From Candidatus Rokuibacteriota bacterium (GTDB lineage: Bacteria > Methylomirabilota > Methylomirabilia > Rokubacteriales > CSP1-6): 64,000 bases of DNA. Shown here piece after piece: positions 1-64,000 of the stretch. A program made the position numbers and the translations under genes. The stretch's first letter is position 1. Each line of letters begins with the position of its first letter. Below the pieces are notes generated by a model. The model was not told the origin of the DNA, did not search any database, and saw only the letters and a list, made by a program, of their open reading frames with translations. Where the stretch lies: positions 1 through 64,000 of the forward strand of contig QHTB01000149.1 in the NCBI GenBank assembly GCA_003220615.1, written 5' to 3'.

Positions 1-1454
1 GCGCGGCTCGGATGGGCACTGTTGCCCCTGCTCGCGCTCGTTCTCATCCGCTGGGCCGACGACGAGGGATCGCGGCCCTGGGGCCTCGCGCTCATCTCTC
101 TGGCGGCGATCGTCGTGACTCACCCGGCGCACGTGCCGGCGGCGGCGGTGCTCGTTCTCGTGACGGCCCTCTCGGCTCCAGGATCGCGCGCGCGTCGGCT
201 GCGCGAAGCCGCCGTCCTTCTGGTCGGCGCAGCAGCGCTCACGTCGTTCTGGTCCCTGCCGCTGCTCATACGACTCGACCACACGCGAGCGCTCGCGTGG
301 GGCCGGGTGACGATCGGCGACGTCGGCTCGCTGCTGGCGCGTCATCCGTTGCTGCCGCTGATCGTGCTGCTGGCGCTTCCGCTCGCCGGGGATCCGCGAT
401 CACCCGTGAGGATTCTCCAGCGCTGGCCCTGGGCGACAGCCCTCGTCGTGGTCGTCGACGCGCTCGTGCTGGAACCGCTCGGACTGCGATGGCTTCCCGC
501 CGACCGGATCATCGACGGCATGTGGATCGCGTTCGTCGTGGCGGCGGGATCGACAGCCGGCGCGCTCATGCGCCAGCGCGGATGGGCGTCGCCGGCGGCG
601 ATCGTGGCAGCGGTCGCCGTCGTCGCCGGACTGGGCGCGGTCGATCGCACGCTCGTGCTCTGGCCGCGGCCCGCCGACTGGCCGTCCTACGCGGCGACTG
701 CGCGAGGTTACCAGCTCGAGGCGCTCTGGGGAGCGCTCCGAACGGTGCCGGCCGGGCGTGTCCTGTTCGTGAGGTCGAGCGTGCCACTGGTCTTCGGCCT
801 CGAATGGTGGCGGCCCCACTCCCACGTCACGGCACCTTCACGCATCCCTCGCCGGTCGCCAAGCTCGTGTATGGCGGATCCGCCGACCCGGGCGCCATCA
901 CCACGCTCGTCGAGCGCGTGGACGGTCACTCACTCTTCGGCCGCGCCCTCGACAGACTGGACGCGACGACGTTCAACGCGCTTCTCGATCGTCTCGGCAT
1001 CAGCGCCGTGGTGGTCCTCGACGAGGATCGGCCGGAGCTCAAGGCGCTCGCCGACGCCACCGCGTTCACACAGCGCCCGCCCGTCGGGCCGTTCATCATC
1101 TTCGAGCGTCGCACGGCCACGACCATCCCGATCCACGTCGCCGGCGACCGCTGGAGCATCCCGGTCGAAGGCCAACCCGGCGAATGGGTGTCGCTGCACG
1201 TGGCCTACTATCCGCTCTGGCGCGCTCGCCGCAACGACGCCTCACTTGCCTCGCGTCACGGGCCGGCCTGGGACCTCGAAGTCAGGCTCGACGACGGGCG
1301 CGGTCCTGTCGAGCTGCGCTACCGCGCGACAGCCGTGGAGATGGGAGCGACGATGGTCAGCGTCGCGGCGGCTGCGGTCTGGCTGGTGTGGTCCTGGCGA
1401 GCGCGGACACGCGCGAGCGAGCGGACGGTCACTCAGGCCCGATCGAGTGCGTGA
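1..1454 (+). pseudogene. Polytopic membrane protein, 5'-partial and frameshifted
   Basis: The reading frame is open from base 1, so the N-terminus lies outside the window. The first part (1 to about 831) encodes several hydrophobic segments, for example around 60-210, 340-400 and 520-660, then a short extracytoplasmic-looking stretch. At about 829-833 the coding signal moves to another frame: one frame ends in ..WRPHSHVT and the other resumes GTFTHPSPVAK, which one missing G in the cacggc context would explain. The second part (831-1454) is a soluble segment followed by one C-terminal membrane helix (about 1340-1400). I do not recognise the family with confidence; the architecture resembles large bacterial membrane proteins with a C-terminal extracytoplasmic domain. 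The frameshift could be an assembly error or a real mutation. The 3' end overlaps the convergent phosphatase gene by 26 bases. Confidence 0.6.
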
Positions 1455-2799
1455 AGAGCGCCCCGCCGTCGTCGTCGATGATCCGCACGGTGAGCCCCTC
1501 GCGCTCGATGGTGATCTCGCCGAAGTTGTTGATGCCGCCGCGGGCGAAGAGCGAGCGCGCGCTCAGTCCCTGGTCCAGCGGGCGCGGCCGGCCCGGCGTC
1601 GCCGACAACGGCCCCGCGATGAACTCGTGGAACGAGAAGCTCGGCGTGGGGTGATGGCGGATCACCTCGGCGTGGTGCACGTCGGCGGCGATGAAGATGA
1701 CGTTCTTGATCGCGCGATCGCGCAGTGTCCGCAAGATCAGATCGCGCTCGACGGCGAAGCCGGTTGGGTGCTCCTCGGGGACGCCGAAGATGCTCGCGTT
1801 GGACCAGGAGTCGTGCGCGGCCGAAGGGCCCGTCGGCACCGAGAGCGGAACGCTCGAGACGATCACCTTCCAGGTGGCCGACGACGAGGTCACGCCGTCG
1901 AGCAGCCACCGCCGTTGCACGCCGCCCAGCATGGTCTTGTCGGGTCCGTCGGGGTCGCGATTCGAGCTGCGATACTGTCGCGTGTCCAGGATGAACACGT
2001 CGAGCAGTCGGCCCCAGCGGAAGTGACGGTAGAGGCGTCCGGGCTCCTCGGTGGGCCGCGCGATCGGCCAGTAATCGAGAAAGGCCTGCCGTCCCATCGT
2101 CATCGACGGCTCGCTGGGGCCCGAGAAATCGTTGCGGACCTCGTGATCGTCCCAGACCGGGAACACCGCGGTGGCGGCGTAGAACACGGACGCGGCCTGA
2201 TCCTCGCGGTTGTACCGGTGCTTGTTGTGGAACCCGGGGAGCGTCGTCGCGATGAAGTCGGCGCCGGCCACCACGTCGGGCCCGCCGCAGCGATGGTCGG
2301 CATAGATGGTGTCGCCGACGAAGAGGAAGAAGTCCGGCTTGGCAGCGGCCATCGCGCGGAAGATCTTGTAACCGCCCTCCACCGGACGGCAGAACCTCAC
2401 GCTCCCGAGGTCGCCGCTCCATACGAAGCGGACGCGAGCCGGCGCATCGGGAGGCGGCGCCGTGACGAATTCTCCGTCGGCGGTCACGCCGTTGCTCTGC
2501 ACGCGGTAGGCCTGGCGCGTCCCAGGAGCGAGACCGGAGAGCGTGACCTGGCCGGTGAGGTCGCTCGCGGGCGTGACGGCGACGCTCGCCGTCGATGCCG
2601 GAGGCGCACCGGCAGCGCCGTAGGCGACGGTCACCGTGCCCGCACCCGCGCCGCGCACCCACAGCACCGCCGACGTCGACGTCACGTCCCCGACGGCAAC
2701 GAGCACGACGGGCGCGGCCGCAGCGACGGATGCCGCAACGGCCAGGAGCGCGATGCCGATCAGGCGGAGGATGTGGTCGGTGGCGGAACTACGGGGCAA
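1429..2799 (-). CDS. PhoD-like alkaline phosphatase / phosphodiesterase
   Basis: A 456-residue metallophosphatase of the PhoD family, which hydrolyses phosphomono- or diesters outside the cytoplasm. Residues 10-29 form a hydrophobic signal-like segment; residues about 30-115 form a fibronectin-like N-terminal domain. The catalytic domain then shows the family motifs: SGD at 128-130, GDTIYAD at 162-168, WDDHEVRND at 216-224, DTRQYRS near 270, and a late ADVHH metal motif near 370. Start is a TTG at 2799, overlapping the end of the upstream lipoprotein gene by 11 bases, so translation is probably coupled. It is shorter than full-length PhoD enzymes with a TAT signal, and no twin-arginine motif is visible. 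The family call is strong; the substrate is not known. Confidence 0.85.
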   Translation of the reverse strand: MPRSSATDHILRLIGIALLAVAASVAAAAPVVLVAVGDVTSTSAVLWVRGAGAGTVTVAYGAAGAPPASTASVAVTPASDLTGQVTLSGLAPGTRQAYRVQSNGVTADGEFVTAPPPDAPARVRFVWSGDLGSVRFCRPVEGGYKIFRAMAAAKPDFFLFVGDTIYADHRCGGPDVVAGADFIATTLPGFHNKHRYNREDQAASVFYAATAVFPVWDDHEVRNDFSGPSEPSMTMGRQAFLDYWPIARPTEEPGRLYRHFRWGRLLDVFILDTRQYRSSNRDPDGPDKTMLGGVQRRWLLDGVTSSSATWKVIVSSVPLSVPTGPSAAHDSWSNASIFGVPEEHPTGFAVERDLILRTLRDRAIKNVIFIAADVHHAEVIRHHPTPSFSFHEFIAGPLSATPGRPRPLDQGLSARSLFARGGINNFGEITIEREGLTVRIIDDDGGALFTHSIGPE

Positions 2800-3649
2800 C
2801 CGTCGACTTCAGGTAGGCCAGAACTTCGCGCTCGAACTGCTCGATGCTCTGACCGAAGGCGCGGCTGAAGTTTCCCTGACGATCCTGGCCGCGCGAGAAC
2901 GAATGGAAGTACTCGACCACCCGTTCGAAGCCGTCACGCTCGATGAGGTAATCCGCCATGAGGAACGCCAACTGGTAAGTGGGCAGCGAGCCCTCCTTGC
3001 GGTGGCGCACCGTGAACCCCCGCGGGGAGCCGAGCGTCTCGAGGTCGAGGCGAGCGGCAACGAGCGCTGCGTGATTGCGAATGCCGGACCGCGACACCGT
3101 GCGCCGCCGGTCCATCGAATCGAGGCCGAGGCGCTCGAGGACGCGGAAGGCGACCCACTCCGCCATGCCTTCGGCAAGCCATTGCTCGGCGAGACCTTCA
3201 CCCTGCGCGAGCTCGATCTGACAGACGTGGGCCATCTCGTGGGCGATCAAGCGCAGCCACTCTCGGCCGGCCCGGTCGGCGCCTTCGTCGTTCAGAAGGA
3301 GCTGCCGGCGCTTGCCGATGCCGATGGCGAAGTCCGACAGCTCGGCGGCGCGCGCGGGCGACACGTTGGCGTCGTTGATGAGCCCGCGCTCGAACACGCG
3401 CCGGGAGTCGTAGACGTAGACCGTGACCTGCTCGGGCATCGCGAGATGGAGATCGCTCACGAGGATGGCGGCGATGCCACGGACGGCCTGTTCGTGGGTG
3501 GCCATGGCCCGGGCGCTTTCCGGGAGAGTCAGCACGCCCGGCTCGATCGTGACCGGTACGACGAGGCGGCCACTACCGCAGCCCGATACGAGCGCAAGAA
3601 TCAAAAGAACGGACAGGCCCAGGTGTCTCGTATGAAAACCCTTTCCCAC
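2789..3649 (-). CDS. Lipoprotein peptidase MA-like metalloprotease
   Basis: A 286-residue predicted zinc metalloprotease anchored as a lipoprotein. The N-terminus has a hydrophobic stretch ending in the lipobox LVSGC, making Cys24 the lipidation site. HEMAH at 137-141 is the HExxH zinc motif, and WLAEGMAEW at about 158-166 offers the glutamate third ligand typical of peptidase_MA (gluzincin) proteins. Substrate unknown. It begins with GTG at 3649 and its stop overlaps the start of the PhoD-like gene, so the two form a small operon of envelope-located hydrolases. The first few residues are uncertain because no clear ribosome binding site is visible. Confidence 0.8.
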   Translation of the reverse strand: MGKGFHTRHLGLSVLLILALVSGCGSGRLVVPVTIEPGVLTLPESARAMATHEQAVRGIAAILVSDLHLAMPEQVTVYVYDSRRVFERGLINDANVSPARAAELSDFAIGIGKRRQLLLNDEGADRAGREWLRLIAHEMAHVCQIELAQGEGLAEQWLAEGMAEWVAFRVLERLGLDSMDRRRTVSRSGIRNHAALVAARLDLETLGSPRGFTVRHRKEGSLPTYQLAFLMADYLIERDGFERVVEYFHSFSRGQDRQGNFSRAFGQSIEQFEREVLAYLKSTVAP

Positions 3650-3733
3650 TCGGACGGGGATTCTTACACGAACTGCGACGAAGGGGAAGAGGATTTCACA
3701 AAAATTTTTGGCAGAAGTTCAATTGTGAAACTG

Positions 3734-3765
3734 ACAAAAAGTTGGGCGGCGAATGAATCGCCGCC
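3734..3765 (-). terminator. Rho-independent terminator of the SDR gene
   Basis: A perfect 8-bp stem (3745-3752 with 3758-3765, GGCGGCGA/TCGCCGCC) with a 5-nt loop lies 28 bases past the stop of the minus-strand SDR gene. On the minus strand it is followed within 4 nt by TTTTT. This is the most conventional intrinsic terminator in the window. Confidence 0.8.
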
Positions 3766-3792
3766 TGTCGGAAAATTTAACAGTCGAATGAA

Positions 3793-4704
3793 CTAGACCA
3801 GAGGGTCGTAGTTGAAATACTGGCCCGACGTGTCGAGGGGGACGAGGTGGTGCTGGAGCGTTCCGGGGAACATCTCCGCCAAACGCTCCACCGTCCAGCC
3901 TTCGGCATGATGCACTCGCATGATCGGGCGCATGTGCCCGAACAGCATGATCTCCTTCCCTCGCACCCCGATCACCTGGCCCGTGATGTCCTTGGCCGCA
4001 TCGGAGGCCAGGAAGGCGGCCACCGGCGCGATGTGGGCGGGCGACATCTTCTTGATCTTCTCGACGCGAGCCTTCTGAGCGGCCGTCTCGGTCGGGATGG
4101 TGCCGATCATCCGCGTCCAGGCGAAGGGCGAGATGCAGTTGGCGGTCACGTTGTAGCGCGCCATGTCCAGGGCCACCACCTTGGTCAGTCCGACGATCCC
4201 GAGCTTGGCCGCCGCATAGTTCGCCTGCCCTATGTTGCCGACGAGGCCCGAGGTGGACGTCATGTTGACGAAGCGCCCCGAGCGCTGTTCCTTCATCCGC
4301 GGCGCCGCGGCCCGGGTCACCGCGAAGGTGCCCTTCAGGTGAGTGTCGATGACGGCATCCCACTCCTCCTCGGTCATGTTGAAGATCATCCGGTCACGCA
4401 GGATTCCGGCGTTGTTGACGACGATATCCAGGCGGCCGAAGGCGTCGATCGCCGTCTGGACGATGCGCTCGCCGCCCGCCATCGTCGCGACCGAGTCGTA
4501 GCTCGCGACGGCCTGGCCACCGGCCTTCCGGATCTCTTCGACGACTTCGTTCGCCGGCGCCTGGGTCGTGCCCTGCCCTGCCTCGGAGCCGCCGTAGTCG
4601 TTCACCACCACGCGGGCGCCGAGCTGGGCCATCAAGAGGGCGATCTCGCGCCCGATTCCACGTGCTGCTCCGGTGACCACTGCCACCCTGTCCTTGAGGA
4701 TCAT
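3793..4704 (-). CDS. SDR oxidoreductase, hydroxyacyl-CoA dehydrogenase-like
   Basis: A classical short-chain dehydrogenase of 303 residues. TGAARGIG near residue 11 binds NAD(P), NNAG follows near residue 96, and the catalytic Ser and Tyr-x3-Lys appear as TSTSG and YAAAK. The C-terminus is about 50 residues longer than a standard FabG. Together with GGSEAGQGTTQAPANEVV after the second strand, this resembles the 3-hydroxyacyl-CoA dehydrogenase units of multifunctional beta-oxidation enzymes. A fatty- or hydroxyacyl-CoA substrate is therefore plausible, but this is inference. The ATG at 4704 is preceded by AAGGGGG as a ribosome binding site. It is monocistronic and ends at the terminator at 3734-3765. 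Confidence 0.85.
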   Translation of the reverse strand: MILKDRVAVVTGAARGIGREIALLMAQLGARVVVNDYGGSEAGQGTTQAPANEVVEEIRKAGGQAVASYDSVATMAGGERIVQTAIDAFGRLDIVVNNAGILRDRMIFNMTEEEWDAVIDTHLKGTFAVTRAAAPRMKEQRSGRFVNMTSTSGLVGNIGQANYAAAKLGIVGLTKVVALDMARYNVTANCISPFAWTRMIGTIPTETAAQKARVEKIKKMSPAHIAPVAAFLASDAAKDITGQVIGVRGKEIMLFGHMRPIMRVHHAEGWTVERLAEMFPGTLQHHLVPLDTSGQYFNYDPLV

Positions 4705-4802
4705 GCGAGCCCCCTTGAGCTAAACCCGCAACGGCGGCGCACAAGATAGCAGAATTTCACCACTCACCGTCGAGGGGGCGGTGGTGCGGCACCAAGCTGA
4801 TG

Positions 4803-4838
4803 GGGAGGTTTGGAGGGGGCCTCCAGGCCCCCTCCAAG
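4803..4838. repeat. G-rich hairpin repeat, family C, copy 1
   Basis: A perfect 12-bp inverted repeat (4811-4822 with 4825-4836, arms TGGAGGGGGCCT and AGGCCCCCTCCA) preceded by GGGGAGGTT. It sits two to three bases beyond the stop of the YihY gene and may act as a transcription end or mRNA-stabilising hairpin; no T-run follows. A related element lies at 33752-33789. Confidence 0.65.
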
Positions 4839-4839
4839 T

Positions 4840-5637
4840 TCATCTTCGGCGGGCGTCGAGCGCCGCGACGTAGGCGGCGCCCACGACGAACACGACCGCC
4901 GAGTAGTACACGAACATGATGAAGGCGACGAGGGCGGCGAACGGTCCATAGATCTGGTCGTAGACCCCGACCTGGCGGATGTAGAGCCGGAAGAGCTGCT
5001 TCGCGATCTCCCAGAGGATGGCGGCCACGATGCCTCCGGCCAGCGCGGGGCCGACCCCCACCCGCCGGTACGGCATGTAGCGGTAGCCGAGGTAGAACAT
5101 CGCCGACGAGAGCCCGAGGCTGATCGCCAGCGTCGCCCACCTGATCCACTGCCCCGGCACGTGCACCGGCTCCAGCAGCTCCTGGACCCACTGGAGGATC
5201 CACGTCATCACGATGATGGCGAACAGGAAGATACCGAGCAGCAGCACCATCCCCGCGTTGACGACGACGTTCCGCACGAAGCTTCGTCCGCTGCGGATGC
5301 CGAGCATGCGATGCATGACGAGCCGGGCGGCGCCGAGGAGCGGCGAGGCGAAGACGACCAGCACCAGCGTTCCGACCGCGCCCGACGTCTTCCGAGTCTG
5401 CACGATGCGGAGGAGGATGCGCGCGATCTGCGTCCGGTACACGGGAAAGTTCCGGGCGAGCTGCCCGACCACTTCTTCCGCCGCCTGCTCCGAGGAGAGC
5501 ACGAACCCGACGATCGAGACGCCGATCATCGTCAGCGGGATGAGGCTGACGAGAAAGAAGAAAGCGAGGCCAGCGGCGAGGAAGAGTCCATCGCCGGCGA
5601 TGAACCGCGAGAACGCCCCGCGGACGCCGCCGAACAT
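4840..5637 (-). CDS. YihY/BrkB family inner membrane protein
   Basis: A 265-residue polytopic protein with about six hydrophobic helices. It starts GLAFFFLVSLIPLTMIGVS, the typical first YihY helix (AxAfyfxxSLiPll), and includes a later WEIAKQLFRLYIRQ segment and a C-terminal FIMFVYYSAVVFVVGAAY helix. The family was once called ribonuclease BN by mistake; its function is unknown and it is not a nuclease. The stop lies just before the hairpin repeat at 4803-4838. The gene starts 6 bases after the upstream SDR stop, so the two are co-transcribed. Confidence 0.85.
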   Translation of the reverse strand: MFGGVRGAFSRFIAGDGLFLAAGLAFFFLVSLIPLTMIGVSIVGFVLSSEQAAEEVVGQLARNFPVYRTQIARILLRIVQTRKTSGAVGTLVLVVFASPLLGAARLVMHRMLGIRSGRSFVRNVVVNAGMVLLLGIFLFAIIVMTWILQWVQELLEPVHVPGQWIRWATLAISLGLSSAMFYLGYRYMPYRRVGVGPALAGGIVAAILWEIAKQLFRLYIRQVGVYDQIYGPFAALVAFIMFVYYSAVVFVVGAAYVAALDARRR

Positions 5638-5643
5638 GCGCCG

Positions 5644-6423
5644 CTAGAGGATCCCGCGCACCATGCCGCCGTCCACCTGGATCACCACGCCCGTCACGTA
5701 CGAGGCCTTCTCGGAGGCGAGGAAGACGCACACGTTCGCGAACTCCTCGGGCGTCCCGATCCGGCCCAGCGGAACGTCCTGGGCGCTCCGGGCCACGTAT
5801 TCGTCCACTGGCATCCCCGCTTGCTTGGCGCCACCGAGGAAGCGATCGGTCATGATCCGCCCCGGGCACACAACGTTGATCGTGATGTTGTCCTTACCGA
5901 GCTCGGGCGCCAGCGTTTTGCTGAGGCCGGCCACGCCCGGTCGTACGGCGTTGGAGAGCAGGAGGCCATCCACCGGCTGCTTGACCGACACCGACTGGAT
6001 GGTGAGGATGCGGCCCCACTTGTGCTCGCGCATGAGCGGCGCGACCTCGCGGACCAGCCGCACCACCGACAGCAGCGACACTTCGAACGCGCGGTACCAC
6101 TGCTCGTCGGTCATCTGGTGCAGCTCGCCCCGTGGCGGGCCGCCGCAGTTCGCCACGAGCACGTCGATTCTTCCGAACGTCTGCTTCGTGCGCGCGACGA
6201 TCGATTTCACGTCCTCGGCCTTCGTCACGTCGGCCGTCATCGCGAGCACCTCGGCGCCGGTCTTGGCCCGCACCTCCTCGGCGGCGTTCTTGATGTCGCC
6301 CTCGGTGCGCGCGCACATCGCGACGCGCGCGCCTTCAGCCGCGAAGCCCAGCGAGCACGCCTTGCCCATGCCCTTGCTCGCCGCCGTGACGAGCGCGACC
6401 TTGCCTCTCAGCCCCAGATCCAT
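5644..6423 (-). CDS. Atypical SDR (BKR-like, lacks the Tyr-x3-Lys pair)
   Basis: A 259-residue protein with the SDR fold. TAASKGMG near residue 13 is a variant cofactor loop. NCGGPP replaces the usual NNAG, and the catalytic tetrad is not standard: QSVSVK is followed by SNAVRPG where YxxxK is expected, so neither catalytic Tyr nor Lys is present. The C-terminal VIQVDGG is typical. This is the pattern of the described BKR-like SDR subgroup that imperfectly matches the NAD and catalytic motifs. Members are usually annotated as 3-oxoacyl-ACP reductase, but the chemistry is unproven. It is first gene of a two-gene operon with the YihY gene. Its upstream region holds the repeat cluster at 6463-6655. 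Confidence 0.82.
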   Translation of the reverse strand: MDLGLRGKVALVTAASKGMGKACSLGFAAEGARVAMCARTEGDIKNAAEEVRAKTGAEVLAMTADVTKAEDVKSIVARTKQTFGRIDVLVANCGGPPRGELHQMTDEQWYRAFEVSLLSVVRLVREVAPLMREHKWGRILTIQSVSVKQPVDGLLLSNAVRPGVAGLSKTLAPELGKDNITINVVCPGRIMTDRFLGGAKQAGMPVDEYVARSAQDVPLGRIGTPEEFANVCVFLASEKASYVTGVVIQVDGGMVRGIL

Positions 6424-6462
6424 GCTCTGCTCTCCCCGCGCGTCATGAGCGGCGCCCGCACG

Positions 6463-6655
6463 TCACGGTCGACGCACGCGCGTCATCATCAGCGCACGCG
6501 CGTCAACGGTGCTCAGCGTGCCTATCGCTCGCCACCCTCGGCTCAACCCGAGCTGGAGCCATCGATAAACGGTGCTCCGCGTACCCATCGCTCGCCACCC
6601 TCGGCTCGAGCCGGGCTGGCGCCATCGATACGGGCTAGCGCCATCGATAATTGTC
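6463..6655. repeat. GC-rich tandem repeat cluster, family A, copy 1
   Basis: About two and a half imperfect copies of a 60-62 bp unit. On the minus strand each unit reads TATCGATGG, then GGCTCGAGCC or a variant, then GAGGGTGGCGAGCGAT, and ends GAGCACCGTT. A second small direct repeat (CGCACGCGCGTCA, twice) lies at about 6473-6510. Part of the cluster is translated as the C-terminal tail of the hydrolase gene. A related cluster lies at 41592-41717. Confidence 0.75.
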
Positions 6656-7499
6656 GGCGCAGATGATACCCGAAGAAGTCGGAGACCCGGCGATGCGCAT
6701 CGGCGTCGGCCGCGGGATCGTAGGCGACCGTCGCTCCGATCGCACCGGTCGCGTCGTCCTTGACCACGTTCGATAGAAACGTCCGCGCCTGCCCCTCGAC
6801 GTCGAAGTAATGGAAGGCGCCGGGATAGACCACGATCGAGACGTCGGCCCCGTGCCCGCGCATCGACGCCGCCATCTCCGCGCACCGACCGGCCGACGTC
6901 CAGTCGTCGCTGGCGCCAATGAGCACGAGCAGGGGCCGCACGGCGAGCTCGCCGATCAGCGACGGACAGCCGCCGGGATAGAGGCCGACGGCCGCGCGAT
7001 ACCCGGGCTCCGGCATCAGGACCCCACGCCGGCGTGCCCGCTCATGGCTGGGGCCATTGACGAGCGCCATGGCGAAGGCGCCTCCGTTGGACCAGCCGAT
7101 GACGCCGACGTGATCCCGATCGACGTCACCGCGCGATTGGAGGTAGCGCAACGCGCCCACGCCATCGTCGAAGCGCTCGGTATTCATGACCTCGGGCGAG
7201 GCCGGCGAGCAGTCTTCCGTGATCCCTCGCGCGGCCCAGCTGTCCACGACGAGCGCGAGGTAGCCGCGCTCCTTGAACCAGCGACCCCACTGCCGTGTCG
7301 ACGGCAACACACCCTGACAGCCGTGGAGCAGTACCACGGCGGGAAACGGCCCGGTCCCTTCCGGCCGGTAGACCTGCCCCGGCACCTCTCTCGGCATGGC
7401 GGGCGTCGCGTTGGGAAAGCGGACGGTGGACGAGGCGCAGCCAGTGAGGACCAGCCAGACAACCGCGAGCCCGACCACGCGCGGCACGGCTTTCAGCAT
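6543..7499 (-). CDS. Dienelactone hydrolase-like lipoprotein
   Basis: A 318-residue alpha/beta hydrolase exported as a lipoprotein (VLTGC, Cys21). VVLLHGCQG at 55-63 forms the oxyanion region. GWSNGG at 135-140 gives nucleophile Ser137, where dienelactone hydrolases proper use Cys. Asp198 or 199 (GASDDW) and His230 (FHYFD) complete the triad. The substrate is probably an ester or lactone; this is inference. The last 30 residues or so (from about 288) are encoded inside the family A repeats (6543-6645) and look like an acquired tail rather than part of the fold. It is divergent from the Sec-DsbA gene, with only 27 bases between the starts. Confidence 0.8.
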   Translation of the reverse strand: MLKAVPRVVGLAVVWLVLTGCASSTVRFPNATPAMPREVPGQVYRPEGTGPFPAVVLLHGCQGVLPSTRQWGRWFKERGYLALVVDSWAARGITEDCSPASPEVMNTERFDDGVGALRYLQSRGDVDRDHVGVIGWSNGGAFAMALVNGPSHERARRRGVLMPEPGYRAAVGLYPGGCPSLIGELAVRPLLVLIGASDDWTSAGRCAEMAASMRGHGADVSIVVYPGAFHYFDVEGQARTFLSNVVKDDATGAIGATVAYDPAADADAHRRVSDFFGYHLRRQLSMALARIDGASPARAEGGERWVRGAPFIDGSSSG

Positions 7500-7513
7500 A
7501 CATCCGTGACGGG

Positions 7514-7519
7514 TACAAT
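7514..7519 (+). promoter_or_regulatory. -10 box of the Sec-DsbA gene, leaderless arrangement
   Basis: TACAAT lies 7 bases before the ATG at 7527. Transcription would start at or within a base or two of the start codon, so the mRNA would be leaderless. No clear -35 box is seen. Confidence 0.5.
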
Positions 7520-7526
7520 CCGATCG

Positions 7527-8144
7527 ATGAAGTCACCGGTCCGCGCGATCGTCTATTCCGACTATCTCTGACCGTGGTGCTACCCGGCGGCGGTCCGCCT
7601 CCGGCGCCTCGAAGAAGAGTTCGGGGATTCGCTCGTGCTCGAGCACCGCGCGTTTCCCCTGAGGCCGGCGCCCGATCCGACGGCATCGTTCAAGGGCACG
7701 TATCGCGAGCAGGCGTGGCTACGCTGCGGTGAGATGGCCAAACCCGACGGGATCGCCTTCAATCCGTGGCCGCACGCCGAGCACTATCCGAACTGGAGCC
7801 TGCCCGGGCTCGAGGCCGCCAAGTGCGCGGCGCTCCAGGGCCCCGAGGCGTTCGACCGCCTGCACCTCCGGCTCTATCGCTCCTTCTTCACCGAAAGTCG
7901 CGACATCGCCGAACCGGCTGAAGTGGTGAAGATCGCGGGTGAAGCGGGCCTCGATGCCCAGCGCTTCCTCGCTGATTACCGGGACGGCGCCGGACGCGAC
8001 GGCGTCGTCAAGGACTACACGGAAGCTGTCGAGGAGGGCGTACGCTCGATCCCGACCGTCGTCTTCCCTGATACCGGTCGCGCCCTCGTCGGCCTCGTCG
8101 ACTTCGAGCAGTACCGCGCGGCAATCGCGGAAGTAGCGCACTGA
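7527..8144 (+). CDS. Selenocysteine-containing DsbA/FrnE-like oxidoreductase
   Basis: If UGA 7569-7571 is read as selenocysteine this is a 205-residue DsbA-family thiol oxidoreductase of the FrnE type. Translation gives YSDYL-U-PWCYPAAVRL at the N-terminus: Sec15 replaces the first Cys of the family's CPWC motif and Cys18 is kept. The frame then continues without interruption through the helical insertion (AEHYPNWSLPGLEAAKCAAL) and the cis-Pro region SIPTVVF to the stop at 8142-8144. There is no signal peptide, as is usual for FrnE-like cytoplasmic members. A hairpin at 7586-7599 fits a bacterial SECIS. Stop-based calling leaves only a fragment starting near 7635. The alternative, a nonsense mutation, is unlikely given the exact position and a second such gene at 15555. 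The DNA polymerase gene follows directly. Confidence 0.87.
7586..7599 (+). promoter_or_regulatory. Candidate bacterial SECIS element (DsbA)
   Basis: GGCGG and CCGCC form a 5-bp stem around the loop CGGT, extendable by two C-G pairs across a 3-nt bulge. The loop starts 20 nt after the UGA and has G at its second position, matching the described bacterial SECIS model (loop about 16-37 nt downstream, G among the first two loop bases). High GC makes chance hairpins common, so the call rests mainly on position. Confidence 0.6.
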
Positions 8145-8284
8145 GCTCGCGAGACACGCCCGGACTCGTCGCCGGGCACCTCGCCCACGACGGCCGGGCA
8201 GTCCGGCTCTATTTCCGCGAGCCCGCCGGCCTGAAGACCGAGACAGCCGCTCTTCAGCCGTTCCTCCTGGCTGCCGATCGATCA

Positions 8285-10375
8285 TTGGTCGCCGATATTT
8301 CCGGCTTGACCGATCTCATCGAGCTCGAAGGCCGGGGCGCCCTTCGCTGGCTCGCCCGGTTCGAATCGTGGGGGAACGTCGTGGGGGCGCGAGACCGTTG
8401 CCGAGAGCGGAGTGGTCCCGGGCCGAGCCCACCTGAGACCGCCTATCTCTTTCTTCCCGACCCGATGCATCAGTACCTCCTGCTGTCCGGACGCACATCG
8501 TTCGGCGGGATGAGATTCACGGACCTCCGACGCCTCGCGCTCGACATCGAGGTGGTGACGACCGAGGGCTTCGAGTTCCCCAGCTCGGCTCGCCCCGGCG
8601 ATCGCATCGTGGCGATCGCTCTCGCCGACTCCACCGACTTTCGCCAGGTGATCCGCGGCGATCACCTCGACGAGGCGGCCTTGCTCGAGGAGTGCGTACG
8701 AATCGTGCGCGAGCTCGATCCCGACGTCATCGAAGGCCACAACATCTTCCGCTTCGACCTCGAGTATCTCGAGGCTCGCGCGCGCCGCCACGGCGTCACG
8801 CTCGGGTGGGGCCGCGACGGGAGCGCCCTGGCGGGCCGCCCGGCGCGACTCCAGATCGCCGAGCGGGCGATCGGCTACCGCCGCTACGAGGTCGCCGGCC
8901 GCCACATCATCGACACGTGGATCCTGGCCCAGCTCCACGACGTCGGCGTCCGGGACCTGCCCGGCTTCGGACTCAAGGAGATCGCCCGCCATCTCGGCGT
9001 GGCGGCACCCGATCGGACGTACGTCGACGCCACCACAATCCCCGAGCTGTTTCGGGACGATCCCGAACGCCTCATGGCCTACGCGCTCGACGACGCCGTG
9101 GAGACCCTCGGCGTCGCCGGCCGGCTGGCGCCGCCGGTGTTCGCGCAGGCCCAGCTCGTTCCGTTCGACTATCAAGCAACGGCGCTCCGCGGCGCCGCCG
9201 CCAAGATCGACGCCCTGATGCTGCGCGAGAGTCTCCGCCTTCGCCACGCCGTGCCGTTGCCGGGACCGCCCGCTCCCGTCGGCGGCGGCCACGTCGCGCT
9301 CTTCCAGCAGGGCGTCGCCCGCACGACGTTGCACGTGGACGTCACGTCGCTGTATCCGTCGTTGATGCTGGCCCACGGCATCGCGCCCGTGTCCGACGAG
9401 GCGGGTATCTTCCTCACGCTCCTCCGCGAGCTCACCGATCGGCGGGTGACGGCCAAGCGGCTGGCGCGCGACGCCTCGACCGCGCTCGAGCGCCAGCATC
9501 ACGGCGCCCTCGCTCAGTCCTTCAAGATCCTCATCAACGCCTTCTACGGCTACCTCGCGTTCAGCACCGGCCACTGGAACGACTTCGCGGCGGCCGACCG
9601 CGTGACGACGCACGGTCGCGAGGTCGTGACGGGAATCATCGACCGACTCACGGCACTCGGCTGCGTGTCCCTGGAGGCCGACACCGACGGCGTGTATTTC
9701 GTTCCTCCCCCCGATCACCGGCTCGACAACGACGACACCCTGCTCGAGCAGATCGCGGCGAACCTGCCCGACGGCATCCGCCTCGAGCTCGACGGTCGCT
9801 ACGTGGCGTTCTTCTCGTACAAGCTGAAGACCTATGCGTTGCTCGATGAGCGTGGCCGCGTGACCTTGAAGGGCTCGGGGTTCCGGTCGCGCGGCCTCGA
9901 GCCCTTCCAGCGCCGGCTCATCGAGGAGATCGTCCGGCTCCTGCTCGAGAGCCGCGGCAAGGAAGTTCGAGCGGTGATCGATCGCTGGCTCGAGGACTTC
10001 GCACGGCGACGGGTCCCGGCGAGGCTCTTCGCGCGCACGGAAACGCTGGGTGACACGCTGGAGGCGTACCGTGAAAAGATCGCCGCGGGTGTCCGGAGTC
10101 CCGCGGCCGCGTACGAGCTCGCGGCGGCCGCTGGCCGGGCCTGGCAACCCGGTGATCAGATCTCGTATTACGTCGCAGGCCGCGGCGTGAACGTTGCGGT
10201 CAACGAGCACGCGCGACTGCTCAGCGAATGGAGCGCGGAGCGTCCTGACGAGAACGTCGAGTACTACCAGGCGAAGGTGGCAGAAATCTGGGCGCGCTTC
10301 CGGCCGTTCGCAGAGGACGGGGGTCTCCGGCCGCCGTTGGACGACGAGCCCTCGCCGCAGCTCGATCTCTTCTGA
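8285..10375 (+). CDS. Family B DNA polymerase with 3'-5' exonuclease
   Basis: A DNA-directed DNA polymerase of the archaeal/Pol II type with complete catalytic sets. Exonuclease motifs are ALDIEVV (Exo I), EGHNIFRFDLEYL (Exo II) and YALDDAVE (Exo III). Polymerase motifs are DVTSLYPSLML (A), KILINAFYGYL (B) and ADTDGVYF (C, with both catalytic Asp). From the TTG at 8285 it has 696 residues. The frame is open and protein-like back to at least 8144 (TPGLVAGHLAHDGRAVRLYF..), so the true N-terminus probably lies near 8141, where only CTG is available directly after the DsbA stop. It may serve in repair or translesion synthesis rather than replication; that is inference. Confidence 0.88.
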   Translation: MVADISGLTDLIELEGRGALRWLARFESWGNVVGARDRCRERSGPGPSPPETAYLFLPDPMHQYLLLSGRTSFGGMRFTDLRRLALDIEVVTTEGFEFPSSARPGDRIVAIALADSTDFRQVIRGDHLDEAALLEECVRIVRELDPDVIEGHNIFRFDLEYLEARARRHGVTLGWGRDGSALAGRPARLQIAERAIGYRRYEVAGRHIIDTWILAQLHDVGVRDLPGFGLKEIARHLGVAAPDRTYVDATTIPELFRDDPERLMAYALDDAVETLGVAGRLAPPVFAQAQLVPFDYQATALRGAAAKIDALMLRESLRLRHAVPLPGPPAPVGGGHVALFQQGVARTTLHVDVTSLYPSLMLAHGIAPVSDEAGIFLTLLRELTDRRVTAKRLARDASTALERQHHGALAQSFKILINAFYGYLAFSTGHWNDFAAADRVTTHGREVVTGIIDRLTALGCVSLEADTDGVYFVPPPDHRLDNDDTLLEQIAANLPDGIRLELDGRYVAFFSYKLKTYALLDERGRVTLKGSGFRSRGLEPFQRRLIEEIVRLLLESRGKEVRAVIDRWLEDFARRRVPARLFARTETLGDTLEAYREKIAAGVRSPAAAYELAAAAGRAWQPGDQISYYVAGRGVNVAVNEHARLLSEWSAERPDENVEYYQAKVAEIWARFRPFAEDGGLRPPLDDEPSPQLDLF

Positions 10376-10378
10376 GAG

Positions 10379-10405
10379 AAGAGCCCGAGATTTCCCCGGG
10401 CCCTT
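10379..10405. terminator. Possible bidirectional terminator between polymerase and RRM genes
   Basis: AAGAGCCCG pairs with CGGGCCCTT (one A-C mismatch) across a 9-nt loop, between two convergent genes. Neither strand has a real T-run, so the call is weak. Confidence 0.35.
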
Positions 10406-10430
10406 CCGGCTCGCTCACATCAAGGAGTGT

Positions 10431-10769
10431 TCAGCGCCGCCAGCTTCCGCCGCCAGAGCCCCCGCCCGGACGCGGGCCGCGTCCACCACGGTCGCCCCCT
10501 CCGCCGCCGGGGCTGCGCTGTGGCTGGGGACGGGCCTCGTCGACGACCAGGTTCCGATCGCGGAAGAGCCGACCATTGAGTACCTCGATAGCCTTTGATG
10601 CCTCTTCCTTGGTCGCCATCTCCACGAAGCCGAAGCCGCGCGGACGACCGGTGAACTGGTCCGTGATGATGCGCACTGTTTCCACGTTTCCGGCCTGAGC
10701 GAACAACTCGCGCAGATCTTCTTCCGTGGCCTGGAATGAGAGATTACCGACGAACAACTTTGCGGGCAT
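10431..10769 (-). CDS. RNA-binding protein, single RRM with Gly-rich tail
   Basis: A 112-residue protein of the bacterial glycine-rich RRM family. RNP2 is LFVGNL at 5-10 and RNP1 is RGFGFVEM at about 44-51. The tail from residue 85 on is Gly/Arg rich (GGGGGDRGGRGPRPGGG). It probably binds single-stranded RNA, with cold-shock or RNA-chaperone roles known for relatives. The ATG at 10769 was chosen because AGGAGGG lies 9 bases upstream and the family begins with MPAKLFVGNL. A longer frame up to 10841 lacks such support. It is convergent with the polymerase gene. Confidence 0.9.
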   Translation of the reverse strand: MPAKLFVGNLSFQATEEDLRELFAQAGNVETVRIITDQFTGRPRGFGFVEMATKEEASKAIEVLNGRLFRDRNLVVDEARPQPQRSPGGGGGDRGGRGPRPGGGSGGGSWRR

Positions 10770-10886
10770 CGCACGAACCCTCCTGCCCTTTGTGAAAGCG
10801 GCCGAGCTGGGCACTCCCCCTGATTCCCGAACAGGCGCCAAGAGTAGTGACAGGAGGTAACGCCTGTCAAGGTCACTTCGACTACC

Positions 10887-11681
10887 TCATAAATACACGC
10901 CGCGGCTCGATCCGCCGTCCACCGTAATACAGATTCCGGTCAAGAATGAGGCTCTCGCCGATACGAGGAAGCACACGAGATCAGCAACGTCCTCGGGTGT
11001 CGCGATTCGACCGAGCGGATAGGCCCGCTCAGCTTCAGCCTGCATCTGCTCCGGCGTCTTGCCCGCGGCCGCCGCCTGCTGAGCGATGAGCGAATCCCAA
11101 CGCTCCGTGCGAGTCGCAGCCGGTGAGACAGCAGTGACCAGGATGCCGTGAGGCGCGCCGAGATCGGCGAGGCCCTTCGTGAAATTGATGAGCGCAGCGT
11201 TGGCGGCGCCACCCGGCAAATACGTCGGACTCGGATTACGCGCCGCCGCCCCGATCACGTTGCAGATCCGCCCACCGCCGTGCGACTGCATGATCGGGAA
11301 CACGGTGCGCGACATCCGGATGTAGCCGTGGAGCTTCAGGTTCCAGTCCATCAGCCACTGCTCGTCCGGCGTCTTGAGAAAATCGCCGCCCCGGATGGCC
11401 CCCGCGTTGTTGACGAGGATGTCGATCGTACCGAGTCGATCGCGGGCGGCGTCGACGGCACGGCTGACTTCTTCCAGTCGCGAGAGATCCGCCGCCACCG
11501 TGGCCGGAGCCGTGCCGGCCGTGCGTTCGATGTCACGCGCCGCCGCGTCGAGCGACGCTGCACTCCGTGAACAGATCGCCACGCGCGCGCCTTCGCGGAC
11601 CAGCGCCGCCGCGACCGCACGTCCGATACCACGACTGCCGCCCGTGACCAACGCCGTCTTACCACGCAGACCGAGTTCCAT
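10887..11681 (-). CDS. SDR oxidoreductase lacking the Tyr-x3-Lys pair
   Basis: A 264-residue SDR-fold protein. TGGSRGIG near residue 13 and NNAG near 91 are intact, so cofactor binding is expected. The active-site segment reads IGAAARNPSPTYLPGGAANAAL: the Ser position is Ala or Ser-shifted, and YxxxK is replaced by GGAAN, so classical reductase chemistry is doubtful. The C-terminus (ITVDGGSSRGVY) is normal. It is last gene of the RDD-DUF309-SDR operon, with TGATG stop-start overlap to the DUF309 gene. Its sequence resembles the SDR at 5644 (both start M-x-L-G-L-R-G-K), so they may be paralogues. Confidence 0.82.
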   Translation of the reverse strand: MELGLRGKTALVTGGSRGIGRAVAAALVREGARVAICSRSAASLDAAARDIERTAGTAPATVAADLSRLEEVSRAVDAARDRLGTIDILVNNAGAIRGGDFLKTPDEQWLMDWNLKLHGYIRMSRTVFPIMQSHGGGRICNVIGAAARNPSPTYLPGGAANAALINFTKGLADLGAPHGILVTAVSPAATRTERWDSLIAQQAAAAGKTPEQMQAEAERAYPLGRIATPEDVADLVCFLVSARASFLTGICITVDGGSSRGVYL

Positions 11682-12244
11682 CAGGACGTCCTCCGTCGGG
11701 GAAAATCGGGCGCGGTCGGCCCATCGGTCAGCCGCGCAATGGTCGCCCGCGCCGCCCGCGCGAACGCGTCACAGTCGATCCCGGCCACGCTGCGGCCGCG
11801 AGTCCGCGTCGTCCCGTCATCGAGCAGGGCCCGCGCGCCGGCGAGGTTGCCGTTGGCGAGATGCTGATAGCCGACCGCGATCTGGATCAGGCCCTGCAAC
11901 GCCTCGCGCTCGTCGCCGTGCGCGCGCACCCAGTACGGCTCGAGCAGCTCGTGGACTTCGAAGGCGAGCCCGGCGTCGAACAGGACGGCGGCGCGGGCCA
12001 GCGCCTCCGCGAGCGACGGCTCGGCGGCGCCCAGCGGCAGGGCGGCGAGCGCCCGCGTCGCGCTCTCCGCGCGCTGTCGAAGCAGCACGTTCGCCCCCTG
12101 GCCCTCGGCACCGAGCCACTCGGTCTCGTCGGCGGCGCCGTCCGCCACGCCGGCCAGGCGCTGCCGCGCGGACGCGTCGTGGAGCGCGGCCAGGATCGCG
12201 GTGGCCAGCCGGTTGCGCGCGGGCAAGGGCAACGTCGGGATCAC
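11681..12244 (-). CDS. DUF309 domain protein
   Basis: A 187-residue protein. The DUF309 core AFEVHELLEPYWVRAHGDEREALQGLIQIAVGYQH is easily recognised at roughly residues 100-135, with conserved His and Glu that could bind a metal. The biochemical role of DUF309 is unknown. The start is GTG at 12244, which overlaps the stop of the RDD gene (GTGA); a longer frame upstream is only a shadow of that gene. The stop overlaps the start of the SDR, so the three genes are translationally coupled. Confidence 0.8.
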   Translation of the reverse strand: MIPTLPLPARNRLATAILAALHDASARQRLAGVADGAADETEWLGAEGQGANVLLRQRAESATRALAALPLGAAEPSLAEALARAAVLFDAGLAFEVHELLEPYWVRAHGDEREALQGLIQIAVGYQHLANGNLAGARALLDDGTTRTRGRSVAGIDCDAFARAARATIARLTDGPTAPDFPRRRTS

Positions 12245-12762
12245 GCGACGGGTGGAGTCACCGACGCCTGGGCCGGCGGTGCCTCGGCGCGCGCGCGGGG
12301 GCGTGCGCGAATGCGATCGACACGACTGCCCGCGATGAGATCGTGCAGCGCGCGCTTGTCGCGCCGCAGCCCGGCCATGATGAAGCCCATCGCCAGCGGA
12401 GCCGCCGAGACGAAATAGGCGAAGTAGCGGAGCAGCGCGGCGCCGAGCGGAAGCGGCGCCCCGTCGGCACCGACGACGCGGGCCCCCATCAGCATCTTGC
12501 CGATCGTTTGCCCATCCATGGTGTGCAGCACGGTCGTGTACACGCCGGCGAACACGAGCGTGAAGACGTCGGCCAGGATCCGGACCACGAGCGTTGCGTC
12601 GCCGCTGTCGAAGTCGCGCACGTCGTCGCCCCACCAGCGATAGGCCGCGAAGCGGAAGGAATGCTCGGCGACGGAGAAGATGACGAAGTCCACGAGGAGC
12701 GCCGCCGCGCGGATCCAGAAACCGGCCGGACGCGGCGTCTCGTGAGGGAGCACGGTGGTCAC
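12241..12762 (-). CDS. RDD family membrane protein
   Basis: A 173-residue protein with the RDD domain: FWIRAAALLVDFVIF carries the first conserved Arg and Asp, and GQTIGKMLMGARVV is the signature loop between membrane helices. Three hydrophobic segments are visible. Some RDD proteins are implicated in ion transport, but this member's role is unknown. The start is set at GTG 12762, where the RDD sequence begins, rather than at codons further up that overlap moeA. Its promoter shares the AT-rich stretch 12771-12777 with moeA. Confidence 0.8.
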   Translation of the reverse strand: MTTVLPHETPRPAGFWIRAAALLVDFVIFSVAEHSFRFAAYRWWGDDVRDFDSGDATLVVRILADVFTLVFAGVYTTVLHTMDGQTIGKMLMGARVVGADGAPLPLGAALLRYFAYFVSAAPLAMGFIMAGLRRDKRALHDLIAGSRVDRIRARPRARAEAPPAQASVTPPVA

Positions 12763-12770
12763 GGCGTCTG

Positions 12771-12777
12771 TATAATA
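12771..12777. promoter_or_regulatory. Shared divergent -10 region of moeA and the RDD operon
   Basis: TATAAT at 12771-12776 lies 7 bases before the moeA ATG. Read on the minus strand the same bases give TATTAT, 9 bases before the RDD GTG. The element GTATTATAC is nearly symmetrical, so both genes probably start transcription from one site with leaderless mRNAs. Confidence 0.6.
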
Positions 12778-12783
12778 CGCTCC

Positions 12784-13986
12784 ATGATTTCGGTGCGGGA
12801 TGGGCAAAATCGCATCCTGGCCCAGATCGATCGCAGCACCGCTCCGGAAATTCTTCCCCTCACGTCCGCGCTCGGTCGCGTGCTCGTCGAGAACGCGCGC
12901 GCGCCTTTCGACGTTCCGCCCACCGACAACTCCGCCGTCGACGGATACGCAGTCGGCGCCACCGACATTCCCGCGAGCGGCACGCGCGAACTGACCGTCG
13001 TCGCCGATCTGCCCGCGGGCGCCGTGTTCCCCGGTGCGCTCGCCACCGGTCAGGCCGTGCGCATCATGACGGGCGCCCCGATCCCGACGGGCGCCGACAC
13101 GGTGTACCCGCAAGAGATCGTCGAGCGCAGTGGATCACACGTGCGCGTCGGGCCCATCGAGCGCGGCATCAACGTGCGCCACCGCGGCGAAGACGTGATC
13201 GCCGGCACCGTCGTGATCCCCGGCGGCAGCGTGCTCCGGCCACAGGAATTGGGGCTGCTCGCGTCGCTCGGCCACACGCAGGCGCTGGTGGCTCAGCGCC
13301 CGCGCGTCGCCCTGCTCTCCACCGGCGACGAGGTGGCCGAGCCGGGCACGCCGCGCAAGCCGGGCCAGATCTACGACGCCAATCGCTTCACGCTGCGCGG
13401 CTTCGTCGAGCAGTGCGGTGGCAGCGTGACCGACCTCGGGATCGTGCCCGACGAGCGCGACGTCCTGCGCGCGCAGTTGCTCGAGGCGAGCCGGATCGCC
13501 GACGTGGTGATGACGTCCGGCGGCGTCTCGGTGGGCATCTACGATCTGGTCAAGGCCGTGCTCGGCGAGATCGGCGGGATCGACTTCTGGCAGGTCGCGA
13601 TGCAGCCGGGACGGCCGCTGGCCGTCGGCCGGATCGGCGACGCGCACTTCTTCGGCCTGCCCGGCAACCCCGTGGCCTCGTCGTTGACGTTCATGCTCTT
13701 CGTCCGTCCCGCGCTCTTCAAGCTGGCCGGGCGCCGGCGCCTCTTCCCGGAGGCCTGGCAGGCGCGCGCGATCGAGCCGATGAGGAAGAAGACGGGACGG
13801 CGGGAATTCAAGCGCGGCGTCCTCAAGTTCGCCGACGGCGGATGGGAAGTGAGGACGACGGGGCCGCAGGGCTCCGGCATCCTGTCGTCGATGGTCATCG
13901 GAAATTGTCTGATCGTGCTGGAGGAGGATCGGGGCGACGTGGCAGCCGGTGAGGCGGTGACGGTGGAGCCGTTCGTTTGTGAGTGA
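12784..13986 (+). CDS. moeA: Molybdopterin molybdenumtransferase MoeA
   Basis: A 400-residue enzyme that inserts molybdate into adenylated molybdopterin, the last common step of molybdenum cofactor synthesis in the cytoplasm. The order of domains is standard: the N-terminal MoeA region with PPTDNSAVDGYAV and MTGAPIPTGADTV, then the MoCF-binding domain with STGDEV near 180, SGGVSVGIYD near 250 and GLPGNPVASS near 295, then the C-terminal beta-domain. The length is normal. The ATG at 12784 follows a TATAAT box by 7 bases. It overlaps the next gene (tldD-like) by 8 bases and leads the plus-strand operon that runs to 19394. No other moa/moe/mob genes are visible nearby. Confidence 0.95.
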   Translation: MISVRDGQNRILAQIDRSTAPEILPLTSALGRVLVENARAPFDVPPTDNSAVDGYAVGATDIPASGTRELTVVADLPAGAVFPGALATGQAVRIMTGAPIPTGADTVYPQEIVERSGSHVRVGPIERGINVRHRGEDVIAGTVVIPGGSVLRPQELGLLASLGHTQALVAQRPRVALLSTGDEVAEPGTPRKPGQIYDANRFTLRGFVEQCGGSVTDLGIVPDERDVLRAQLLEASRIADVVMTSGGVSVGIYDLVKAVLGEIGGIDFWQVAMQPGRPLAVGRIGDAHFFGLPGNPVASSLTFMLFVRPALFKLAGRRRLFPEAWQARAIEPMRKKTGRREFKRGVLKFADGGWEVRTTGPQGSGILSSMVIGNCLIVLEEDRGDVAAGEAVTVEPFVCE

Positions 13987-15553
13987 TCTCCGGCCCGGCG
14001 TCCGGGTCGAGCTGATCGACCGCATCAAGCCGGACGTCCGCGACATCGTTCGCGACGGCGCCCGACGCCTGCCGCACCTCGCCTATGCCGACGTGAGGAT
14101 CGAGATCATCGAGGCAAAGTCGGCGACGGCTGAGAACGGCGGCGGGAAGTCGAGCAGCGACGACTACGCGTTCGGCCTCGGCGTCCGCGTGCTGGCGGGC
14201 GACCGCGCGCTGGCCCCGGGGTATCTCGGCCTCGCGCTCGGCGCGGCCGACGTCGAGGATCTGCCCCGGGTCATCCGCGACGCCCTCGAGCGCGCCTACC
14301 GGCGCGCCCTCGTCAACGCCGAGATGAAGGCCGACGCGCGCGAGAAGTTCGGGCCGCTCGGCGCCGCGCTGGCCGACACGCGGCTCCATCCGATCGACGC
14401 CCTCGAGGACACGGTGGCCGCGGTCTACGAACGCGATCCACGCGCGATGCGCATCGAGGACATCCTCGCCTACACCGTCGACATCTCGCGGCAGGTCGCG
14501 GCCGTGGACCGCCGGCTCACGTACAACTGGATCGCCACGCTCACCCAGCTCTCCCGCGAGCTGTTCGCCTCGTCCGAAGGCAGCCTCATCGATCAGGCGT
14601 TCGCATTGACCCAGGGGAGCTGCTCCGTGGTCGGCCTGTCGGGCGCCGTGAGCCAGGATCTCTACGACGTCGTCGGCCATCAGCGCGGCTGGGAGATCCT
14701 CGAGCGCGGCGTCGACGAAGCGCTCATTCGCTTCCCGGCCTTTCCGGAGTTTTGCCTGGACCTCGCGCGCGAGGCCGTCGCCCTCAGCGAGGCGCCGGCG
14801 CTGCCGACCTCCGAGCGCGAGGTCGTCGTCGTCACCGATCCGCACTACAACACGCTCGTGTCTCACGAGATCATCGGCCATCCCGTCGAGCTCGATCGCG
14901 CTCTCAAGATGGAAACGGCGTACGCCGGCCGCTCCTGGCTGCTCCGGGGTCTCGACGAGCACCAGGTCGGCAAGCAGATCGCGTCACCGCTGGTGACGGC
15001 GTTCTCCGACCCGGGCCTGCCCGGCTACGGTCACTATCGCTACGATCACGAGGGAACGCCGGCGCGACGCGTGGTCCACATCGCCGAGGGCGTCCTCCGC
15101 GGCTTCATGAACAGCCGCCAGACGGCGGCGCTCTTCGGCGGAGAGCCGAACGGCCACTACAAGGCGACCGAGCCCGCGATGGTCCCGCTCATCCGGATGT
15201 CGAACACCGTCTTCGCCGGCGGTGATCGCGACCCGCGCGCCATCGTCCGGGAGGTCGACCACGGGTACTACATCGCGGGCCACCGCATCCCGTCCATCGC
15301 CGAGAGCCGCGAGAACTTCCGCATCTCGGCCCGGCGCGTCTACGAGATCGAGAAGGGCGAGCTGGGACGCCTCTACCGAGACGGCGGCATCGCCGCCGAC
15401 AGCCGCGATTACCTGATGAACGTGGATGCCGTCGGCTCCGACTTCCTGCTCTACCCGATTCCGAACTGCGGCAAGGGCCAGCCCATGCAGACGAAGAAGC
15501 TCGGCAACGGAGGACCGACGATGCGCAGTCGGGCGAAGGTCATCGGGAGCTGA
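13979..15553 (+). CDS. TldD-like metalloprotease (first TldD/PmbA pair)
   Basis: A 524-residue protein of the TldD/PmbA family. Known TldD/TldE heterodimers are zinc proteases that degrade unfolded peptides and mature microcin B17. The zinc motif HEIIGH lies at 296-301, followed by PVELDRA where TldD has a downstream acidic ligand. YDHEGTPARR and a C-terminal NCGKGQP segment match TldD-like proteins. It is longer than the classical TldD at 37872 and only distantly similar, so this is a separate subfamily. GTG 13979 overlaps the moeA stop. The next gene, the Sec-rhodanese, starts 2 bases after its stop, and a PmbA-like partner follows. Confidence 0.85.
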   Translation: MSDLRPGVRVELIDRIKPDVRDIVRDGARRLPHLAYADVRIEIIEAKSATAENGGGKSSSDDYAFGLGVRVLAGDRALAPGYLGLALGAADVEDLPRVIRDALERAYRRALVNAEMKADAREKFGPLGAALADTRLHPIDALEDTVAAVYERDPRAMRIEDILAYTVDISRQVAAVDRRLTYNWIATLTQLSRELFASSEGSLIDQAFALTQGSCSVVGLSGAVSQDLYDVVGHQRGWEILERGVDEALIRFPAFPEFCLDLAREAVALSEAPALPTSEREVVVVTDPHYNTLVSHEIIGHPVELDRALKMETAYAGRSWLLRGLDEHQVGKQIASPLVTAFSDPGLPGYGHYRYDHEGTPARRVVHIAEGVLRGFMNSRQTAALFGGEPNGHYKATEPAMVPLIRMSNTVFAGGDRDPRAIVREVDHGYYIAGHRIPSIAESRENFRISARRVYEIEKGELGRLYRDGGIAADSRDYLMNVDAVGSDFLLYPIPNCGKGQPMQTKKLGNGGPTMRSRAKVIGS

Positions 15554-15554
15554 C

Positions 15555-15974
15555 GTGCGCCGGCCGCTCGTGATCATCGTCGCGGCCGCCCTGCTCCTGG
15601 TGGGCGCCGCACCCGCCGCGCCACCCGATGCTCCCGTGAGCTACATCGGCGTCGAAGAGCTGAAGCTCCGGCTCGATCGCGGCGAGAAGGCCGACATCAT
15701 CGACGTCAGGACGTGGCCGGAGTACCGCGAGCGCCACATCAAGGGCGCGCGCTCGATTCCGATCCGAACCCTCAGCGATCGCGCCCAGGAGATTCCCCAG
15801 TCCGGCCTCGTCGTCTTCTATTGAACGTGCCCCCACGCCCTGGCCCGGGGGGCCAGCAACATCCTGTACGTCCTCGGCTGGCGCAACCAGCGCGTCCTCG
15901 ACGAGGGGCTGCCCGGTTGGTATCAGCACGGCTACCCCATGGAGGGCACGGACGTCCCCGGGCCACGCTCGTGA
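15555..15974 (+). CDS. Selenocysteine-containing rhodanese-like protein
   Basis: With UGA 15822-15824 read as Sec this is a 139-residue exported rhodanese-domain protein. Residues 5-20 form a signal-like hydrophobic segment. The domain shows IDVRTWPEYRERHIKGARSIPI, then VVFY-U-TCPHALARGASNIL and VLDEGLPGWYQHGYPME, all standard rhodanese landmarks. Sec90 sits at the first Cys of the YCxCP active-site loop and Cys92 is retained, giving a U-x-C redox pair. Translation past the UGA continues for 49 codons in perfect family register to TGA 15972. A GC hairpin at 15840-15856 fits a SECIS. It lies between tldD-like and pmbA-like genes. The lack of any clear SD suggests coupling to the upstream stop 2 bases away. 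Confidence 0.88.
15840..15856 (+). promoter_or_regulatory. Candidate bacterial SECIS element (rhodanese)
   Basis: A perfect 7-bp stem, CTGGCCC (15840-15846) with GGGCCAG (15850-15856), closes a GGG triloop (or 6 bp with a 5-nt loop). The loop begins 22 nt after the UGA, within the range described for bacterial SECIS elements, and is all G, as favoured for SelB binding. Confidence 0.68.
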
Positions 15975-15981
15975 GTCGCGC

Positions 15982-17544
15982 GTGACCGCCACCGAGCTGG
16001 CGAAGGCGGCGCAGGACGCGTTCGCATTCGTCAGCGCCCAGCCGGGCGTGACGGAAGTGGAGGTCTTCGCGGCGTCGAACGCAACGCTGCTGACGCGTCT
16101 GAACTACACCTCGCACATCCCGTCCAACGGCGTGGAGGAGCCGAAGTCCGTCGCATCGCGGGGCCTCGGGCTCCAGGTCGTGTTCGCCGGGCCGGGTGGC
16201 GGCGCGAGCATCGGCTTCGGCAGCGAGGCGGCCGACCTCACCGTGCGCGGCGCCGAGCGCGCGCTCGCCAAGGCTCGCCAGGCGGCGGTCGTCGATCCCG
16301 AGTTCGTCTCGCTGGCGCGTCCCACGTCGCGTCAGGCGCGCACGCTGACGAACTATCACGATCAGCGGCTGATGGCGCTCGACGACGCGAGCCTCGTCGA
16401 GAGCGGCTGGCGGGTCGTGGGCGGAGGCCTGCGGACATTCCTGGCCTCGTCGCGGCTGGCCGAGCTGGCCGGGAGCGACGAGGGGTTGCGCGCGCTCGGC
16501 CTCATCCTGGGCGGTGACGTCACCGTGTTGCAGGAGCGCGTGGCCCTGATCTCGACGGCGATGCCGCGCGTGCAGACCGACGAATCGACGCTCATCACCG
16601 CGTTCGTCACGGCGATGGTGGAGGCGCGCCAGGCCAAGGGCTCGGGCTGGTCCACCGGCACGCGCCTCGACGAGTTCACCGACGAGGCCGGAGTGGAAGC
16701 CGCCCAGAACGCCGTCGCCTCCATGGGAGGCGCCCGCGTGCCCTCGGGCGAGTACACGATCGTGTTCGGGCGCCAGCCGGTGACCGACCTGATCAACAAC
16801 CTCGTCGTGCCGGCCTGCATGGCCAGCTCCTTCTACTCGTCGAGCACGCCGTTCCTCGGCCGGCTCGGCCGGGCGATCGCGTCGCCCCGACTGAACGTCT
16901 ACGACGACGGCGCCCACCCCGGTTTCATGGGCAGCAAGGGCATCACGTGCGAGGGCTTGCCGACGGGGCGCACCGACCTGATCCGGGACGGTGTGCTGGT
17001 CGGTTGTCTCAGCAACTGGTACGAGACCCAGCGACTGCTCCGCGATCCCGAGCTCCTGACCAAGCTCGGCGCCCAGGGACCCGTGGCCGAAGGTGCGCTG
17101 AGCCCGCGCAACGGCTTCCGCTTCGGCGACGGCGGGGGCCGTCAGTTCGACAACCAGCCCAGCGTCGCCGCGTCGAACGTCGTCGTGGAAGGCGCCGATC
17201 CGGTCTCGCACGAGGAGCTCGTGCGCCACGTGCGCGACGGGCTCTACATCGGCCGCATCTGGTACACGTATCCGATCAACGGCCTGCGGGCCGGTGATTT
17301 CACCTGCACCGTCGTCGGCGACTCGTACATCATCCGCGACGGCCGCCTGGCCGAGCCGCTGCGGCCGAACGTGATCCGGATCAACGACAACATCGCCAAC
17401 ATCCTCACCAACGTCGTCGGCGTCACCAAGGACGTGAAGGGCACGATCGTGTGGGCCGCCGACGAGGTCGTCTACGCGCCGGAGATCGCCGTGTCGCGCG
17501 TGCGCGTGGACGCCATCGCCGGCTTCATGGAGGAGCTGCCCTGA
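15982..17544 (+). CDS. PmbA/TldE-like protein (first TldD/PmbA pair)
   Basis: A 520-residue TldD/PmbA-family protein without an HExxH motif, so it would be the non-catalytic partner of the TldD-like protein at 13979. The C-terminal half shows family features (YTIVFGRQPVTDLINNLVVP, FTCTVVGDSYIIRDGRLAEPL). It starts at GTG 15982, 7 bases after the Sec-rhodanese stop, and its own stop overlaps the ATG of the transketolase subunit (ATGA type). Partnership with the TldD-like protein is inferred from synteny. Confidence 0.82.
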   Translation: MTATELAKAAQDAFAFVSAQPGVTEVEVFAASNATLLTRLNYTSHIPSNGVEEPKSVASRGLGLQVVFAGPGGGASIGFGSEAADLTVRGAERALAKARQAAVVDPEFVSLARPTSRQARTLTNYHDQRLMALDDASLVESGWRVVGGGLRTFLASSRLAELAGSDEGLRALGLILGGDVTVLQERVALISTAMPRVQTDESTLITAFVTAMVEARQAKGSGWSTGTRLDEFTDEAGVEAAQNAVASMGGARVPSGEYTIVFGRQPVTDLINNLVVPACMASSFYSSSTPFLGRLGRAIASPRLNVYDDGAHPGFMGSKGITCEGLPTGRTDLIRDGVLVGCLSNWYETQRLLRDPELLTKLGAQGPVAEGALSPRNGFRFGDGGGRQFDNQPSVAASNVVVEGADPVSHEELVRHVRDGLYIGRIWYTYPINGLRAGDFTCTVVGDSYIIRDGRLAEPLRPNVIRINDNIANILTNVVGVTKDVKGTIVWAADEVVYAPEIAVSRVRVDAIAGFMEELP

Positions 17545-18458
17545 TGCCAGACGCCCGTCTCGAGTCCATCGCCCGCGAGTGCCGCGTGCAGATCATCCGC
17601 ATGCTGACCCACGCCGGCTCCGGCCATCCCGGCGGCTCGCTGTCGGTCATCGACCTCGTGGTGTCGATCATGTTCGGTCGCATGCGTCACGATCCGAAGC
17701 GTCCCGACTGGCCCGAGCGCGATCGCCTGATCCTGTCCAAAGGCCACGCGGTGCCCGCGATGTACGCGGCGATGGCACGCGCGGGATACTTTCCCGAGGA
17801 GCGCTTGATCACGCTGCGCAAGCTCGGCAGCCCACTCCAGGGCCATCCCGATCGGATGGCGCTGCCCGGCATCGAGGCGGCCACCGGCTCGCTCGGCCAG
17901 GGCCTCTCGATCTCGCTCGGAATGGCGCTCGGCTTTCGCCTCGGCGGGAAACCCAATCGCGTGTACTGCATCCTCGGTGACGGCGAGATCCAGGAGGGTC
18001 AGGTCTGGGAGGCGGCCATGGAGGGACCGAAGCTCGGTCAGCCTGGGCACGGCCTCGGCAACCTGACGGTGATCCTCGACGAAAACCGGATCCAGCTCGA
18101 CGACTTCGTGGCGAAGATCCTCGACCTCGAGCCGGTGGTCCAGAAGTGGCAGGCGTTCGGCTGGCCGGTGATCGAGATCGACGGTCACGACCTCGATCAG
18201 ATCGGCAAGGCGCTCGATCAGGCCCAGGCCCACACCAACGGCCCGACGTTCATCGTCGCCCATACCGTCAAGGGCAAGGGCGTCTCGTTCATGGAGAACA
18301 ACCCCGAGTGGCACGGCAAGGCTCCCAAGCCATCGGAAGCCATTGCGGCCATCCGAGAGATCCTCGGCGGCAGCGCTGCCGGTTGGGACGGCTATCTCGC
18401 CAAGGACAGCGCGACGGCCGCCATCGTCGCCGAGCTCAGCGCCCTCGACAAAAAGTAA
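17544..18458 (+). CDS. Transketolase, N-terminal (TPP-binding) subunit
   Basis: A 304-residue split transketolase subunit. HAGSGHPGGSLS near 26 binds the TPP pyrophosphate side, SKGHA is near 68, GSLGQGLS near 117, and GDGEIQEGQ near 146 is the TPP-magnesium motif. The C-terminal part (GHD..I, NPEWHGKAP) is standard. It works with the subunit encoded 9 bases downstream to transfer two-carbon ketol units in the pentose phosphate pathway, or perhaps a related sugar pathway. ATG 17544 overlaps the preceding stop. It belongs to the moeA operon by position. Confidence 0.92.
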   Translation: MPDARLESIARECRVQIIRMLTHAGSGHPGGSLSVIDLVVSIMFGRMRHDPKRPDWPERDRLILSKGHAVPAMYAAMARAGYFPEERLITLRKLGSPLQGHPDRMALPGIEAATGSLGQGLSISLGMALGFRLGGKPNRVYCILGDGEIQEGQVWEAAMEGPKLGQPGHGLGNLTVILDENRIQLDDFVAKILDLEPVVQKWQAFGWPVIEIDGHDLDQIGKALDQAQAHTNGPTFIVAHTVKGKGVSFMENNPEWHGKAPKPSEAIAAIREILGGSAAGWDGYLAKDSATAAIVAELSALDKK

Positions 18459-18467
18459 GGAGCCACG

Positions 18468-19394
18468 ATGCCCGCGAAAGCCACTCGCGCCGCCTTCGGT
18501 GAAGCGCTGCTCGAACTGGGTGCCCGCGACGAGCGCATCGTCAGCGTGGACGCCGACCTCTCGAAGTCGACGATGACCGTGAGCTTTGCCAAGAAATTCC
18601 CCGGCCGAGCCTTCAACGTCGGCATCGCCGAGCAGAACGCCATCGGCATCGCGGCCGGCCTCGCGCTGGCCGGCCAGATCCCGTTCGTCTGCTCGTTCGC
18701 CTGCTTCCTGGCCGGCCGCTTCGAAACGATCCGCATCTCGGTCGCCTACACCAACGCCAACGTCAAGCTGGTGGGCACGCACGCGGGGATCGCGATCGGC
18801 GAGGACGGCTACAGCCAGATGGGCCTGGAGGATGTTGCCTGCCTGCGCGCGCTGCCCAACATTCCCATCATCCAGCCCGCCGACGAGCACGAGACGAAGC
18901 AGGTCATCGCCTACGCCGTCGAGCACGAGGGCCCGCTCTACCTCCGACTCACCCGCCAGAACATGGAGCCGGTGTGCCCGCCCGACTCGCGCTTCCGTCT
19001 CGGCCGCTGGCTCACGCTCAATGCCGGCGCCGACGTGACGCTGGTCGGCTCGGGCGGGCCAATCGCCAACTGCCTGGCGGCGGCGAAGATCCTGGCCGCC
19101 GACGGGATCTCGGCCGAGGTCGTCAACGCGTCGTCGATCAAGCCGCTCGACGAGGAGGCGCTCCTGGCCTCGGCCGGACGAACGGGTCACATCGTGACGG
19201 TCGAGGATCACTCGATGGCGGGCGGGCTCGGCGGCGCCGTCGCCGAGCTGCTCTCCGAGGTGCTGCCGACGCCCCTCAAGCGTCTGGGCGTCCAGGGCTT
19301 CGGCGAATCGGGCGACGCCAAGAGCCTCTACGCCAAGCACGGACTGGATCCGGCCGGCATCGCCGGCAGCGTGAGAAAGTTCTTGAACCGCTAA
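18468..19394 (+). CDS. Transketolase, C-terminal (pyrimidine-binding) subunit
   Basis: A 308-residue partner of the N-terminal subunit. The pyrimidine-binding domain (residues 1-160) includes FNVGIAEQNAIGIAAGLAL with the catalytic Glu of IAEQN, and THAGIAIGEDGYSQMGLEDV. The C-terminal domain follows (VEDHSMAGGLGGAVAELL). AAGGAG lies 6-11 bases before ATG 18468, a good ribosome binding site. It is the last gene of the plus-strand operon; the nickel-transporter gene beyond it is convergent, with 25 bases between stops. Confidence 0.92.
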   Translation: MPAKATRAAFGEALLELGARDERIVSVDADLSKSTMTVSFAKKFPGRAFNVGIAEQNAIGIAAGLALAGQIPFVCSFACFLAGRFETIRISVAYTNANVKLVGTHAGIAIGEDGYSQMGLEDVACLRALPNIPIIQPADEHETKQVIAYAVEHEGPLYLRLTRQNMEPVCPPDSRFRLGRWLTLNAGADVTLVGSGGPIANCLAAAKILAADGISAEVVNASSIKPLDEEALLASAGRTGHIVTVEDHSMAGGLGGAVAELLSEVLPTPLKRLGVQGFGESGDAKSLYAKHGLDPAGIAGSVRKFLNR

Positions 19395-19419
19395 GCGCGC
19401 CGACCCGAGCGCGCAGCGC

Positions 19420-20160
19420 TCAGATCGAACGGACGAAGTACACGATCCCGAACGTGATCGCGGCCACGCCCGAGCCCAGCGCCAGCGCGCGATGGGCGTG
19501 CCGGAAGCGCAGCGCCAGCGCGACCGGATAGGTCATCACCGCCGTGAGCGCGCTCATCCCCGCCACCGTCCCGAGCGCGAACACTCCGAGATAGACGAAG
19601 CCCTCGAGCGGAGCGCGCAGCGTCGCGAGGACGAGCAGCGACACGGCGGCCGTTCCGGCCAGCCCGTGCAGCGCTCCGATCCCCAGCGCCCGGAGCGCGA
19701 CCGGCCGCGCGCCGCCGAGCACGCTCAGCAGCGACGGCTCGGGGTGAACGTGCGGATGGGCGTGGACGTGACCGCCGTGCTCGTGAGGGTGGCTGTGGAA
19801 CGCCGCGCCTTCTCCGTGATCGTGATCGGCGAGCAAGTGCCCGGGCGCCGCGCCACCGAACTCGCGCAGCGCGTCGCGCAGCCTGAACACCCCGAGGGCG
19901 ACGATGGCGGCCGCCACCATGAGCTCGAGTCCGGTCGTCAGCGCCTCGGGCAGCGTGACGTTGAGGAGGATGACGCCGCCGCCGGCCAGCGTCAGCGTCA
20001 CGGCGTGACCGAGGCCCCACAGCACGCCGACCAGCACGCCGTCGCGGAACCGCCGCGAGCGCGTCACGATCGTGGCCACCGCCACCAGATGATCGGCGTC
20101 CGTCGCATGCTGGAGCCCCAGGACGAAGCCGAGCGCGACCGCGGGACCGAGCGTCGTCAT
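19420..20160 (-). CDS. Nickel/cobalt transporter-like protein with His-rich loop
   Basis: A 246-residue inner membrane protein. HATDADH at 18-24 in the first helix is the H-x4-DH metal-selectivity signature of NiCoT/UreH-type permeases. A second helix carries GLGHAVT, and a third ALHGLAGTAAV. A cytoplasmic or periplasmic loop at about 110-140 is His-rich (HDHGEG, HSHPHEHGGHVHAHPHVH) and likely collects metal. About six membrane helices are visible, which is shorter than HoxN and closer to UreH/UreJ-type proteins. Ni versus Co preference cannot be decided. The permease gene upstream ends 12 bases before it. Confidence 0.85.
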   Translation of the reverse strand: MTTLGPAVALGFVLGLQHATDADHLVAVATIVTRSRRFRDGVLVGVLWGLGHAVTLTLAGGGVILLNVTLPEALTTGLELMVAAAIVALGVFRLRDALREFGGAAPGHLLADHDHGEGAAFHSHPHEHGGHVHAHPHVHPEPSLLSVLGGARPVALRALGIGALHGLAGTAAVSLLVLATLRAPLEGFVYLGVFALGTVAGMSALTAVMTYPVALALRFRHAHRALALGSGVAAITFGIVYFVRSI

Positions 20161-20172
20161 GGCGTCGTGCGC

Positions 20173-20967
20173 TTACTCCGACATCTTGAGCAGCAGGCCG
20201 GAGCTGCGGGCGTGACGGAGCGCCGCCGCCAGGGCCAGATGGGCGAGCAGCGCATACGCGGCGGCCAGCGCGAATCCGATGGCGATCGGATGCGCGAACT
20301 CCGACGCGAAGCCGTAGTGGGCGCGATAGGCGTCGAGAAAATGGGTGAGTGGGATCGCTAAGGCGACCGCCGCCACCGGCGGGGGGAGCACCGACACCGG
20401 ATAGTAGATGCCGGCCAGCAGCAGCACGAAGTTGGCGCTCGCCCAGGCGAAGGCCTCCGCGCGGTTGCCGAAGAGCGTGATCAGCGCGCAGACGCCGACG
20501 CCGATGATCCACGCGGTCAGGAAGCAGCCGGCGAGGAACGCCAGGAGCGCACCCGCCCCCGGCGCGAGCACGTTCACGCCGAACGCCCACCACCCGAGCA
20601 CGGCGAGAATCAGGAAGATGACGACGCCCCGGCCCATGCCGACGATCCACGAGCCGAGCGTCAGGTGCCGGAGACCGATGGGCGCCAGGAACTGGTGCTT
20701 GATGGACTTCGACCACACGTCGAAGAGCACGGCGTAGGCGACCTCGAGCTGACACACCTGCACCACCGACAACGCGATGGTCCCGAGCAGCACGAAGGCG
20801 GTGGCGTCCTGGCGCAGCTCCAGGAAGCGCGTCATGAGCCCGATGGAGACGACGCCGACGATCGGCCAGAACAGCAGCTCGAAGAAGAAGAACACGTTGC
20901 GCGTCGCCATCAGCAGATTGCGGATGGCGAACGCCCAGACGGCGACGGCCTCAGCGCGCCAGCTCAA
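20173..20967 (-). CDS. ABC-2 type transporter permease
   Basis: A 264-residue inner-membrane protein with six hydrophobic helices: FFFFELLFWPIVGVVSIGL near 25, several in the middle, and a C-terminal IAIGFALAAAYALLAHLALAAAL. The helix pattern and fused ATPase neighbour fit the ABC-2 export permeases. The exported substrate is unknown. The gene overlaps the ATPase gene by 17 bases, so the two are translated together. Confidence 0.82.
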   Translation of the reverse strand: MSWRAEAVAVWAFAIRNLLMATRNVFFFFELLFWPIVGVVSIGLMTRFLELRQDATAFVLLGTIALSVVQVCQLEVAYAVLFDVWSKSIKHQFLAPIGLRHLTLGSWIVGMGRGVVIFLILAVLGWWAFGVNVLAPGAGALLAFLAGCFLTAWIIGVGVCALITLFGNRAEAFAWASANFVLLLAGIYYPVSVLPPPVAAVALAIPLTHFLDAYRAHYGFASEFAHPIAIGFALAAAYALLAHLALAAALRHARSSGLLLKMSE

Positions 20968-21883
20968 CGAAAACCTCCTCCAGCTCGGGCTCCCTCACCT
21001 GGACGCTCTTCACGGTTCGGCCCTCGGCCAGGAGCTGACGCAGCAGATCGGGCAGCCGCTTCTCGGCGTCGTCCACGGTGCACTCGACCCATCCGTCACT
21101 CTCCGCGCAACGCAGCACGCCCGGCGCGGTCCGAAGCCAGGTGGCCCGCGGCTCGACGCGCAGGGCGATCACGTCGCCGAGGCCGATCTGGCGCTTGAGG
21201 TCGTCGGCCGTTCCGTGGGCGAGGATGCGGCCGCCCTTGATGAAGGCGATCTCGTCGCACAGCTCCTCGGCCTCGCGCATGTAGTGCGTCGTCAACACGA
21301 TGGTCATGCCCCGCTCGCGGCGCAACGACGCGATGTGGGCGCGCACCCGCACCGAGACGTCGGGATCGAGGCCGAGCGTGGGCTCGTCGAGGAAGAGCAG
21401 CTCGGGCTCGTTGACGAGCGCCTTGGCCAGCGCCAGACGCTGCTTGAGGCCGGTCGACAGCTCGTTGTACTGCGCGCGCCGATGACTGGTCAGCTCGAAC
21501 GTCTCGATCAGCTCGTCGACCCGCCGCCGCAGCGTGGCGCCGTAGAGGCCGTAGAGCCGGCCGTAGAACGCCACGATCTCGCCGACGCGCAGACTCCACA
21601 GGAACGACGGCCGTCCACTCGCCATGTTGAGGCGACGGCGAAGGGCCGGGGCGTCGCGGACGACGTCGTGGCCGAGGATCGTCACGGATCCACGATCGGG
21701 AGTGAGCAGCGTGGCGAAGATCGACAGCAGCGTGGTCTTGCCGGCGCCGTTCGGCCCCAGCACGCCGACGATGGCGCCGCGCGGGACGGCAAGCGAGACG
21801 CCGCGCAACGCCTCCGTTTGCCGCCGGCGGATCCAGCCGGCGCGGAAGGTCTTTTCGACATCGCGCGCCTCGATCGCCAGCAT
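20951..21883 (-). CDS. ABC transporter ATP-binding protein
   Basis: A 310-residue ATPase of an ABC-2 exporter. Walker A is GPNGAGKTT near 45, the signature is LSTGLKQR near 140, Walker B LLFLDEPT near 160, and the switch His is in [11 protein letters not shown]-terminal regulatory extension of about 80 residues follows. The start is set at ATG 21883, where the conserved [13 protein letters not shown] begins; the upstream frame has no support and the -10 box TACCAT sits 8 bases before this ATG. It pairs with the permease at 20173. Confidence 0.92.
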
Positions 21884-21891
21884 GGAGCTGA

Positions 21892-21901
21892 ATGGTAACA
21901 T
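21892..21901. promoter_or_regulatory. Shared divergent -10 region of ABC exporter and Rieske genes
   Basis: ATGGTAACAT contains TAACAT for the plus strand (7 bases before ATG 21909) and TACCAT for the minus strand (8 bases before ATG 21883). The symmetry suggests one site serves both leaderless transcripts. Confidence 0.45.
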
Positions 21902-21908
21902 GCGCCCC

Positions 21909-22259
21909 ATGACCGCTCCGGGCGAGTGGCGCTGCCGCGCCGCCGATCTCGGACCTCGAACCACCGCCAAGTTACGTCTGACCTGCGGCGGTCGTTCGCT
22001 GGACGGCCTCGTGGTCAACCACGACGGCGCGTACCACGCCTACGTCAATAGCTGCCCGCACGTGGGCACGCCGCTCGACCTCTGGCCCAACGAGTTCTGG
22101 AGCGAGGACGGCCGCCTCTTCGTCTGCTCGACCCACGGCGCCCTCTTCGAGCCGGACACGGGGAACTGCGTGGCCGGGCCATGCGCGGGCGACGCGCTCA
22201 CGCGCCTGGCCATCCGGCGCGACGGCGAAGACGTCGTCGTCTCCTGTCCCGACGCATGA
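21909..22259 (+). CDS. Small Rieske [2Fe-2S] protein
   Basis: A 116-residue soluble Rieske protein. CPHVGTPLD (Cys-x-His) and CSTHGALF (Cys-x2-His) about 17 residues apart provide the two Cys and two His ligands of the cluster. There is no catalytic domain, so it is probably a ferredoxin-like electron carrier such as the NirD or dioxygenase-ferredoxin types. ATG 21909 is favoured because the -10 TAACAT lies 7 bases upstream; ATG 21900 overlaps that box. The stop overlaps the next start (ATGA). Confidence 0.85.
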
Positions 22260-22663
22260 CGGGCGGGCGCCTCGAGGTCGAGGAAGCCAATGCGCGCTTC
22301 TATCGCGCGTTCGAGGCCCTCGATCTCGCCGAGATGGAGAAGGTCTGGGCGCACGGCGAGCACGTCAAGTGCGTGCACCCGGGCTGGCCGCTGCTGGCCG
22401 GATGGGAGAACGTGCGCGCGTCCTGGGAGGCCATCTTCCACAACACGGGCGAGATCCGCTTCACCGTCGGCGACGTTCAGCTCGCCGTCTCGGGCAGTCT
22501 CGCCTGGGTCACCTGCACCGAGAACATCCTCTCCCAGGTGCGAGGCCGCGTGTCGGTCACGTCGGTCATCGCGACGAACATCTTCCAGCGCGAAGCCGAC
22601 GGCTGGAAGATGGTGCTCCACCACGCCTCGCACGTCGTGGGCTCACCCGGCGCCGAGGCCTGA
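22256..22663 (+). CDS. NTF2-like / SnoaL-like protein
   Basis: A 135-residue protein with the small cone-shaped NTF2 fold: [23 protein letters not shown] followed by [23 protein letters not shown] and an end [19 protein letters not shown]. Relatives are annotated as nuclear transport factor 2 family or DUF4440 proteins with ketosteroid-isomerase-like folds. The actual activity is unknown. ATG 22256 overlaps the Rieske stop, so the pair is co-translated. Confidence 0.82.
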
Positions 22664-22666
22664 GGT

Positions 22667-23443
22667 CTAGGTCAACTTCGTGTAACGGGCCCGCAGGCTG
22701 TCGAAGCGCCGCGAGCGCCTCAGCCCCATGCGGTGCAGCGAGAACCAGAAGAGCATCGTGATGATCTTGATTCCGTAGACCGTCGAGGCCGAGAAGCTCG
22801 CCGAGGAGGCTTCCGGGAAGTAGCGCGTGGGCACCGCGATCTCGCTGATGCGAAAGCCGGCCGAGACCGCCTGACCGATGATCTCCTGGTCGAAGATGAA
22901 GCTGTCGGAGTCGAGCAGGAAGTTGACGCCCTCCAGCACCTCGCGGCGGAACGCCCGGTAGCCCGTGTGGTACTCCGAGAGGTCGAGCCCGAACGCCCAG
23001 TTCTCGAGGCGCGTGAGGACGCGGTTCGCCACGTACTTCCACCACGGCATGCCCTGCGCGATCGGCGAACCGCTCTTGAGCCGCGAGCCCAGCACGACGT
23101 CGGCCTGACCTTCCACGATGGGCTCGATGATCTGCGGCACCAGCCGCGGATCGTATTGATAGTCGGGGTGCACCATCACGACGATGTCGGCGCCGGCCCG
23201 CAGCGCTTCCGTGTAGCAGGTCTTCTGATTCGCCCCGTACCCGTAGTTGCGGTTGTGGACGAAGACTTGGAGACCGAGCTGGCGCGCGACCTCCAGGGTG
23301 GCGTCGGTGGAGCCGTCGTCGACGAGGATGACCGTGCTGACCGTGTCCTTGGGCAGCTCCTCGTACGTCATGCGCAGCGTGCGGCCCGCGTTGTAAGCCG
23401 GCATCACCACCACGACTCTCCGCCTCGACGGGTCAATCGCCAC
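22667..23443 (-). CDS. Family 2 glycosyltransferase (DPM1-like)
   Basis: A 258-residue GT2 enzyme. VVVVMPAYNAGRTL near the N-terminus, LVDDGSTDAT near 38, and MVHPDYQYDP near 90 (in place of DxD) are typical of the DPM/DPG-synthase-like group that moves a sugar from a nucleotide donor to polyprenyl phosphate. GTG 23443 is chosen because the GT2 sequence begins there and it overlaps the stop of the adjacent GT39-like gene. The C-terminal helices (VYGIKIITMLFWF) suggest membrane association. It probably supplies a lipid-linked sugar to the neighbouring enzyme; that is inference from context. Confidence 0.87.
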   Translation of the reverse strand: MAIDPSRRRVVVVMPAYNAGRTLRMTYEELPKDTVSTVILVDDGSTDATLEVARQLGLQVFVHNRNYGYGANQKTCYTEALRAGADIVVMVHPDYQYDPRLVPQIIEPIVEGQADVVLGSRLKSGSPIAQGMPWWKYVANRVLTRLENWAFGLDLSEYHTGYRAFRREVLEGVNFLLDSDSFIFDQEIIGQAVSAGFRISEIAVPTRYFPEASSASFSASTVYGIKIITMLFWFSLHRMGLRRSRRFDSLRARYTKLT

Positions 23444-25160
23444 GGTTCGAATAGAGCCGGCGGCCGCCGCTGGCGACCAGGAGATGGACGCTGTCCCGCG
23501 GCAGCGTCGTGACGACGCTGCGCTCGGCGGCAGCAACCGAGACGAGGAAGTGGCGCCCGGGCTCAGCCCAGGCGGCGCGGAGCCGGGCGCCGTCCCAGAA
23601 CACGTCGCGCGCCTCGTCGAAGGTGGCGCCGAAGGCCAGCGTCGAGACGCGCCCGTTGACGATCGTGATTGGCCGGTCGAGCGCGAGCGCGACCGAGGCG
23701 CTCTGCTCGATGGCACCTTCGTGCGCGAGCAGGTCGGAGCCGTGAAGACGGAGACGGAGCGCTTCGACGATCGGCGTCGTCGACCGCGCCTGCGCAGAGT
23801 CCGCCATCGCCCTGCCCGCGACGGGCAGGAACGCCAGCATCGCGCCCAGCGCCGCCGTGATGCCCAGCTCGGTCCATCCGCGCCACACCGCCACGGCGAG
23901 CGCGATGGCGGCGCACCCGAAGATCACGCTCGAGGAGAAGAGCACCGATCCGAGCACCAGCGATTCGTGCGGCAACTCCTGGGCCCGCGGGCCGAGGTTG
24001 CGCGTGGCCGCGTCGAGCCACCGGAGCGGCTGTGCTCGCGCGTCGATGGCCCCTCGCCAGGCGAGCGTCGCGATGATGCCGGCGGCGCCGACCACCGCGA
24101 AGATCGGCATCAGGAGCGTTCGGGACCGGAGCGCGCGTGGCTCGGCCACCAGCGTATCGTCCCACACCCGCGCGACGAGAAGCGCGAGCGCCGGGAACGC
24201 CGGCAGAGCGTCGTGAGCGAGCTTGAACGGCGACACCGTGAAGAACATCAGCACGAACAGCGCCCACACCGCGAAGAGGACCCACAGGCGATCGGTGGCG
24301 GTGCGCCACGGGCGGCGGAACGAGCGCGCGATCGCCCACGGCGCGGCCAGTGACCACGGCAGGAAGGCGACCACGGTGGCGACGAGGAAGTCGAGCGTCG
24401 GCACCGACGCGTGGCCGTCGGGAAAGTGGCGGTCGTGCAGATACCTCAGGATGTGGCCGTCGACGACGGTGTACCAGACGAATCCGTGATTGCGCCGCTC
24501 GACGGCGAAATACCAGGCGACGGGAAGGGCGGCGAGGACCGCGATTCCCCACCATGGGACCCAGGGTCCGAGCGGGCGCTCGCGGGTGATGAACAGGAAC
24601 ACGCCGACGGCGACGACCGCTCCCACGGCCAGCACCACGTCCTTGGTGATCGCGGCCAGGGCGAGGCCGGCGTAGAAGACGGCGAGGCCTCGACGTCCCC
24701 CGCGGCCGAGATAGGCGGCGGCGAATCCCGCATAGGCCAGCGTGACGAAGGCGATGAAGAGGACGTCGGGCTCGACCAGGCGCGCGTGGAGGAAGATGCC
24801 GAGGTTGGCCGCCACCATCAGTCCGGCCAGGAGTCCCACGCGCGCGCCGCCGATCAGCACGCCGGTCGCCGCGGTGAGCGCCGCCACCGCGACACCGCTC
24901 AGCGCCGGCCAGTAACGGGCGGCCGCTGCGGTGGGACCGCCGAGCGCGAACGCGGTGGACAGCAGCCAGTAGAGCAGCGGAGGCGTGTCGAAGGAGCGCA
25001 CGCCGTCGAAGCGAGGCGTGACGAAATCGCCGCGGGCGCTCATCGTGTGCGCGACGACGGCGTGGAATCCCTCGGGCGGATCGATGAACGGCGCGTCGCC
25101 GAGGCCCGCGAACACGAGCGCGGCCACGATGACGGCGACCCCGAGGGAAATCAGGCGCAC
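23433..25160 (-). CDS. ArnT/PMT-like lipid-linked glycosyltransferase
   Basis: A 575-residue integral membrane GT-C enzyme. The N-terminus reads GDAPFIDPPEGFHAVVAHTM, the first extracytoplasmic loop where ArnT-like enzymes have an acidic pair, and then RFDGVRSFDTPPLLYWL, the common KPPL-like loop. About ten to twelve helices follow, then a soluble C-terminal part of about 130 residues. Such enzymes transfer sugar from polyprenyl phosphate to lipid A or protein. The gene overlaps the GT2 gene by 11 bases, and CinA lies 6 bases upstream. Confidence 0.85.
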   Translation of the reverse strand: MRLISLGVAVIVAALVFAGLGDAPFIDPPEGFHAVVAHTMSARGDFVTPRFDGVRSFDTPPLLYWLLSTAFALGGPTAAAARYWPALSGVAVAALTAATGVLIGGARVGLLAGLMVAANLGIFLHARLVEPDVLFIAFVTLAYAGFAAAYLGRGGRRGLAVFYAGLALAAITKDVVLAVGAVVAVGVFLFITRERPLGPWVPWWGIAVLAALPVAWYFAVERRNHGFVWYTVVDGHILRYLHDRHFPDGHASVPTLDFLVATVVAFLPWSLAAPWAIARSFRRPWRTATDRLWVLFAVWALFVLMFFTVSPFKLAHDALPAFPALALLVARVWDDTLVAEPRALRSRTLLMPIFAVVGAAGIIATLAWRGAIDARAQPLRWLDAATRNLGPRAQELPHESLVLGSVLFSSSVIFGCAAIALAVAVWRGWTELGITAALGAMLAFLPVAGRAMADSAQARSTTPIVEALRLRLHGSDLLAHEGAIEQSASVALALDRPITIVNGRVSTLAFGATFDEARDVFWDGARLRAAWAEPGRHFLVSVAAAERSVVTTLPRDSVHLLVASGGRRLYSNRGD

Positions 25161-25166
25161 CCGAGG

Positions 25167-25895
25167 CTACGTGATCTTGACGACGGCGTCGGCAGGCAGT
25201 CCCTTGACGAACACGGCCAGCGCCGCCTCCAGGTAGGTCGGGTCGCGCGACTCGAGGGTGACCTTCACCCGGTACTCGGGATTGGAGAACTCGGGGTACG
25301 AGCCGAGCAGCAGCGCGGGGTAATGGCGCAGCAGCTCGTTGAGGTGGGCGGCCAGCGTCCCCTCGCCGATGCGGACGAAGACGTTCTTCAGATGGATGGG
25401 GTCGTCGCGAAACCGCTCGCGGATCGCGTCGAACTTCTGCCGGAAGATCTCGGGCACGCCGGGCAGGACGTACACGTTCCGCATCACGATGGTGGGGAAG
25501 CGCAGCGACTCGGCGCCCAGCAGCTCGGCGCCTTCCGGTACCTCGGCCATCTTGAGGTGCGCCTCGTTGAGGCGCTCGCCGTAGTGCTGCCGGAGCAGTC
25601 CGGTCAGCTCGGGATGGCGAACCACCGCCACGCCGAGGGCCCGAGCCACGCCCTCGATGGTGACGTCGTCGTGCGTGGGGCCGACACCGCCCGAGGTGAA
25701 CACCACGTCCCACGCGCGGTGAGCCGCGGCCACCTCGGTCGCGATCACGTCGACGTCGTCGGGGATGACCGCGATCTTCCGCACGTCCATGCCGAGGCGC
25801 CGGAGCTCACGACAGAGGTAGACCGCGTTGGCGTCCTCGATCTTGCCCGACAGGATCTCGTTCCCGACCAGGATGATGCCGGCGGTCTTCGGCAT
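25167..25895 (-). CDS. CinA-like molybdopterin-binding domain protein
   Basis: A 242-residue protein with the MoCF/CinA N-terminal domain: LVGNEILSGKIEDANAVYLCRELRRLG at the start, then FTSGGVGPTHDDVTIEGVA near 68 and VYVLPGVPEIFRQKF near 142. Full CinA has about 410 residues with a C-terminal NMN deamidase; that domain is absent here. The short form is commonly annotated as competence/damage-inducible protein A-like, and its pyrophosphatase role is uncertain. It heads the minus operon with the two glycosyltransferases and is divergent from the enoyl-reductase-like SDR. Confidence 0.85.
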   Translation of the reverse strand: MPKTAGIILVGNEILSGKIEDANAVYLCRELRRLGMDVRKIAVIPDDVDVIATEVAAAHRAWDVVFTSGGVGPTHDDVTIEGVARALGVAVVRHPELTGLLRQHYGERLNEAHLKMAEVPEGAELLGAESLRFPTIVMRNVYVLPGVPEIFRQKFDAIRERFRDDPIHLKNVFVRIGEGTLAAHLNELLRHYPALLLGSYPEFSNPEYRVKVTLESRDPTYLEAALAVFVKGLPADAVVKIT

Positions 25896-25937
25896 GACCT
25901 GTTGGCGATTCTACACGATGGTAGAATGCGCGAGTCC

Positions 25938-26750
25938 ATGCAATCGGCTCCCGTCCGGCTCGGCGGCTGGGCGCTCGTGCTCGGTGCCTCGTCGGGCTTC
26001 GGTGAAGCATCGAGCATCGCGCTGGCGCGGGCCGGCCTCGATATCTTCGGCGTCCACCTCGACCGTAAGGCCACCCTCACCAACGTCGAGCGCATCGTGG
26101 CCACGATCGAAGGCCTCGGCCGCCAGGCCCGCTTCTTCAACGTCAACGCCGCCGACGCCGACCGTCGCGCCGAAGTGCTGGAGGAAATGACGCGCGCGAT
26201 CGCGGCGCGCGGCGATGACGGCCACCTGACCGTGCTGCTCCACTCGCTCGCCTTCGGCACGCTCAAGCCCTTCATCGCCGATCCCGTCAAGGAGGCGGTG
26301 AGCGCCGCTCAGATGGACATGACGGTCGACGTGATGGCGCACACGCTCGTGTACTGGACGCAGGAGGTCGTCGCGCGCGGGCTCATGACCGAGGGCGGTC
26401 GCATCTTCGCCCTGACGTCGTCGGGCGGCCGCCGCGTGCTGCCGGCGTACGGGCCGGTGTCGGCGGCCAAGGCCGCGCTCGAATCCCACGTGCGTCAACT
26501 CGCCATGGAGCTGGCCCCGCGCCGCATCACGGTCAACGCGATCCGGGCCGGCGTGACGCCGACCCCGGCCGCGCAGAAAATTCCCGGCTACGACACGCTG
26601 GTCGACCAGGCGCGTCGCCGCAACCCCAGCGGCCGTCTCACCACGCCCGAGGACGTCGCCCGTGCGCTCGTCGTCCTGGCCCATCCCGACACCGCGTGGA
26701 TCACGGGCAACGTCATCGGCGTCGACGGCGGCGAGGACGTCGTCGGGTGA
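25938..26750 (+). CDS. FabI/FabL-type SDR (Tyr-x6-Lys)
   Basis: A 270-residue SDR-fold protein. GASSGFGEASSIALARAG is a variant glycine motif near residue 15. The active site reads TSSGGRRVLPAYGPVSAAKAALE: Tyr and Lys are six residues apart, the spacing of enoyl-ACP reductases FabI and FabL rather than of YxxxK ketoreductases. ITGNVIGVDGGEDV ends the protein. An enoyl reductase or related activity is therefore likely. ATG 25938 was preferred because a TAGAAT box at 25922-25927 overlaps the alternative ATG 25926. uppP follows 4 bases downstream. Confidence 0.82.
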   Translation: MQSAPVRLGGWALVLGASSGFGEASSIALARAGLDIFGVHLDRKATLTNVERIVATIEGLGRQARFFNVNAADADRRAEVLEEMTRAIAARGDDGHLTVLLHSLAFGTLKPFIADPVKEAVSAAQMDMTVDVMAHTLVYWTQEVVARGLMTEGGRIFALTSSGGRRVLPAYGPVSAAKAALESHVRQLAMELAPRRITVNAIRAGVTPTPAAQKIPGYDTLVDQARRRNPSGRLTTPEDVARALVVLAHPDTAWITGNVIGVDGGEDVVG

Positions 26751-26754
26751 GCTC

Positions 26755-27642
26755 GTGAACGACTACGTGCTGGCCGTCGTGCTGGGCGTGATCGAAGGGC
26801 TGACCGAATTCCTGCCCGTCAGCTCGACGGCCCACCTGCGCCTCACCGAGGCGCTGCTCGGCATCGATCTCGGCGACCCCTACTGGAAGACGTTTTCGAT
26901 CGTCATCCAGCTCGGCGCGATCCTCTGCCTGCCCATCTACTTCTGGGGCCGTCTCGTCAAGCTCGTGCGCTTCTTCCCTCACGGCTCGCGGGGCGACCGC
27001 ACCGTGGCCACTCACCCGCTCTCGCTGACGCTGATCGCGTTTCTCACCACGGCGATTCCGGCCTTCCTGCTGACGAAGATCATCGGCAAGCACCTCGAGA
27101 GCCTCTTCGTCATGGCGGCCTCGCTCATCGTCGGCGGCGTCGTGATGTGGGTGGTCGACGCGATCTACGAACGCTCGCAGGGCCAGGCGTTCGCCCGCGG
27201 CTTCATCACCGAGACGATGGAGGAGATGTCGGTCGGCCAGGCGGTGTGGATCGGCGCCTGCCAGCTCCTCTCGGCCGTCTTTCCCGGCACCTCACGCTCG
27301 ATGGCGACGATCACCGCCGGTGAGCTCGCCGGCATGACGCGTTCGGTGGCCCTGGAGTTCTCGTTCTTCCTGTCGATCCCGACGATGGCCGCCGCCACCC
27401 TCTACGATCTGTTGAAGTCGCTGCGGCCGCGGGCGGGCGAGCCGAGCGCGATCGGCGCGATGCCCCACGATGCTCACTCCTTCATCGTGCTCGCCGTCGG
27501 CTTCGTGGTGTCGTTCGTCGTTGCCTACGCTGTGGTGGGCTGGTTCCTCGGGTGGGTTCGCCGCCGCGGGCTCACGCCGTTCGCGGCGTACCGGATCGTC
27601 CTCGGCGCCGCCGTGCTTCTCTGGGCGATCCGGTCGGGGTGA
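26755..27642 (+). CDS. uppP: Undecaprenyl-diphosphate phosphatase
   Basis: A 295-residue inner-membrane BacA/UppP enzyme that dephosphorylates undecaprenyl diphosphate so the lipid carrier can be reused for cell wall synthesis. GLTEFLPVSSTAHL near 18-31 and FPGTSRSMATI near 180 are the two family signatures, carrying the catalytic Glu and Arg. About eight membrane helices. GTG 26755 is 4 bases after the SDR stop, so it is coupled. The bacitracin-resistance role of the family is known; a family B repeat hairpin begins at the stop codon. Confidence 0.93.
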   Translation: MNDYVLAVVLGVIEGLTEFLPVSSTAHLRLTEALLGIDLGDPYWKTFSIVIQLGAILCLPIYFWGRLVKLVRFFPHGSRGDRTVATHPLSLTLIAFLTTAIPAFLLTKIIGKHLESLFVMAASLIVGGVVMWVVDAIYERSQGQAFARGFITETMEEMSVGQAVWIGACQLLSAVFPGTSRSMATITAGELAGMTRSVALEFSFFLSIPTMAAATLYDLLKSLRPRAGEPSAIGAMPHDAHSFIVLAVGFVVSFVVAYAVVGWFLGWVRRRGLTPFAAYRIVLGAAVLLWAIRSG

Positions 27643-27671
27643 CGGGCGGAAGCCCGGGTGCCCGTGCCCTG
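27643..27671. repeat. GC-rich hairpin repeat, family B, copy 1
   Basis: CGGGC-GGAA-GCCCG (27643-27656) is followed by GGTGCCCGTGCCC. Bases 27651-27669 are the exact reverse complement of 62947-62965 (19 of 19). It lies between the convergent uppP and kinase genes, where a transcription-end function is plausible. Confidence 0.65.
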
Positions 27672-30023
27672 TTAACTAGACTTCACGCGATCGGGAACGG
27701 CGCGGGCGATCGCCTCGAAGAGCTTCTCCCGCGAGAACGGCTTGGCCAGGATCGCGTCGACATCCTCGGCGGCGGCCGGGTCGAGCTCCTGGGCCCAGCC
27801 CGTGAGCAGCACGATCGGGACGCGACGGATGTGCCGCAGCTCGGCGGCCAGCCCGAGCCCTGTCATTCCCGGCATGCCGAGATCCGTGATGATGAGGTCG
27901 ACGGACTCGCGGTTGAAGATCGTCAGGGCTTCCCGCCCCGAGGCGGCCGTGAGCACGGCGTGGCCGGCGTGGGTCAGCATCGCCCGCACGAGATCGAGCA
28001 CCTCGGGCTCGTCCTCGACGGCGAGGATGCGCAAGGGCTCCACCACGGGCACGAACACGGTGGTCCGGTTGAGCTCGCCGGTGACCGGCGGGAAGGACAG
28101 CGTGAACGTGGTGCCCACGCCCTCGCGGCTCTGGAGCGTGATCGTCCCGCCGTAGCGCTGCACGATCTCCTGGGCCAGCGATAGACCCAGACCAGTCCCG
28201 CCCTCTCCGCCGCGCGTGGTGAAGAACGGCTCGAAGGCGAGGCGCTGGACCTCGGCGCTCATCCCCCGCCCGGTGTCGGTGATCGCGATGCGCGCCCGAT
28301 CGGCCTCGGTCCCGATCTGGGTGGTGAGCCGCCCGCCGTCGGGCATGGCGGCCAGCGCGTTCTCGAGAATGTTCAGCAGCGCCTCCCGGATCTCACTGGC
28401 CACGGCCAGGATGGCTGGCGCCGGATCGATGCGAAGGTCGATCTCGTAGCGCACGCCGCGACGAGCCGCGTCGTTGTCCCACTGCGGCCGGGTCAGGGCC
28501 AGGAGCTGTTCCACCACCTCGCGGAGCTGCACCGCCTCCGGACCGCGCACGCGGGCCGGACGCGAGTACTCCTGGAGCCGGCGCACCGTTCCCACGCTGT
28601 CGGCGGCGCCCTGGCTGATGACCTTCAGCGCGTGAGTGAGCTCGTCGGTGTCGATCGTCTCGCCGGCGCCCAGGCGCTCGAGCAGCATCTCCGTCCAGCC
28701 CAGCACCGGCGTGAGGCGGTTGTTGATGTTGTGCGCCACGCCGGCCGCCAGCGAGCCGAGCGTGCGGAACTTCTGCTCGCGGATCACGCGGAAGCGGAGC
28801 TCGTGCTCGGGGCTGATGTCACGGAAGATGCCGATGCGCTGCAGCCCGCCCTTCCGCCGCTCGACGGCGGACAGCGAGAGGTGCACCGGCCGGGGCTCGC
28901 CGGCCCGCGTGATCAGCAACAGCTCGCCGTGGTAGATGGTCTGCTGCCGCATCTGCGTGATCAGCGCGCCCGTGTCCTGCGCCGAGGACAGGAAATCCGT
29001 CCAGCGCTGGCCGGTGAGGTCCTCGCCGGCGGCGCCGACCATGGACAGGAACGCGCGGTTGGCGAAGAGCACGCGGTCGTCGGTGTCGATGACGACGACG
29101 CCTTCGCCGATGCGTCGCACCACGTTGGCCAGCTCGCGCGCCTCGCCCTCCAGCCGCGAGTGCTCGATCGCGACGGCGACTCGATCGGCGACGATGTTGA
29201 GAAACTGGTAGGCCCGATTGTCGATCCGCCGTGAGCGCCGGGCGACCTCCAGCACGCCGATGCCGACGCCACCGACGATCAGAGGCGCCGCCATCACCGA
29301 GCGGAACTTCCCCGACCGGAGCGTGCGGCTCTTGACGCGGTGGTCGGTGGCGGCGCCGTCGTCGACGATCACGGGCGATCGCGTGCTCAGCGCGAGGCCG
29401 GCCACGCCCTCGCCCAGCGGCACGCTCAGGCCGGCCAGATCGTCGCCGAAGCCGAGCGCGGCCCGCGCCCGCAGCTCGCTCTTCGCCTCGTCGGCCAGGA
29501 GGATGGCGGCACCGTCGGCCGCGAAGACGTCGAGGACGATCTCGTCCATCCGCTGCAACAGCACGTCGCCGTCGGCGGCGGTGAGGCTGGCCTGAGCGAT
29601 CTGGGCGAGCGCCTGGATCTCCCGCGTCCGCCGCTCGAGCAGCCGGCTGGTGATCAGCGTTCGCGCGCGCGCCACCAGCTCCTCGGGCAGGAACGGCTTC
29701 GTCATGTAGTCGTCGGCGCCGTCGCGCAGGCCGCGCACACGGGCGGACGGGCTACTGAGCGCGCTCAGCACGAGGATGGGAACGCGGCTCTGGCTGGCCT
29801 CCGCGCGCAGCTTCTCGATGACCTCGTAGCCGCTCATGCCGGGCAGCATGAGGTCGAGGACCAGGAGGTCCGTCTCCGGATTGACCTCGAGCGCCTCCAG
29901 GGCGGCCTCGCCCGTCCCCACCGACTCGACCTGGTAGCCCTCGGCCTCGAGCAGGTCGCGCAGCAGGGCGGACGTGTCGCGGTTGTCCTCGACGACGAGA
30001 ACGCGCGCGATCTCGTCGGTCAT
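27672..30023 (-). CDS. Hybrid histidine kinase: REC-GAF-PAS-HisKA-HATPase-REC
   Basis: A 783-residue cytoplasmic signalling protein. The N-terminal receiver (1-125) has VVEDN, phosphoacceptor VLDLMLPGMSG near 57 and KPF near 109. A GAF domain follows (about 140-295), then PAS (about 298-410). The dimerisation domain has AAGVAHNINNRLTPVLG with the phosphorylated His near 438, the ATPase domain has NILENALAAMPDGG, DTGRGM and GEGGTGLGL, and a second receiver (about 655-780) has ITDLGMPGM. There are no membrane segments. It is probably a phosphorelay member acting with the kinase encoded upstream, whose stop overlaps its start by 4 bases. No DNA-binding output domain is present. Confidence 0.9.
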   Translation of the reverse strand: MTDEIARVLVVEDNRDTSALLRDLLEAEGYQVESVGTGEAALEALEVNPETDLLVLDLMLPGMSGYEVIEKLRAEASQSRVPILVLSALSSPSARVRGLRDGADDYMTKPFLPEELVARARTLITSRLLERRTREIQALAQIAQASLTAADGDVLLQRMDEIVLDVFAADGAAILLADEAKSELRARAALGFGDDLAGLSVPLGEGVAGLALSTRSPVIVDDGAATDHRVKSRTLRSGKFRSVMAAPLIVGGVGIGVLEVARRSRRIDNRAYQFLNIVADRVAVAIEHSRLEGEARELANVVRRIGEGVVVIDTDDRVLFANRAFLSMVGAAGEDLTGQRWTDFLSSAQDTGALITQMRQQTIYHGELLLITRAGEPRPVHLSLSAVERRKGGLQRIGIFRDISPEHELRFRVIREQKFRTLGSLAAGVAHNINNRLTPVLGWTEMLLERLGAGETIDTDELTHALKVISQGAADSVGTVRRLQEYSRPARVRGPEAVQLREVVEQLLALTRPQWDNDAARRGVRYEIDLRIDPAPAILAVASEIREALLNILENALAAMPDGGRLTTQIGTEADRARIAITDTGRGMSAEVQRLAFEPFFTTRGGEGGTGLGLSLAQEIVQRYGGTITLQSREGVGTTFTLSFPPVTGELNRTTVFVPVVEPLRILAVEDEPEVLDLVRAMLTHAGHAVLTAASGREALTIFNRESVDLIITDLGMPGMTGLGLAAELRHIRRVPIVLLTGWAQELDPAAAEDVDAILAKPFSREKLFEAIARAVPDRVKSS

Positions 30024-31561
30024 CGCGACAGCGCTCCGGCGCCGGCCATGGTGGCCGCGACGACGCGGGCCAGATCGTCGGGCGTGTAGGGCTTGGCGAC
30101 GTACGCCTCACAACCCGCGTGGAACGCCGACTCGCGCTCCTGGGGACGGGCCAGCGCCGACACCGCGATGATGGGGATGTTCCGCGTGTCGGGATGCTGG
30201 CGCAGCCGGCGCGCCACCTCCCAGCCCGAGAGTCCAGGCAACATGAGGTCGAGCAAGATGACGGCGGGTGGGTGCTCGAGCGCCAGCTGCACCGCCGCTT
30301 CGCCGTCGGCCGAGATGGTGGCGCGGCCGCCTAGCAGGTCCTCGACGACGGTCCGCATCAGATCCTGATTGGGCAGGTCGTCGTCCACGATCAGCACGTC
30401 GCGTCCCGCCAGGACGGGCTCGACCCGCGACGCCGTCTCCTCCACCGCGACGGCCGAGCGCGGCGCCACCGTCGACACGGGGAGGCTGAAGCTGAACCGG
30501 CTGCCCCGGTTCTCCCCGTCGCTCTCGGCGCGCACGACTCCGCCGTGGAGCTCGACCAGGCGCCGGACGATCGCGAGGCCGAGACCGGATCCACCGTGGC
30601 GCCGCCGCATCGGCGACTCGACCTGATAGAACGGATCCCAGATGCGCGCGAGCTCGTCCCTGGCGATGCCGACGCCGCTGTCCTCGACGGCGATCCACAC
30701 CTGATCGCCCTGGCGCGCCGCGCGCACCGTCATCGCGCCGCCAGCCGGCGTGAACTTCACCGCGTTGCCCACCAGGTTGACGAGGATCTGGTGGAGCCGC
30801 GTCGCGTCGGCGTGGACCGCCGGCACGTCGGAGCCGACGGCATTGGCGATGCGGATCTGCTTGGCCTGAGAGGCGACGCGCACGGCGGCCACCACGTGCT
30901 CGACCGCCTCGCGGACGTCGGTCGGCCGCGGGTCGAGTTCCACGCGGGCGGCTTCCAGGCGTGAGACGTCGAGCAGGTCGTTGATCAGCTCGGTCAGTCG
31001 CTGAGCGCTGCGGAAGATCGCCTCCTGGTGCTCGAGCTGCTTGGGTGTGAGCGGACCGTGCACCTGGCGCATCAGGAGGCGGCTGTACCCGACGATCGCC
31101 GTCAGCGGCGTGCGCAGCTCGTGACTCACCATGGCCAGGAACTCGCTCTTGAGCTCGTCGAGCCGGCGCAGCTCCTCGTTGACCTGGGCGAGCGCGCGCG
31201 CCTCCCGTTCCTTGGCCGCATACTCCGTCTCGTACTCGCGCATCATGTCAGCGCTCTCGATGAACACGGCGTAGCGCCGGTGCAGCGCGAGGAATGCCAC
31301 TGCCGAGCCGGCCGCCAGCAGGTCCACGGCGACGATCGTGACGAACGAGCCCGTGGGCATGATGCCGACCGGTTCCAGCACCGACCGCACGGCCGCCCGT
31401 CCGCCGACAGCGACGAACACCAGCGCAATCGCCATGCCGAGTGGCTCACGACGAGCGGTCGGTCGCCGACTGATCTCGATGACGATGAGGGCGCCGACGA
31501 CGAGCGCGGAAACACTCAACACGACGTTCGCGAGGCGATAGATGAGCTCGGCGAGGCTCAC
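30020..31561 (-). CDS. Membrane hybrid histidine kinase: TM-HisKA-HATPase-REC
   Basis: A 513-residue sensor kinase. Three hydrophobic segments (about 9-29, 42-60 and 72-94) lead into a coiled coil, then MVSHELRTPLTAIVGYS with His147, an HATPase with LVGNAVKFTP, DSGVGIA and HGGSGLGLAI, and a receiver domain with LLDLMLPGLSG. The start is placed at GTG 31561 because a TACGAT box lies 8 bases before it; the longer frame from ATG 31579 would start inside that promoter region. It overlaps the next kinase by ATGA. Confidence 0.88.
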   Translation of the reverse strand: MSLAELIYRLANVVLSVSALVVGALIVIEISRRPTARREPLGMAIALVFVAVGGRAAVRSVLEPVGIMPTGSFVTIVAVDLLAAGSAVAFLALHRRYAVFIESADMMREYETEYAAKEREARALAQVNEELRRLDELKSEFLAMVSHELRTPLTAIVGYSRLLMRQVHGPLTPKQLEHQEAIFRSAQRLTELINDLLDVSRLEAARVELDPRPTDVREAVEHVVAAVRVASQAKQIRIANAVGSDVPAVHADATRLHQILVNLVGNAVKFTPAGGAMTVRAARQGDQVWIAVEDSGVGIARDELARIWDPFYQVESPMRRRHGGSGLGLAIVRRLVELHGGVVRAESDGENRGSRFSFSLPVSTVAPRSAVAVEETASRVEPVLAGRDVLIVDDDLPNQDLMRTVVEDLLGGRATISADGEAAVQLALEHPPAVILLDLMLPGLSGWEVARRLRQHPDTRNIPIIAVSALARPQERESAFHAGCEAYVAKPYTPDDLARVVAATMAGAGALSR

Positions 31562-31569
31562 GACGGTGC

Positions 31570-31575
31570 ATCGTA
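31570..31575 (-). promoter_or_regulatory. -10 box of the kinase operon, leaderless arrangement
   Basis: TACGAT on the minus strand lies 8 bases before GTG 31561. Confidence 0.4.
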
Positions 31576-31672
31576 GCATTGCGCGCGACCGACGCGACCG
31601 CCTGAAGCGAATTTCCTAGGCTGGAGAAAAGATTACCGAACTGCGGTATTTCTTACATCGTCGCGCGCCGTG

Positions 31673-32953
31673 TCAGCGCGAGCGAAGGTGGATCGTGACG
31701 ATCGCGGACATTCCGGCTCGCAGGGTGTGAGGATTCAACGTCTGACCGGGCTCCAGCGCGATCTTCACCGGCACGCGCTGGACGATCTTCACCCAGTTGC
31801 CGGTCGCGTTCTCGGGCGGCAGGAGCGAGAAGCGCGCGCCCGTGCCGGCGGCGATCGAATCGACGGTGCCCTTCCACGTGCGATCGGGAAACGTGTCGAC
31901 GACGATCTCGGCCCGCATGCCCGGCCGAATGCTGCGAAGCTGGGTCTCCTTGAGGTTGGCGATGACCCACACGTCGTCGAGCGAGACGACGGCCAGCAGC
32001 GCTTGCCCCGGCTGGGCGACCTGCCCCGGCTCGACGTTCTTTCGCGTCACGACTCCGGCGATCGGAGCGCGGATCTCGGTGTACTCGACGTTGAGCAGGG
32101 CCACCGAAAGGTCGGCCTCGGCCTCCTTGAGCTGGGCCGCGGCCAGGTCACGCTCGGCTTCGCGCACGCGCACCTCCTGCACGAGCGCGCCGGCCTGCTG
32201 CTCCTGCGCGCGCGCCTCGAGCACCCGCGCCTCGGCCGTGCGCACGCCGAGTTGCTGAGGCTCGAAGCCGGACTCGCGCATGCGAGCGTCCGCCTCCGCC
32301 GACTCGAGGTCGCGCTGGGCCTGGGCCACGCGCTGCTCGGCGGCGGCGACCTGGGCCGCGGCGATCCGCGCATCGGCCCGCGCGTTGTCCACGAACTGCT
32401 TCGCGACCAGCTCGCGCGTGAAGAGCTCCTCGGCCCGTGCGAGGTCGAGCGCGGTGCGATCACGAAGCGCGTGCGCACCGTCGCGGTCGGCGACGAGCGA
32501 CGCCATCGCCGCCCGCCGAGCGTGGGCGGCCGCCCGGCTCCCCTCGAGGATGCTGACGGCCGACCGGCGGGCTGCCTCCGCGCGGACCGTGGCCGCCTCG
32601 GCCTGGGTGTGCTGGCTGGCCGCCATCTCCTGCCCGAGACCGACGCGCGCGGAGGCCACCTTGAACCGCCGCTCCGCCATCACCACGGCGGCGCGCGCCT
32701 GCTCGGCCTTCGCCCGGTAATCACGGGCATCGAGCCGAATGACGACCTGGCCCGCCTTCACGAGCTCGTTGTCGCGGACGAGGACCTCCATCACCTGGCC
32801 CGGAACCTTGGCGCTCACCGGCGCCACTGTACCTTCGACATACGCGTCGTCGGTACCGACGCTCAACCGGCTTCGGTACCACGCGGTCCCGGCCCAGCCC
32901 GCGCCGAGGAGGACGATCAGGCCGAGCGCGAGGGCGAGGCGGCGACGGCTCAC
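31673..32953 (-). CDS. HlyD/EmrA-type membrane fusion protein
   Basis: A 426-residue periplasmic adaptor of a multidrug or secretion efflux pump. Residues 5-23 form the single membrane anchor. VSAKVPGQVMEVLVRDNELVKAGQVVIRLD is the first biotinyl-lipoyl half, a long alpha-hairpin (about 80-260) follows, then IRAPIAGVVTRKNVEPGQVAQPGQ, the second lipoyl half, and a beta-barrel ending VKIALEPGQTLNPHTLRAGMSA. The length exceeds typical EmrA by about 35 residues, mostly in the coiled-coil arm. The matching MFS or ABC pump and TolC are not next to it, so its partner is unknown. The start has AGGAAAGG 3 bases upstream. Confidence 0.88.
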   Translation of the reverse strand: MSRRRLALALGLIVLLGAGWAGTAWYRSRLSVGTDDAYVEGTVAPVSAKVPGQVMEVLVRDNELVKAGQVVIRLDARDYRAKAEQARAAVVMAERRFKVASARVGLGQEMAASQHTQAEAATVRAEAARRSAVSILEGSRAAAHARRAAMASLVADRDGAHALRDRTALDLARAEELFTRELVAKQFVDNARADARIAAAQVAAAEQRVAQAQRDLESAEADARMRESGFEPQQLGVRTAEARVLEARAQEQQAGALVQEVRVREAERDLAAAQLKEAEADLSVALLNVEYTEIRAPIAGVVTRKNVEPGQVAQPGQALLAVVSLDDVWVIANLKETQLRSIRPGMRAEIVVDTFPDRTWKGTVDSIAAGTGARFSLLPPENATGNWVKIVQRVPVKIALEPGQTLNPHTLRAGMSAIVTIHLRSR

Positions 32954-33021
32954 GGTCCTTTCCTAGCATGCCCCGTGCGCTCTTGTCACCCCGGTGACAC
33001 CCGAGCGTCGAAGACCGCCCT

Positions 33022-33708
33022 TTGAAAAAACCGTCCCAACCCCTGGTACCACGCGCGTTTTCACGGCGTTCGCCGGCAATCAGCTTCGGCACAGGAGTTG
33101 CTCGACGCACCCCCGTGCTTCGCGCTCGTCCGTTCCTACTTCGCTGTCTGAGGTTCTATCGCGGTCTCGACCTGGATCGTCTCGTCGCCGACGACGACAT
33201 CGTGCACGCCCGATCACGATTCCGGAGCGTGGACGATCCGGACTGCTTCGCCGTCTACGAGGTACGCCAGGCTCCATTCGCGGGAGCGCCCCTATCGCTG
33301 CACGCCAGCGAGGACCACACGCTGGTCGCCGAGCGGGAATTCCGCCGCGTCCCCCTCGACGCCTCCGGCCTGGCCCTCGTGGTCTTCAACGCCCGCGCCG
33401 GCTCCGCCGTTCAGGTGATCGCCGCGCTGGGCCAGTGGGTCGAGCACGCGGTGAGCCTCTACCAGCCCACGTATCTCTTGTGTGCGCGCTCGCTCGAGCA
33501 GCCGCGGCTCACGGCTCTGCTGACCGGCGTGCGCGAGCGGCGAGCGTTACAGTCGGGGCGAGCGATCCCGTTCAGCGTGGACCTGATCATGCCGGAGCTC
33601 GTGCCGCTGCTCGACACGGCGCCCGAGCATTACGAGTACTGGCCGGACGGGCTCGATGTCGACGCGCCAGGCGCCCCGGTCGAGGTGATCGCAAAAGACG
33701 CGGTGTGA
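33022..33708 (+). CDS. Hypothetical protein
   Basis: A frame of up to 228 residues that I do not recognise firmly. From about residue 35 the sequence is protein-like (FLLRCLRFYRGLDLDRLVADDD, then CFAVYEVRQAPF, then FNARAGSAVQVIAALGQWVEHAVSLYQP). The alternation of strands and helices might fit a dimeric alpha/beta barrel such as antibiotic biosynthesis monooxygenase-like proteins, but key motifs are not visible. The TTG at 33022 gives an Arg-rich N-terminus of low credibility; GTG at 33112 is an alternative start. The flanks on both sides are gene-free for 60-140 bases, so it is transcribed alone. Confidence 0.55.
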   Translation: MKKPSQPLVPRAFSRRSPAISFGTGVARRTPVLRARPFLLRCLRFYRGLDLDRLVADDDIVHARSRFRSVDDPDCFAVYEVRQAPFAGAPLSLHASEDHTLVAEREFRRVPLDASGLALVVFNARAGSAVQVIAALGQWVEHAVSLYQPTYLLCARSLEQPRLTALLTGVRERRALQSGRAIPFSVDLIMPELVPLLDTAPEHYEYWPDGLDVDAPGAPVEVIAKDAV

Positions 33709-33751
33709 TCTACACGCGGGGTTAGACACGGTGTCGCGCGCGACGTGATGA

Positions 33752-33789
33752 GGGGGGTTTGGGGGGAAGCGGTACGGGTCCCCCCAACT
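33752..33789. repeat. G-rich hairpin repeat, family C, copy 2
   Basis: GGGGGGTTTGGGGGGAAG, a short loop, then GTCCCCCCAACTT. A 9-bp stem (TTGGGGGGA / TCCCCCCAA) forms. It shares GGTTTGG, the G-run, the C-run and the CCAA-TT end with 4803-4838. Confidence 0.55.
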
Positions 33790-33800
33790 TAATAAATCAG

Positions 33801-33848
33801 AGCGCGCCTGCAGAAGCTCGCGTGACTACCGGGGAGTCGAGGCGCGCT
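33801..33848 (-). repeat. 9-bp inverted repeat at the M20 gene end
   Basis: AGCGCGCCT (33801-33809) and AGGCGCGCT (33840-33848) are perfect inverted copies 30 bases apart, directly at the stop of the minus-strand M20 gene. A long-loop hairpin at the transcript end is possible; no T-run follows. Confidence 0.4.
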
Positions 33849-34993
33849 TAATTCTCGGCGTTCACCTGTAACAACGCGACCAGCAGCTCGGTGGTCGCGA
33901 CGATGTCGTTGACGTCCACCCACTCGTTGACGGTGTGGATGGCGCGCATGCCGCAGCCCAGGTTGGCCACCTCGAGCCCGCGGCCCGCGAAGACGTTGGC
34001 GTCGCAGCCGCCGCCCGTGGCTCGCGTGCGGAAGTTGCGATGCAGCCGCTCGGCCGCCCTCGTCATCAAGCGAACGATCGCGGTGTCGTCGCCGAGGTCG
34101 AGCCGCTCGTAGCCGCGGGCCACCCGCGCCTCGACGCGAGCCGTGTGCCCGCGCCCCTCGACCGTGACGTGGTGGCGGGCCGCCGCGTCGTCGAAGCAGC
34201 GCTGCATGTGCTGGGTCTGCGCGTCGAGCTTGGCGAGGCTTCGGCTCCGCGTCTCGCCCCTTATCGTGACCCGGTTGGGCACGATGTTGGTCGCCAGCCC
34301 GCCCTCGATCACCCCGAGGTTCGCCGTCGTCTCGTCGTCGATGCGGCCGAGCCTCATCCCCGCGATGGCCTCGGCCGCCACCTTGATGGCGCTGATGCCC
34401 TGCTCCGGGCAGACGCCGGCGTGGGCCTCGAGGCCGTGCACCACGAAGCTCACGTGATTGGCGGCCGGCGCGCGCGTGATCAACTCGTTGACGCCGTCGC
34501 AGTCGAGGACGAGCCCGCGCCGGGCGGCCAGGCGCGTGACGTCGAAGTGTTTGGCGCCGAGCAGGCCGTTCTCCTCGCAGATGGTGAAGAGGATCTCGAT
34601 GGGGCCGTGGGGTAGACGGCGCTCACGCGCGACACGGACGGATTCGAGGATGGCCACGATGCCCGCCTTGTCGTCGCCGCCGAGGATCGTGGTGCCGTCG
34701 GTTCTGATGACGTCGCCCTGAGCGACTGGCCGGATGTTCTGGCACGGCACGACGGTGTCCATGTGGGCGCAGAGGAGCAGTGGCGGGGCCGACGGCGCGG
34801 TGCCTGGAATACGGCCGAGCACGTTGCCGGTGTCTCCACCGATCTTCGACCCGGCGTCATCGACTTCCACCTGAGCGCCGAGCGCTTCGAGCGCGGGGAT
34901 CAGACGCTGGGCCACCGGCAACTCGTGGCGCGAGGGACTCGAGGTCTGTACGAGCTCGATGAACTCCGAGACCACGCGCTGGCGGTTGATCAT
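33848..34993 (-). CDS. M20 family metallopeptidase (PepT-like)
   Basis: A 381-residue cytoplasmic di-zinc peptidase or deacylase. LLCAHMDTVV near 70 carries the first zinc His and catalytic Asp, GGDDKAGIVAILE near 107 the bridging Asp, and ICEENGLLGAKHFD near 140 the catalytic Glu. HAGVCPEQGISAIKVAAEAIAG is the dimerisation-domain entry, and a final His (IHTVNEWV) completes the site. The set resembles tripeptidase T/PepT-like members. ATG 34993 is used because GGAGG lies 5 bases upstream; it overlaps the alpha/beta hydrolase stop (ATGA). It is the last gene of the minus-strand run from 39317. Confidence 0.9.
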   Translation of the reverse strand: MINRQRVVSEFIELVQTSSPSRHELPVAQRLIPALEALGAQVEVDDAGSKIGGDTGNVLGRIPGTAPSAPPLLLCAHMDTVVPCQNIRPVAQGDVIRTDGTTILGGDDKAGIVAILESVRVARERRLPHGPIEILFTICEENGLLGAKHFDVTRLAARRGLVLDCDGVNELITRAPAANHVSFVVHGLEAHAGVCPEQGISAIKVAAEAIAGMRLGRIDDETTANLGVIEGGLATNIVPNRVTIRGETRSRSLAKLDAQTQHMQRCFDDAAARHHVTVEGRGHTARVEARVARGYERLDLGDDTAIVRLMTRAAERLHRNFRTRATGGGCDANVFAGRGLEVANLGCGMRAIHTVNEWVDVNDIVATTELLVALLQVNAEN

Positions 34994-35712
34994 GCCGCCT
35001 CCTTCAAGAAGCGTCCGAACCACTCGAGGCTCGCGGCAACCGCCGCTCGGCGGTGGCCGCTGTCGCTGAGCCGGTGGTCGGCGCCGGGAATGATGACGAG
35101 ATCGCAGGGATCCTTTGCGCGCGCGTGCAGCGTGGCACCGTGCTCCGCGGGCACGACGTCATCGGCCTCGGCCTGGATCACCAGATGGCTGCCGACGCCC
35201 GTCGGCGCATTGTCGTAGCGGTGCGTGGCGAGCTCCTCGTAGAACGCGATGCCGAATCCTTTCGCGTCGGCCGAGGGCGTGTCCATCAGCTCGCCGAGAT
35301 TCGACGGCGCGTTCCACGTCACGACGGGCAGTCCGTCACCGCGGGCGGCGGCCACGTGCAGGGCGACGTAGCCGCCCAGGCTCGAGCCGAGGAGACCGAA
35401 GCGTCCGTCCAGTCGCCGGTGGAACGCGAGGAACTTCATCACGGCCTCGAGATCCTCGACGCGCGTGGCGATGGTGGTGTCCTCCTCGTCGCCGCTCGAC
35501 TCGCCGCAGCCGCGAAAGTCGAAGCGCGCCAGGGCCAGGCCAGCCGCGGGAAGCTCGGCGCCCAGCAACAGGTACTTGTCACTGTCCTTCGACGCGCCGA
35601 GCCCGTGACAGGCGACCACGCACGGCACGCGGCGCCGTCCCTCGGGCACGTGAAGGACGAGAGCGAGACGGGCCCCGGGAAGGGTGACGGTGTGCTTGTC
35701 TTCTCCGCTCAT
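34990..35712 (-). CDS. Alpha/beta hydrolase
   Basis: A 240-residue serine hydrolase. VVACHGLGASKDS near 34 is the oxyanion loop, GLLGSSLGGYVAL near 106 the nucleophile elbow with Ser, AEADDVVP near 180 the acid, and PGADHRLSD near 210 the His. The compact form fits esterase/peptidase-like cytosolic enzymes (for example acyl-CoA thioesterase-like BAAT or YfbR neighbours); the substrate is unknown. It lies between TatD (18 bases upstream) and the M20 peptidase. Confidence 0.88.
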   Translation of the reverse strand: MSGEDKHTVTLPGARLALVLHVPEGRRRVPCVVACHGLGASKDSDKYLLLGAELPAAGLALARFDFRGCGESSGDEEDTTIATRVEDLEAVMKFLAFHRRLDGRFGLLGSSLGGYVALHVAAARGDGLPVVTWNAPSNLGELMDTPSADAKGFGIAFYEELATHRYDNAPTGVGSHLVIQAEADDVVPAEHGATLHARAKDPCDLVIIPGADHRLSDSGHRRAAVAASLEWFGRFLKEAA

Positions 35713-35730
35713 GTGCCACTCGCCGGAACG

Positions 35731-36516
35731 TCAGGCCCAGACCAGGTCGAAGAGGCGGCAGGCGTTGGTGGAGAGCCGGAACATCACGTCAGCCACGGGC
35801 AGCTGCTTGATCTTCGCCAGCTCTTCGGCCACGCGCGCCGCGAACCACGGCCCCGAGTCGAGTCCTTCGAACTCGCCCGAGTACTTCCACGGGGCATCGC
35901 TCTCCACGAGCAGGGAGTCGAGCGGCACCGACGTCGCCAGCTCGCGATCACGCTCTCGGTAGACGACCTCCGGCCCCACCGACACGAAGTACCCCGCCCC
36001 CACGATGTCGCGGGTGACGTCGGGCGGAGCCTTGTGCCAGTGGAAGACCGCGCGCTCGATGCCATGGCGCTTGAGGGCTTGCAGCGCGCCGGCCGCGGCG
36101 CCGTGGGGCGCGTGGAGAGCCACCGCGAGGTCGTAGCGTCCGGCGAGCGCGAGCAGACGGTCCAGGCGCTCGCGGCCTCGCTCCATCGTCGCCGCGGGGT
36201 CGCTGGACGACTGCAGGCAATACCAGGGCAGGCCCACCTCACCGAGGCCGATGATGCGGGCGTGGTGCTCGATCACCTGCTGCTCGACCTGCTCGAGGTC
36301 GTGGTCGCTCAGATGGACACGGTCGGGATGAAACCCGAGACAGGCCCACACCATCTTCGAGTTGGCCGTGGCCAGAGCGAGCGTCCGCTCGTTCGTGTCG
36401 ACGTCGCAGCCCACGCCGACGACGCCCCACACGTCGTGGGCCAGCGCCGTCTGTAGCGTCTCCTGCATGTTGGCGAACGCCGGCTCGTACAGGTGGCAGT
36501 GGGTGTCGATGATCAT
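35731..36516 (-). CDS. TatD family metal-dependent hydrolase
   Basis: A 261-residue TIM-barrel hydrolase. DTHCHLYEP at 4-12 gives the first His-x-His, GLGEVGLPW near 91 the bridging Glu, LHAPHG near 130 the third His, HWHKAP near 155 the fourth and ESDAPW near 205 the catalytic Asp. TatD proteins are deoxyribonucleases or amidohydrolase-like enzymes; here VGLPW and ESDAPW differ slightly from the usual IGLDY and TDAP, so the substrate may differ. It sits between the PmbA gene (12 bases upstream) and the alpha/beta hydrolase. Confidence 0.88.
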   Translation of the reverse strand: MIIDTHCHLYEPAFANMQETLQTALAHDVWGVVGVGCDVDTNERTLALATANSKMVWACLGFHPDRVHLSDHDLEQVEQQVIEHHARIIGLGEVGLPWYCLQSSSDPAATMERGRERLDRLLALAGRYDLAVALHAPHGAAAGALQALKRHGIERAVFHWHKAPPDVTRDIVGAGYFVSVGPEVVYRERDRELATSVPLDSLLVESDAPWKYSGEFEGLDSGPWFAARVAEELAKIKQLPVADVMFRLSTNACRLFDLVWA

Positions 36517-36528
36517 GCGGCCCGGGCT

Positions 36529-37875
36529 CTAGTCCCCGGCAACGACCATGCTCGCGATCTTCACGGTGGGCGCCGCAGTCCGCTCGCGCAGGACGAGGTC
36601 GTTTCCGATGCCGTCCACCTCGGCGAACATCTCGAGCAGGTTGCCGGCGATCGTCACTTCCTCCACCGGATAGGCGAAGGCTCCGTTCTCGATCCAGAGG
36701 CCGACGGCGCCGCGCGAGTAATCGCCGGTGACGCCGTTGACGCCGAAGCCGATCAGCTCGGTGACGTAGAGCCCCTCGCGAACGGAAGCGATCAGGTCCT
36801 GGGGGCTGGTCGAGCCGGGCATGAGCATGAGATTGGTCGTGGCCACGGTGACGCCGGCTCCGTCGCGGGCGGCGTGGTGCGTGGAGGCGAGGCCGAGCTT
36901 CCGAGCGCTGTAGCTGTCGAGCAGGTACGACTGCAGGACGCCTTCGCTGACGACGACGGTCCGGCGCGTCGCCATGCCCTCGCCATCGAACGGCCGCGAC
37001 CCGAGCCCACCCGGCCTGAGTCCATCGTCCACGATCGTGACCGAGGGCGCCGCGATCGTCGTGCCCAGCCGATCGAGCAAGAACGATGCGCGTCGGTAGA
37101 GGCTGGGCCCCGCCGCCGCCGAGGCGATCGCACGGACGAGCGTCGCCGCCGTCTCCGGATCGAAGATCACCGGGACCTCGGTGGTCTTGACCTTCCGCGC
37201 GCCGAGGCGGCGCACGGCCCGCGCCGCCGCCGTGCGGCCGACCTCGGCGGGATCGTCGAGCGCCGCGCGCTTGCGAGCCGTCGTGTACCAGCCGTCGCGC
37301 TGCATCTCGCCGTTCTGCGCGGCCACGGGCGACGCGGTGATCCCGAAGCTCGACGTCCGATAGCCGCCCGAGAACCCCGACGACGTCGCGTACGCGTACC
37401 GCGCCTGACGATCCCAGAACTCGGCGCCCTCGGAATTCGTCACCCGAGGGTCGGCCGCCATCGCGGCGGCCTCGGCGCGACGAGCGATGTCGATCTTGGC
37501 CTCCGGCGCGAGATCGTGACCGCTCAGGTCCGCCAGGTCCAGATCGGGGATCGACCTCGTGAGCTCCGCAGCATCGGGAAGTCCAGCGTGAGGATCCTCG
37601 GCGGTGATCTTGGCGAGCCGGGTCGCTTCTTCGACCACGCGCTCGAGCGAGCCGGACGAGAGGTCCGAGGTCGAGGCCGCGGCGGAGGCGCGGCCTGCGA
37701 AGACGCGCAGCGAGAGTCGCTGATCGTGCGAGTGCGTCACCGTGTCGACCTCGCCCAGTCGTACGGTGGCGCTGAAGTGGCGCTCGTCGACGAGGAAGCC
37801 GTCGGCAGCGGTGGCGCCGAGCACGGTCGCGCGCTTGAGGACCGAGACGAGCAGGTCGGCGTCGATCCCGCTCAC
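36529..37875 (-). CDS. pmbA: PmbA/TldE protease partner (second pair)
   Basis: A 448-residue classical PmbA/TldE protein. It lacks the HExxH motif. SVTIVDDGLRPGGLGSRPFDGEGMATRRTVVVSEGVLQSYLLDSYSARKLG is diagnostic, with the conserved PFDGEG loop, as is GDYSRGAVGLWIENG near the C-terminus. In E. coli PmbA (TldE) forms the complex with TldD that degrades unfolded peptides. GTG 37875 overlaps the tldD stop, so the subunits are co-translated; a longer upstream frame is a shadow. Confidence 0.92.
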   Translation of the reverse strand: MSGIDADLLVSVLKRATVLGATAADGFLVDERHFSATVRLGEVDTVTHSHDQRLSLRVFAGRASAAASTSDLSSGSLERVVEEATRLAKITAEDPHAGLPDAAELTRSIPDLDLADLSGHDLAPEAKIDIARRAEAAAMAADPRVTNSEGAEFWDRQARYAYATSSGFSGGYRTSSFGITASPVAAQNGEMQRDGWYTTARKRAALDDPAEVGRTAAARAVRRLGARKVKTTEVPVIFDPETAATLVRAIASAAAGPSLYRRASFLLDRLGTTIAAPSVTIVDDGLRPGGLGSRPFDGEGMATRRTVVVSEGVLQSYLLDSYSARKLGLASTHHAARDGAGVTVATTNLMLMPGSTSPQDLIASVREGLYVTELIGFGVNGVTGDYSRGAVGLWIENGAFAYPVEEVTIAGNLLEMFAEVDGIGNDLVLRERTAAPTVKIASMVVAGD

Positions 37876-39317
37876 ACCTGCGTCCCCCCGACCGTCATTC
37901 CGTCGATGCGAATGGTGGGCAGGCCGACGCCCACGGGAACCGACTGGCCGTCCTTGCCGCACGTGCCGATTCCCTCGTCGAGCTTCAGGTCGTGACCGAC
38001 GCGGCTGACACGCGTGAGCGCGTCGGGTCCGTTGCCGATGAGCGTCGCGCCCTTGACGGGCGCCGTCACCCGGCCGTCTTCGATCAGGTAGGCCTCGCTG
38101 GCGGAGAAGACGAACTTGCCGCTGGTGATGTCGACCTGGCCGCCCCCGAACGCGACGGCGTAGAGGCCCTGCTTGACCGAGCGCAGGATGTCCTCGGGTG
38201 CCTCCTCGCCGGCCAGCATGAACGTGTTGGTCATGCGCGGCATGGGCGGATACGCGTACGACTCGCGGCGTCCGTTGCCGGTCGCCGTCATGCCCATGAG
38301 CCGGGCGTTGAGCTTGTCCTGCATGTAACTGCACAGCACGCCGCGATCGATGAGAACGTTCCGCGACGTCGGCGTGCCTTCGTCGTCGACGTTCAGCGAG
38401 CCGCGGCGGTTCGGGATCGTTCCGTCGTCGACCACCGTGACGAGCTCCGAGGCCACCTTCTGCCCGAGACGGCCGGCGAAGGCCGACACGCCCTTGCGAT
38501 TGAAATCGCCCTCGAGGCCGTGGCCGATCGCCTCGTGGAGGAGAATGCCCGGCCAGCCGGGGCCCAGCACGACCGTCATCGCCCCGGCCGGCGCTTCCAC
38601 CGCCGCGAGCTTGAGGCCCGCCTGGCGTGCCGCCTCGCGCGCGAAGCGCTCCCAGCGGCGGTCCTCGAGGAACCAGTCGAAAGCCACGCGGCCACCACCG
38701 CCGTACGTCCCGATCTCCCGCTTGTCCCCGTCTTCGGCGATGACGGTGACGTTGAGCCGCGTGAGCGGCCGGATGTCACCGACCGTCCAGCCGGCAGCGG
38801 TCACGACGAACACGATCACGTCCTCGCTCGTGACACTCGCGATGACCTGATGGACCCGGGGATCCGCGGCGCGCGCGGCCCGATCGGCTGAGCGCAACAG
38901 GTCCAGCTTGCGCGCGAGGTCGGCGGCGACCGGCGTCTCGCGCAAACCATAGAGGTCGTGAGGCCTGCCGTTCGGCACCGCCACCACCGCCGAGCCGCGC
39001 GCGTCGGCCGCGATGGCTCGCGCCTGACGGGCCGCCTCTTCGAGGTTCGTGATCGAGATGTCGTCGGTGTGGGCGTAGCCCGTGCGCGTGCCGGCCTGGG
39101 CGCGAACACCCGCCCCCTGGCTCACGTGTCGCGACGCCTTCTTGACCACGCCCTCCTCCAGCACCAGCTCCTCGATGATGCGGTACTCGAGATAGATGTC
39201 GGCGTCGTCGACCTTGCCTCGAAGGGCGGAGCCGAGCAGCCGATCGATGGTTGACGAGGTGATGTTGAAACGATCGGCGAAGAAGGCTTCGGGACGCGCG
39301 AGAGCGAAGTCGACCAT
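37872..39317 (-). CDS. tldD: TldD zinc protease (second pair)
   Basis: A 481-residue classical TldD. LLHEAIGHGLEGDFNRKG holds the zinc motif HEAIGH at 261-266 and the further acidic residues; NRRGSLNVDDEGTPTSRNVLI, MTNTFMLAGE and the C-terminal GTCGKDGQSVPVGVGLPTIRI are all signatures. It is the catalytic half of the peptide-degrading or peptide-processing TldD/TldE complex. GGAG lies 8 bases before ATG 39317. A 14-bp palindrome (39342-39355) lies 25 bases upstream. Confidence 0.94.
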   Translation of the reverse strand: MVDFALARPEAFFADRFNITSSTIDRLLGSALRGKVDDADIYLEYRIIEELVLEEGVVKKASRHVSQGAGVRAQAGTRTGYAHTDDISITNLEEAARQARAIAADARGSAVVAVPNGRPHDLYGLRETPVAADLARKLDLLRSADRAARAADPRVHQVIASVTSEDVIVFVVTAAGWTVGDIRPLTRLNVTVIAEDGDKREIGTYGGGGRVAFDWFLEDRRWERFAREAARQAGLKLAAVEAPAGAMTVVLGPGWPGILLHEAIGHGLEGDFNRKGVSAFAGRLGQKVASELVTVVDDGTIPNRRGSLNVDDEGTPTSRNVLIDRGVLCSYMQDKLNARLMGMTATGNGRRESYAYPPMPRMTNTFMLAGEEAPEDILRSVKQGLYAVAFGGGQVDITSGKFVFSASEAYLIEDGRVTAPVKGATLIGNGPDALTRVSRVGHDLKLDEGIGTCGKDGQSVPVGVGLPTIRIDGMTVGGTQV

Positions 39318-39334
39318 GCGGCGGCTCCAATCGT

Positions 39335-39355
39335 AGCTGGGGGCCCAGCTGGGCC
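39335..39355. promoter_or_regulatory. Palindrome upstream of tldD
   Basis: GGCCCAGCTGGGCC (39342-39355) is a perfect 14-bp palindrome; AGCTGGG-GG-CCCAGCT (39335-39350) overlaps it. It lies 25-38 bases before the tldD start and could be an operator or a hairpin in the leader. It is not a terminator for the upstream gene, because on that strand no T-run follows. Confidence 0.35.
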
Positions 39356-39401
39356 AAAGTTTTTTGGAGGTGCTCTGGGAACTTCCTCTGATCTTACGCT
39401 G

Positions 39402-40205
39402 CTAGACGGCGGCCTGAAAGTTCTGCACGATCTCGTGGATCTGCCTCAGGCCGGCCATCAGCGACGGCCCGGGCGACAGCACGTCACTGCCGTCGAGCTC
39501 GTGGATCTGCCCGCGCCTCACCGCCGTCATCCCCTGCCAGCCGGGCCGGCCGGCGATGGCGTCGCGGTCCACCGGCTTGCCACACCAGGACGCCAGGATG
39601 ATCTCCGGATCACGGCGGACCACTTCGTCGGCTGCCACGATGCGCTGGCTGGCGATCGGGCGGTCGCGCAGCTCGGCGAAGACGTCGCGGCCGCCGGCGA
39701 TCTCGATGAGCTCCGAGACCCAGCCGATGCCGGTGATGAGTGGTTCGTGCCACTCCTCGAAGTAGACGCGCGGGCGATCGGGCCACACGCTCGAGTACTC
39801 GCGAATCTGCTTCACCTCGTCCCTGATGTCCTGGATCAGCGCGCGCGCCGGCGTCTCGCACCCGAGCGCGCCGCCGATCATGAGGATCGTCCTCAGCACG
39901 TCGTCGAACGAGCGCTGATTCGTGCACAGCACCGCGACGCCGCTGCCGATCAGGTCCCGCATGACGTCCTTCTGGAGATCGGAGAAGCCGAGCACGAGAT
40001 CGGGCTCGAGCGCGAGGATCTTGTCGAGCCTGAACGTCGTGAAGCCGCCGACCTTGGCCTTCTCCCGCGCCTCATCGGGCCGGCGCGCAGTGCCGGGCAC
40101 CCCGACCACCCGCTCGCCGGCTCCGAGCACGTGCGCGATCTCCGCGGTCTCGGCGGTCAGGCACACGATGCGCTGCGGGAAGTCGACGGCCGTCTTGCCG
40201 TACAC
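39402..40205 (-). CDS. Cobalamin/Fe3+-type substrate-binding protein without signal peptide
   Basis: A 267-residue helical-backbone binding protein (BtuF/FhuD fold). VVGVPGTARRPDEAREKAKVGGFTTFRLDKILALEPDLVLGFSDLQ and the later GGRDVFAEL and DPEIILASWCGK segments are typical. There is no secretion signal or lipobox at the N-terminus (MYGKTAVDFPQRIV), so it is probably cytoplasmic, unlike BtuF. GTG 40205 is 4 bases after the M20 amidohydrolase stop. No BtuCD is nearby. Confidence 0.82.
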   Translation of the reverse strand: MYGKTAVDFPQRIVCLTAETAEIAHVLGAGERVVGVPGTARRPDEAREKAKVGGFTTFRLDKILALEPDLVLGFSDLQKDVMRDLIGSGVAVLCTNQRSFDDVLRTILMIGGALGCETPARALIQDIRDEVKQIREYSSVWPDRPRVYFEEWHEPLITGIGWVSELIEIAGGRDVFAELRDRPIASQRIVAADEVVRRDPEIILASWCGKPVDRDAIAGRPGWQGMTAVRRGQIHELDGSDVLSPGPSLMAGLRQIHEIVQNFQAAV

Positions 40206-40209
40206 GCGG

Positions 40210-41535
40210 TCAGGCCTCGTACACCTCGCGCCGGGCGATCCCGCGCTGGAACGAGAGGTATTGCGCGCGCGTCATCGGCGGCCGCGCGCCGACGACCTCG
40301 CGCGCACCGGCCGCGCCGTCGGCGAGCATGTCGATGACCATCGCCGCCAGCGCCTTGGCCGGGGCGACGTACGCGAGCGCCTTGTCCTCGATCTGGAAAT
40401 CGGCGCTGTGACCGCTCCCGCGGGCGCCGCCGATGTACGGGTGGAGGATGGGCATCACCTGGGAGAGGTCGCCCATGTCGGTGGAGCCCGTGCGATGGCC
40501 GATCTGCCGGTAGTGCTCTTCGCCGACGAGACGCGCCATCGCCCGCTTGAAGTGCGCCGCCATCGCGTCGTCGCAGCGCATCGGCATGTAGCCGGGCAGC
40601 GTCTCGATCTCGACCTGCGCGCCGAGCGCGAGCGCGCCCGCGCGCAGGGCGCGGTCGACCTTGACGTTGGCGTCGAGGATCGCCTCCACCGTACGGCCCC
40701 GGACGTAGGTCTCGAGCCTCACCTCGCCCGGGATCACGTTCACCTGAGATCCGCCGTGCGTGATGATCGGATGGACGCGGATCGTGTCCTCGTCGCGGAA
40801 GGTCTCGCGGATGGCGTTGATCGCGGCGAGCGCGATCTGCGCCGCGTAGAGGGCGTTCACTCCGAGCCACGGGGCTCCGCCGGCGTGTGCGGCCCGTCCG
40901 ACGTACCGGACGGTCTTCACGATGCAGCCGTTGTTGGACGCGGACACTCCGGCCTTGCCGTCCTCGGGCCGCGCGGTCGTGTGGATCATCATCGCGAGAT
41001 CCACGTCGTCGAAGTGACCGAGACGCAGCAGCTCCGGCTTGCCGCCGAGGAACTCGAGCTTGCCCGCGCGGGCCTGGCTCACGCGCCACTCGATGTCGCC
41101 GTACTCCTCGGCGGGCACCGCGAAGAAGACGAGTCGCCCGGCGAGATGAGCGGCGGCCCGTGCGTCCATCAATCCCATGGCCGCGCCCAGCAGGCCGGCG
41201 ATCTGGGCATTGTGGCCACACGCGTGGGCGGCACCCGTCGCTGGATCGGCGTCGGGATGTCCGACGACGACGAGCGCGTCGAGCTCGCCGAGGAGGGCGA
41301 ACGTGGGCCCGTCGCCGGCGCGCCCGGGCAGATCCGCGCGCACGCCGGTGACGGCGAGGCCGCTCCGAGGCGAGAGACCGAGCTTGCCCAGCGTCTCCTC
41401 GACGAGCCGAGAGGTCTTGATCTCCTTGAAGCCGAGCTCGGGATGCCGGCGGATCTGCTCCCCGAGGCCGATGATCTCGTCCCGCCGCCGGTCGATCGCC
41501 TGCCAGACGTCGCGCTTGAGGTCGTCTCTCATCAT
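40210..41535 (-). CDS. M20D family amidohydrolase
   Basis: A 441-residue M20 peptidase-like amidohydrolase. RRHPELGFKE opens the M20D type, GELDAL near 84 and ACGHNAQIAGLLGAA near 106 carry the metal residues, and VPAEEYGD gives the catalytic Glu. RAAHAGGAPWLGVNAL starts the lid domain, and GSTDMGDLSQVMP is the final metal region. The family includes aminobenzoyl-glutamate and indole-acyl amino acid hydrolases; the length and GHFDDVDLAMMIHTTAR point to the AbgB-like group. The gene heads the minus run and lies beside the family A repeat cluster. Confidence 0.88.
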   Translation of the reverse strand: MMRDDLKRDVWQAIDRRRDEIIGLGEQIRRHPELGFKEIKTSRLVEETLGKLGLSPRSGLAVTGVRADLPGRAGDGPTFALLGELDALVVVGHPDADPATGAAHACGHNAQIAGLLGAAMGLMDARAAAHLAGRLVFFAVPAEEYGDIEWRVSQARAGKLEFLGGKPELLRLGHFDDVDLAMMIHTTARPEDGKAGVSASNNGCIVKTVRYVGRAAHAGGAPWLGVNALYAAQIALAAINAIRETFRDEDTIRVHPIITHGGSQVNVIPGEVRLETYVRGRTVEAILDANVKVDRALRAGALALGAQVEIETLPGYMPMRCDDAMAAHFKRAMARLVGEEHYRQIGHRTGSTDMGDLSQVMPILHPYIGGARGSGHSADFQIEDKALAYVAPAKALAAMVIDMLADGAAGAREVVGARPPMTRAQYLSFQRGIARREVYEA

Positions 41536-41591
41536 GTCTGGAGCCTCGTTAGGAAGCGGTCACCTTGGCCGTGATCGGCGCCAGGAGAATA

Positions 41592-41717
41592 CCATTGGAG
41601 CGGGTGACGCTTGCCCGGCTCGAACCGGGGGTGGCCTGCACGAGGAGCGCGGGGCTGCAGTCATTGGAGCGGGTGCCGCGTGCTCGCCTTGAACCGAAGG
41701 TGGCGAGGTCTAGGTGC
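41592..41717. repeat. GC-rich repeat cluster, family A, copy 2
   Basis: Two imperfect units 69 bp apart, each starting CATTGGAGCGGGTG and containing CGAACCGGGGGTGGC or a variant TTGAACCGAAGGTGGCGAG. They share the GGCTCGA-CCG-GGGTGGC core with 6463-6655. The region 41536-41766 between the amidohydrolase and thiE holds nothing else I can identify. Confidence 0.65.
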
Positions 41718-41766
41718 GCGCAGCTGCGTTCGTCTCCCCGATTGATAGAACTCGAACCTTGCAGCT

Positions 41767-42390
41767 TCATCGGTTGAGCGCGTCGAGGAATCGCTGGGTA
41801 GCGGCGGCAGGAGAGTCGGCCGACAGGATCGCCGAGATCACGGCGACACCGTGGGCGCCTGCAGCTCTGACTTCGGCAACGCGCTCGGGCGTGATGCCTC
41901 CGATAGCGATGACGGGCACCGCGACGGCTGCCGCCACGCGCTCGAGGGCCGACAAGCCCTGGGGCGCGCCGTACCGCCGCTTGGACGGCGTGTCGTAGAC
42001 GGGACCGAAGAAGATCCACTCGGCGCCCGCCGTCGCGGCGCTGACGGCCTCGGCCACCGAGTGCACCGAGGCCCCGATCCTCACGCGCTTGTCCGCCGCT
42101 CTCCGCATGTCCTCGACGGAGAGCGAGGTCGAGGTGCGCTGAACACCGTCGGCTCCGACCGCCAGCGCGATGTCGACACGATCGTTGACGATCAAGAGCG
42201 CGCCGTGGGCCGCCGCCGGCGGCCGAAGGGCGCGACAGAGGTGAGCGACCTCGGGCGCCGGCAGGTCTTTCTCTCTCACCTGCACCGCTGGCAGTCCGGC
42301 GGCCAGGCACTGCGTGACGACCGCGAACAGATCGCGATCACGCGTCTGCGAGCGGTCGGTGACGAGGCAGAGCCTCAGCTCGTCGACCAA
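41767..42390 (-). CDS. thiE: Thiamine phosphate synthase ThiE
   Basis: A 207-residue TIM-barrel enzyme that joins HMP-PP and the thiazole phosphate into thiamine phosphate. VQVREKDL near 36 binds the pyrophosphate, [20 protein letters not shown] near 65 and GASVHSV near 107 are signatures, [18 protein letters not shown] near 127 holds the phosphate loop, and VIAIGGI near 160 ends the set. TTG 42390 starts inside the end of thiG (16-base overlap), so it is translated together with it. It is under the TPP riboswitch upstream of thiS. Confidence 0.93.
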
Positions 42391-43157
42391 TCGGGGAGGC
42401 CCTCGAGCGGCGAGGACGCGCTGGCGTAGAGCTTCTTCGGCATCCGTCCGGCCTTGTAGGCCAGACGCCCGGCCTCGACGGCCTGGCGCATGGCGCGCGC
42501 CATGGCAACCGGGTCGCGCGCGGACGCGATGGCGGTGTTCATCAGCACGCCGTCGCAGCCGAGCTCCATCGCGATCGCGGCATCGGACGCGGTGCCGACG
42601 CCGGCGTCGACGATGACCGGGACCGACACGGTCTCGAGGATGATCTTGATGTTGTAAGGGTTGCGGATGCCGAGGCCTGAGCCGATGGGCGCTCCGAGCG
42701 GCATCACCACCGCCGCCCCCGCGTCCTCCAGCTTCTTGGCCATGACCGGGTCGTCGTTCGTGTACGGCATCACCACGAAGCCGTCGCGGGCCAGCGTCTT
42801 CGTCGCGTCGAGCAGGCCCTGAACGTCCGGGAAGAGCGTGCGGGAGTCGCCGATCACCTCGAGCTTCACGAGCTCCCCGAGGCCGGCCTCGCGCGCCAGG
42901 TAGGCCGTGCGCACCGCCTCCTCCGCCGTATAGCAGCCAGCGGTGTTCGGCAGGAGCGTAAAGCGCTTCGTGTCGATGTAATCGAGGATCGACTCGCCAC
43001 TGCCGGGCAGGCTTACGCGCCGGATGGCCACGGTGACGATCTCCGCGCCCGATTCCTCGTGGGCCTGACGCATGATGTCGAGCGACCCGTATTTCCCGGT
43101 GCCCACGATCAGGCGCGACGCGAACTCCTTGCCTCCGATCACGAGGGACGTGTCCAT
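42375..43157 (-). CDS. thiG: Thiazole synthase ThiG
   Basis: A 260-residue thiazole synthase that builds the thiazole ring from DXP, dehydroglycine and sulfur carried by ThiS. It shows [10 protein letters not shown] near 17, VTVAIRRV near 42, LPNTAGC near 70, VKLEVIGD near 98 with the Schiff-base Lys, and [11 protein letters not shown] near 140. ATG 43157 is preferred over an upstream frame because GAGGAGG lies 6 bases before it and the family starts MxxxxVIGGKEF. It follows thiS by 13 bases. Confidence 0.95.
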
Positions 43158-43170
43158 GGCTATCCTCCTC

Positions 43171-43377
43171 TTACCGTGCTCCGCCACCCATCGGCCGAAC
43201 CACCTCGACGCGGTCGCCGTCCTTGAGCCGGATGGACTCGAACTCATGGCGGCGCGCGATCTCGCGGTTCACGGCGACCGCGGTGAACTCGCGCTTCACG
43301 CCGAGGGTGGCGAGGAGGCCCTCGATGCTGAGGCCGTCCGCCACCTCCATCACCTTGCCGTTGACCGTGATCTGCAC
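43171..43377 (-). CDS. thiS: Sulfur carrier protein ThiS with C-terminal extension
   Basis: A 68-residue ubiquitin-like sulfur carrier ([49 protein letters not shown]). ThiS normally ends in Gly-Gly, whose C-terminal carboxylate is adenylated and thiocarboxylated; here the protein ends MGGGAR, two residues beyond. The stop follows directly, so this is not a fusion with thiG. GTG 43377 has GGAGG 4-8 bases upstream. It is the first gene after the TPP riboswitch and terminator. The extension may be removed by a protease, or may be a mutation. Confidence 0.9.
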
Positions 43378-43394
43378 CGGCCCTCCGGTGGCCC

Positions 43395-43433
43395 AAAAAA
43401 CAAAACGACCGCGCCCACAAAGCGGGTGCGGCC
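43395..43433 (-). terminator. Intrinsic terminator of the TPP riboswitch
   Basis: On the minus strand GGCCGCACCC pairs with GGGCGCGGTC (one mismatch, one G-U) around a 7-nt loop, followed by TTTTGTTTTTT. The 5' arm is perfectly complementary over 11 bases to CGGGTGCGGCC in the aptamer, so an antiterminator can form instead. Confidence 0.8.
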
Positions 43434-43439
43434 GTGTCG

Positions 43440-43530
43440 ACGCCGTGTTCCCTTCGCTGGAATTACCCAGATCAGGTTCGAGGGGTCCCGGGCCGCACCC
43501 GGTTCTCAGGAATCCTCCCCCCACGACGAC
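43440..43530 (-). promoter_or_regulatory. TPP riboswitch (THI element)
   Basis: On the minus strand the aptamer shows CTGAGA (43509-43504) and ACCCCTCGAACCTGATCTGG with GTAATTCCAGCGAAGGGA, the conserved TPP-binding halves. A short hairpin (CCGGG-TGCGG-CCCGG) lies in the linker after CTGAGA. It precedes thiS-thiG-thiE by about 60 bases and should lower their expression when thiamine pyrophosphate is plentiful, through the terminator at 43395-43433. Confidence 0.95.
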
Positions 43531-43603
43531 GATCGGAGTATACCACCGTCGGTCATCGCACGACGGCCACACCTCCGATGTTGCCGGGTTACCGGCGAGT
43601 GGC

Positions 43604-43609
43604 TACGAT
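43604..43609 (+). promoter_or_regulatory. -10 box of queC, leaderless arrangement
   Basis: TACGAT lies 8 bases before ATG 43618. No ribosome binding site is visible between them. Confidence 0.45.
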
Positions 43610-43617
43610 GACGCTCG

Positions 43618-44340
43618 ATGCGCGTCCCCCGCACGTCCGAGCGCGATGGCGGCACCGAGCACCGGCCGGCAGTCGTGCTGCTGAGCGGCGGCCTCGACTC
43701 CACCACGGCGATGGCCGTCGCGCGGGCCGAAGGGTTCGCGTGCTACGCCTTGACCATCGACTATGGTCAGCGACATCGCGTCGAGCTGACCGCTGCGGCC
43801 CATGTGGCCGCCGCGCTCGGCGCGCGCGATCACGTGGTGCTCGCCGTCGACCTCCGTCGCTTCGGCGGGTCGGCCCTGACCGCGGACGTCGCGCTGCCTC
43901 GAGGCCGCCATCCTGCCGACATGACGGACATCCCGGTGACGTACGTGCCAGCCCGCAACACCGTCTTCCTGTCGCTGGCGCTGGCGTGGGCCGAGACGCT
44001 CTGCGCCGAGGACATCTTCATCGGCGTGAACGTCCTCGACAGCTCCGGCTATCCCGACTGCCGCCCCGAGTACGTCCACGCCTTCGAGGCGATGGCGAAC
44101 CTGGCTACGAAGGCCGGCGTCGAGAAACGCAGCCGGTTCTCGATCCACACGCCGTTGATCCGGCTGGGCAAGGCCGAGATCGTGCGCCGGGCGTGCGAGC
44201 TCGGTGTCGACCTCTCGCTGACGTGGACCTGTTACGATCCCGGGACCGAGCTTCGACCCTGCGGCGCCTGCGACGCGTGCATCCTGCGAGAGAAGGGGTT
44301 CGCCGAGGCGGGAGTCGACGATCCGCTCAGGTGCCGCTGA
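43618..44340 (+). CDS. queC: 7-cyano-7-deazaguanine synthase QueC
   Basis: A 240-residue ATP-dependent enzyme making preQ0 from CDG and ammonia for queuosine tRNA modification. [10 protein letters not shown] near 23 is the PP-loop, [14 protein letters not shown] near 107 is a signature, and the C-terminal Cys cluster [17 protein letters not shown] (about 201-218) binds zinc. It is transcribed alone, divergent from the thi operon. Its stop overlaps the convergent DUF255 gene by 14 bases. QueD, QueE and FolE are not seen nearby. Confidence 0.95.
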
Positions 44341-46339
44341 GCTGGCGCCCCAGCGTGGCGGGGTCGGTCGCCGGGAGCTCGCAGGCGTAGTTGCGGCAAA
44401 CGAAGACGGTCGTCCGACCATCCACGGCCCGCCGGCCTTCGAGCAGCGGAACCCCGAGCACGGCCGAGTGGTCGCCGTCGCTCGCGCCGGCCACGACCCG
44501 GTTCGGCAGATAGCGGCCGAAGACCTCGCGCATCAGCGCTTCGTCGACCTCGAGGTGCGGCGCCACGACGGCGATTTCGACGACGGGACCGAGGTGCAAA
44601 TCGTGGGCACAGAGGAAGCGTCCGAATCCCGTCGGATGGCGTGACATGAGATCGGCCATCGCCCGCAGGCCGGCCAGCGCCTTGGTCTCGTACCGGGCCT
44701 CGCCCGTCAGCACCTTCAGCCGCAACAGCGTCTCGATGGCGACGGAGCTTCCCGACGGGACGGCGTTGTCGAAGAGATTGCGTGGCCGCACGATCAATCG
44801 CTCGTGGTCGCTGCCGGTGTCGTAGAACCCTTCGATCGCGTCATCCCAGAAGAGCCGCAGGATGTCGTCGGCAAGCCGCCGGGCCTCGTCGAGCCAGCGG
44901 CGCTGGAACGTCGCTTCGTAGAGGCTGACCAGCGCTGCGGCGACCATGGCGTAATCTTCGAGATAGGCCTTGAGCTTCGCCTGGCCATCCTTCCAGGTTC
45001 GGACCAGCCGACCGTCGCCGTCGCGCATCTCCGTGAGGATGAAATCGGCGTTGGCCATCGCCGCCGCGACGTAGTCGGCGCGCCGCAGGGCGGCACCGGC
45101 GTCAGCCAACGCTCGGGCCGCCAGGCCGTTCCACGCGGCGAGCACCTTGTCGTCGCAGGCCGGATACACCCGCTGCTCGCGGATCGCGTAGAGCTTCGCC
45201 CGCGCCTTCGCGATTTTTTCAGGGGCCGACTCATCGGGAACCCAGAGGATGCTCTTGCCACCCTCGAAGTTCGATCCGCGGTCCACGCCCCAGTACGCGA
45301 GCGCGGTGTCGGCATCGGGCCCGAGCGCAGCTCGGATCTCGTCAGCCGTCCAGACGAAGAACTTCCCTTCTTCGCCCTCGGAGTCGGCGTCCTGCGCCGA
45401 GTAAAAGCCACCGGCGGGGTCACGCATCTCTCGCAGCAGGTAATCGAGCGTCTCTTCGCAGACCTGACGGTACTCGGCGTCGCCGAACGCCTGCCAGCCG
45501 TGGAGGTAGAGCGTCGCGAGCTGAGCGTTGTCGTAGAGCATCTTCTCGAAGTGGGGCACCAGCCAGTGGGCGTCCACCGAGTAGCGATGGAATCCGCCGC
45601 CGAGCTGGTCGTACATGCCGCCTCGGGCCATCTTCGTGAGCGTCTTCTGGACCATGCTGCGCGCGAATTCGTTTCCCGTCCGCTTCCAGAAGCGCAGCAC
45701 GAACTCCCAGATCATCGGCTGGGGAAACTTGGGTGCGCCGCCGAGGCCACCTTCGGCCTCGTCGAACTGGCCCGAGATGCCCTGGAAGGCCTTGAACAGG
45801 ATGTCGTCGCTCAGGAGCTGCACGGCGCCACGGAGCTGGCCGCTCCGGCCCAGCTCGGCGGTGAACTGCTCCGAAGAAGCCAGCACCTCGGCCGGGCGCG
45901 TGCTCCAGGCGTCGGCGATGGCGTTCAGGAGCTGCGAGAACGACGGCAAGCCATGGCGAGGCGCCGGGGGAAAGTACGTGCCGCCGTAGAAGGGCGCGCC
46001 TTCGGGCGTGAGGAAGACGGTCATCGGCCAGCCGCCGTGACCCGTCATCGACTGTACCGCCTGCATGTAGATGTGATCGACGTCCGGGCGTTCCTCGCGA
46101 TCGACCTTCACGCTCACGAAGTGCTGGTTCATGAGCCGGGCGATGTCGGGATCCTCGAACGACTCGCGCTCCATCACGTGACACCAGTGACAGGCCGAGT
46201 ACCCGACGGACAGAAGAATGGGCTTGGCCTCGCTGCGAGCTTTCGCGAACGCCTCGTCACCCCACGGAAACCAGTCCACGGGATTGTGGGCGTGCTGGAG
46301 CAGGTACGGGCTGGTCTCGTGGGCGAGGCGGTTCGGCAC
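44327..46339 (-). CDS. DUF255 (YyaL/SPATA20-like) thioredoxin-domain protein
   Basis: A 670-residue protein with an N-terminal thioredoxin-like domain ([29 protein letters not shown], then [14 protein letters not shown] with the CxxC near 49-52) and a C-terminal six-hairpin glycosidase-like domain ([28 protein letters not shown] and AYLEDYAMV). The family is highly conserved; its biochemical function is unknown. Gene length is normal for the family. YgfZ lies 12 bases upstream, so the pair is probably an operon. Confidence 0.92.
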
Positions 46340-46351
46340 GTGGGCCCTCGG

Positions 46352-47335
46352 TCAGCGAGTGAACGGCAGCGCCGAGACCGTCGCCGCGAGCTCCGCGCCG
46401 TCGGCGAGCACGGTGACGCGCGTTCCGGGATCGGCGTGCTGGCGCCGGATGAAGGCCAGCGCGATCGGGTGGCGCAGTCCGAACGACCAGGTCGCACTGG
46501 TGACGCGCCCGATTTCCGAACCGTCGGCCGTCACCTGAGCGCCCGCCGCCGGAGTGGTGGGCCCATCGATCACGAGGCCGCGCAGATGACGATTGACGTG
46601 GCCGCGATCGCGAATCCTGACCACGACCTCCTGGCCGATGTAGCAGCCCTTGGTGTGAGAGACGAGGCGCTCGATCGGGATCTCGGGCAGGAGGATGGTC
46701 GTGTCCACGTCGCTTCCGTAGGCCGGCGTTCCCGCTTCGATGCGAAGCGACTCCCACGCTGCGCGCCCGATCGGCATCGCTCCGAGCTGGACCGCGGCCG
46801 TGCGCAGGCGCTCCCCATCGGCGATCGCCGCGGCGACCCACACCTCGGGCTCACCGGTCTCCGAGCAGCCCCTCGCCAGCCTCACGTCGACATCGGCGAC
46901 ACGGGCAGCGACGTTGCCCCACGCTGTCTCCGGCACTGCGACACCGGCCAGGCGCTGGGCGAGGACCGTCGCCTCGGGACCAGCGAGCATCAGGAGCGCC
47001 ATCTCGCCGCTGAGATCCTTGAAGTACGCCTTCTCGGAGAAAAGATAGCGATCGAGAGCCTGGATCGTTCTGGCGCCTTCACCGAGCGGCGTGAGGAGAA
47101 GGAGTCGATCTTCGAGAGCCCAGATCGTGAGGAGTGTCTGGACCTTGCCGTGAACGTCGAGGAAGGCGGCGGCAATGCCGCGACCGGCGGAGAGTGACTT
47201 GACGTCGTTGCTCAGCATCGCGTGCAGGAAGGTGGCGCGATCCCGGCCGGTCACTTCGACGATGCCGAGATCGCTGCGGTCGACGAGGCCGACGCCTCGA
47301 CGCACGGCTGCATACTCCGTCGCGGGATCTGGCAT
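46352..47335 (-). CDS. ygfZ: Folate-binding protein YgfZ (GcvT-like)
   Basis: A 327-residue tetrahydrofolate-dependent protein that helps repair or assemble Fe-S clusters. TKGCYIGQEVVVRIRDRGHV near 232 contains the K-G-C-Y-x-G-Q motif that separates YgfZ from GcvT aminomethyltransferase. The N-terminus (VDRSDLGIVEVTGRDRATFLHAMLSNDV) and GRVTSATWS near 280 fit. ATG 47335 lies 6 bases from the -10 box TACAAT. Its neighbour mutY is also an Fe-S enzyme, divergently transcribed. Confidence 0.9.
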   Translation of the reverse strand: MPDPATEYAAVRRGVGLVDRSDLGIVEVTGRDRATFLHAMLSNDVKSLSAGRGIAAAFLDVHGKVQTLLTIWALEDRLLLLTPLGEGARTIQALDRYLFSEKAYFKDLSGEMALLMLAGPEATVLAQRLAGVAVPETAWGNVAARVADVDVRLARGCSETGEPEVWVAAAIADGERLRTAAVQLGAMPIGRAAWESLRIEAGTPAYGSDVDTTILLPEIPIERLVSHTKGCYIGQEVVVRIRDRGHVNRHLRGLVIDGPTTPAAGAQVTADGSEIGRVTSATWSFGLRHPIALAFIRRQHADPGTRVTVLADGAELAATVSALPFTR

Positions 47336-47341
47336 GTGGAC

Positions 47342-47347
47342 ATTGTA
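47342..47347 (-). promoter_or_regulatory. -10 box of ygfZ, leaderless arrangement
   Basis: TACAAT on the minus strand lies 6 bases before ATG 47335. Confidence 0.5.
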
Positions 47348-47387
47348 CCGCCCACGTGGAGATAGCGCCGGCCTCAGAAGGGCGTGC

Positions 47388-47393
47388 TAGACT
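47388..47393 (+). promoter_or_regulatory. -10 box of mutY, leaderless arrangement
   Basis: TAGACT lies 6 bases before GTG 47400. Confidence 0.4.
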
Positions 47394-47399
47394 CCGCGC

Positions 47400-48089
47400 G
47401 TGGTCAAGCCAGACCCGCGCGTCGTGCGCGCATTTCAGCGCCGACTGCTGGCCTGGTACGCGCGGCACGGCCGCGATCTTCCCTGGCGGCGCACGCGCGA
47501 TCCCTACCGCGTGCTCGTGTCCGAGATCATGCTCCAGCAGACCCAGGTCGATCGCGTCGTACCGAAGTATCACCAGTTCCTCGAGCGCTATCCGACGCTC
47601 GAAGACCTTGCCGGCGCCCGTGCCCGCGACGTCCGCCAGCTCTGGTACCCGCTCGGCTACAACATCCGGCCCGTCCGCCTGCATCAGATCGCGCGCGAGA
47701 CCGTGGCTCGCTACGGTGGGCGGCTGCCCGACACCGCGGAGGGCCTTCGTGGCCTGCCCGGCATCGGCCGCTACACGGCGGGCGCCGTGCTGTCCTTCGC
47801 CTACGGTCAGGACGCCGCGATCCTCGATACGAACGTTCGGCGCGTGCTCTCGCGCGTCTTCATCGGCCCTCACCGGGCGCGATACCTCCGCGGCGAGAAG
47901 GCGTACTGGGATCTCGCCAAGGCGCTCGTGCCGCCCGGCCGGGCCTATGACTTCAACCAGGCTCTCATGGACTTCGGCGCAACGTGGTGTTCCCCGCGAG
48001 CACCACGCTGCGCGCCCTGCCCGATGAAACGGTTCTGCGTCAGTTACCCGGGGGCGTCGTGCTCGTCATCGAAGTCGCGGCAGCGCTAA
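47400..48089 (+). CDS. mutY: A/G-specific adenine DNA glycosylase MutY (catalytic domain only)
   Basis: A 229-residue base-excision enzyme that removes adenine paired with 8-oxoguanine. The catalytic Glu42 is in SEIMLQQTQV, the helix-hairpin-helix is LRGLPGIGRYTAGAV (116-130), catalytic Asp143 lies in ILDTNVRRVL, and Cys197-x6-Cys204-x2-Cys207-x5-Cys213 binds the 4Fe-4S cluster. The C-terminal 8-oxoG-recognition domain of full-length MutY (about 350 residues) is missing; a separate Nudix gene overlaps its end by 31 bases. The start is GTG 47400. Confidence 0.93.
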   Translation: MVKPDPRVVRAFQRRLLAWYARHGRDLPWRRTRDPYRVLVSEIMLQQTQVDRVVPKYHQFLERYPTLEDLAGARARDVRQLWYPLGYNIRPVRLHQIARETVARYGGRLPDTAEGLRGLPGIGRYTAGAVLSFAYGQDAAILDTNVRRVLSRVFIGPHRARYLRGEKAYWDLAKALVPPGRAYDFNQALMDFGATWCSPRAPRCAPCPMKRFCVSYPGASCSSSKSRQR

Positions 48090-48445
48090 TCCGGGACGCC
48101 GCCGGCCGGTACCTGATCACCCAGCGCCGGTCTGGGTCGCATCTCGAAGGCCTCTGGGAGTTCCCGGGAGGAAAGCGCGAGCCTCACGAAAGCTTCGAGC
48201 AGTGCTTGCGCCGTGAGTTGACCGAGGAGCTAGCGGCGACCTTCAGGGTGGGCAAGCTGGTCGAGACCGTACGCTGGGAGTACCCCGACCGCCGGATCGT
48301 TCTCCATTTCTACGAGTGCCACCTCGAATCCGGGACGATCGAGCCGCGCGAGGGCCAGGCCATGGCATGGGTCGAGCCCGCCCGGCTCGTGGATTACGAC
48401 TTCCCGCCCGCCGACCGAACTCTCGTCGATCGTCTCCTGGCGTAG
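48059..48445 (+). CDS. Nudix hydrolase (MutT-like)
   Basis: A 128-residue Nudix enzyme, probably 8-oxo-dGTP diphosphatase. The Nudix box GGKREPHESFEQCLRRELTEEL shows G-x5-E-x7-REL-x-EEL in full (AA follows instead of the usual G). The N-terminus VIEVAAALIRDAAGRYLITQRRSG and WVEPARLVDYDFPPADRTLV are typical MutT. GTG 48059 lies inside the end of mutY, in another frame, so the two are co-translated. Its end overlaps the convergent CGNR gene by 52 bases. Confidence 0.9.
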   Translation: MLVIEVAAALIRDAAGRYLITQRRSGSHLEGLWEFPGGKREPHESFEQCLRRELTEELAATFRVGKLVETVRWEYPDRRIVLHFYECHLESGTIEPREGQAMAWVEPARLVDYDFPPADRTLVDRLLA

Positions 48446-48990
48446 TGGCGCTGAACCTTCGCGCGGTTGCCGCAGACCGCCATGTCGCACCATCGCCGGG
48501 TGCCGTTGCGGCTCCCATCGAGGAACAGGCGACGACAGGCAGGCGCCGCGCACACCCGGACGGCAGCGATGTCGGTCGACGTCAGGACCTCGGACGCTGA
48601 GCGGATGATCGGCCACAGCAGCCGATCGAGCGCGTCGTCACCGGTGTTCCAGTCCCAGGAAAAGCCCGGGCCTCGCCTGACGATGCGAGTGTGGCCGAGC
48701 GTCTCCGCCAGGGCGCCATTGAGGTCGTTGAGGGCGTGGGCCGGGGGCGGCCGGCGCTCGGCCACCGCGATCATCACGGCGGTGATCGCCGCTTTCAACG
48801 CCCCGGCGCGGGCCAGCGCCGCGGTCGCCGCGGCGGGACGACGCCGGCCCGTCGTGGCGAGCACACGCGCCACCGCCGGTGGGACAGCGCCGGCTCCGGC
48901 TGCCCACGCCGCGAGATCGGCATACGTCGAGAAGCTCGCACGGTTAGCGAAGTCGAGGCAGAGCCGCCCGGCCGTCCACGAGTGGGCCAC
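48394..48990 (-). CDS. CGNR zinc finger / ABATE domain regulator
   Basis: A 198-residue putative transcription regulator. The N-terminus (GRLCLDFANR) is the ABATE stress-response domain; the C-terminus CAAPACRRLFLDGSRNGTRRWCDMAVCGNRAKVQRHY is the CGNR zinc finger with four Cys and the name-giving CGNR. The operon target is unknown. It begins with GTG 48990, 31 bases beyond the hairpin at 49022-49047. Confidence 0.9.
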   Translation of the reverse strand: MAHSWTAGRLCLDFANRASFSTYADLAAWAAGAGAVPPAVARVLATTGRRRPAAATAALARAGALKAAITAVMIAVAERRPPPAHALNDLNGALAETLGHTRIVRRGPGFSWDWNTGDDALDRLLWPIIRSASEVLTSTDIAAVRVCAAPACRRLFLDGSRNGTRRWCDMAVCGNRAKVQRHYARRRSTRVRSAGGKS

Positions 48991-49021
48991 GGGAAGTATC
49001 TAACCACCGTCGGGGCCGAAT

Positions 49022-49047
49022 GGGGTTAAGGAATTCGGGCTAACCCC
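49022..49047 (-). terminator. Hairpin at the end of the TRAP operon
   Basis: GGGGTTA and TAACCCC form a perfect 7-bp stem around 12 bases and span the stop codon of the TRAP permease gene on the minus strand. No T-run follows, so it may stabilise the transcript end rather than terminate. Confidence 0.35.
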
Positions 49048-50863
49048 CGGCGGGAGCCACGGCGGTTAGGGCACGGCGCCGGGCGCTCCAGGCCACCAGA
49101 CCGACGAACGCCAGCGCCCCGACTGACTGCAGGCGAGCGTCGCTGACGATCATGAGCCCGGCCGTCCCGAGCGCCAGCAGACGCTCCCACCCCAGGAGCC
49201 GCCCCACGGCCTGGCCGACGATTGCGGCCGCCAGGGCGATCGCGGAGACGGCAGCGAAGGCCGACATCTCGAGGATCTGGCCCCACGTCCCTCGAAGCAG
49301 GAGCTCGGGATGGAACACGAAGGCGAAGGGGACCAGAAAGCCGGCGATGCCCAGCCGGAAGGCCTCGAGCCCGGTCGCCATCATCTCCGAACCCGCGATG
49401 TTGGCAGCGGCGAACGCGGTGACGGCGAGCACGGGCACGCCCAGGCCGCCCATGGCCCCTGCCCCGACGACGACCGAGATCACGTAGGCCGCGGTGGTCG
49501 GGATCCCGGTGCCCAGGACGCTCACGACCAGGAAGATGAGGATCATGGCGACGAGCAGGCTCCCCATCGAGGCCGAGAGCACGGCGCCCCCGAACGCGAG
49601 CGCCGAGCCGGTCCTGGTGAGGACGCCGACGATCATGCCCGAGCCGGCCAGGGCGACCGCGATCGTGGCCGCGCTGACGGCGCCTTCGACGAGCGCCTCC
49701 AGGCACCGGCGTGGCGTCATCCACGTCCGCCGATCGAGAAAGGACAGGACGAAGGTGATGACGATCACGTAGAACGCGGCTCCGGTGGGCGAATAGCCGG
49801 CGGCGAGGAAGTAGACGATCCCGGCGAACGGCAGGGCGAGATAGGCGTGACGAAGGATCTCTCCCCAGCGTGGTAGCTCGTTTCGAGGTCGAGGCTGGAG
49901 GCCGTGGCGGATGGCCAGGAAGTGCACCATGGCCATCAGGCCGGCGTAATAGAGGATGGCGGGAATGGCCGCGGCCTTCGCGACCTCGAAATACGGCACG
50001 TTCGTCATCTCTGACATGATGAAGGCGCCGGCGCCCATGACGGGCGGCATGATCTGGCCGCCGGTGCCCGCGATGGCCTCGATGGCGGCTGCCGTCTTGG
50101 CCGAATAGCCGCCTCGCTTCATCAGCGGGATCGTGAACGAGCCCGTGGCATAGACGTTGGCGACGGTGCTGCCGCTGATGGTCCCGAAGAGCGCCGAGCC
50201 CACGACGGCCGTCTTCGCCGGCCCGCCCCGCATCCATCCGGTCGTGCGCTCGGCCAGGGCGATCAGGAACGTTCCCACGCCCGCCTTCATCAGCACGGCC
50301 CCGAACAGCACGTAGATGAACAGGATGTTGCTCGAGATCCCGGTGAGGAAGCCGTACATCCCGTCGTCGCCGCCGAGGTAGAGCAGCTCGATCATCCGCG
50401 GATAGGTGAAGCCCTTGTAGTGGAAGGCGCCCGGAAACCACTGGCACGTGGCCAGGTAGAAAAGGGCGACCGAAATTGTGACGGCCATCCAGCGCGAGAG
50501 CGAGCGGCGGCACGCCTCCACGACGAGCACCACCATGAGCGTGCCGAGGACGACCTCGCGAGGCAGGATGTCGCTCGCACCCTCCCACCGGTGATTGATG
50601 CGATCGCTGTCCCAGATGAGGTAGGCACTGGCCACGAAGCTCGTCACCACCCAGAGCCAGTCCCAGGCGCTCGGCCGGCTTCGAGGCGACGTCGTCCGGA
50701 AGCGATACAGAACGAAGATCAACGGGACGAGGAAGAGGAGATGGAGCGATCGCTGGACGCGGGGCTCGAAGACGCCATAGCCCGCGGTGTACAGGTGAAA
50801 CAGCGACGCGGCGGCGGCCCACGCCGCAACTCCCCAGCGTGTCGGGCCGGTGAGCTCGCGCAC
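49040..50863 (-). CDS. TRAP transporter fused 4TM-12TM permease
   Basis: A 607-residue inner membrane protein with about 16-18 helices that combines the DctQ- and DctM-like parts. ALFGTISGSTVANVYATGSFTIPLMKRGGYSAKTAAAIEAIAGTGGQIMPPVMGAGAFIM is the signature of the large permease, and VSVLGTGIPTTAAYV the second half. It imports an organic acid or amino acid with sodium using the binding protein encoded 7 bases upstream. The fused type normally pairs with TAXI binding proteins, as here. The start has a plausible GTG/ATG at 50863. Confidence 0.92.
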   Translation of the reverse strand: MRELTGPTRWGVAAWAAAASLFHLYTAGYGVFEPRVQRSLHLLFLVPLIFVLYRFRTTSPRSRPSAWDWLWVVTSFVASAYLIWDSDRINHRWEGASDILPREVVLGTLMVVLVVEACRRSLSRWMAVTISVALFYLATCQWFPGAFHYKGFTYPRMIELLYLGGDDGMYGFLTGISSNILFIYVLFGAVLMKAGVGTFLIALAERTTGWMRGGPAKTAVVGSALFGTISGSTVANVYATGSFTIPLMKRGGYSAKTAAAIEAIAGTGGQIMPPVMGAGAFIMSEMTNVPYFEVAKAAAIPAILYYAGLMAMVHFLAIRHGLQPRPRNELPRWGEILRHAYLALPFAGIVYFLAAGYSPTGAAFYVIVITFVLSFLDRRTWMTPRRCLEALVEGAVSAATIAVALAGSGMIVGVLTRTGSALAFGGAVLSASMGSLLVAMILIFLVVSVLGTGIPTTAAYVISVVVGAGAMGGLGVPVLAVTAFAAANIAGSEMMATGLEAFRLGIAGFLVPFAFVFHPELLLRGTWGQILEMSAFAAVSAIALAAAIVGQAVGRLLGWERLLALGTAGLMIVSDARLQSVGALAFVGLVAWSARRRALTAVAPAGG

Positions 50864-50870
50864 CGGTTCC

Positions 50871-51869
50871 CTACTTCAGATAGCCCTTCTCGCGGTAGTA
50901 GCGCTCGGCCCCGGGATGAAGCGGAACGCCGAGAGAGAGGTACGCCTTGGCCGGATCGTAGTCGGCCAGGCTGCCGTGGATCTTGCGGACGCGATCCGGG
51001 TTGTCGTTGAGCGTCTTCGTGATCGTGTAGGCGAGGTCATTCGCCATCTTCGTCGTGACGGTGATCGTCGTGCCCATCGTCGCCGAGACGACGGTGTCCT
51101 TACCGTTCGCCGCCTGCGGGTAGGTCCCGGCCGGGATCGCCCCCTTCCCGAGCCCGAACTTGCCGAGGTGAGCGAGCAGCGGCTCGGGAAACGCGAGCAG
51201 CTTCAGATTCCGCCCGACGCTCGCCTCGGTGATCGATGCCCCGGGCAGGGCCAGGAACGTGAAGGTCCCGTCCACGTTGCGATCCTTGAACGCGCCGGCC
51301 TGCTCCGTGTACGAGCCGCGGAAGAAGCGCGCACCGGCGGCTTCCCAGTCCTTGTAGGAGAGGCCGTAGTGCTCCATGACCTTCTCGAAGACCCAGACAT
51401 CCGACGAGCCGGGCTTCGAGATCGCCAGACGAATCGGTTTCTTCCCCTTGAAGATCTCCTCCATCGTCATGTTGGCGTACGGCGTCTCCGCGCCGACGTA
51501 AAAGTGGAACGTGTTGAGGCTCATGTTCCCGGCGAGCGCTCGGAGGTCGGGCATCTTGTGCGGCTTGCCATCCTTGCCAAGGTAGGGATCCTCGCCCTTC
51601 ATCGCGGCGTCGAGGAGCGGAGGCAGGCCCATGCCGATCTCGGCGTCCCCCTTCTGCACGAGGACGGGGTTCTGGGTGCCGCCGCCTGGAATGACCTTGA
51701 CCGTGAGCTGAGCCTTCTCGCGTAGCAGCTCGGCCATGCCACCGGAGATCGCGTACCAGCCGCCGCCAACAGCGCCCGCCGTCCACGTCAGGCTCGACTG
51801 GGCCGTGGCCGGTCCTGCGAGCAGCACGGCGACGGCGATCGTGACCAGCGTCATTGTGGCTCGTCTCAT
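50871..51869 (-). CDS. TAXI family TRAP solute-binding protein
   Basis: A 332-residue periplasmic binding protein with a signal peptide (residues 1-23, ending TAQS). LTWTAGAVGGGWYAISGGMAELLRE, then VIPGGGTQNPVLVQKGDAEIGMGL and KAYLSLGVPLHPGAERYYREKG are the hallmarks of the TAXI group. Substrate unknown; relatives bind glutamate or dicarboxylates. GGGAGGT lies 6-12 bases before ATG 51869. It co-transcribes with the permease and lies next to an FAD oxidoreductase and a racemase. Confidence 0.92.
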   Translation of the reverse strand: MRRATMTLVTIAVAVLLAGPATAQSSLTWTAGAVGGGWYAISGGMAELLREKAQLTVKVIPGGGTQNPVLVQKGDAEIGMGLPPLLDAAMKGEDPYLGKDGKPHKMPDLRALAGNMSLNTFHFYVGAETPYANMTMEEIFKGKKPIRLAISKPGSSDVWVFEKVMEHYGLSYKDWEAAGARFFRGSYTEQAGAFKDRNVDGTFTFLALPGASITEASVGRNLKLLAFPEPLLAHLGKFGLGKGAIPAGTYPQAANGKDTVVSATMGTTITVTTKMANDLAYTITKTLNDNPDRVRKIHGSLADYDPAKAYLSLGVPLHPGAERYYREKGYLK

Positions 51870-51901
51870 CGGTGACCTCCCAGGGTCGTTGGGCGCGCTT
51901 C

Positions 51902-51930
51902 AATATTTATGGACGCGAACCTGCCGTCAA
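51902..51930 (-). promoter_or_regulatory. Probable sigma-70-type promoter of the TAXI/TRAP operon
   Basis: On the minus strand TTGACG (51930-51925) is followed after 17 bases by AATATT (51907-51902), with ATAAAT overlapping. It is 32 bases upstream of the TAXI start, so this transcript has a leader with an SD, unlike the leaderless heads elsewhere. Confidence 0.5.
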
Positions 51931-51940
51931 GCTGCGCTCG

Positions 51941-53104
51941 TCACTCGGCGTCGGGGCCGTGGCTCTTCGCGCGACCGGCGCCACGTGCGAAGCGCGCGGG
52001 GTCGAACAGCGAGAGATCGAGGGAGGGCTTGCCTTCCACCAGCCACTCGGCGACGTGGCGTCCCGTCGCCGGCGAGTGCTGGAAGCCGTGGCCGCCGAAA
52101 CCGACGGCGAGGAAGAAGCCCTCGACGCCGGGAGCCCAGCCGATGATCGCGTGATCATCGGGCGTCAGCGGCCTGAGCCCGGCCCAGCCCCCGGCCACGC
52201 GCGCCTTCTCGACGATGGGCAGGCGATGGAGCGCCTTCTCCACCGTCTCCTCCACGCGTGACCAGTCCACGGGCACGGCGAGATCCGCGCCGATGTCCTC
52301 GACGTCCCCGGGCGAGAGAAGGAGCTGATCCATCTCCTTGCGAAAGTAGAACCCGCTGGCCCGATCGGTCGTGAGCGGGACGGGGCCGGGAATTTCGGGG
52401 AACGGCTCGGTATAGAAGATGTGGCGGCGCCGCGGCAGCACCGGGATGCCGACGCCAGCCAGCTTCGCGACCCGCGCGGCGGTGGGGCCAGCGGCATTGA
52501 TCACGATGCGGGTGCCGACGTCACCCTGAGCCGTGCGGACACCCGTCACGCGGCCGTGCTCGACGACGACCGCGGTCACGTCGACGCCTTCCTCGATCCG
52601 GGCGCCCAGCTCGCGCGCTCGCCGCGCATAGCCGGCGGTGACCTCGGCCGGCCCGGCCATGCCGTCCTGTGGCCCCCATACCGCGCCGATCAAATCGTCC
52701 ACGTGGAGCGCCGGAACGAGCGCACGCGCGTCCTCGGGCGAGATCAGCCGCACGTCGACGCCGAGCCGGCGCTGGAGCGCCATCCGCTCCTGGAACCCGG
52801 CGAGGTCGTCGCGATCCGAGATGAGAAAGAGATAGCCGATCTTCCGGTAGCCGGGATCGAGACCGAACTCCTCGACGAAGCGCTCGAAGACCGCGATGGA
52901 CTCCAGCGAGAAGCGGATCTCCGTCTCGGTCGAGAACTGAGCGCGGATGCCACCCGCCGCCTTGGACGTGGTGCCGGACCCGACGGCGTCGCGCTCGACG
53001 ACGAGCACGTCGCGCAGTCCGCGGAGCGCCAGGTGATAGGCGAGGCTGCAGCCGACGACACCGCCACCGATGATGACGACGTCAGCCGAGCGCGGGAGCG
53101 TCAT
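51941..53104 (-). CDS. FAD-dependent oxidoreductase (DAO family)
   Basis: A 387-residue flavoprotein of the sarcosine/glycine oxidase type. ADVVIIGGGVVGCSLAYHLALRG at 7-29 is the FAD dinucleotide-binding motif, GSGTTSKAAGGIRAQFSTE the second FAD region, and the C-terminal IIGWAPGVEGFFLAVGFGGHGFQHSPATGRHVAEWL the conserved FAD/substrate end. It probably oxidises a secondary amine or D-amino acid in the cytoplasm. ATG 53104 overlaps the racemase stop (ATGA); the upstream frame is a shadow. The link with uptake and racemase suggests amino-acid catabolism. Confidence 0.9.
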   Translation of the reverse strand: MTLPRSADVVIIGGGVVGCSLAYHLALRGLRDVLVVERDAVGSGTTSKAAGGIRAQFSTETEIRFSLESIAVFERFVEEFGLDPGYRKIGYLFLISDRDDLAGFQERMALQRRLGVDVRLISPEDARALVPALHVDDLIGAVWGPQDGMAGPAEVTAGYARRARELGARIEEGVDVTAVVVEHGRVTGVRTAQGDVGTRIVINAAGPTAARVAKLAGVGIPVLPRRRHIFYTEPFPEIPGPVPLTTDRASGFYFRKEMDQLLLSPGDVEDIGADLAVPVDWSRVEETVEKALHRLPIVEKARVAGGWAGLRPLTPDDHAIIGWAPGVEGFFLAVGFGGHGFQHSPATGRHVAEWLVEGKPSLDLSLFDPARFARGAGRAKSHGPDAE

Positions 53105-53835
53105 ACGGGCCGCGGCCAGAGCCCGGCGACCAGGCTCGCGTGAACCATCCGGACCAGCGAGACGACGTCGAAGACCGGCCGGCCCGTCGCGCGCTGGATG
53201 TCGAGCGTATACGGCGGCATGTTGGTGCACTCGAGGACGATGGCGCCGATGTCGGGGTGCTCGGCGACGAGGCGCCGGGCGACCTTCGCGTGCTCGTCAC
53301 GAGCGGCGTCGACGTCCAGCTCTAGCTCATCGCCGAGCAGCACTCGCGTGAACTCCTTTTCGGTCTCGAGCCCCGCGACCGCAATCGGGATGTCCGGTCC
53401 GACACCCGCGCCCTCCAGGTGTTCGGGCGTCAGCGTTCCGGCATTGACCGTGAGAATTCCCACGCGCCGCCGGGGCGCGAGCATCCGGTGCACCAGCGGA
53501 ACGAGGAGCAGGCTCGACGTGAAGACCGGCACGGTGACGGCCGCGCACAGCTCGCGCTGGAACTTCACCAGGAACCCACAGTTGGTGGTGATCGCGCTGA
53601 CACCTTCCCGTTCCAGGGCGCGAGCTCCCTCGACGAACGACGGCAACAGCCCGGAAGCGCCACGGCGGACGACGAGATCGGGATCGGCCCCGTTCACGCG
53701 GTGGTAGCGAACCGGAAAGTCGAAGGTCGCAGCATTCCCCATGTCGCCCACGATTCGCGGAAAGCGCGTGTCGAGCATGAGGATGCCGACGGTGAAGCCG
53801 TACTGATTGAAGCCGCCGATGACCCGGGCCGCCAT
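53101..53835 (-). CDS. Aspartate/glutamate racemase family protein
   Basis: A 244-residue cofactor-independent racemase-fold protein. [11 protein letters not shown] near 82-92 and [14 protein letters not shown] near 202 provide the two catalytic Cys of the family. The substrate could be Asp/Glu, hydantoin or a related acid such as maleate; Cys-Gly in TTNCGF resembles the aspartate/glutamate group, but it cannot be settled from sequence. It is first in the minus operon with the FAD oxidoreductase. ATG 53835 lies 8 bases from the box TACAGT. Confidence 0.85.
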
Positions 53836-53843
53836 GGGGCCAT

Positions 53844-53849
53844 ACTGTA
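53844..53849. promoter_or_regulatory. -10 box between racemase and pyrophosphatase genes
   Basis: The minus-strand reading TACAGT lies 8 bases before the racemase ATG 53835; the plus-strand reading TACTGT could serve an ATG at 53859. The bases ATACTGTAC are nearly symmetrical. Confidence 0.4.
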
Positions 53850-53885
53850 CCGCGGTTGATGTACACTCGGGCGCGAGTTGGCGCG

Positions 53886-54425
53886 ATGAATCCCTGGCAC
53901 GATGTCGCGCTGCAGGCCGCCGGCGGTCGTGGCGTGAACGTCGTCATCGAGATTCCCAAGGGCTCGAAGGTCAAGTACGAGCTCGACAAGGCGACCGGGC
54001 TGCTCAGCGTCGACCGTGTGCTCTACAGCGCGGTCCACTATCCTGCGAACTACGGCTTCCTGCCCCGGACCTATTGCGAGGACGGGGACGCGCTCGATGC
54101 GCTGGTGCTTGGCCAGGAGCCGGTCGTTCCCCTGTGCATCGTGCGGGCCCGCCCGATCGGCGTCATGGCGATGACCGACGAGAAGGGCCGAGACGACAAG
54201 ATCATCGCGGTCCACGCCGACGACCCCGAGTACGCGGTCTACCAGGACATCCGCGACCTTCCGCCCCACCGCCTCAAGGAGCTGGAACGATTCTTCCTGG
54301 ATTACAAAGTGCTCGAGGACAAGACCGTGAACGTGGAGGAGATGCGAGGCCGGGCCGACGCCGCCCGCGTCATCGCCGACGCCGAGACGCTCTACGCGGG
54401 ATCCTTCACGGCCAGGAGGCAGTGA
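53886..54425 (+). CDS. ppa: Inorganic pyrophosphatase (family I)
   Basis: A 179-residue soluble enzyme hydrolysing pyrophosphate to phosphate. [21 protein letters not shown] near 18, [24 protein letters not shown] near 54 with the Asp-rich signature DGDALD, and the final VNVEEMRG and ALADAE-like parts are all canonical. ATG 53886 (MNPWHDV) is chosen because that is the usual N-terminus of the family; the frame is open up to TTG 53856. Its end overlaps the convergent cyclase gene by 34 bases. Confidence 0.95.
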
Positions 54426-56098
54426 ACCGTCACCGGCTCCCGAGCGCCCTTCACGCGCTCGACCCGCCCCGGCGTCACCGTCACGAAGGACGAGACGCGC
54501 GACAAGAGATCGTCCGAGAGCAGCACTTCACCGCCCGCCGTCAGCGTCTGGATCCGCGACACCATGTTCACGGCCGGCCCCACGACGCCGTACTTGAGGC
54601 GCTCGGGGCTGCCGATGTTGCCGGCCACGACCGGGCCGAGGTGCAGCCCGATGCCCATGGCCAGCCGGGGAAGCCCCTGCGCCTGGTTCTCCTCGTCGAA
54701 CGCGGCGAGCGCCTGTTGCATCGCCCATGCGCAGCGCACGGCGCGCTCGGCGTCGTCGGGCCCGCTGAAGGGCGCGCCGAAGAGCACGAAGATGGCGTCG
54801 CCGATGAACTCGTCGATGGTGCCGGCGTGCTGGACGATCACGGGCGTCATCCGGGCCAGATAGCGGTTGAGGAGATCGATCATCGCCGCCGGTCCCAACT
54901 GCTCGGACAGCTCGGTGAATCCGCGGAGGTCCGACATCAGCATGGCAACCTCGCGCACCTCGCCGCCGAGCCGAAGGGCGCCGCGATCGCGCAGCGCTCG
55001 CTCGGCCAGCTCGGGGCTGACGTAGCGCCCGAACGTCTCGCGGACGAAGTCGCGGTCGCGCAGCGCGTGGACCATGTCGCCCATGGCGCGAGCCAGCACG
55101 CCGATCTCGTCGCGGCTGCGGGGCGCGATCGTCACGTCGAGCTGGCCGTGTCGGATCCGGCGGGCCACGTCGGCGAGCTCGCGCAGGGGGCTCGCGATCC
55201 AGCGCGCCACCGCCACCCCGCCGGCGGCAGCCACCACAAGGGCCAGGATGCCGAGGCCCAGCGCGACCCGAGCTTCCGCGTCGATCTGCTGGGTGTAGTC
55301 GCGCTCCGGGACGACGACCTCGACGAGCCAGGTCAGATCGCCCACCGTCATCGGGACGGCCCGGCCGAGATACCGTGTTCCCTGTTGCTCGAATTCGAAC
55401 GTGGTCTGTTGCTCCGCGGCGGCGCGCCGTAGCGTCGCGCTGGCCAGCTCGGCATCGATGACCTCGGCCCGAGACGCCCCCGAGCCGCGACGGCCGACCA
55501 GGATGGTCCCCTGGCCGGTCGCGATGAAGACCCGCCCGTGCTTTGACACGCGCAGGTCTTCCAGCGTGCCGGCCAGTCGGTCGAGCAAGAAGTCGACCGT
55601 GAACACGCCCCGAACGTTGCCCTTGGCATCGAGCAGCGGCGCCGCGCACGTGATGCCGAGACCTCCGCCGGCGTAGAACTCGTAGGGCTCCGTCCACACC
55701 AGGTCACGCTTCGCCACCGCGGCCTGGAAGTACGGGCGCTGCGTGGGCCGGTAGCCGTGGTCGTCCACTCGGCGGATCGCCTCACGCGACCCGTCGGGGA
55801 AGATTCGATCCTCCTCCAATCGGATCCGCGAGCCGACCGGAAAGCTGTGATTGGCGAAGATGTTGCCCCGGTCGTCGCGCTTGGCACCGAGGAAGTGATC
55901 GGTGCTGCTGCCGTAGCTCACCCAGCTCACGTTCTGGTGCGCGCTCAACACGGCCAGCGTGAATCGCTCGAGCGCTTCGGCATTGTCGGGATTGAGCTGG
56001 CCCTGCTTGGCGAGCAAGACACCGAGCCGCACGGTGGACTCGGCGTCCTCCAGCGCGCGATCGGCGTTGGCCGCGGTCAGCCGTACCGCCTGCAGCAT
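54392..56098 (-). CDS. Adenylate/guanylate cyclase with sensor and HAMP domains
   Basis: A receptor-type class III nucleotidyl cyclase, 568 residues from ATG 56098. A dCACHE-like sensor (about 60-260, with [13 protein letters not shown]), a membrane helix (about 295-318), HAMP ([20 protein letters not shown]), then the cyclase domain ([12 protein letters not shown] with the metal Asp, [15 protein letters not shown] and [13 protein letters not shown]) are visible. The frame continues upstream with a clear first membrane helix (FTLALVGLVVLLTGLTGAVIGG) to about 56250 but offers no ATG, GTG or TTG there, so the true start is unclear. It ends the six-gene minus operon. Confidence 0.88.
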
Positions 56099-56247
56099 CG
56101 CGGCGTCGAGCAGGGCACGCGAGCTGGCTCGCTGCGCGACCCAGGCGAGACCGCCGATGACGGCACCGGTGAGCCCGGTGAGCAGGACGACGAGCCCGAC
56201 GAGCGCAAGCGTGAACGGAGGACGGCGGCGCGGACGACCGGTGGAAG

Positions 56248-57525
56248 CTACCGCTCGAGCTCCCCGAGGTACTCCCTCACTCGTTTGGCGTCGGCCGCGT
56301 CCGGTTTGAGGGCGAGGTACCTCTCGAAGGCGGCCCGGGCCTGGGCCGGCTCCTTCTGCTGGTAGTAGAGCAGGCCGAGCTGCCGGAACGGATCCGGATA
56401 CGCGGGATCGAGCGCCGCCGATTGCTCGTAACTCTCCCGCGCCATCCGTGATTCGGTGTCGCGCTCGGCTTTGCTCTTCGCGCGCTGCGACTGCAAGCGG
56501 TGAAGCTCGCCGTCGTAGAGGTGGGCGATCGCGTCCTTGGGGGACGCCTTGAGGACGCGCTCGAGCTGTTTCTTGGCCAGCGGGAAGCGCCCCGCCTGGA
56601 TGTCGAGCGCCGCGTTCTCGCGCACGACCGCCCGCATCCTCTCCTCGAAGTCGTCGGTGCTCTTGACCAGATCCGTCCGCTTGGCGTCCTCTCCGTAGAC
56701 CTTCCGGAGCTGGTGGAGAGCTACATCGAAGCTCTCTTGCAACCGCGCCGGGTTGCCGTAGAAGAACGCCTCCAGCGGACCGCGGCCGGCCGCTTCATCG
56801 CGCAGGAGCTTGAAGAGCTTCAGCGACTCCTTCGGATCGTAGCCGGCCCGAACGAGCGCGGCCATTCCGCCGACGTCGGCCTGACGCTCGAGGTCCCGGC
56901 CGTAGCCGTTGATGGCCGTGACCGCTGCGATCTTGAGCCCGAGACCCAGGATGGCGTTGGCGGTCCGACTGAGCACCGCCGCGCCGACGAACTGGTCCCG
57001 CCGGTCCACGATGGCGCTCGGCGGCGTCCCCAGAGAGGTCACCGTGTCGCGGAGCTTGTTGAGGATCTTCGCGCTGTCGCCACCGCCGCTGAAGACGAGG
57101 TAATGCCGCTCGTACACGTGCGTGACCTCGTGGCCGAGGATCGTCGCGAGCTGCGCCTCGTTCTCGAGACGGCTCAGGAGCCCGGTGTGGAGGAAGACAC
57201 GGCCCTCGGGCATCGCGAACGCCGCCAGGGTCGGGTCACGGAGGACGACCAGCTTGATGACGGGTCCGTCGGGCCCGACGTCGCCCGGGGTGAGCTTGGC
57301 GGCCACACGGCCGAGGTACTCGTCGAGGCGCGGATCTTCGTAGATCGTCACCCGCGTGAGGAGGCTCTCCTCCTCGCGCTCGGCCTCGCTCCACAGTCGG
57401 CGTTCCTCGGGCGACGGCGTGAACGGAGTTCGCCCGGCGTCGATGGGTGGGACGCGGGCGGTGCACGAGACGGCGATCAGACCGACCAGCAACGCCCCCA
57501 CCAGGGAGGCGGCACTCCTGCTCAC
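56248..57525 (-). CDS. M48 family metalloprotease lipoprotein with TPR tail
   Basis: A 425-residue periplasmic protease of the BepA type. The lipobox IAVSC makes Cys21 the lipidation site. HEVTH at 132-136 is the zinc motif, and the Glu of ERQADVGGMAAL near 212 is the third ligand. The C-terminal 130 residues (ASPKDAIAHLYDGEL, AYPDPFRQLGLLYYQQ, ARAAFERYLALKP) are tetratricopeptide repeats that would bind outer-membrane client proteins. Its stop at 56248 lies just inside the upstream coding potential of the cyclase. Confidence 0.9.
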   Translation of the reverse strand: MSRSAASLVGALLVGLIAVSCTARVPPIDAGRTPFTPSPEERRLWSEAEREEESLLTRVTIYEDPRLDEYLGRVAAKLTPGDVGPDGPVIKLVVLRDPTLAAFAMPEGRVFLHTGLLSRLENEAQLATILGHEVTHVYERHYLVFSGGGDSAKILNKLRDTVTSLGTPPSAIVDRRDQFVGAAVLSRTANAILGLGLKIAAVTAINGYGRDLERQADVGGMAALVRAGYDPKESLKLFKLLRDEAAGRGPLEAFFYGNPARLQESFDVALHQLRKVYGEDAKRTDLVKSTDDFEERMRAVVRENAALDIQAGRFPLAKKQLERVLKASPKDAIAHLYDGELHRLQSQRAKSKAERDTESRMARESYEQSAALDPAYPDPFRQLGLLYYQQKEPAQARAAFERYLALKPDAADAKRVREYLGELER

Positions 57526-57526
57526 G

Positions 57527-58357
57527 TCAGTTCAGCGCGGCGAGCCGCTGGCGAACCTGCCGGAGCTGGTGGCGTACGGCGTCGGCGTCCTCGGCCTTCG
57601 GACACCGGGTGAGATAGCGCTCCCAGTCGCTCACGCCCTTGTGGAAATGACCGAGCCGCACGTGGACGGCGCCGCGGTCGCGGAAGTGGGCGGCGGCGCT
57701 GCCGTCGAGGATCAGCAGCCGATCGTAGACCGCGAGCGCCTTCGTCCATTCGCGTCGTTGGGCGTAGATCGACTTGAGGTTCATCAGCATGCGCGTGAGG
57801 ATCTGCCGCTTGGTCACCGGGGCCAGGTGCTGCTCGGTGATCGGCGCCCGTCGCCCGAGCGCGCGCGCCACCACTTCGGCCGCCCGCTCTGGCGTCAGCA
57901 AGGCGCCGCCGTCGAAGGGATCGAGCAGCACGGGATCGGGGCCCACGTCCGCCCGCACCACGAAGTGCCCGGGCAGCCCCACACCGTGGATGTGCAGGCC
58001 CACGCGCCGGCCCACCTCTATCATCAGCACGGAGAGCGTGATCGGAATGCCGAGCCGGCGGTCGAGCACGTCGTTCAGGCAGCTATTGCGCGGATCGTAG
58101 TAGTCGTTGCCGTTGCCGCCGAAGCCTTCCTCCTCGAAGAGGAACTCGCGCAGCCGGTGGAGCGCCTTCACCGAATCGCCCACGGCGCCGGCGCCTGACC
58201 GGATGGCCAGGATGTCGAGACGTTGCTGCTCACGCGGCGCCACGATGTCGGGATGCTCGACGCGGGCGATCTCGAACGCGCCCAGGGCCAGGTCGATCTC
58301 AGGCTCGGCGCCGCAGACGGCGTCGCGGAACGCCCGGAGCGCGTCGTCGATCAGCAT
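57527..58357 (-). CDS. SirB1 family transglutaminase-like/TPR protein
   Basis: A 276-residue protein. The SirB1 core reads EEEGFGGNGNDYYDPRNSCLNDVLDRRLGIPITLSVLMIEVGRRVGLHIHGVGLPGHFVVR, with the Cys and His of a transglutaminase-like site; LYRRxR-type C-terminal TPRs follow (ALAVYDRLLIL, HKGVSDWERYL). The function is unknown, although relatives lie next to prmC or rRNA genes. It lies between the ferritin-like gene (7-base overlap) and the M48 gene (1 base). Confidence 0.85.
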   Translation of the reverse strand: MLIDDALRAFRDAVCGAEPEIDLALGAFEIARVEHPDIVAPREQQRLDILAIRSGAGAVGDSVKALHRLREFLFEEEGFGGNGNDYYDPRNSCLNDVLDRRLGIPITLSVLMIEVGRRVGLHIHGVGLPGHFVVRADVGPDPVLLDPFDGGALLTPERAAEVVARALGRRAPITEQHLAPVTKRQILTRMLMNLKSIYAQRREWTKALAVYDRLLILDGSAAAHFRDRGAVHVRLGHFHKGVSDWERYLTRCPKAEDADAVRHQLRQVRQRLAALN

Positions 58358-59013
58358 CCCGGAGCGTGGTGGATGCCGGCGGTGGTGAGCGCCGCCCGCT
58401 GCAGCTCGTCGGCCAGCTGGAGCGTGCGCCGCGCCGCCTGTCGGGCCGCCGCCTGAGCGTCGGCCGTCGTGGCGAGGCGCAGGAGCAGCTCGCGGCCGAG
58501 CTCCTGGTGATAGCGCTCGTCGGGCTCGATGACGTCGCGATAGAGCGCGGCCGTCTCCCGGTCCCCCGCCCGCTCACAGAACTCGATGAACTGCCGGTTC
58601 TTGACGACGGCGATGGCCTCGCGCGTGAACTGACCGGCGGCCACGCGCTCGACAGTCGTCTTGAGCGAGTCGAGATAGTTGAACAGCGGCCCGTAGCCCT
58701 TGCCCAGTGGATTGGCGTAGGCGGTGGCGGGAACGCCGAGAGCGCGCAGGCGGTCGCGGATCATGCGGAAGTGCTTGGCCTCGTCTCCAGCCTGGCGGGC
58801 GAAGGCCATTTTCACGTCGACGTCGTCGGTGACGACCAGCCAGCGCGCCGCGATCTCGGTGGCCTCGATCTCGTTCTTGAGGGCGACCTTCAGGAGGTTG
58901 ACGACGTTGAGCTCGCCCTCCACCTCGGGCTTGAGGGTGTCGTCCGGCGCGAGGCGGTCGAGAAGGACGCGGTTCTCGGCGCCAAGCGTGGCGACGAACT
59001 CCTCGGCGATCAC
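58351..59013 (-). CDS. Ferritin-like di-iron protein
   Basis: A 220-residue four-helix-bundle protein. Metal-binding residues occur in EIEATEIAARW (near 48), DEAKHFRMIRDRL (near 77), FIEFCERAGDRE (near 142) and PDERYHQELG (near 165), the repeated E-x6-E..E-x2-H pattern of rubrerythrin/DUF455-like proteins. Possibly an iron-dependent hydroxylase or oxygen-scavenging protein; the role is unknown. GTG 59013 overlaps the receiver-like gene stop (GTGA). Confidence 0.78.
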   Translation of the reverse strand: MIAEEFVATLGAENRVLLDRLAPDDTLKPEVEGELNVVNLLKVALKNEIEATEIAARWLVVTDDVDVKMAFARQAGDEAKHFRMIRDRLRALGVPATAYANPLGKGYGPLFNYLDSLKTTVERVAAGQFTREAIAVVKNRQFIEFCERAGDRETAALYRDVIEPDERYHQELGRELLLRLATTADAQAAARQAARRTLQLADELQRAALTTAGIHHAPGC

Positions 59014-59363
59014 GGGGCGACACCTTCCCGGAGCAGCGAGGGCAGCTCCGCCGTCAGCGTTTCCTTCGTCACCACTCGGGCGCAGCGGGCATGCCAGGGC
59101 TGGGTCTCGCGGGCGAGCGCGTGCGTCGTGAAGGCGAGCACGGGAACGCCAGCGCGCTCGGCGGCGTCGAAGATGCGCGCGTAGTCGAAGCCCCCGGTCA
59201 GATCGAGGAGGAGGAGACGGGGCCCGTCGACGCTCGTCTCGACCTCGTCGACGGTGCGGGCGATGACCAGGGGCACGCCGGCCAGGCGAGCGGTCTCACG
59301 GATACGGGCGACGAAGAAGAGGTCCTTGACGACGGCGAGGACCTCGGGCGAACCGCCCTTCAT
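59010..59363 (-). CDS. Small receiver-like protein
   Basis: A 117-residue protein that resembles a CheY-type fold in strand pattern: VLAVVKDLFFVARI, LLLLDLTGGFDYARI and VPVLAFTTHALARET, VTKETL near the position of the conserved Lys. The usual acidic pair after the first strand is replaced by VKDL, so it is probably a pseudo-receiver without standard phosphorylation, although DL in LLLDLTG occupies the phosphoacceptor place. It starts 3 bases after the deformylase stop. Confidence 0.65.
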   Translation of the reverse strand: MKGGSPEVLAVVKDLFFVARIRETARLAGVPLVIARTVDEVETSVDGPRLLLLDLTGGFDYARIFDAAERAGVPVLAFTTHALARETQPWHARCARVVTKETLTAELPSLLREGVAP

Positions 59364-59366
59364 GCC

Positions 59367-59915
59367 CTAATCGCTCTGCTCACGGACGCCGAGCCAGTAC
59401 CTCTGCCACTCGGCAATGTGGGAGAGAGTGGACAGGTCACGCATGCGATCGATGTACACGTGCCCGTTGAGATGGTCGGTCTCGTGCTGGGCGACGCGAG
59501 CGAAGAAGTCCTTGGCGTCGACGACCTGACGCGAGCCTTCACGGTCGAGATACTCGAGCCGCACTGCCGTGTAGCGCGGCACCACGCCCCGCATGTCGGG
59601 AACCGACAGGCAGCCCTCCCAGCCCTCGTCCATCTCGTCGGTCAGCGGCGTGACGATGGGATTGATGACGACGGTGAGCGGAATTTCCGGGGCTTCGGGA
59701 TAGCGCGGGTTGGCCTGGACCTCGATGACGGCGATGCGCTTGAGGACGTGGACCTGATTGGCGGCGAGTCCTGCACCGTTGTACTCGCGCATCGTCTCGA
59801 TCATGTCGTCGATGAACTGCTGCGTCGAGGGGGTTCGAATCTCCGCCGGGGAGAGCGCTCGCGCCTGCTGTCGCAAGACGGGATGACCAAGCCGCGCGAC
59901 CTTCAGAATCGCCAT
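59367..59915 (-). CDS. def: Peptide deformylase
   Basis: A 182-residue Fe2+/Zn2+ enzyme removing formyl groups from new proteins. Motif I GAGLAANQ at 48-55, motif II EGCLS with Cys102, and motif III HETDH with His144 and His148 are all present. GAGG lies 6 bases before ATG 59915. The chain ends with a standard C-terminal helix. It heads the operon with a receiver-like, ferritin-like, SirB1, M48 and cyclase gene, an unusual set for def, which more often sits with fmt. Confidence 0.95.
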   Translation of the reverse strand: MAILKVARLGHPVLRQQARALSPAEIRTPSTQQFIDDMIETMREYNGAGLAANQVHVLKRIAVIEVQANPRYPEAPEIPLTVVINPIVTPLTDEMDEGWEGCLSVPDMRGVVPRYTAVRLEYLDREGSRQVVDAKDFFARVAQHETDHLNGHVYIDRMRDLSTLSHIAEWQRYWLGVREQSD

Positions 59916-59963
59916 GACCTCGGAAATTGTAGCACGTAGGTGCGAGGTCGCGACGAGCGAGCG

Positions 59964-60944
59964 CTACTTCGTCTCGATGCGGCCGACCCGGCGTACCCCG
60001 GCGGCGAGCCGGCGCGCATCGGCGTCGAAGAAGCGCTGAAACTCTTCCCCTTGCTTGAACACGATCGGGGTCTCGAGTTTGTCCATGGCGCCCTTGAAAT
60101 CTGGATCGGCGACCACCTGCCGCATCGCGTCGCGCAGCCGGGTCAGGATCGGCTCGGGCGTCCCCTTCCCCGCGAACACTCCGGCCCAGATATAGAACTC
60201 GGCGTCCGGATAGCCGAGCTCCTTGAACGTGGGCACGTCGGGCAACGACGCCACGCGCGCCTCGCCCCAGCCGGCGAGCGCACGCAGCTTCCCGGCCTTG
60301 AGGTGGGGGAGGACGACGGCTGGCCCGGACGCCAGCGCATCCACGTGGCCGCCCAGGATCGCGGTGAGCGCGGGCCCGGCGCCGGCATAGGGCACGTGGC
60401 GCAGCTTCACGTTGGCCGCGTGCTCGAGGAGCGCCATCGCCATGTGGAGGGTTCCGTAAACGCCCGACGAGCTGTAGGAGATCTGCCCGGGCCTCTTCTG
60501 GGCGTCCTCGATGAATTCCCGCGCCGTCTTCCACGGGCTCTCGGCGCGGACCACCAGGACCGTCGGGTCGGCGGAGACCAGGGCAATCGGGGCGAACTGC
60601 TCGACGGTGAAGGCCGGCGGCCGGCCGAAGATCTTGTCGGCCTCGGGAATGATCGAGATCGAGGACAGCGCGAGCAGCAGCGTGTAGCCGTCGGGCCGGC
60701 TCGTCGCCACGTACTGCATGCCCACCGCGCCGGCGGCGCCCGTCTTGTTGACGACACCGACAGGCGTCTTGAGGATCTTCTCCAGCGACGCGCCCACCGG
60801 CCGCGCAGTCAGGTCGGCAACGCCGCCGGGCGGGAACGGCGCCACCAGCGTGATGGGCCGCGTCGGATAGCTCTCCTGAGCACCGGCGATGCCGGCCACC
60901 ACGGCCAGCGCCACGACGCCGACGAGGACGCGGGCACGCCTCAT
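59964..60944 (-). CDS. Tripartite tricarboxylate transporter binding protein (Bug/TctC)
   Basis: A 326-residue periplasmic binding protein with a signal peptide (residues 1-24, ending AQES). YPTRPITLVAPFPPGGVADLTARPV, VVNKTGAAGAVGMQYVATSRPDGYTLL, DVPTFKELGYPDAEFYIWAG and the final segment are all Bug family landmarks. Relatives bind citrate, aromatic or amino acids; the ligand is unknown. AAGGAG lies before ATG 60944, which overlaps the tctA stop (ATGA). Confidence 0.93.
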   Translation of the reverse strand: MRRARVLVGVVALAVVAGIAGAQESYPTRPITLVAPFPPGGVADLTARPVGASLEKILKTPVGVVNKTGAAGAVGMQYVATSRPDGYTLLLALSSISIIPEADKIFGRPPAFTVEQFAPIALVSADPTVLVVRAESPWKTAREFIEDAQKRPGQISYSSSGVYGTLHMAMALLEHAANVKLRHVPYAGAGPALTAILGGHVDALASGPAVVLPHLKAGKLRALAGWGEARVASLPDVPTFKELGYPDAEFYIWAGVFAGKGTPEPILTRLRDAMRQVVADPDFKGAMDKLETPIVFKQGEEFQRFFDADARRLAAGVRRVGRIETK

Positions 60945-62470
60945 AGCTCTTCTCCTTTTTCGGCCATCGCCATCCGCTCACGCCAGTCGAAGCCGTGCGT
61001 GATGAGTGATTTGAGGCTCAGCAGGACGAGGAGGACGCCGACGGCGAGCAAGGTCGTGGCGATCGGGCGCGTGAGGAAGATCGCGTACTGCCCGTCGGAC
61101 ATCGCGAGCGACTGGCGCAGCGCCATCTCGATCATGGGCGCCAGGATCACGCCGAGCACGATCGGCGCCGGCTCGAACTCGAGCTTGCGCAGCAGGTAGC
61201 CGACCAGCCCCATCACGAGCATGATCCAGACGTCGACCACGCTCGAGTTGACCGCGTAGACGCCGAGGATGCAGAAGACGAGGATCCCGGGATAGAGCAG
61301 CGGGTACGGCACGCGCAGCAGGTTCACGAAGACGCCGACGAGCGGCAGGTTGAGGATCAGCAGCACGACGTTCCCGACGTACATCGACGCGATGAAGCCC
61401 CAGAAGAGCTCGGGCTGCTGCTTGATGAGGAGCGGCCCCGGCGACACGCCGTGCACCATCATCGCCGCCAGCATCACGGCGGGGATCGGCCCCGAGGGAA
61501 CGCCGAGGGCCAGCATGGGCACGAACGCGCCGGAGGTGGCCGAGTTGTTGGCCGACTCAGGGCCGGCCACTCCGGCCACCGCGCCCTGCCCGAACTCCTC
61601 CGGTCGCCGGGCGAGCCGTCGCTCCACCGCATACGACACGAACGACGAGATGATGTGCGCCGAGCCCGGGATGATCCCGATCAGGAAGCCGAGCACCGTG
61701 CCACGCCAGATGGGCCAGTTCGCGTCCTTCCACTCCTGGCGCGACGGCAGCAGCTCACGCAGCGTCGGCTTGATGACGGCCGGCGGCGTTTCCTGGCCGG
61801 CGGTGGCGAGGATCTCAGAAAGGCCGAAGAGGCCGACGGCGACGGGCACGACGCCGATCCCGTCGCCCAGCTCGACCACGCCGTAGGCGAACCGGAAGTA
61901 CCCGGTCATCTGATCGATGCCGATCATGCCGAGGAGGAGGCCGAGCGTCGCCATCGCCAGCGCCTTCACCATCGACCCGCTCGACATGTACGCGAGCACC
62001 AGGAGCCCCAGGATCAGCAGCGCGAAGTACTCGGGCGGTCCGAACCTCAGCGCGAACGACGCCAGCGGCGGAGCCAGGAACATGAGCGCGACGACGCTGA
62101 CGGTCCCCGCGACGTAGGAGCCGACCGCGGCGATGGCGAGCGCCGCCCCTGCCCGCCCCTTGCGGGCCATCGCATACCCGTCGATGCACGTCATCACCGA
62201 CGCGGCCTCGCCGGGAATACGCATGAGGATCGACGTGGTCGAGCCGCCGTACATCGCGCCGTAGTAGATGCCGGCCAGCATCACGATCGCCTTGGTGGCG
62301 TCGAGACCGAAGGTCGCCGGAAGCAGGAGGCTGATGCCGGCGAGCGGACCGACACCTGGCAGCACGCCCACGATGGTCCCGACGACGCAACCCACGAACG
62401 CGTAGAGCAGCACCGGCGGGGAGAGCGCGACGGAGAAGCCGAGGAGGAGGTTGTGAACGGTCTCCGTCAT
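60941..62470 (-). CDS. tctA: Tripartite tricarboxylate transporter large permease TctA
   Basis: A 509-residue inner membrane protein with about eleven helices. GVLPGVGPLAGISLLLPATFGLDATKAIVMLAGIYYGAMYGGSTTSILMRIPGEAASVMTCIDGY contains the conserved GIYYGAMYGG motif, and GFLIGIIPGSAHIISSFVSYAVERR the second repeat. With TctB (10 bases upstream) and the binding protein it takes up a carboxylate using a cation gradient. No TctD/E two-component genes are present. Confidence 0.94.
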   Translation of the reverse strand: MTETVHNLLLGFSVALSPPVLLYAFVGCVVGTIVGVLPGVGPLAGISLLLPATFGLDATKAIVMLAGIYYGAMYGGSTTSILMRIPGEAASVMTCIDGYAMARKGRAGAALAIAAVGSYVAGTVSVVALMFLAPPLASFALRFGPPEYFALLILGLLVLAYMSSGSMVKALAMATLGLLLGMIGIDQMTGYFRFAYGVVELGDGIGVVPVAVGLFGLSEILATAGQETPPAVIKPTLRELLPSRQEWKDANWPIWRGTVLGFLIGIIPGSAHIISSFVSYAVERRLARRPEEFGQGAVAGVAGPESANNSATSGAFVPMLALGVPSGPIPAVMLAAMMVHGVSPGPLLIKQQPELFWGFIASMYVGNVVLLILNLPLVGVFVNLLRVPYPLLYPGILVFCILGVYAVNSSVVDVWIMLVMGLVGYLLRKLEFEPAPIVLGVILAPMIEMALRQSLAMSDGQYAIFLTRPIATTLLAVGVLLVLLSLKSLITHGFDWRERMAMAEKGEEL

Positions 62471-62480
62471 CGGCGAGCGG

Positions 62481-62924
62481 TCAGAGCCCGAACGGGCCGC
62501 GCGGCAGCGGCACGCGAAGGAGCGTGTCGAAGAGCAGGTACGAACCGGCGGCGAGCGCGACGGCCAGCGTCAGCGTCACGAACACGCCCTGGCGCTCGAT
62601 CACGCCGATGAGGAAGCCGAGCGCAATCGCCATCGTGAGCCGATAGCCGAGGCGCTCCAGCGCGATCGCCGCGAACGCGCACGTGCCGAGGATGGCCGCG
62701 GCGTGGCGCCATTCAGACCAGCCGACTGCGCCGAGGCCGCGCGAGGCACCGCCATACGCACCGACGAGAATCGCGAAGACGAGCAAAGCGAGGGCGAGCA
62801 GCACCGGCATGTAGGCCGGACCTGGGTTGTGGAGCGATCCGAGCGGGAGCTTACGGCTCTCGAACAACACGACGACGGCGAGCACGCCAAGCGCGACGGC
62901 GGCCGCCCGATTCGTGGTCAGCAT
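62481..62924 (-). CDS. tctB: Tripartite tricarboxylate transporter small permease TctB
   Basis: A 147-residue inner membrane protein with four hydrophobic helices (AAAVALGVLAVVVLFESRKLPLGSLHNPGPAYMP, then VLLALALLVFAILVG, AILGTCAFAAIALERLGYRLTMAIALGFLIGVI, VTLTLAVALAAGSYLLF). The spacing between the first helix and PGPAYMP is typical. ATG 62924 lies 8 bases from the -10 box TACTAT; a longer upstream frame has no support. Confidence 0.88.
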   Translation of the reverse strand: MLTTNRAAAVALGVLAVVVLFESRKLPLGSLHNPGPAYMPVLLALALLVFAILVGAYGGASRGLGAVGWSEWRHAAAILGTCAFAAIALERLGYRLTMAIALGFLIGVIERQGVFVTLTLAVALAAGSYLLFDTLLRVPLPRGPFGL

Positions 62925-62932
62925 CGCGACGG

Positions 62933-62938
62933 ATAGTA
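62933..62938 (-). promoter_or_regulatory. -10 box of the tct operon, leaderless arrangement
   Basis: TACTAT on the minus strand lies 8 bases before ATG 62924. Confidence 0.45.
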
Positions 62939-62946
62939 CATCATCT

Positions 62947-62982
62947 GGGCACGGGCACCCGGGCTCGCGCCCGCCCGTGCCC
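62947..62982. repeat. GC-rich hairpin repeat, family B, copy 2
   Basis: GGGCACGGGC (62947-62956) and GCCCGTGCCC (62973-62982) form a perfect 10-bp stem with an inner GGGC-TCGC-GCCC hairpin. Bases 62947-62965 match the reverse complement of 27651-27669 exactly. It lies just upstream of the tct promoter and downstream of the VOC gene, where it may end that transcript. The rest of the 62983-63080 spacer holds nothing I can name. Confidence 0.65.
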
Positions 62983-63080
62983 CGCCGCAATCATTGTCGG
63001 CGATCACTCCACCGCCCGGTCAGAGTTGCGACTGCACGTGACGCTGTCCCTGCCCTGGAACCGGGCGTGATTACCTCTCG

Positions 63081-63455
63081 TCAACGATAGCCGACGAGCT
63101 CCAGAAGGTTACCGTCGGGATCGAGGAAGTAGAGGCAGTCGTGGTCGCCCCAATCGATGGGGGCGTGGTACGGGATCCCCTGGGCTTCGAACAGCTCGAG
63201 GGCGCTCTCGAGCTCGGCGTACTCCACCAGGAAGGCGTGATGCGACTTGCCGAGCGGATTGTCGATCTGCTCGCGCCCGCCTGGTCGCCGATCCGCCTTG
63301 AGGAAGAGCGCGCAGGCGCCATCGCCATAACGCAGGAGCACCTGGTCGGGCAGCCGCATCTGTACCGTCATGCCGAGGACATCCGTGTAGAACCGCTCGG
63401 CGCGCGCGAGGTCGGCGACGTCGACGCCGAAGTGATCGAGGTGACGCAATCTCAT
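63081..63455 (-). CDS. VOC family (glyoxalase-fold) protein
   Basis: A 124-residue single-domain vicinal oxygen chelate protein. HLDHFGVDVADLARAERFYTDVLGM at the N-terminus gives the first metal His, HHAFLVEY near 72 the second, and FLDPDGNLLELVGY near 108 the Glu. It could be a glyoxalase-like lyase, bleomycin-resistance-like protein or dioxygenase; the metal triad supports an enzyme but not which one. It overlaps the HEAT protein stop by 4 bases (ATGA). Confidence 0.88.
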   Translation of the reverse strand: MRLRHLDHFGVDVADLARAERFYTDVLGMTVQMRLPDQVLLRYGDGACALFLKADRRPGGREQIDNPLGKSHHAFLVEYAELESALELFEAQGIPYHAPIDWGDHDCLYFLDPDGNLLELVGYR

Positions 63456-64000
63456 CGCTTTCCGCTCCGTGGCTTGCGCTCGCTCATGACGTAGCGGGCA
63501 GCGTTACGAACGGTGGGATCAGGATCGCCGCTCAACGTCGTCAGGGCCCGCTCGACCTCGCCGCCGTCGCCCAGGACGAAGCCGAGCGCGGCGATGGCCA
63601 CGACGCGTGCTCGAACTGGACCCGTCCGCGCGGCCTCGATCAAGAACCAGGTGGCCTCGCGCCCGCCGACATGGCCCAGCGCGCGATAGAGATACGGCAC
63701 CGGTAGCGGCACGGCATCGCTGAATCGCCCCTGAGGATCGACGCCGCGGGCGACGGTGGCCTGGATGGCGCCGATCAGCCGGGGCACGCCTCGCAAATCA
63801 CGGAGCACGCAGAGCGCGTACGCCGTCATCGCCTGCACCGTCGGATCGGCATCCGCCTGCATCGCGTCGCTGAGCGCATCGACGGCGTCGGCCGGGTCGG
63901 ACAACGGCACGTCGCGGAAGCCATGAGCGACGGCGATGGCGGCCAGCGCGCGGGCCGAGGGCTCGTTCGAGGTACGAAGAGCGTCGAGCGCATCCTGGTA
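63452..64000 (-). CDS. HEAT-repeat protein, N-terminus outside the window
   Basis: At least 183 residues of a helical-repeat protein, open to the last base of the window. Repeats of about 31-38 residues are visible: SARALAAIAVAHGFRDVPL, TVQAMTAYALCVLRDLRGVPRLI, PVPYLYRALGHVGGREATWFLIEAA, ARVVAIAALGFVLGDGGEVERAL and TVRNAARYVMSER. Such scaffolds bind partners or phycobilin-type cofactors; this one is only known as a fragment. It is upstream of the VOC gene with ATGA overlap. Confidence 0.8.
   Translation of the reverse strand, partial: YQDALDALRTSNEPSARALAAIAVAHGFRDVPLSDPADAVDALSDAMQADADPTVQAMTAYALCVLRDLRGVPRLIGAIQATVARGVDPQGRFSDAVPLPVPYLYRALGHVGGREATWFLIEAARTGPVRARVVAIAALGFVLGDGGEVERALTTLSGDPDPTVRNAARYVMSERKPRSGKR

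Follow-up and report, generated by a model that had tools for sequence, protein, structure and literature searches.

A predicted selenoprotein gene in a tldD-tldE operon

The 64,000-nucleotide stretch of DNA analysed here (the window) contains a short rhodanese-domain gene with an in-frame UGA, situated between two protease-subunit genes (Table 1). The GTG at 15555, two bases past the tldD stop codon, is the start of this gene. The TGA at 15822-15824 lies in frame with it, corresponds to residue 90 of 139, and is followed by 49 sense codons before the TGA stop at 15972-15974. The initial annotation had placed the in-frame UGA at the catalytic Cys of the rhodanese loop (VVFY-U-TCPH), and we find the same arrangement, with the frame reading on to the domain end VLDEGLPGWYQHGYP. 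With the UGA read as a residue, the protein has a PF00581 (Rhodanese) match that spans residues 33-124, across the UGA, with E = 1e-14 and a score of 55.2 bits against a gathering score of 22.2, which assigns it to the rhodanese superfamily. In its motif, Y-U-T-C-P-H, the catalytic position is a Sec codon, the +2 Cys is invariant and a His stands at +4; we refer to proteins of this kind as UxC rhodaneses. The hydrophobic N-terminal segment appears export-like as judged by eye, and most relatives have a similar one that ends in APA. A single-sequence AlphaFold model of the protein reached a pLDDT of 49, too low to judge the geometry of the U-x-C loop. Genome-wide reassignment of UGA was considered as well and is ruled out, because both tldD and the rhodanese gene themselves terminate in UGA.

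Table 1 Features of the locus (window coordinates)
Feature	Position	Strand	Remarks
MoeA, first gene of the conserved block	12784..13986	+	overlaps tldD
TldD-like metalloprotease subunit	13979..15553	+	PmbA_TldD_3rd; HExxxH visible; NF040952 123.6 bits against an equivalog cut-off of 635
Predicted UxC-type rhodanese-domain selenoprotein gene	15555..15974	+	GTG start, internal Sec UGA, UGA stop; 139 aa; PF00581 1e-14
Signal-peptide-like N-terminal segment RRPLVIIVAAALLLVGAAPAA	15555..15620	+	no lipobox Cys; read from the sequence by eye
Predicted Sec codon (UGA) in the catalytic position of the rhodanese loop	15822..15824	+	TGA in 39/39 orthologous loci; Cys in YCACP relatives
Cys codon at +2, partner in the U-x-C motif	15828..15830	+	invariant across the clade (38/38)
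Predicted bSECIS hairpin CTGGCCC-GGG-GGGCCAG	15840..15856	+	fold, published constraints, codon freezing, covariation
PmbA/TldE-like partner	15982..17544	+	PmbA_TldD_3rd (PF19289)
Transketolase N-terminal subunit, downstream in the conserved block	17544..18458	+	
Transketolase C-terminal subunit	18468..19394	+	

Conservation of the UGA codon

We surveyed 57 genomes of one Methylomirabilota family at a match threshold of E <= 1e-15. Matches were obtained in 41 of them, and 39 of these 41 carry exactly one in-frame TGA. The TGA occupies the same codon in all 39 orthologous loci, far beyond chance, and every one of these loci reads Y-U-[T/A/G/S]-C-P-H-A. The 39 loci represent 38 distinct ones, as a single sequence is shared by G039 and G054 (L033 and L035); this contig sequence is identical in two genomes of different genera, probably through cross-binning, and its tldE is apparently reduced to a remnant. 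Across the 57 family genomes, no Cys version at the UGA codon was found within the UxC clade at this threshold, and no UxC protein was found in the phylum beyond the family of the window. The two remaining matches, together with more in other families, are remoter rhodaneses that mostly carry Cys at this position (mostly YCACP, one YCRCS). The UxC proteins are monophyletic (support 99/98) in a tree built from 76 rhodanese domains, and the nearest non-Sec outgroup proteins have Cys (YCACP) at the Sec column. The gene thus has an in-frame UGA where homologues have Cys, as expected of a bacterial selenoprotein. Neither UAA/UAG codons nor random residues occupy the position in sister genomes: the sisters share the UGA and remoter relatives have Cys. 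A weak relative with 26% identity was detected in Anaerovirgula multivorans by a protein scan of genome contigs, and a phmmer search against the PDB matched only solved rhodanese-domain proteins, none of them named as a selenoprotein.

An alternative reading is that translation terminates normally at this UGA, leaving an 89-aa truncated protein and a downstream frame that is either a relic or the product of a sequencing error for TGC. In its favour, standard annotation would stop at this codon, and the window genome has 5.5% contamination. However, all 39 orthologues have the TGA, the residues downstream are conserved (GWRN, LDEG, GW, YP), the codons of the downstream hairpin are frozen and the genome encodes the full Sec machinery; an assembly error in particular is excluded because 38 distinct loci carry the UGA. 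We therefore consider ordinary termination extremely improbable.

Selenocysteine machinery

All of selA, selB, selC and selD are present in the window genome, so the absence of the machinery, which would have spoken against a selenoprotein, does not apply. The tRNA-Sec gene (C54:10627) scores 69.7 bits, above the cut-off, and is called tRNA-SeC with anticodon tca (UCA) by ARAGORN. SelA (594 bits) and SelB (366 bits) both exceed their equivalog cut-offs, and their genes adjoin each other close to the tRNA-Sec gene. The SelD encoded on C152 (345 bits) is a selenoprotein too, with its Sec in the site AACAGU. Across the phylum, 84 of 95 genomes have SelB. Three genomes with UxC rhodaneses (G025, G042 and G052), all draft assemblies, gave no match to SelA or SelB, and SelD was found in all three; possibly a contig is missing from each assembly.

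The predicted SECIS hairpin shows RNA-level selection

The initial annotation had described a 7-bp hairpin with a GGG loop, and we recover it with the stem starting 16 nt past the UGA and a UGA-to-loop spacing of 22 nt. Published constraints on bSECIS elements are a loop of 3-9 nt that starts with G, a stem of 4-16 bp, a spacing of 16-37 nt and an MFE <= -7.5 (PMC13188914). The window hairpin falls within every one of them, with a loop of 3 nt and a leading G, a 7-bp stem, the 22-nt spacing and about -12 kcal/mol.

Codons +6 to +11 after the UGA coincide exactly with the hairpin and are held to nearly one synonymous form each across the UxC family: Leu is CTG in 38/38, Ser TCC in 20/20, Ala GCC in 36/38 and Ser AGC in 32/32, and Arg uses CGG or CGT only. 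The hairpin Gly is GGG in 36/36 sequences, compared with 12% of the glycines in neighbouring genes, and all four codons are in use at the invariant Gly at +18. The hairpin stretch is more stable than its synonymous shuffles in the window (p = 0.024), and folding across the UxC family gave a mean z of -1.44, against -0.6 to +0.5 for eleven control stretches.

Rhodaneses of the phylum with CxU or UxU loops carry a similar hairpin top (GCC CGK GTG G, compared with GCC CGK GGG G in UxC genes) at an equal distance from their own UGA. Within the protein motif, the position of the UGA differs by two codons between these groups, so the agreement in spacing is a feature of the RNA. Both sides of the outer pairs 16-32, 17-31 and 18-30 change between UxC and CxU/UxU genes while pairing is mostly kept. 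Among 53 distinct sequences, the inner pairs hardly vary, and the outer ones switch among A-U, G-C, C-G and U-A. Pair 18-30 is paired in 51/53, and 0 of 20,000 permutations, which ignore relatedness, did as well. Slid registers performed far worse (0.26-0.61 paired, against 0.90). Judging from these sequence patterns, the hairpin of UxC genes is under selection at the RNA level.

Taken with the conserved codon and the Sec machinery, these data make it very probable that 15555-15974 encodes a single-domain rhodanese-fold selenoprotein, apparently exported and translated within a moeA-tldD-rhodanese-tldE-transketolase operon, in which the UGA would be decoded as Sec by the genome's own tRNA-Sec, SelA, SelB and SelD under the direction of the hairpin. 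The core of the initial annotation, a rhodanese-fold selenoprotein with a catalytic Sec in a U-x-C motif, directed by a SECIS element and lying in a tldD-tldE operon, has outlived those refutation tests that could be run.

Relationship to known Sec-rhodaneses

Early selenoproteome papers already list Sec-rhodaneses (PMC1088965, PMC2398784), and a 2026 inventory gives the rhodanese-like forms UxxS, UxxG, CxU (NF041203), UxxG and UxxxxU (TsoB) (PMC13188914). The UxC rhodanese is absent from that inventory, although an earlier mention elsewhere is possible. Form 3 of the inventory, NF041203 (rhodanese_LYCAU), shares the rhodanese fold and a Sec in a CxC-type loop with the window protein, and the SECIS core of NF041203-type CxU rhodaneses in this phylum agrees with that of the window gene in shape and spacing. 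Its Sec, however, is at the second position (YCxUP) rather than the catalytic first, the two fall into separate groups in the tree, and the window protein, with its UxC motif, scores only 42.9 bits against the NF041203 cut-off of 115. Forms 1, 2 and 4 (UxxS, UxxG; PMC13188914) likewise have Sec at the first motif position, but are set apart by their published motifs, as U-T-C-P of the window protein has Pro at +3. TsoB (NF045694, UxxxxU), a rhodanese/DsbD fusion-like selenoprotein, also has a Sec-rhodanese domain, but it is a fusion of 572 positions, for which the window protein reaches 22.4 bits against a cut-off of 805.

Outside the selenoproteins, the PspE-type periplasmic rhodanese (PRK10287) resembles the window protein as an exported single rhodanese domain, with export of the latter judged by eye, but it is an enzyme with Cys, and the window protein scores 23 bits where the PspE cut-off is 102. 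The nearest Cys-only relatives are YCACP rhodaneses of the same phylum (L061-L065; 34-41% identity), which share the export-like N-terminus and the CxC-type loop but have Cys in both positions and do not adjoin tldD or tldE. Because the UxC form is absent from the 2026 table and the window protein lies below the cut-offs of NF041203, TsoB and PspE, the UxC proteins constitute, by sequence comparison, a new subfamily among the already-known Sec-rhodaneses.

A conserved operon that can do without the rhodanese

PF19289 confirms the TldD-like and PmbA/TldE-like identities of the flanking genes: PmbA_TldD_3rd is found in both and HExxxH in TldD, as expected of a TldD/TldE pair, and neither gene reaches the E. 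coli or archaeal TldD equivalog cut-offs. In loci of sufficient length, the genes keep the order moeA-tldD-rhodanese-tldE-transketolase N-transketolase C, and 37/39 UxC loci, across many genera, adjoin tldD and/or tldE. Genera g2, g11, g15, g20 and g23 have this block but lack the rhodanese, and in families f5, f6, f7 and f10 tldE follows tldD without an intervening gene; where the flanks were covered, they are again moeA and tkt.

The initial annotation had hinted at a selenium- or sulfur-redox role tied to the TldD/E protease pair. Such a partner might, for example, keep a substrate peptide reduced or persulfidated. Gene order across many genera is what backs this idea. Against it, many relatives have this operon with no rhodanese in it, and the N-terminus of the rhodanese suggests export (by eye), whereas TldD/E of E. 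coli is cytoplasmic. Direct cooperation with TldD/E is therefore a weak rival, which we regard as improbable. Since so many relatives have the same operon without it, the rhodanese is a dispensable passenger, and the protease pair does not need it.

Several loci vary around this position. The tldD-tldE gap of L123 (G022 C293) consists of the rhodanese signal peptide and its last dozen residues (MKRFLTIPLL...VPEKYPTAVTALRKP), which suggests an internal deletion. In L109, L113 and L126, from genera g12 and g18, the gene after tldD resembles an enoyl-CoA hydratase by eye; it lies between tldD and tldE in L113, and in L109 a rhodanese fragment comes after it, cut by the contig end. Elsewhere in the window, a TPP riboswitch is present at 43431-43531 on the reverse strand (60.7 bits).

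A possible redox mechanism

The UxC protein may represent a redox, reductase-like version of the PspE-type periplasmic rhodaneses rather than a plain sulfurtransferase. In the periplasm, the Sec selenolate would take up sulfane sulfur or attack a persulfide or disulfide; the +2 Cys would resolve the intermediate, forming an Se-S bond and releasing sulfide or a reduced product; and a periplasmic thiol reductant would regenerate the enzyme. We put this mechanism forward tentatively; in it, Sec is the nucleophile, Cys the resolving residue, and sulfane sulfur or thiols of the periplasm are the targets.

A serious rival is that the selenoprotein acts as a true sulfurtransferase or selenium carrier, with a Sec-S-SH or Sec-Se(H) intermediate handed on to an acceptor; the +2 Cys would then be structural or protective. 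The rhodanese fold itself favours such a role, as do the detectable relationship to the rhodanese domains of MnmH (tRNA selenouridine synthase) and MoeZ/MoeB and the presence of moeA in the same operon. However, U-x-C is a typical redox pair with an invariant +2 Cys, the protein looks exported whereas MoeA and tRNA modification are cytoplasmic, and no obvious acceptor protein is encoded alongside. On balance we consider a transferase or carrier role unlikely, yet clearly more probable than cooperation with TldD/E.

Four Cys/Sec arrangements in one phylum

Rhodanese loops of Methylomirabilota comprise CxC, CxU, UxU and UxC, that is, all four Cys/Sec combinations. It is conceivable that, within this set, the UxC clade is a hitherto undescribed selenoenzyme of the periplasm, in which Sec as nucleophile and Cys as resolving residue serve to reduce sulfane sulfur (or selenium), and that the SECIS element moved with the UGA or re-arose at the same spacing; we hold this combined reading as possible only. 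The comparison lends good support to a further subfamily of Sec-rhodaneses, whose U-x-C arrangement is unlisted and whose proteins standard annotation would truncate. Four Cys/Sec arrangements of one loop in one phylum also offer a natural series for testing the role of selenium at each position. A recent prediction assigns the largest bacterial selenoproteome to one MAG of this phylum (PMC13188914).

The view that Sec-rhodaneses are rare, expressed in the initial annotation, fails in this phylum, where several kinds can share one genome. The window genome encodes three more, all CxUP: L003 (G000 C144:737-1069; FCSUP), L004 (G000 C221:10670-10987; YCTUP) and L007 (G000 C154:47865-48173; YCTUP), two of which come after a VTT/DedA-like membrane domain (weak Pfam match). 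Short rhodaneses with two loop UGA codons (YUTUP) occur in families f6 and f7 (L068, L069, L070, L132, L133, L134 and L135), with a SECIS-like core positioned by the second UGA. The window genome also carries a TsoB-like single rhodanese, L005 (G000 C39:2621-3076), with the loop YCGGPN-U, in which Sec lies five residues after the Cys; its TGA is found at the same codon in four relatives.
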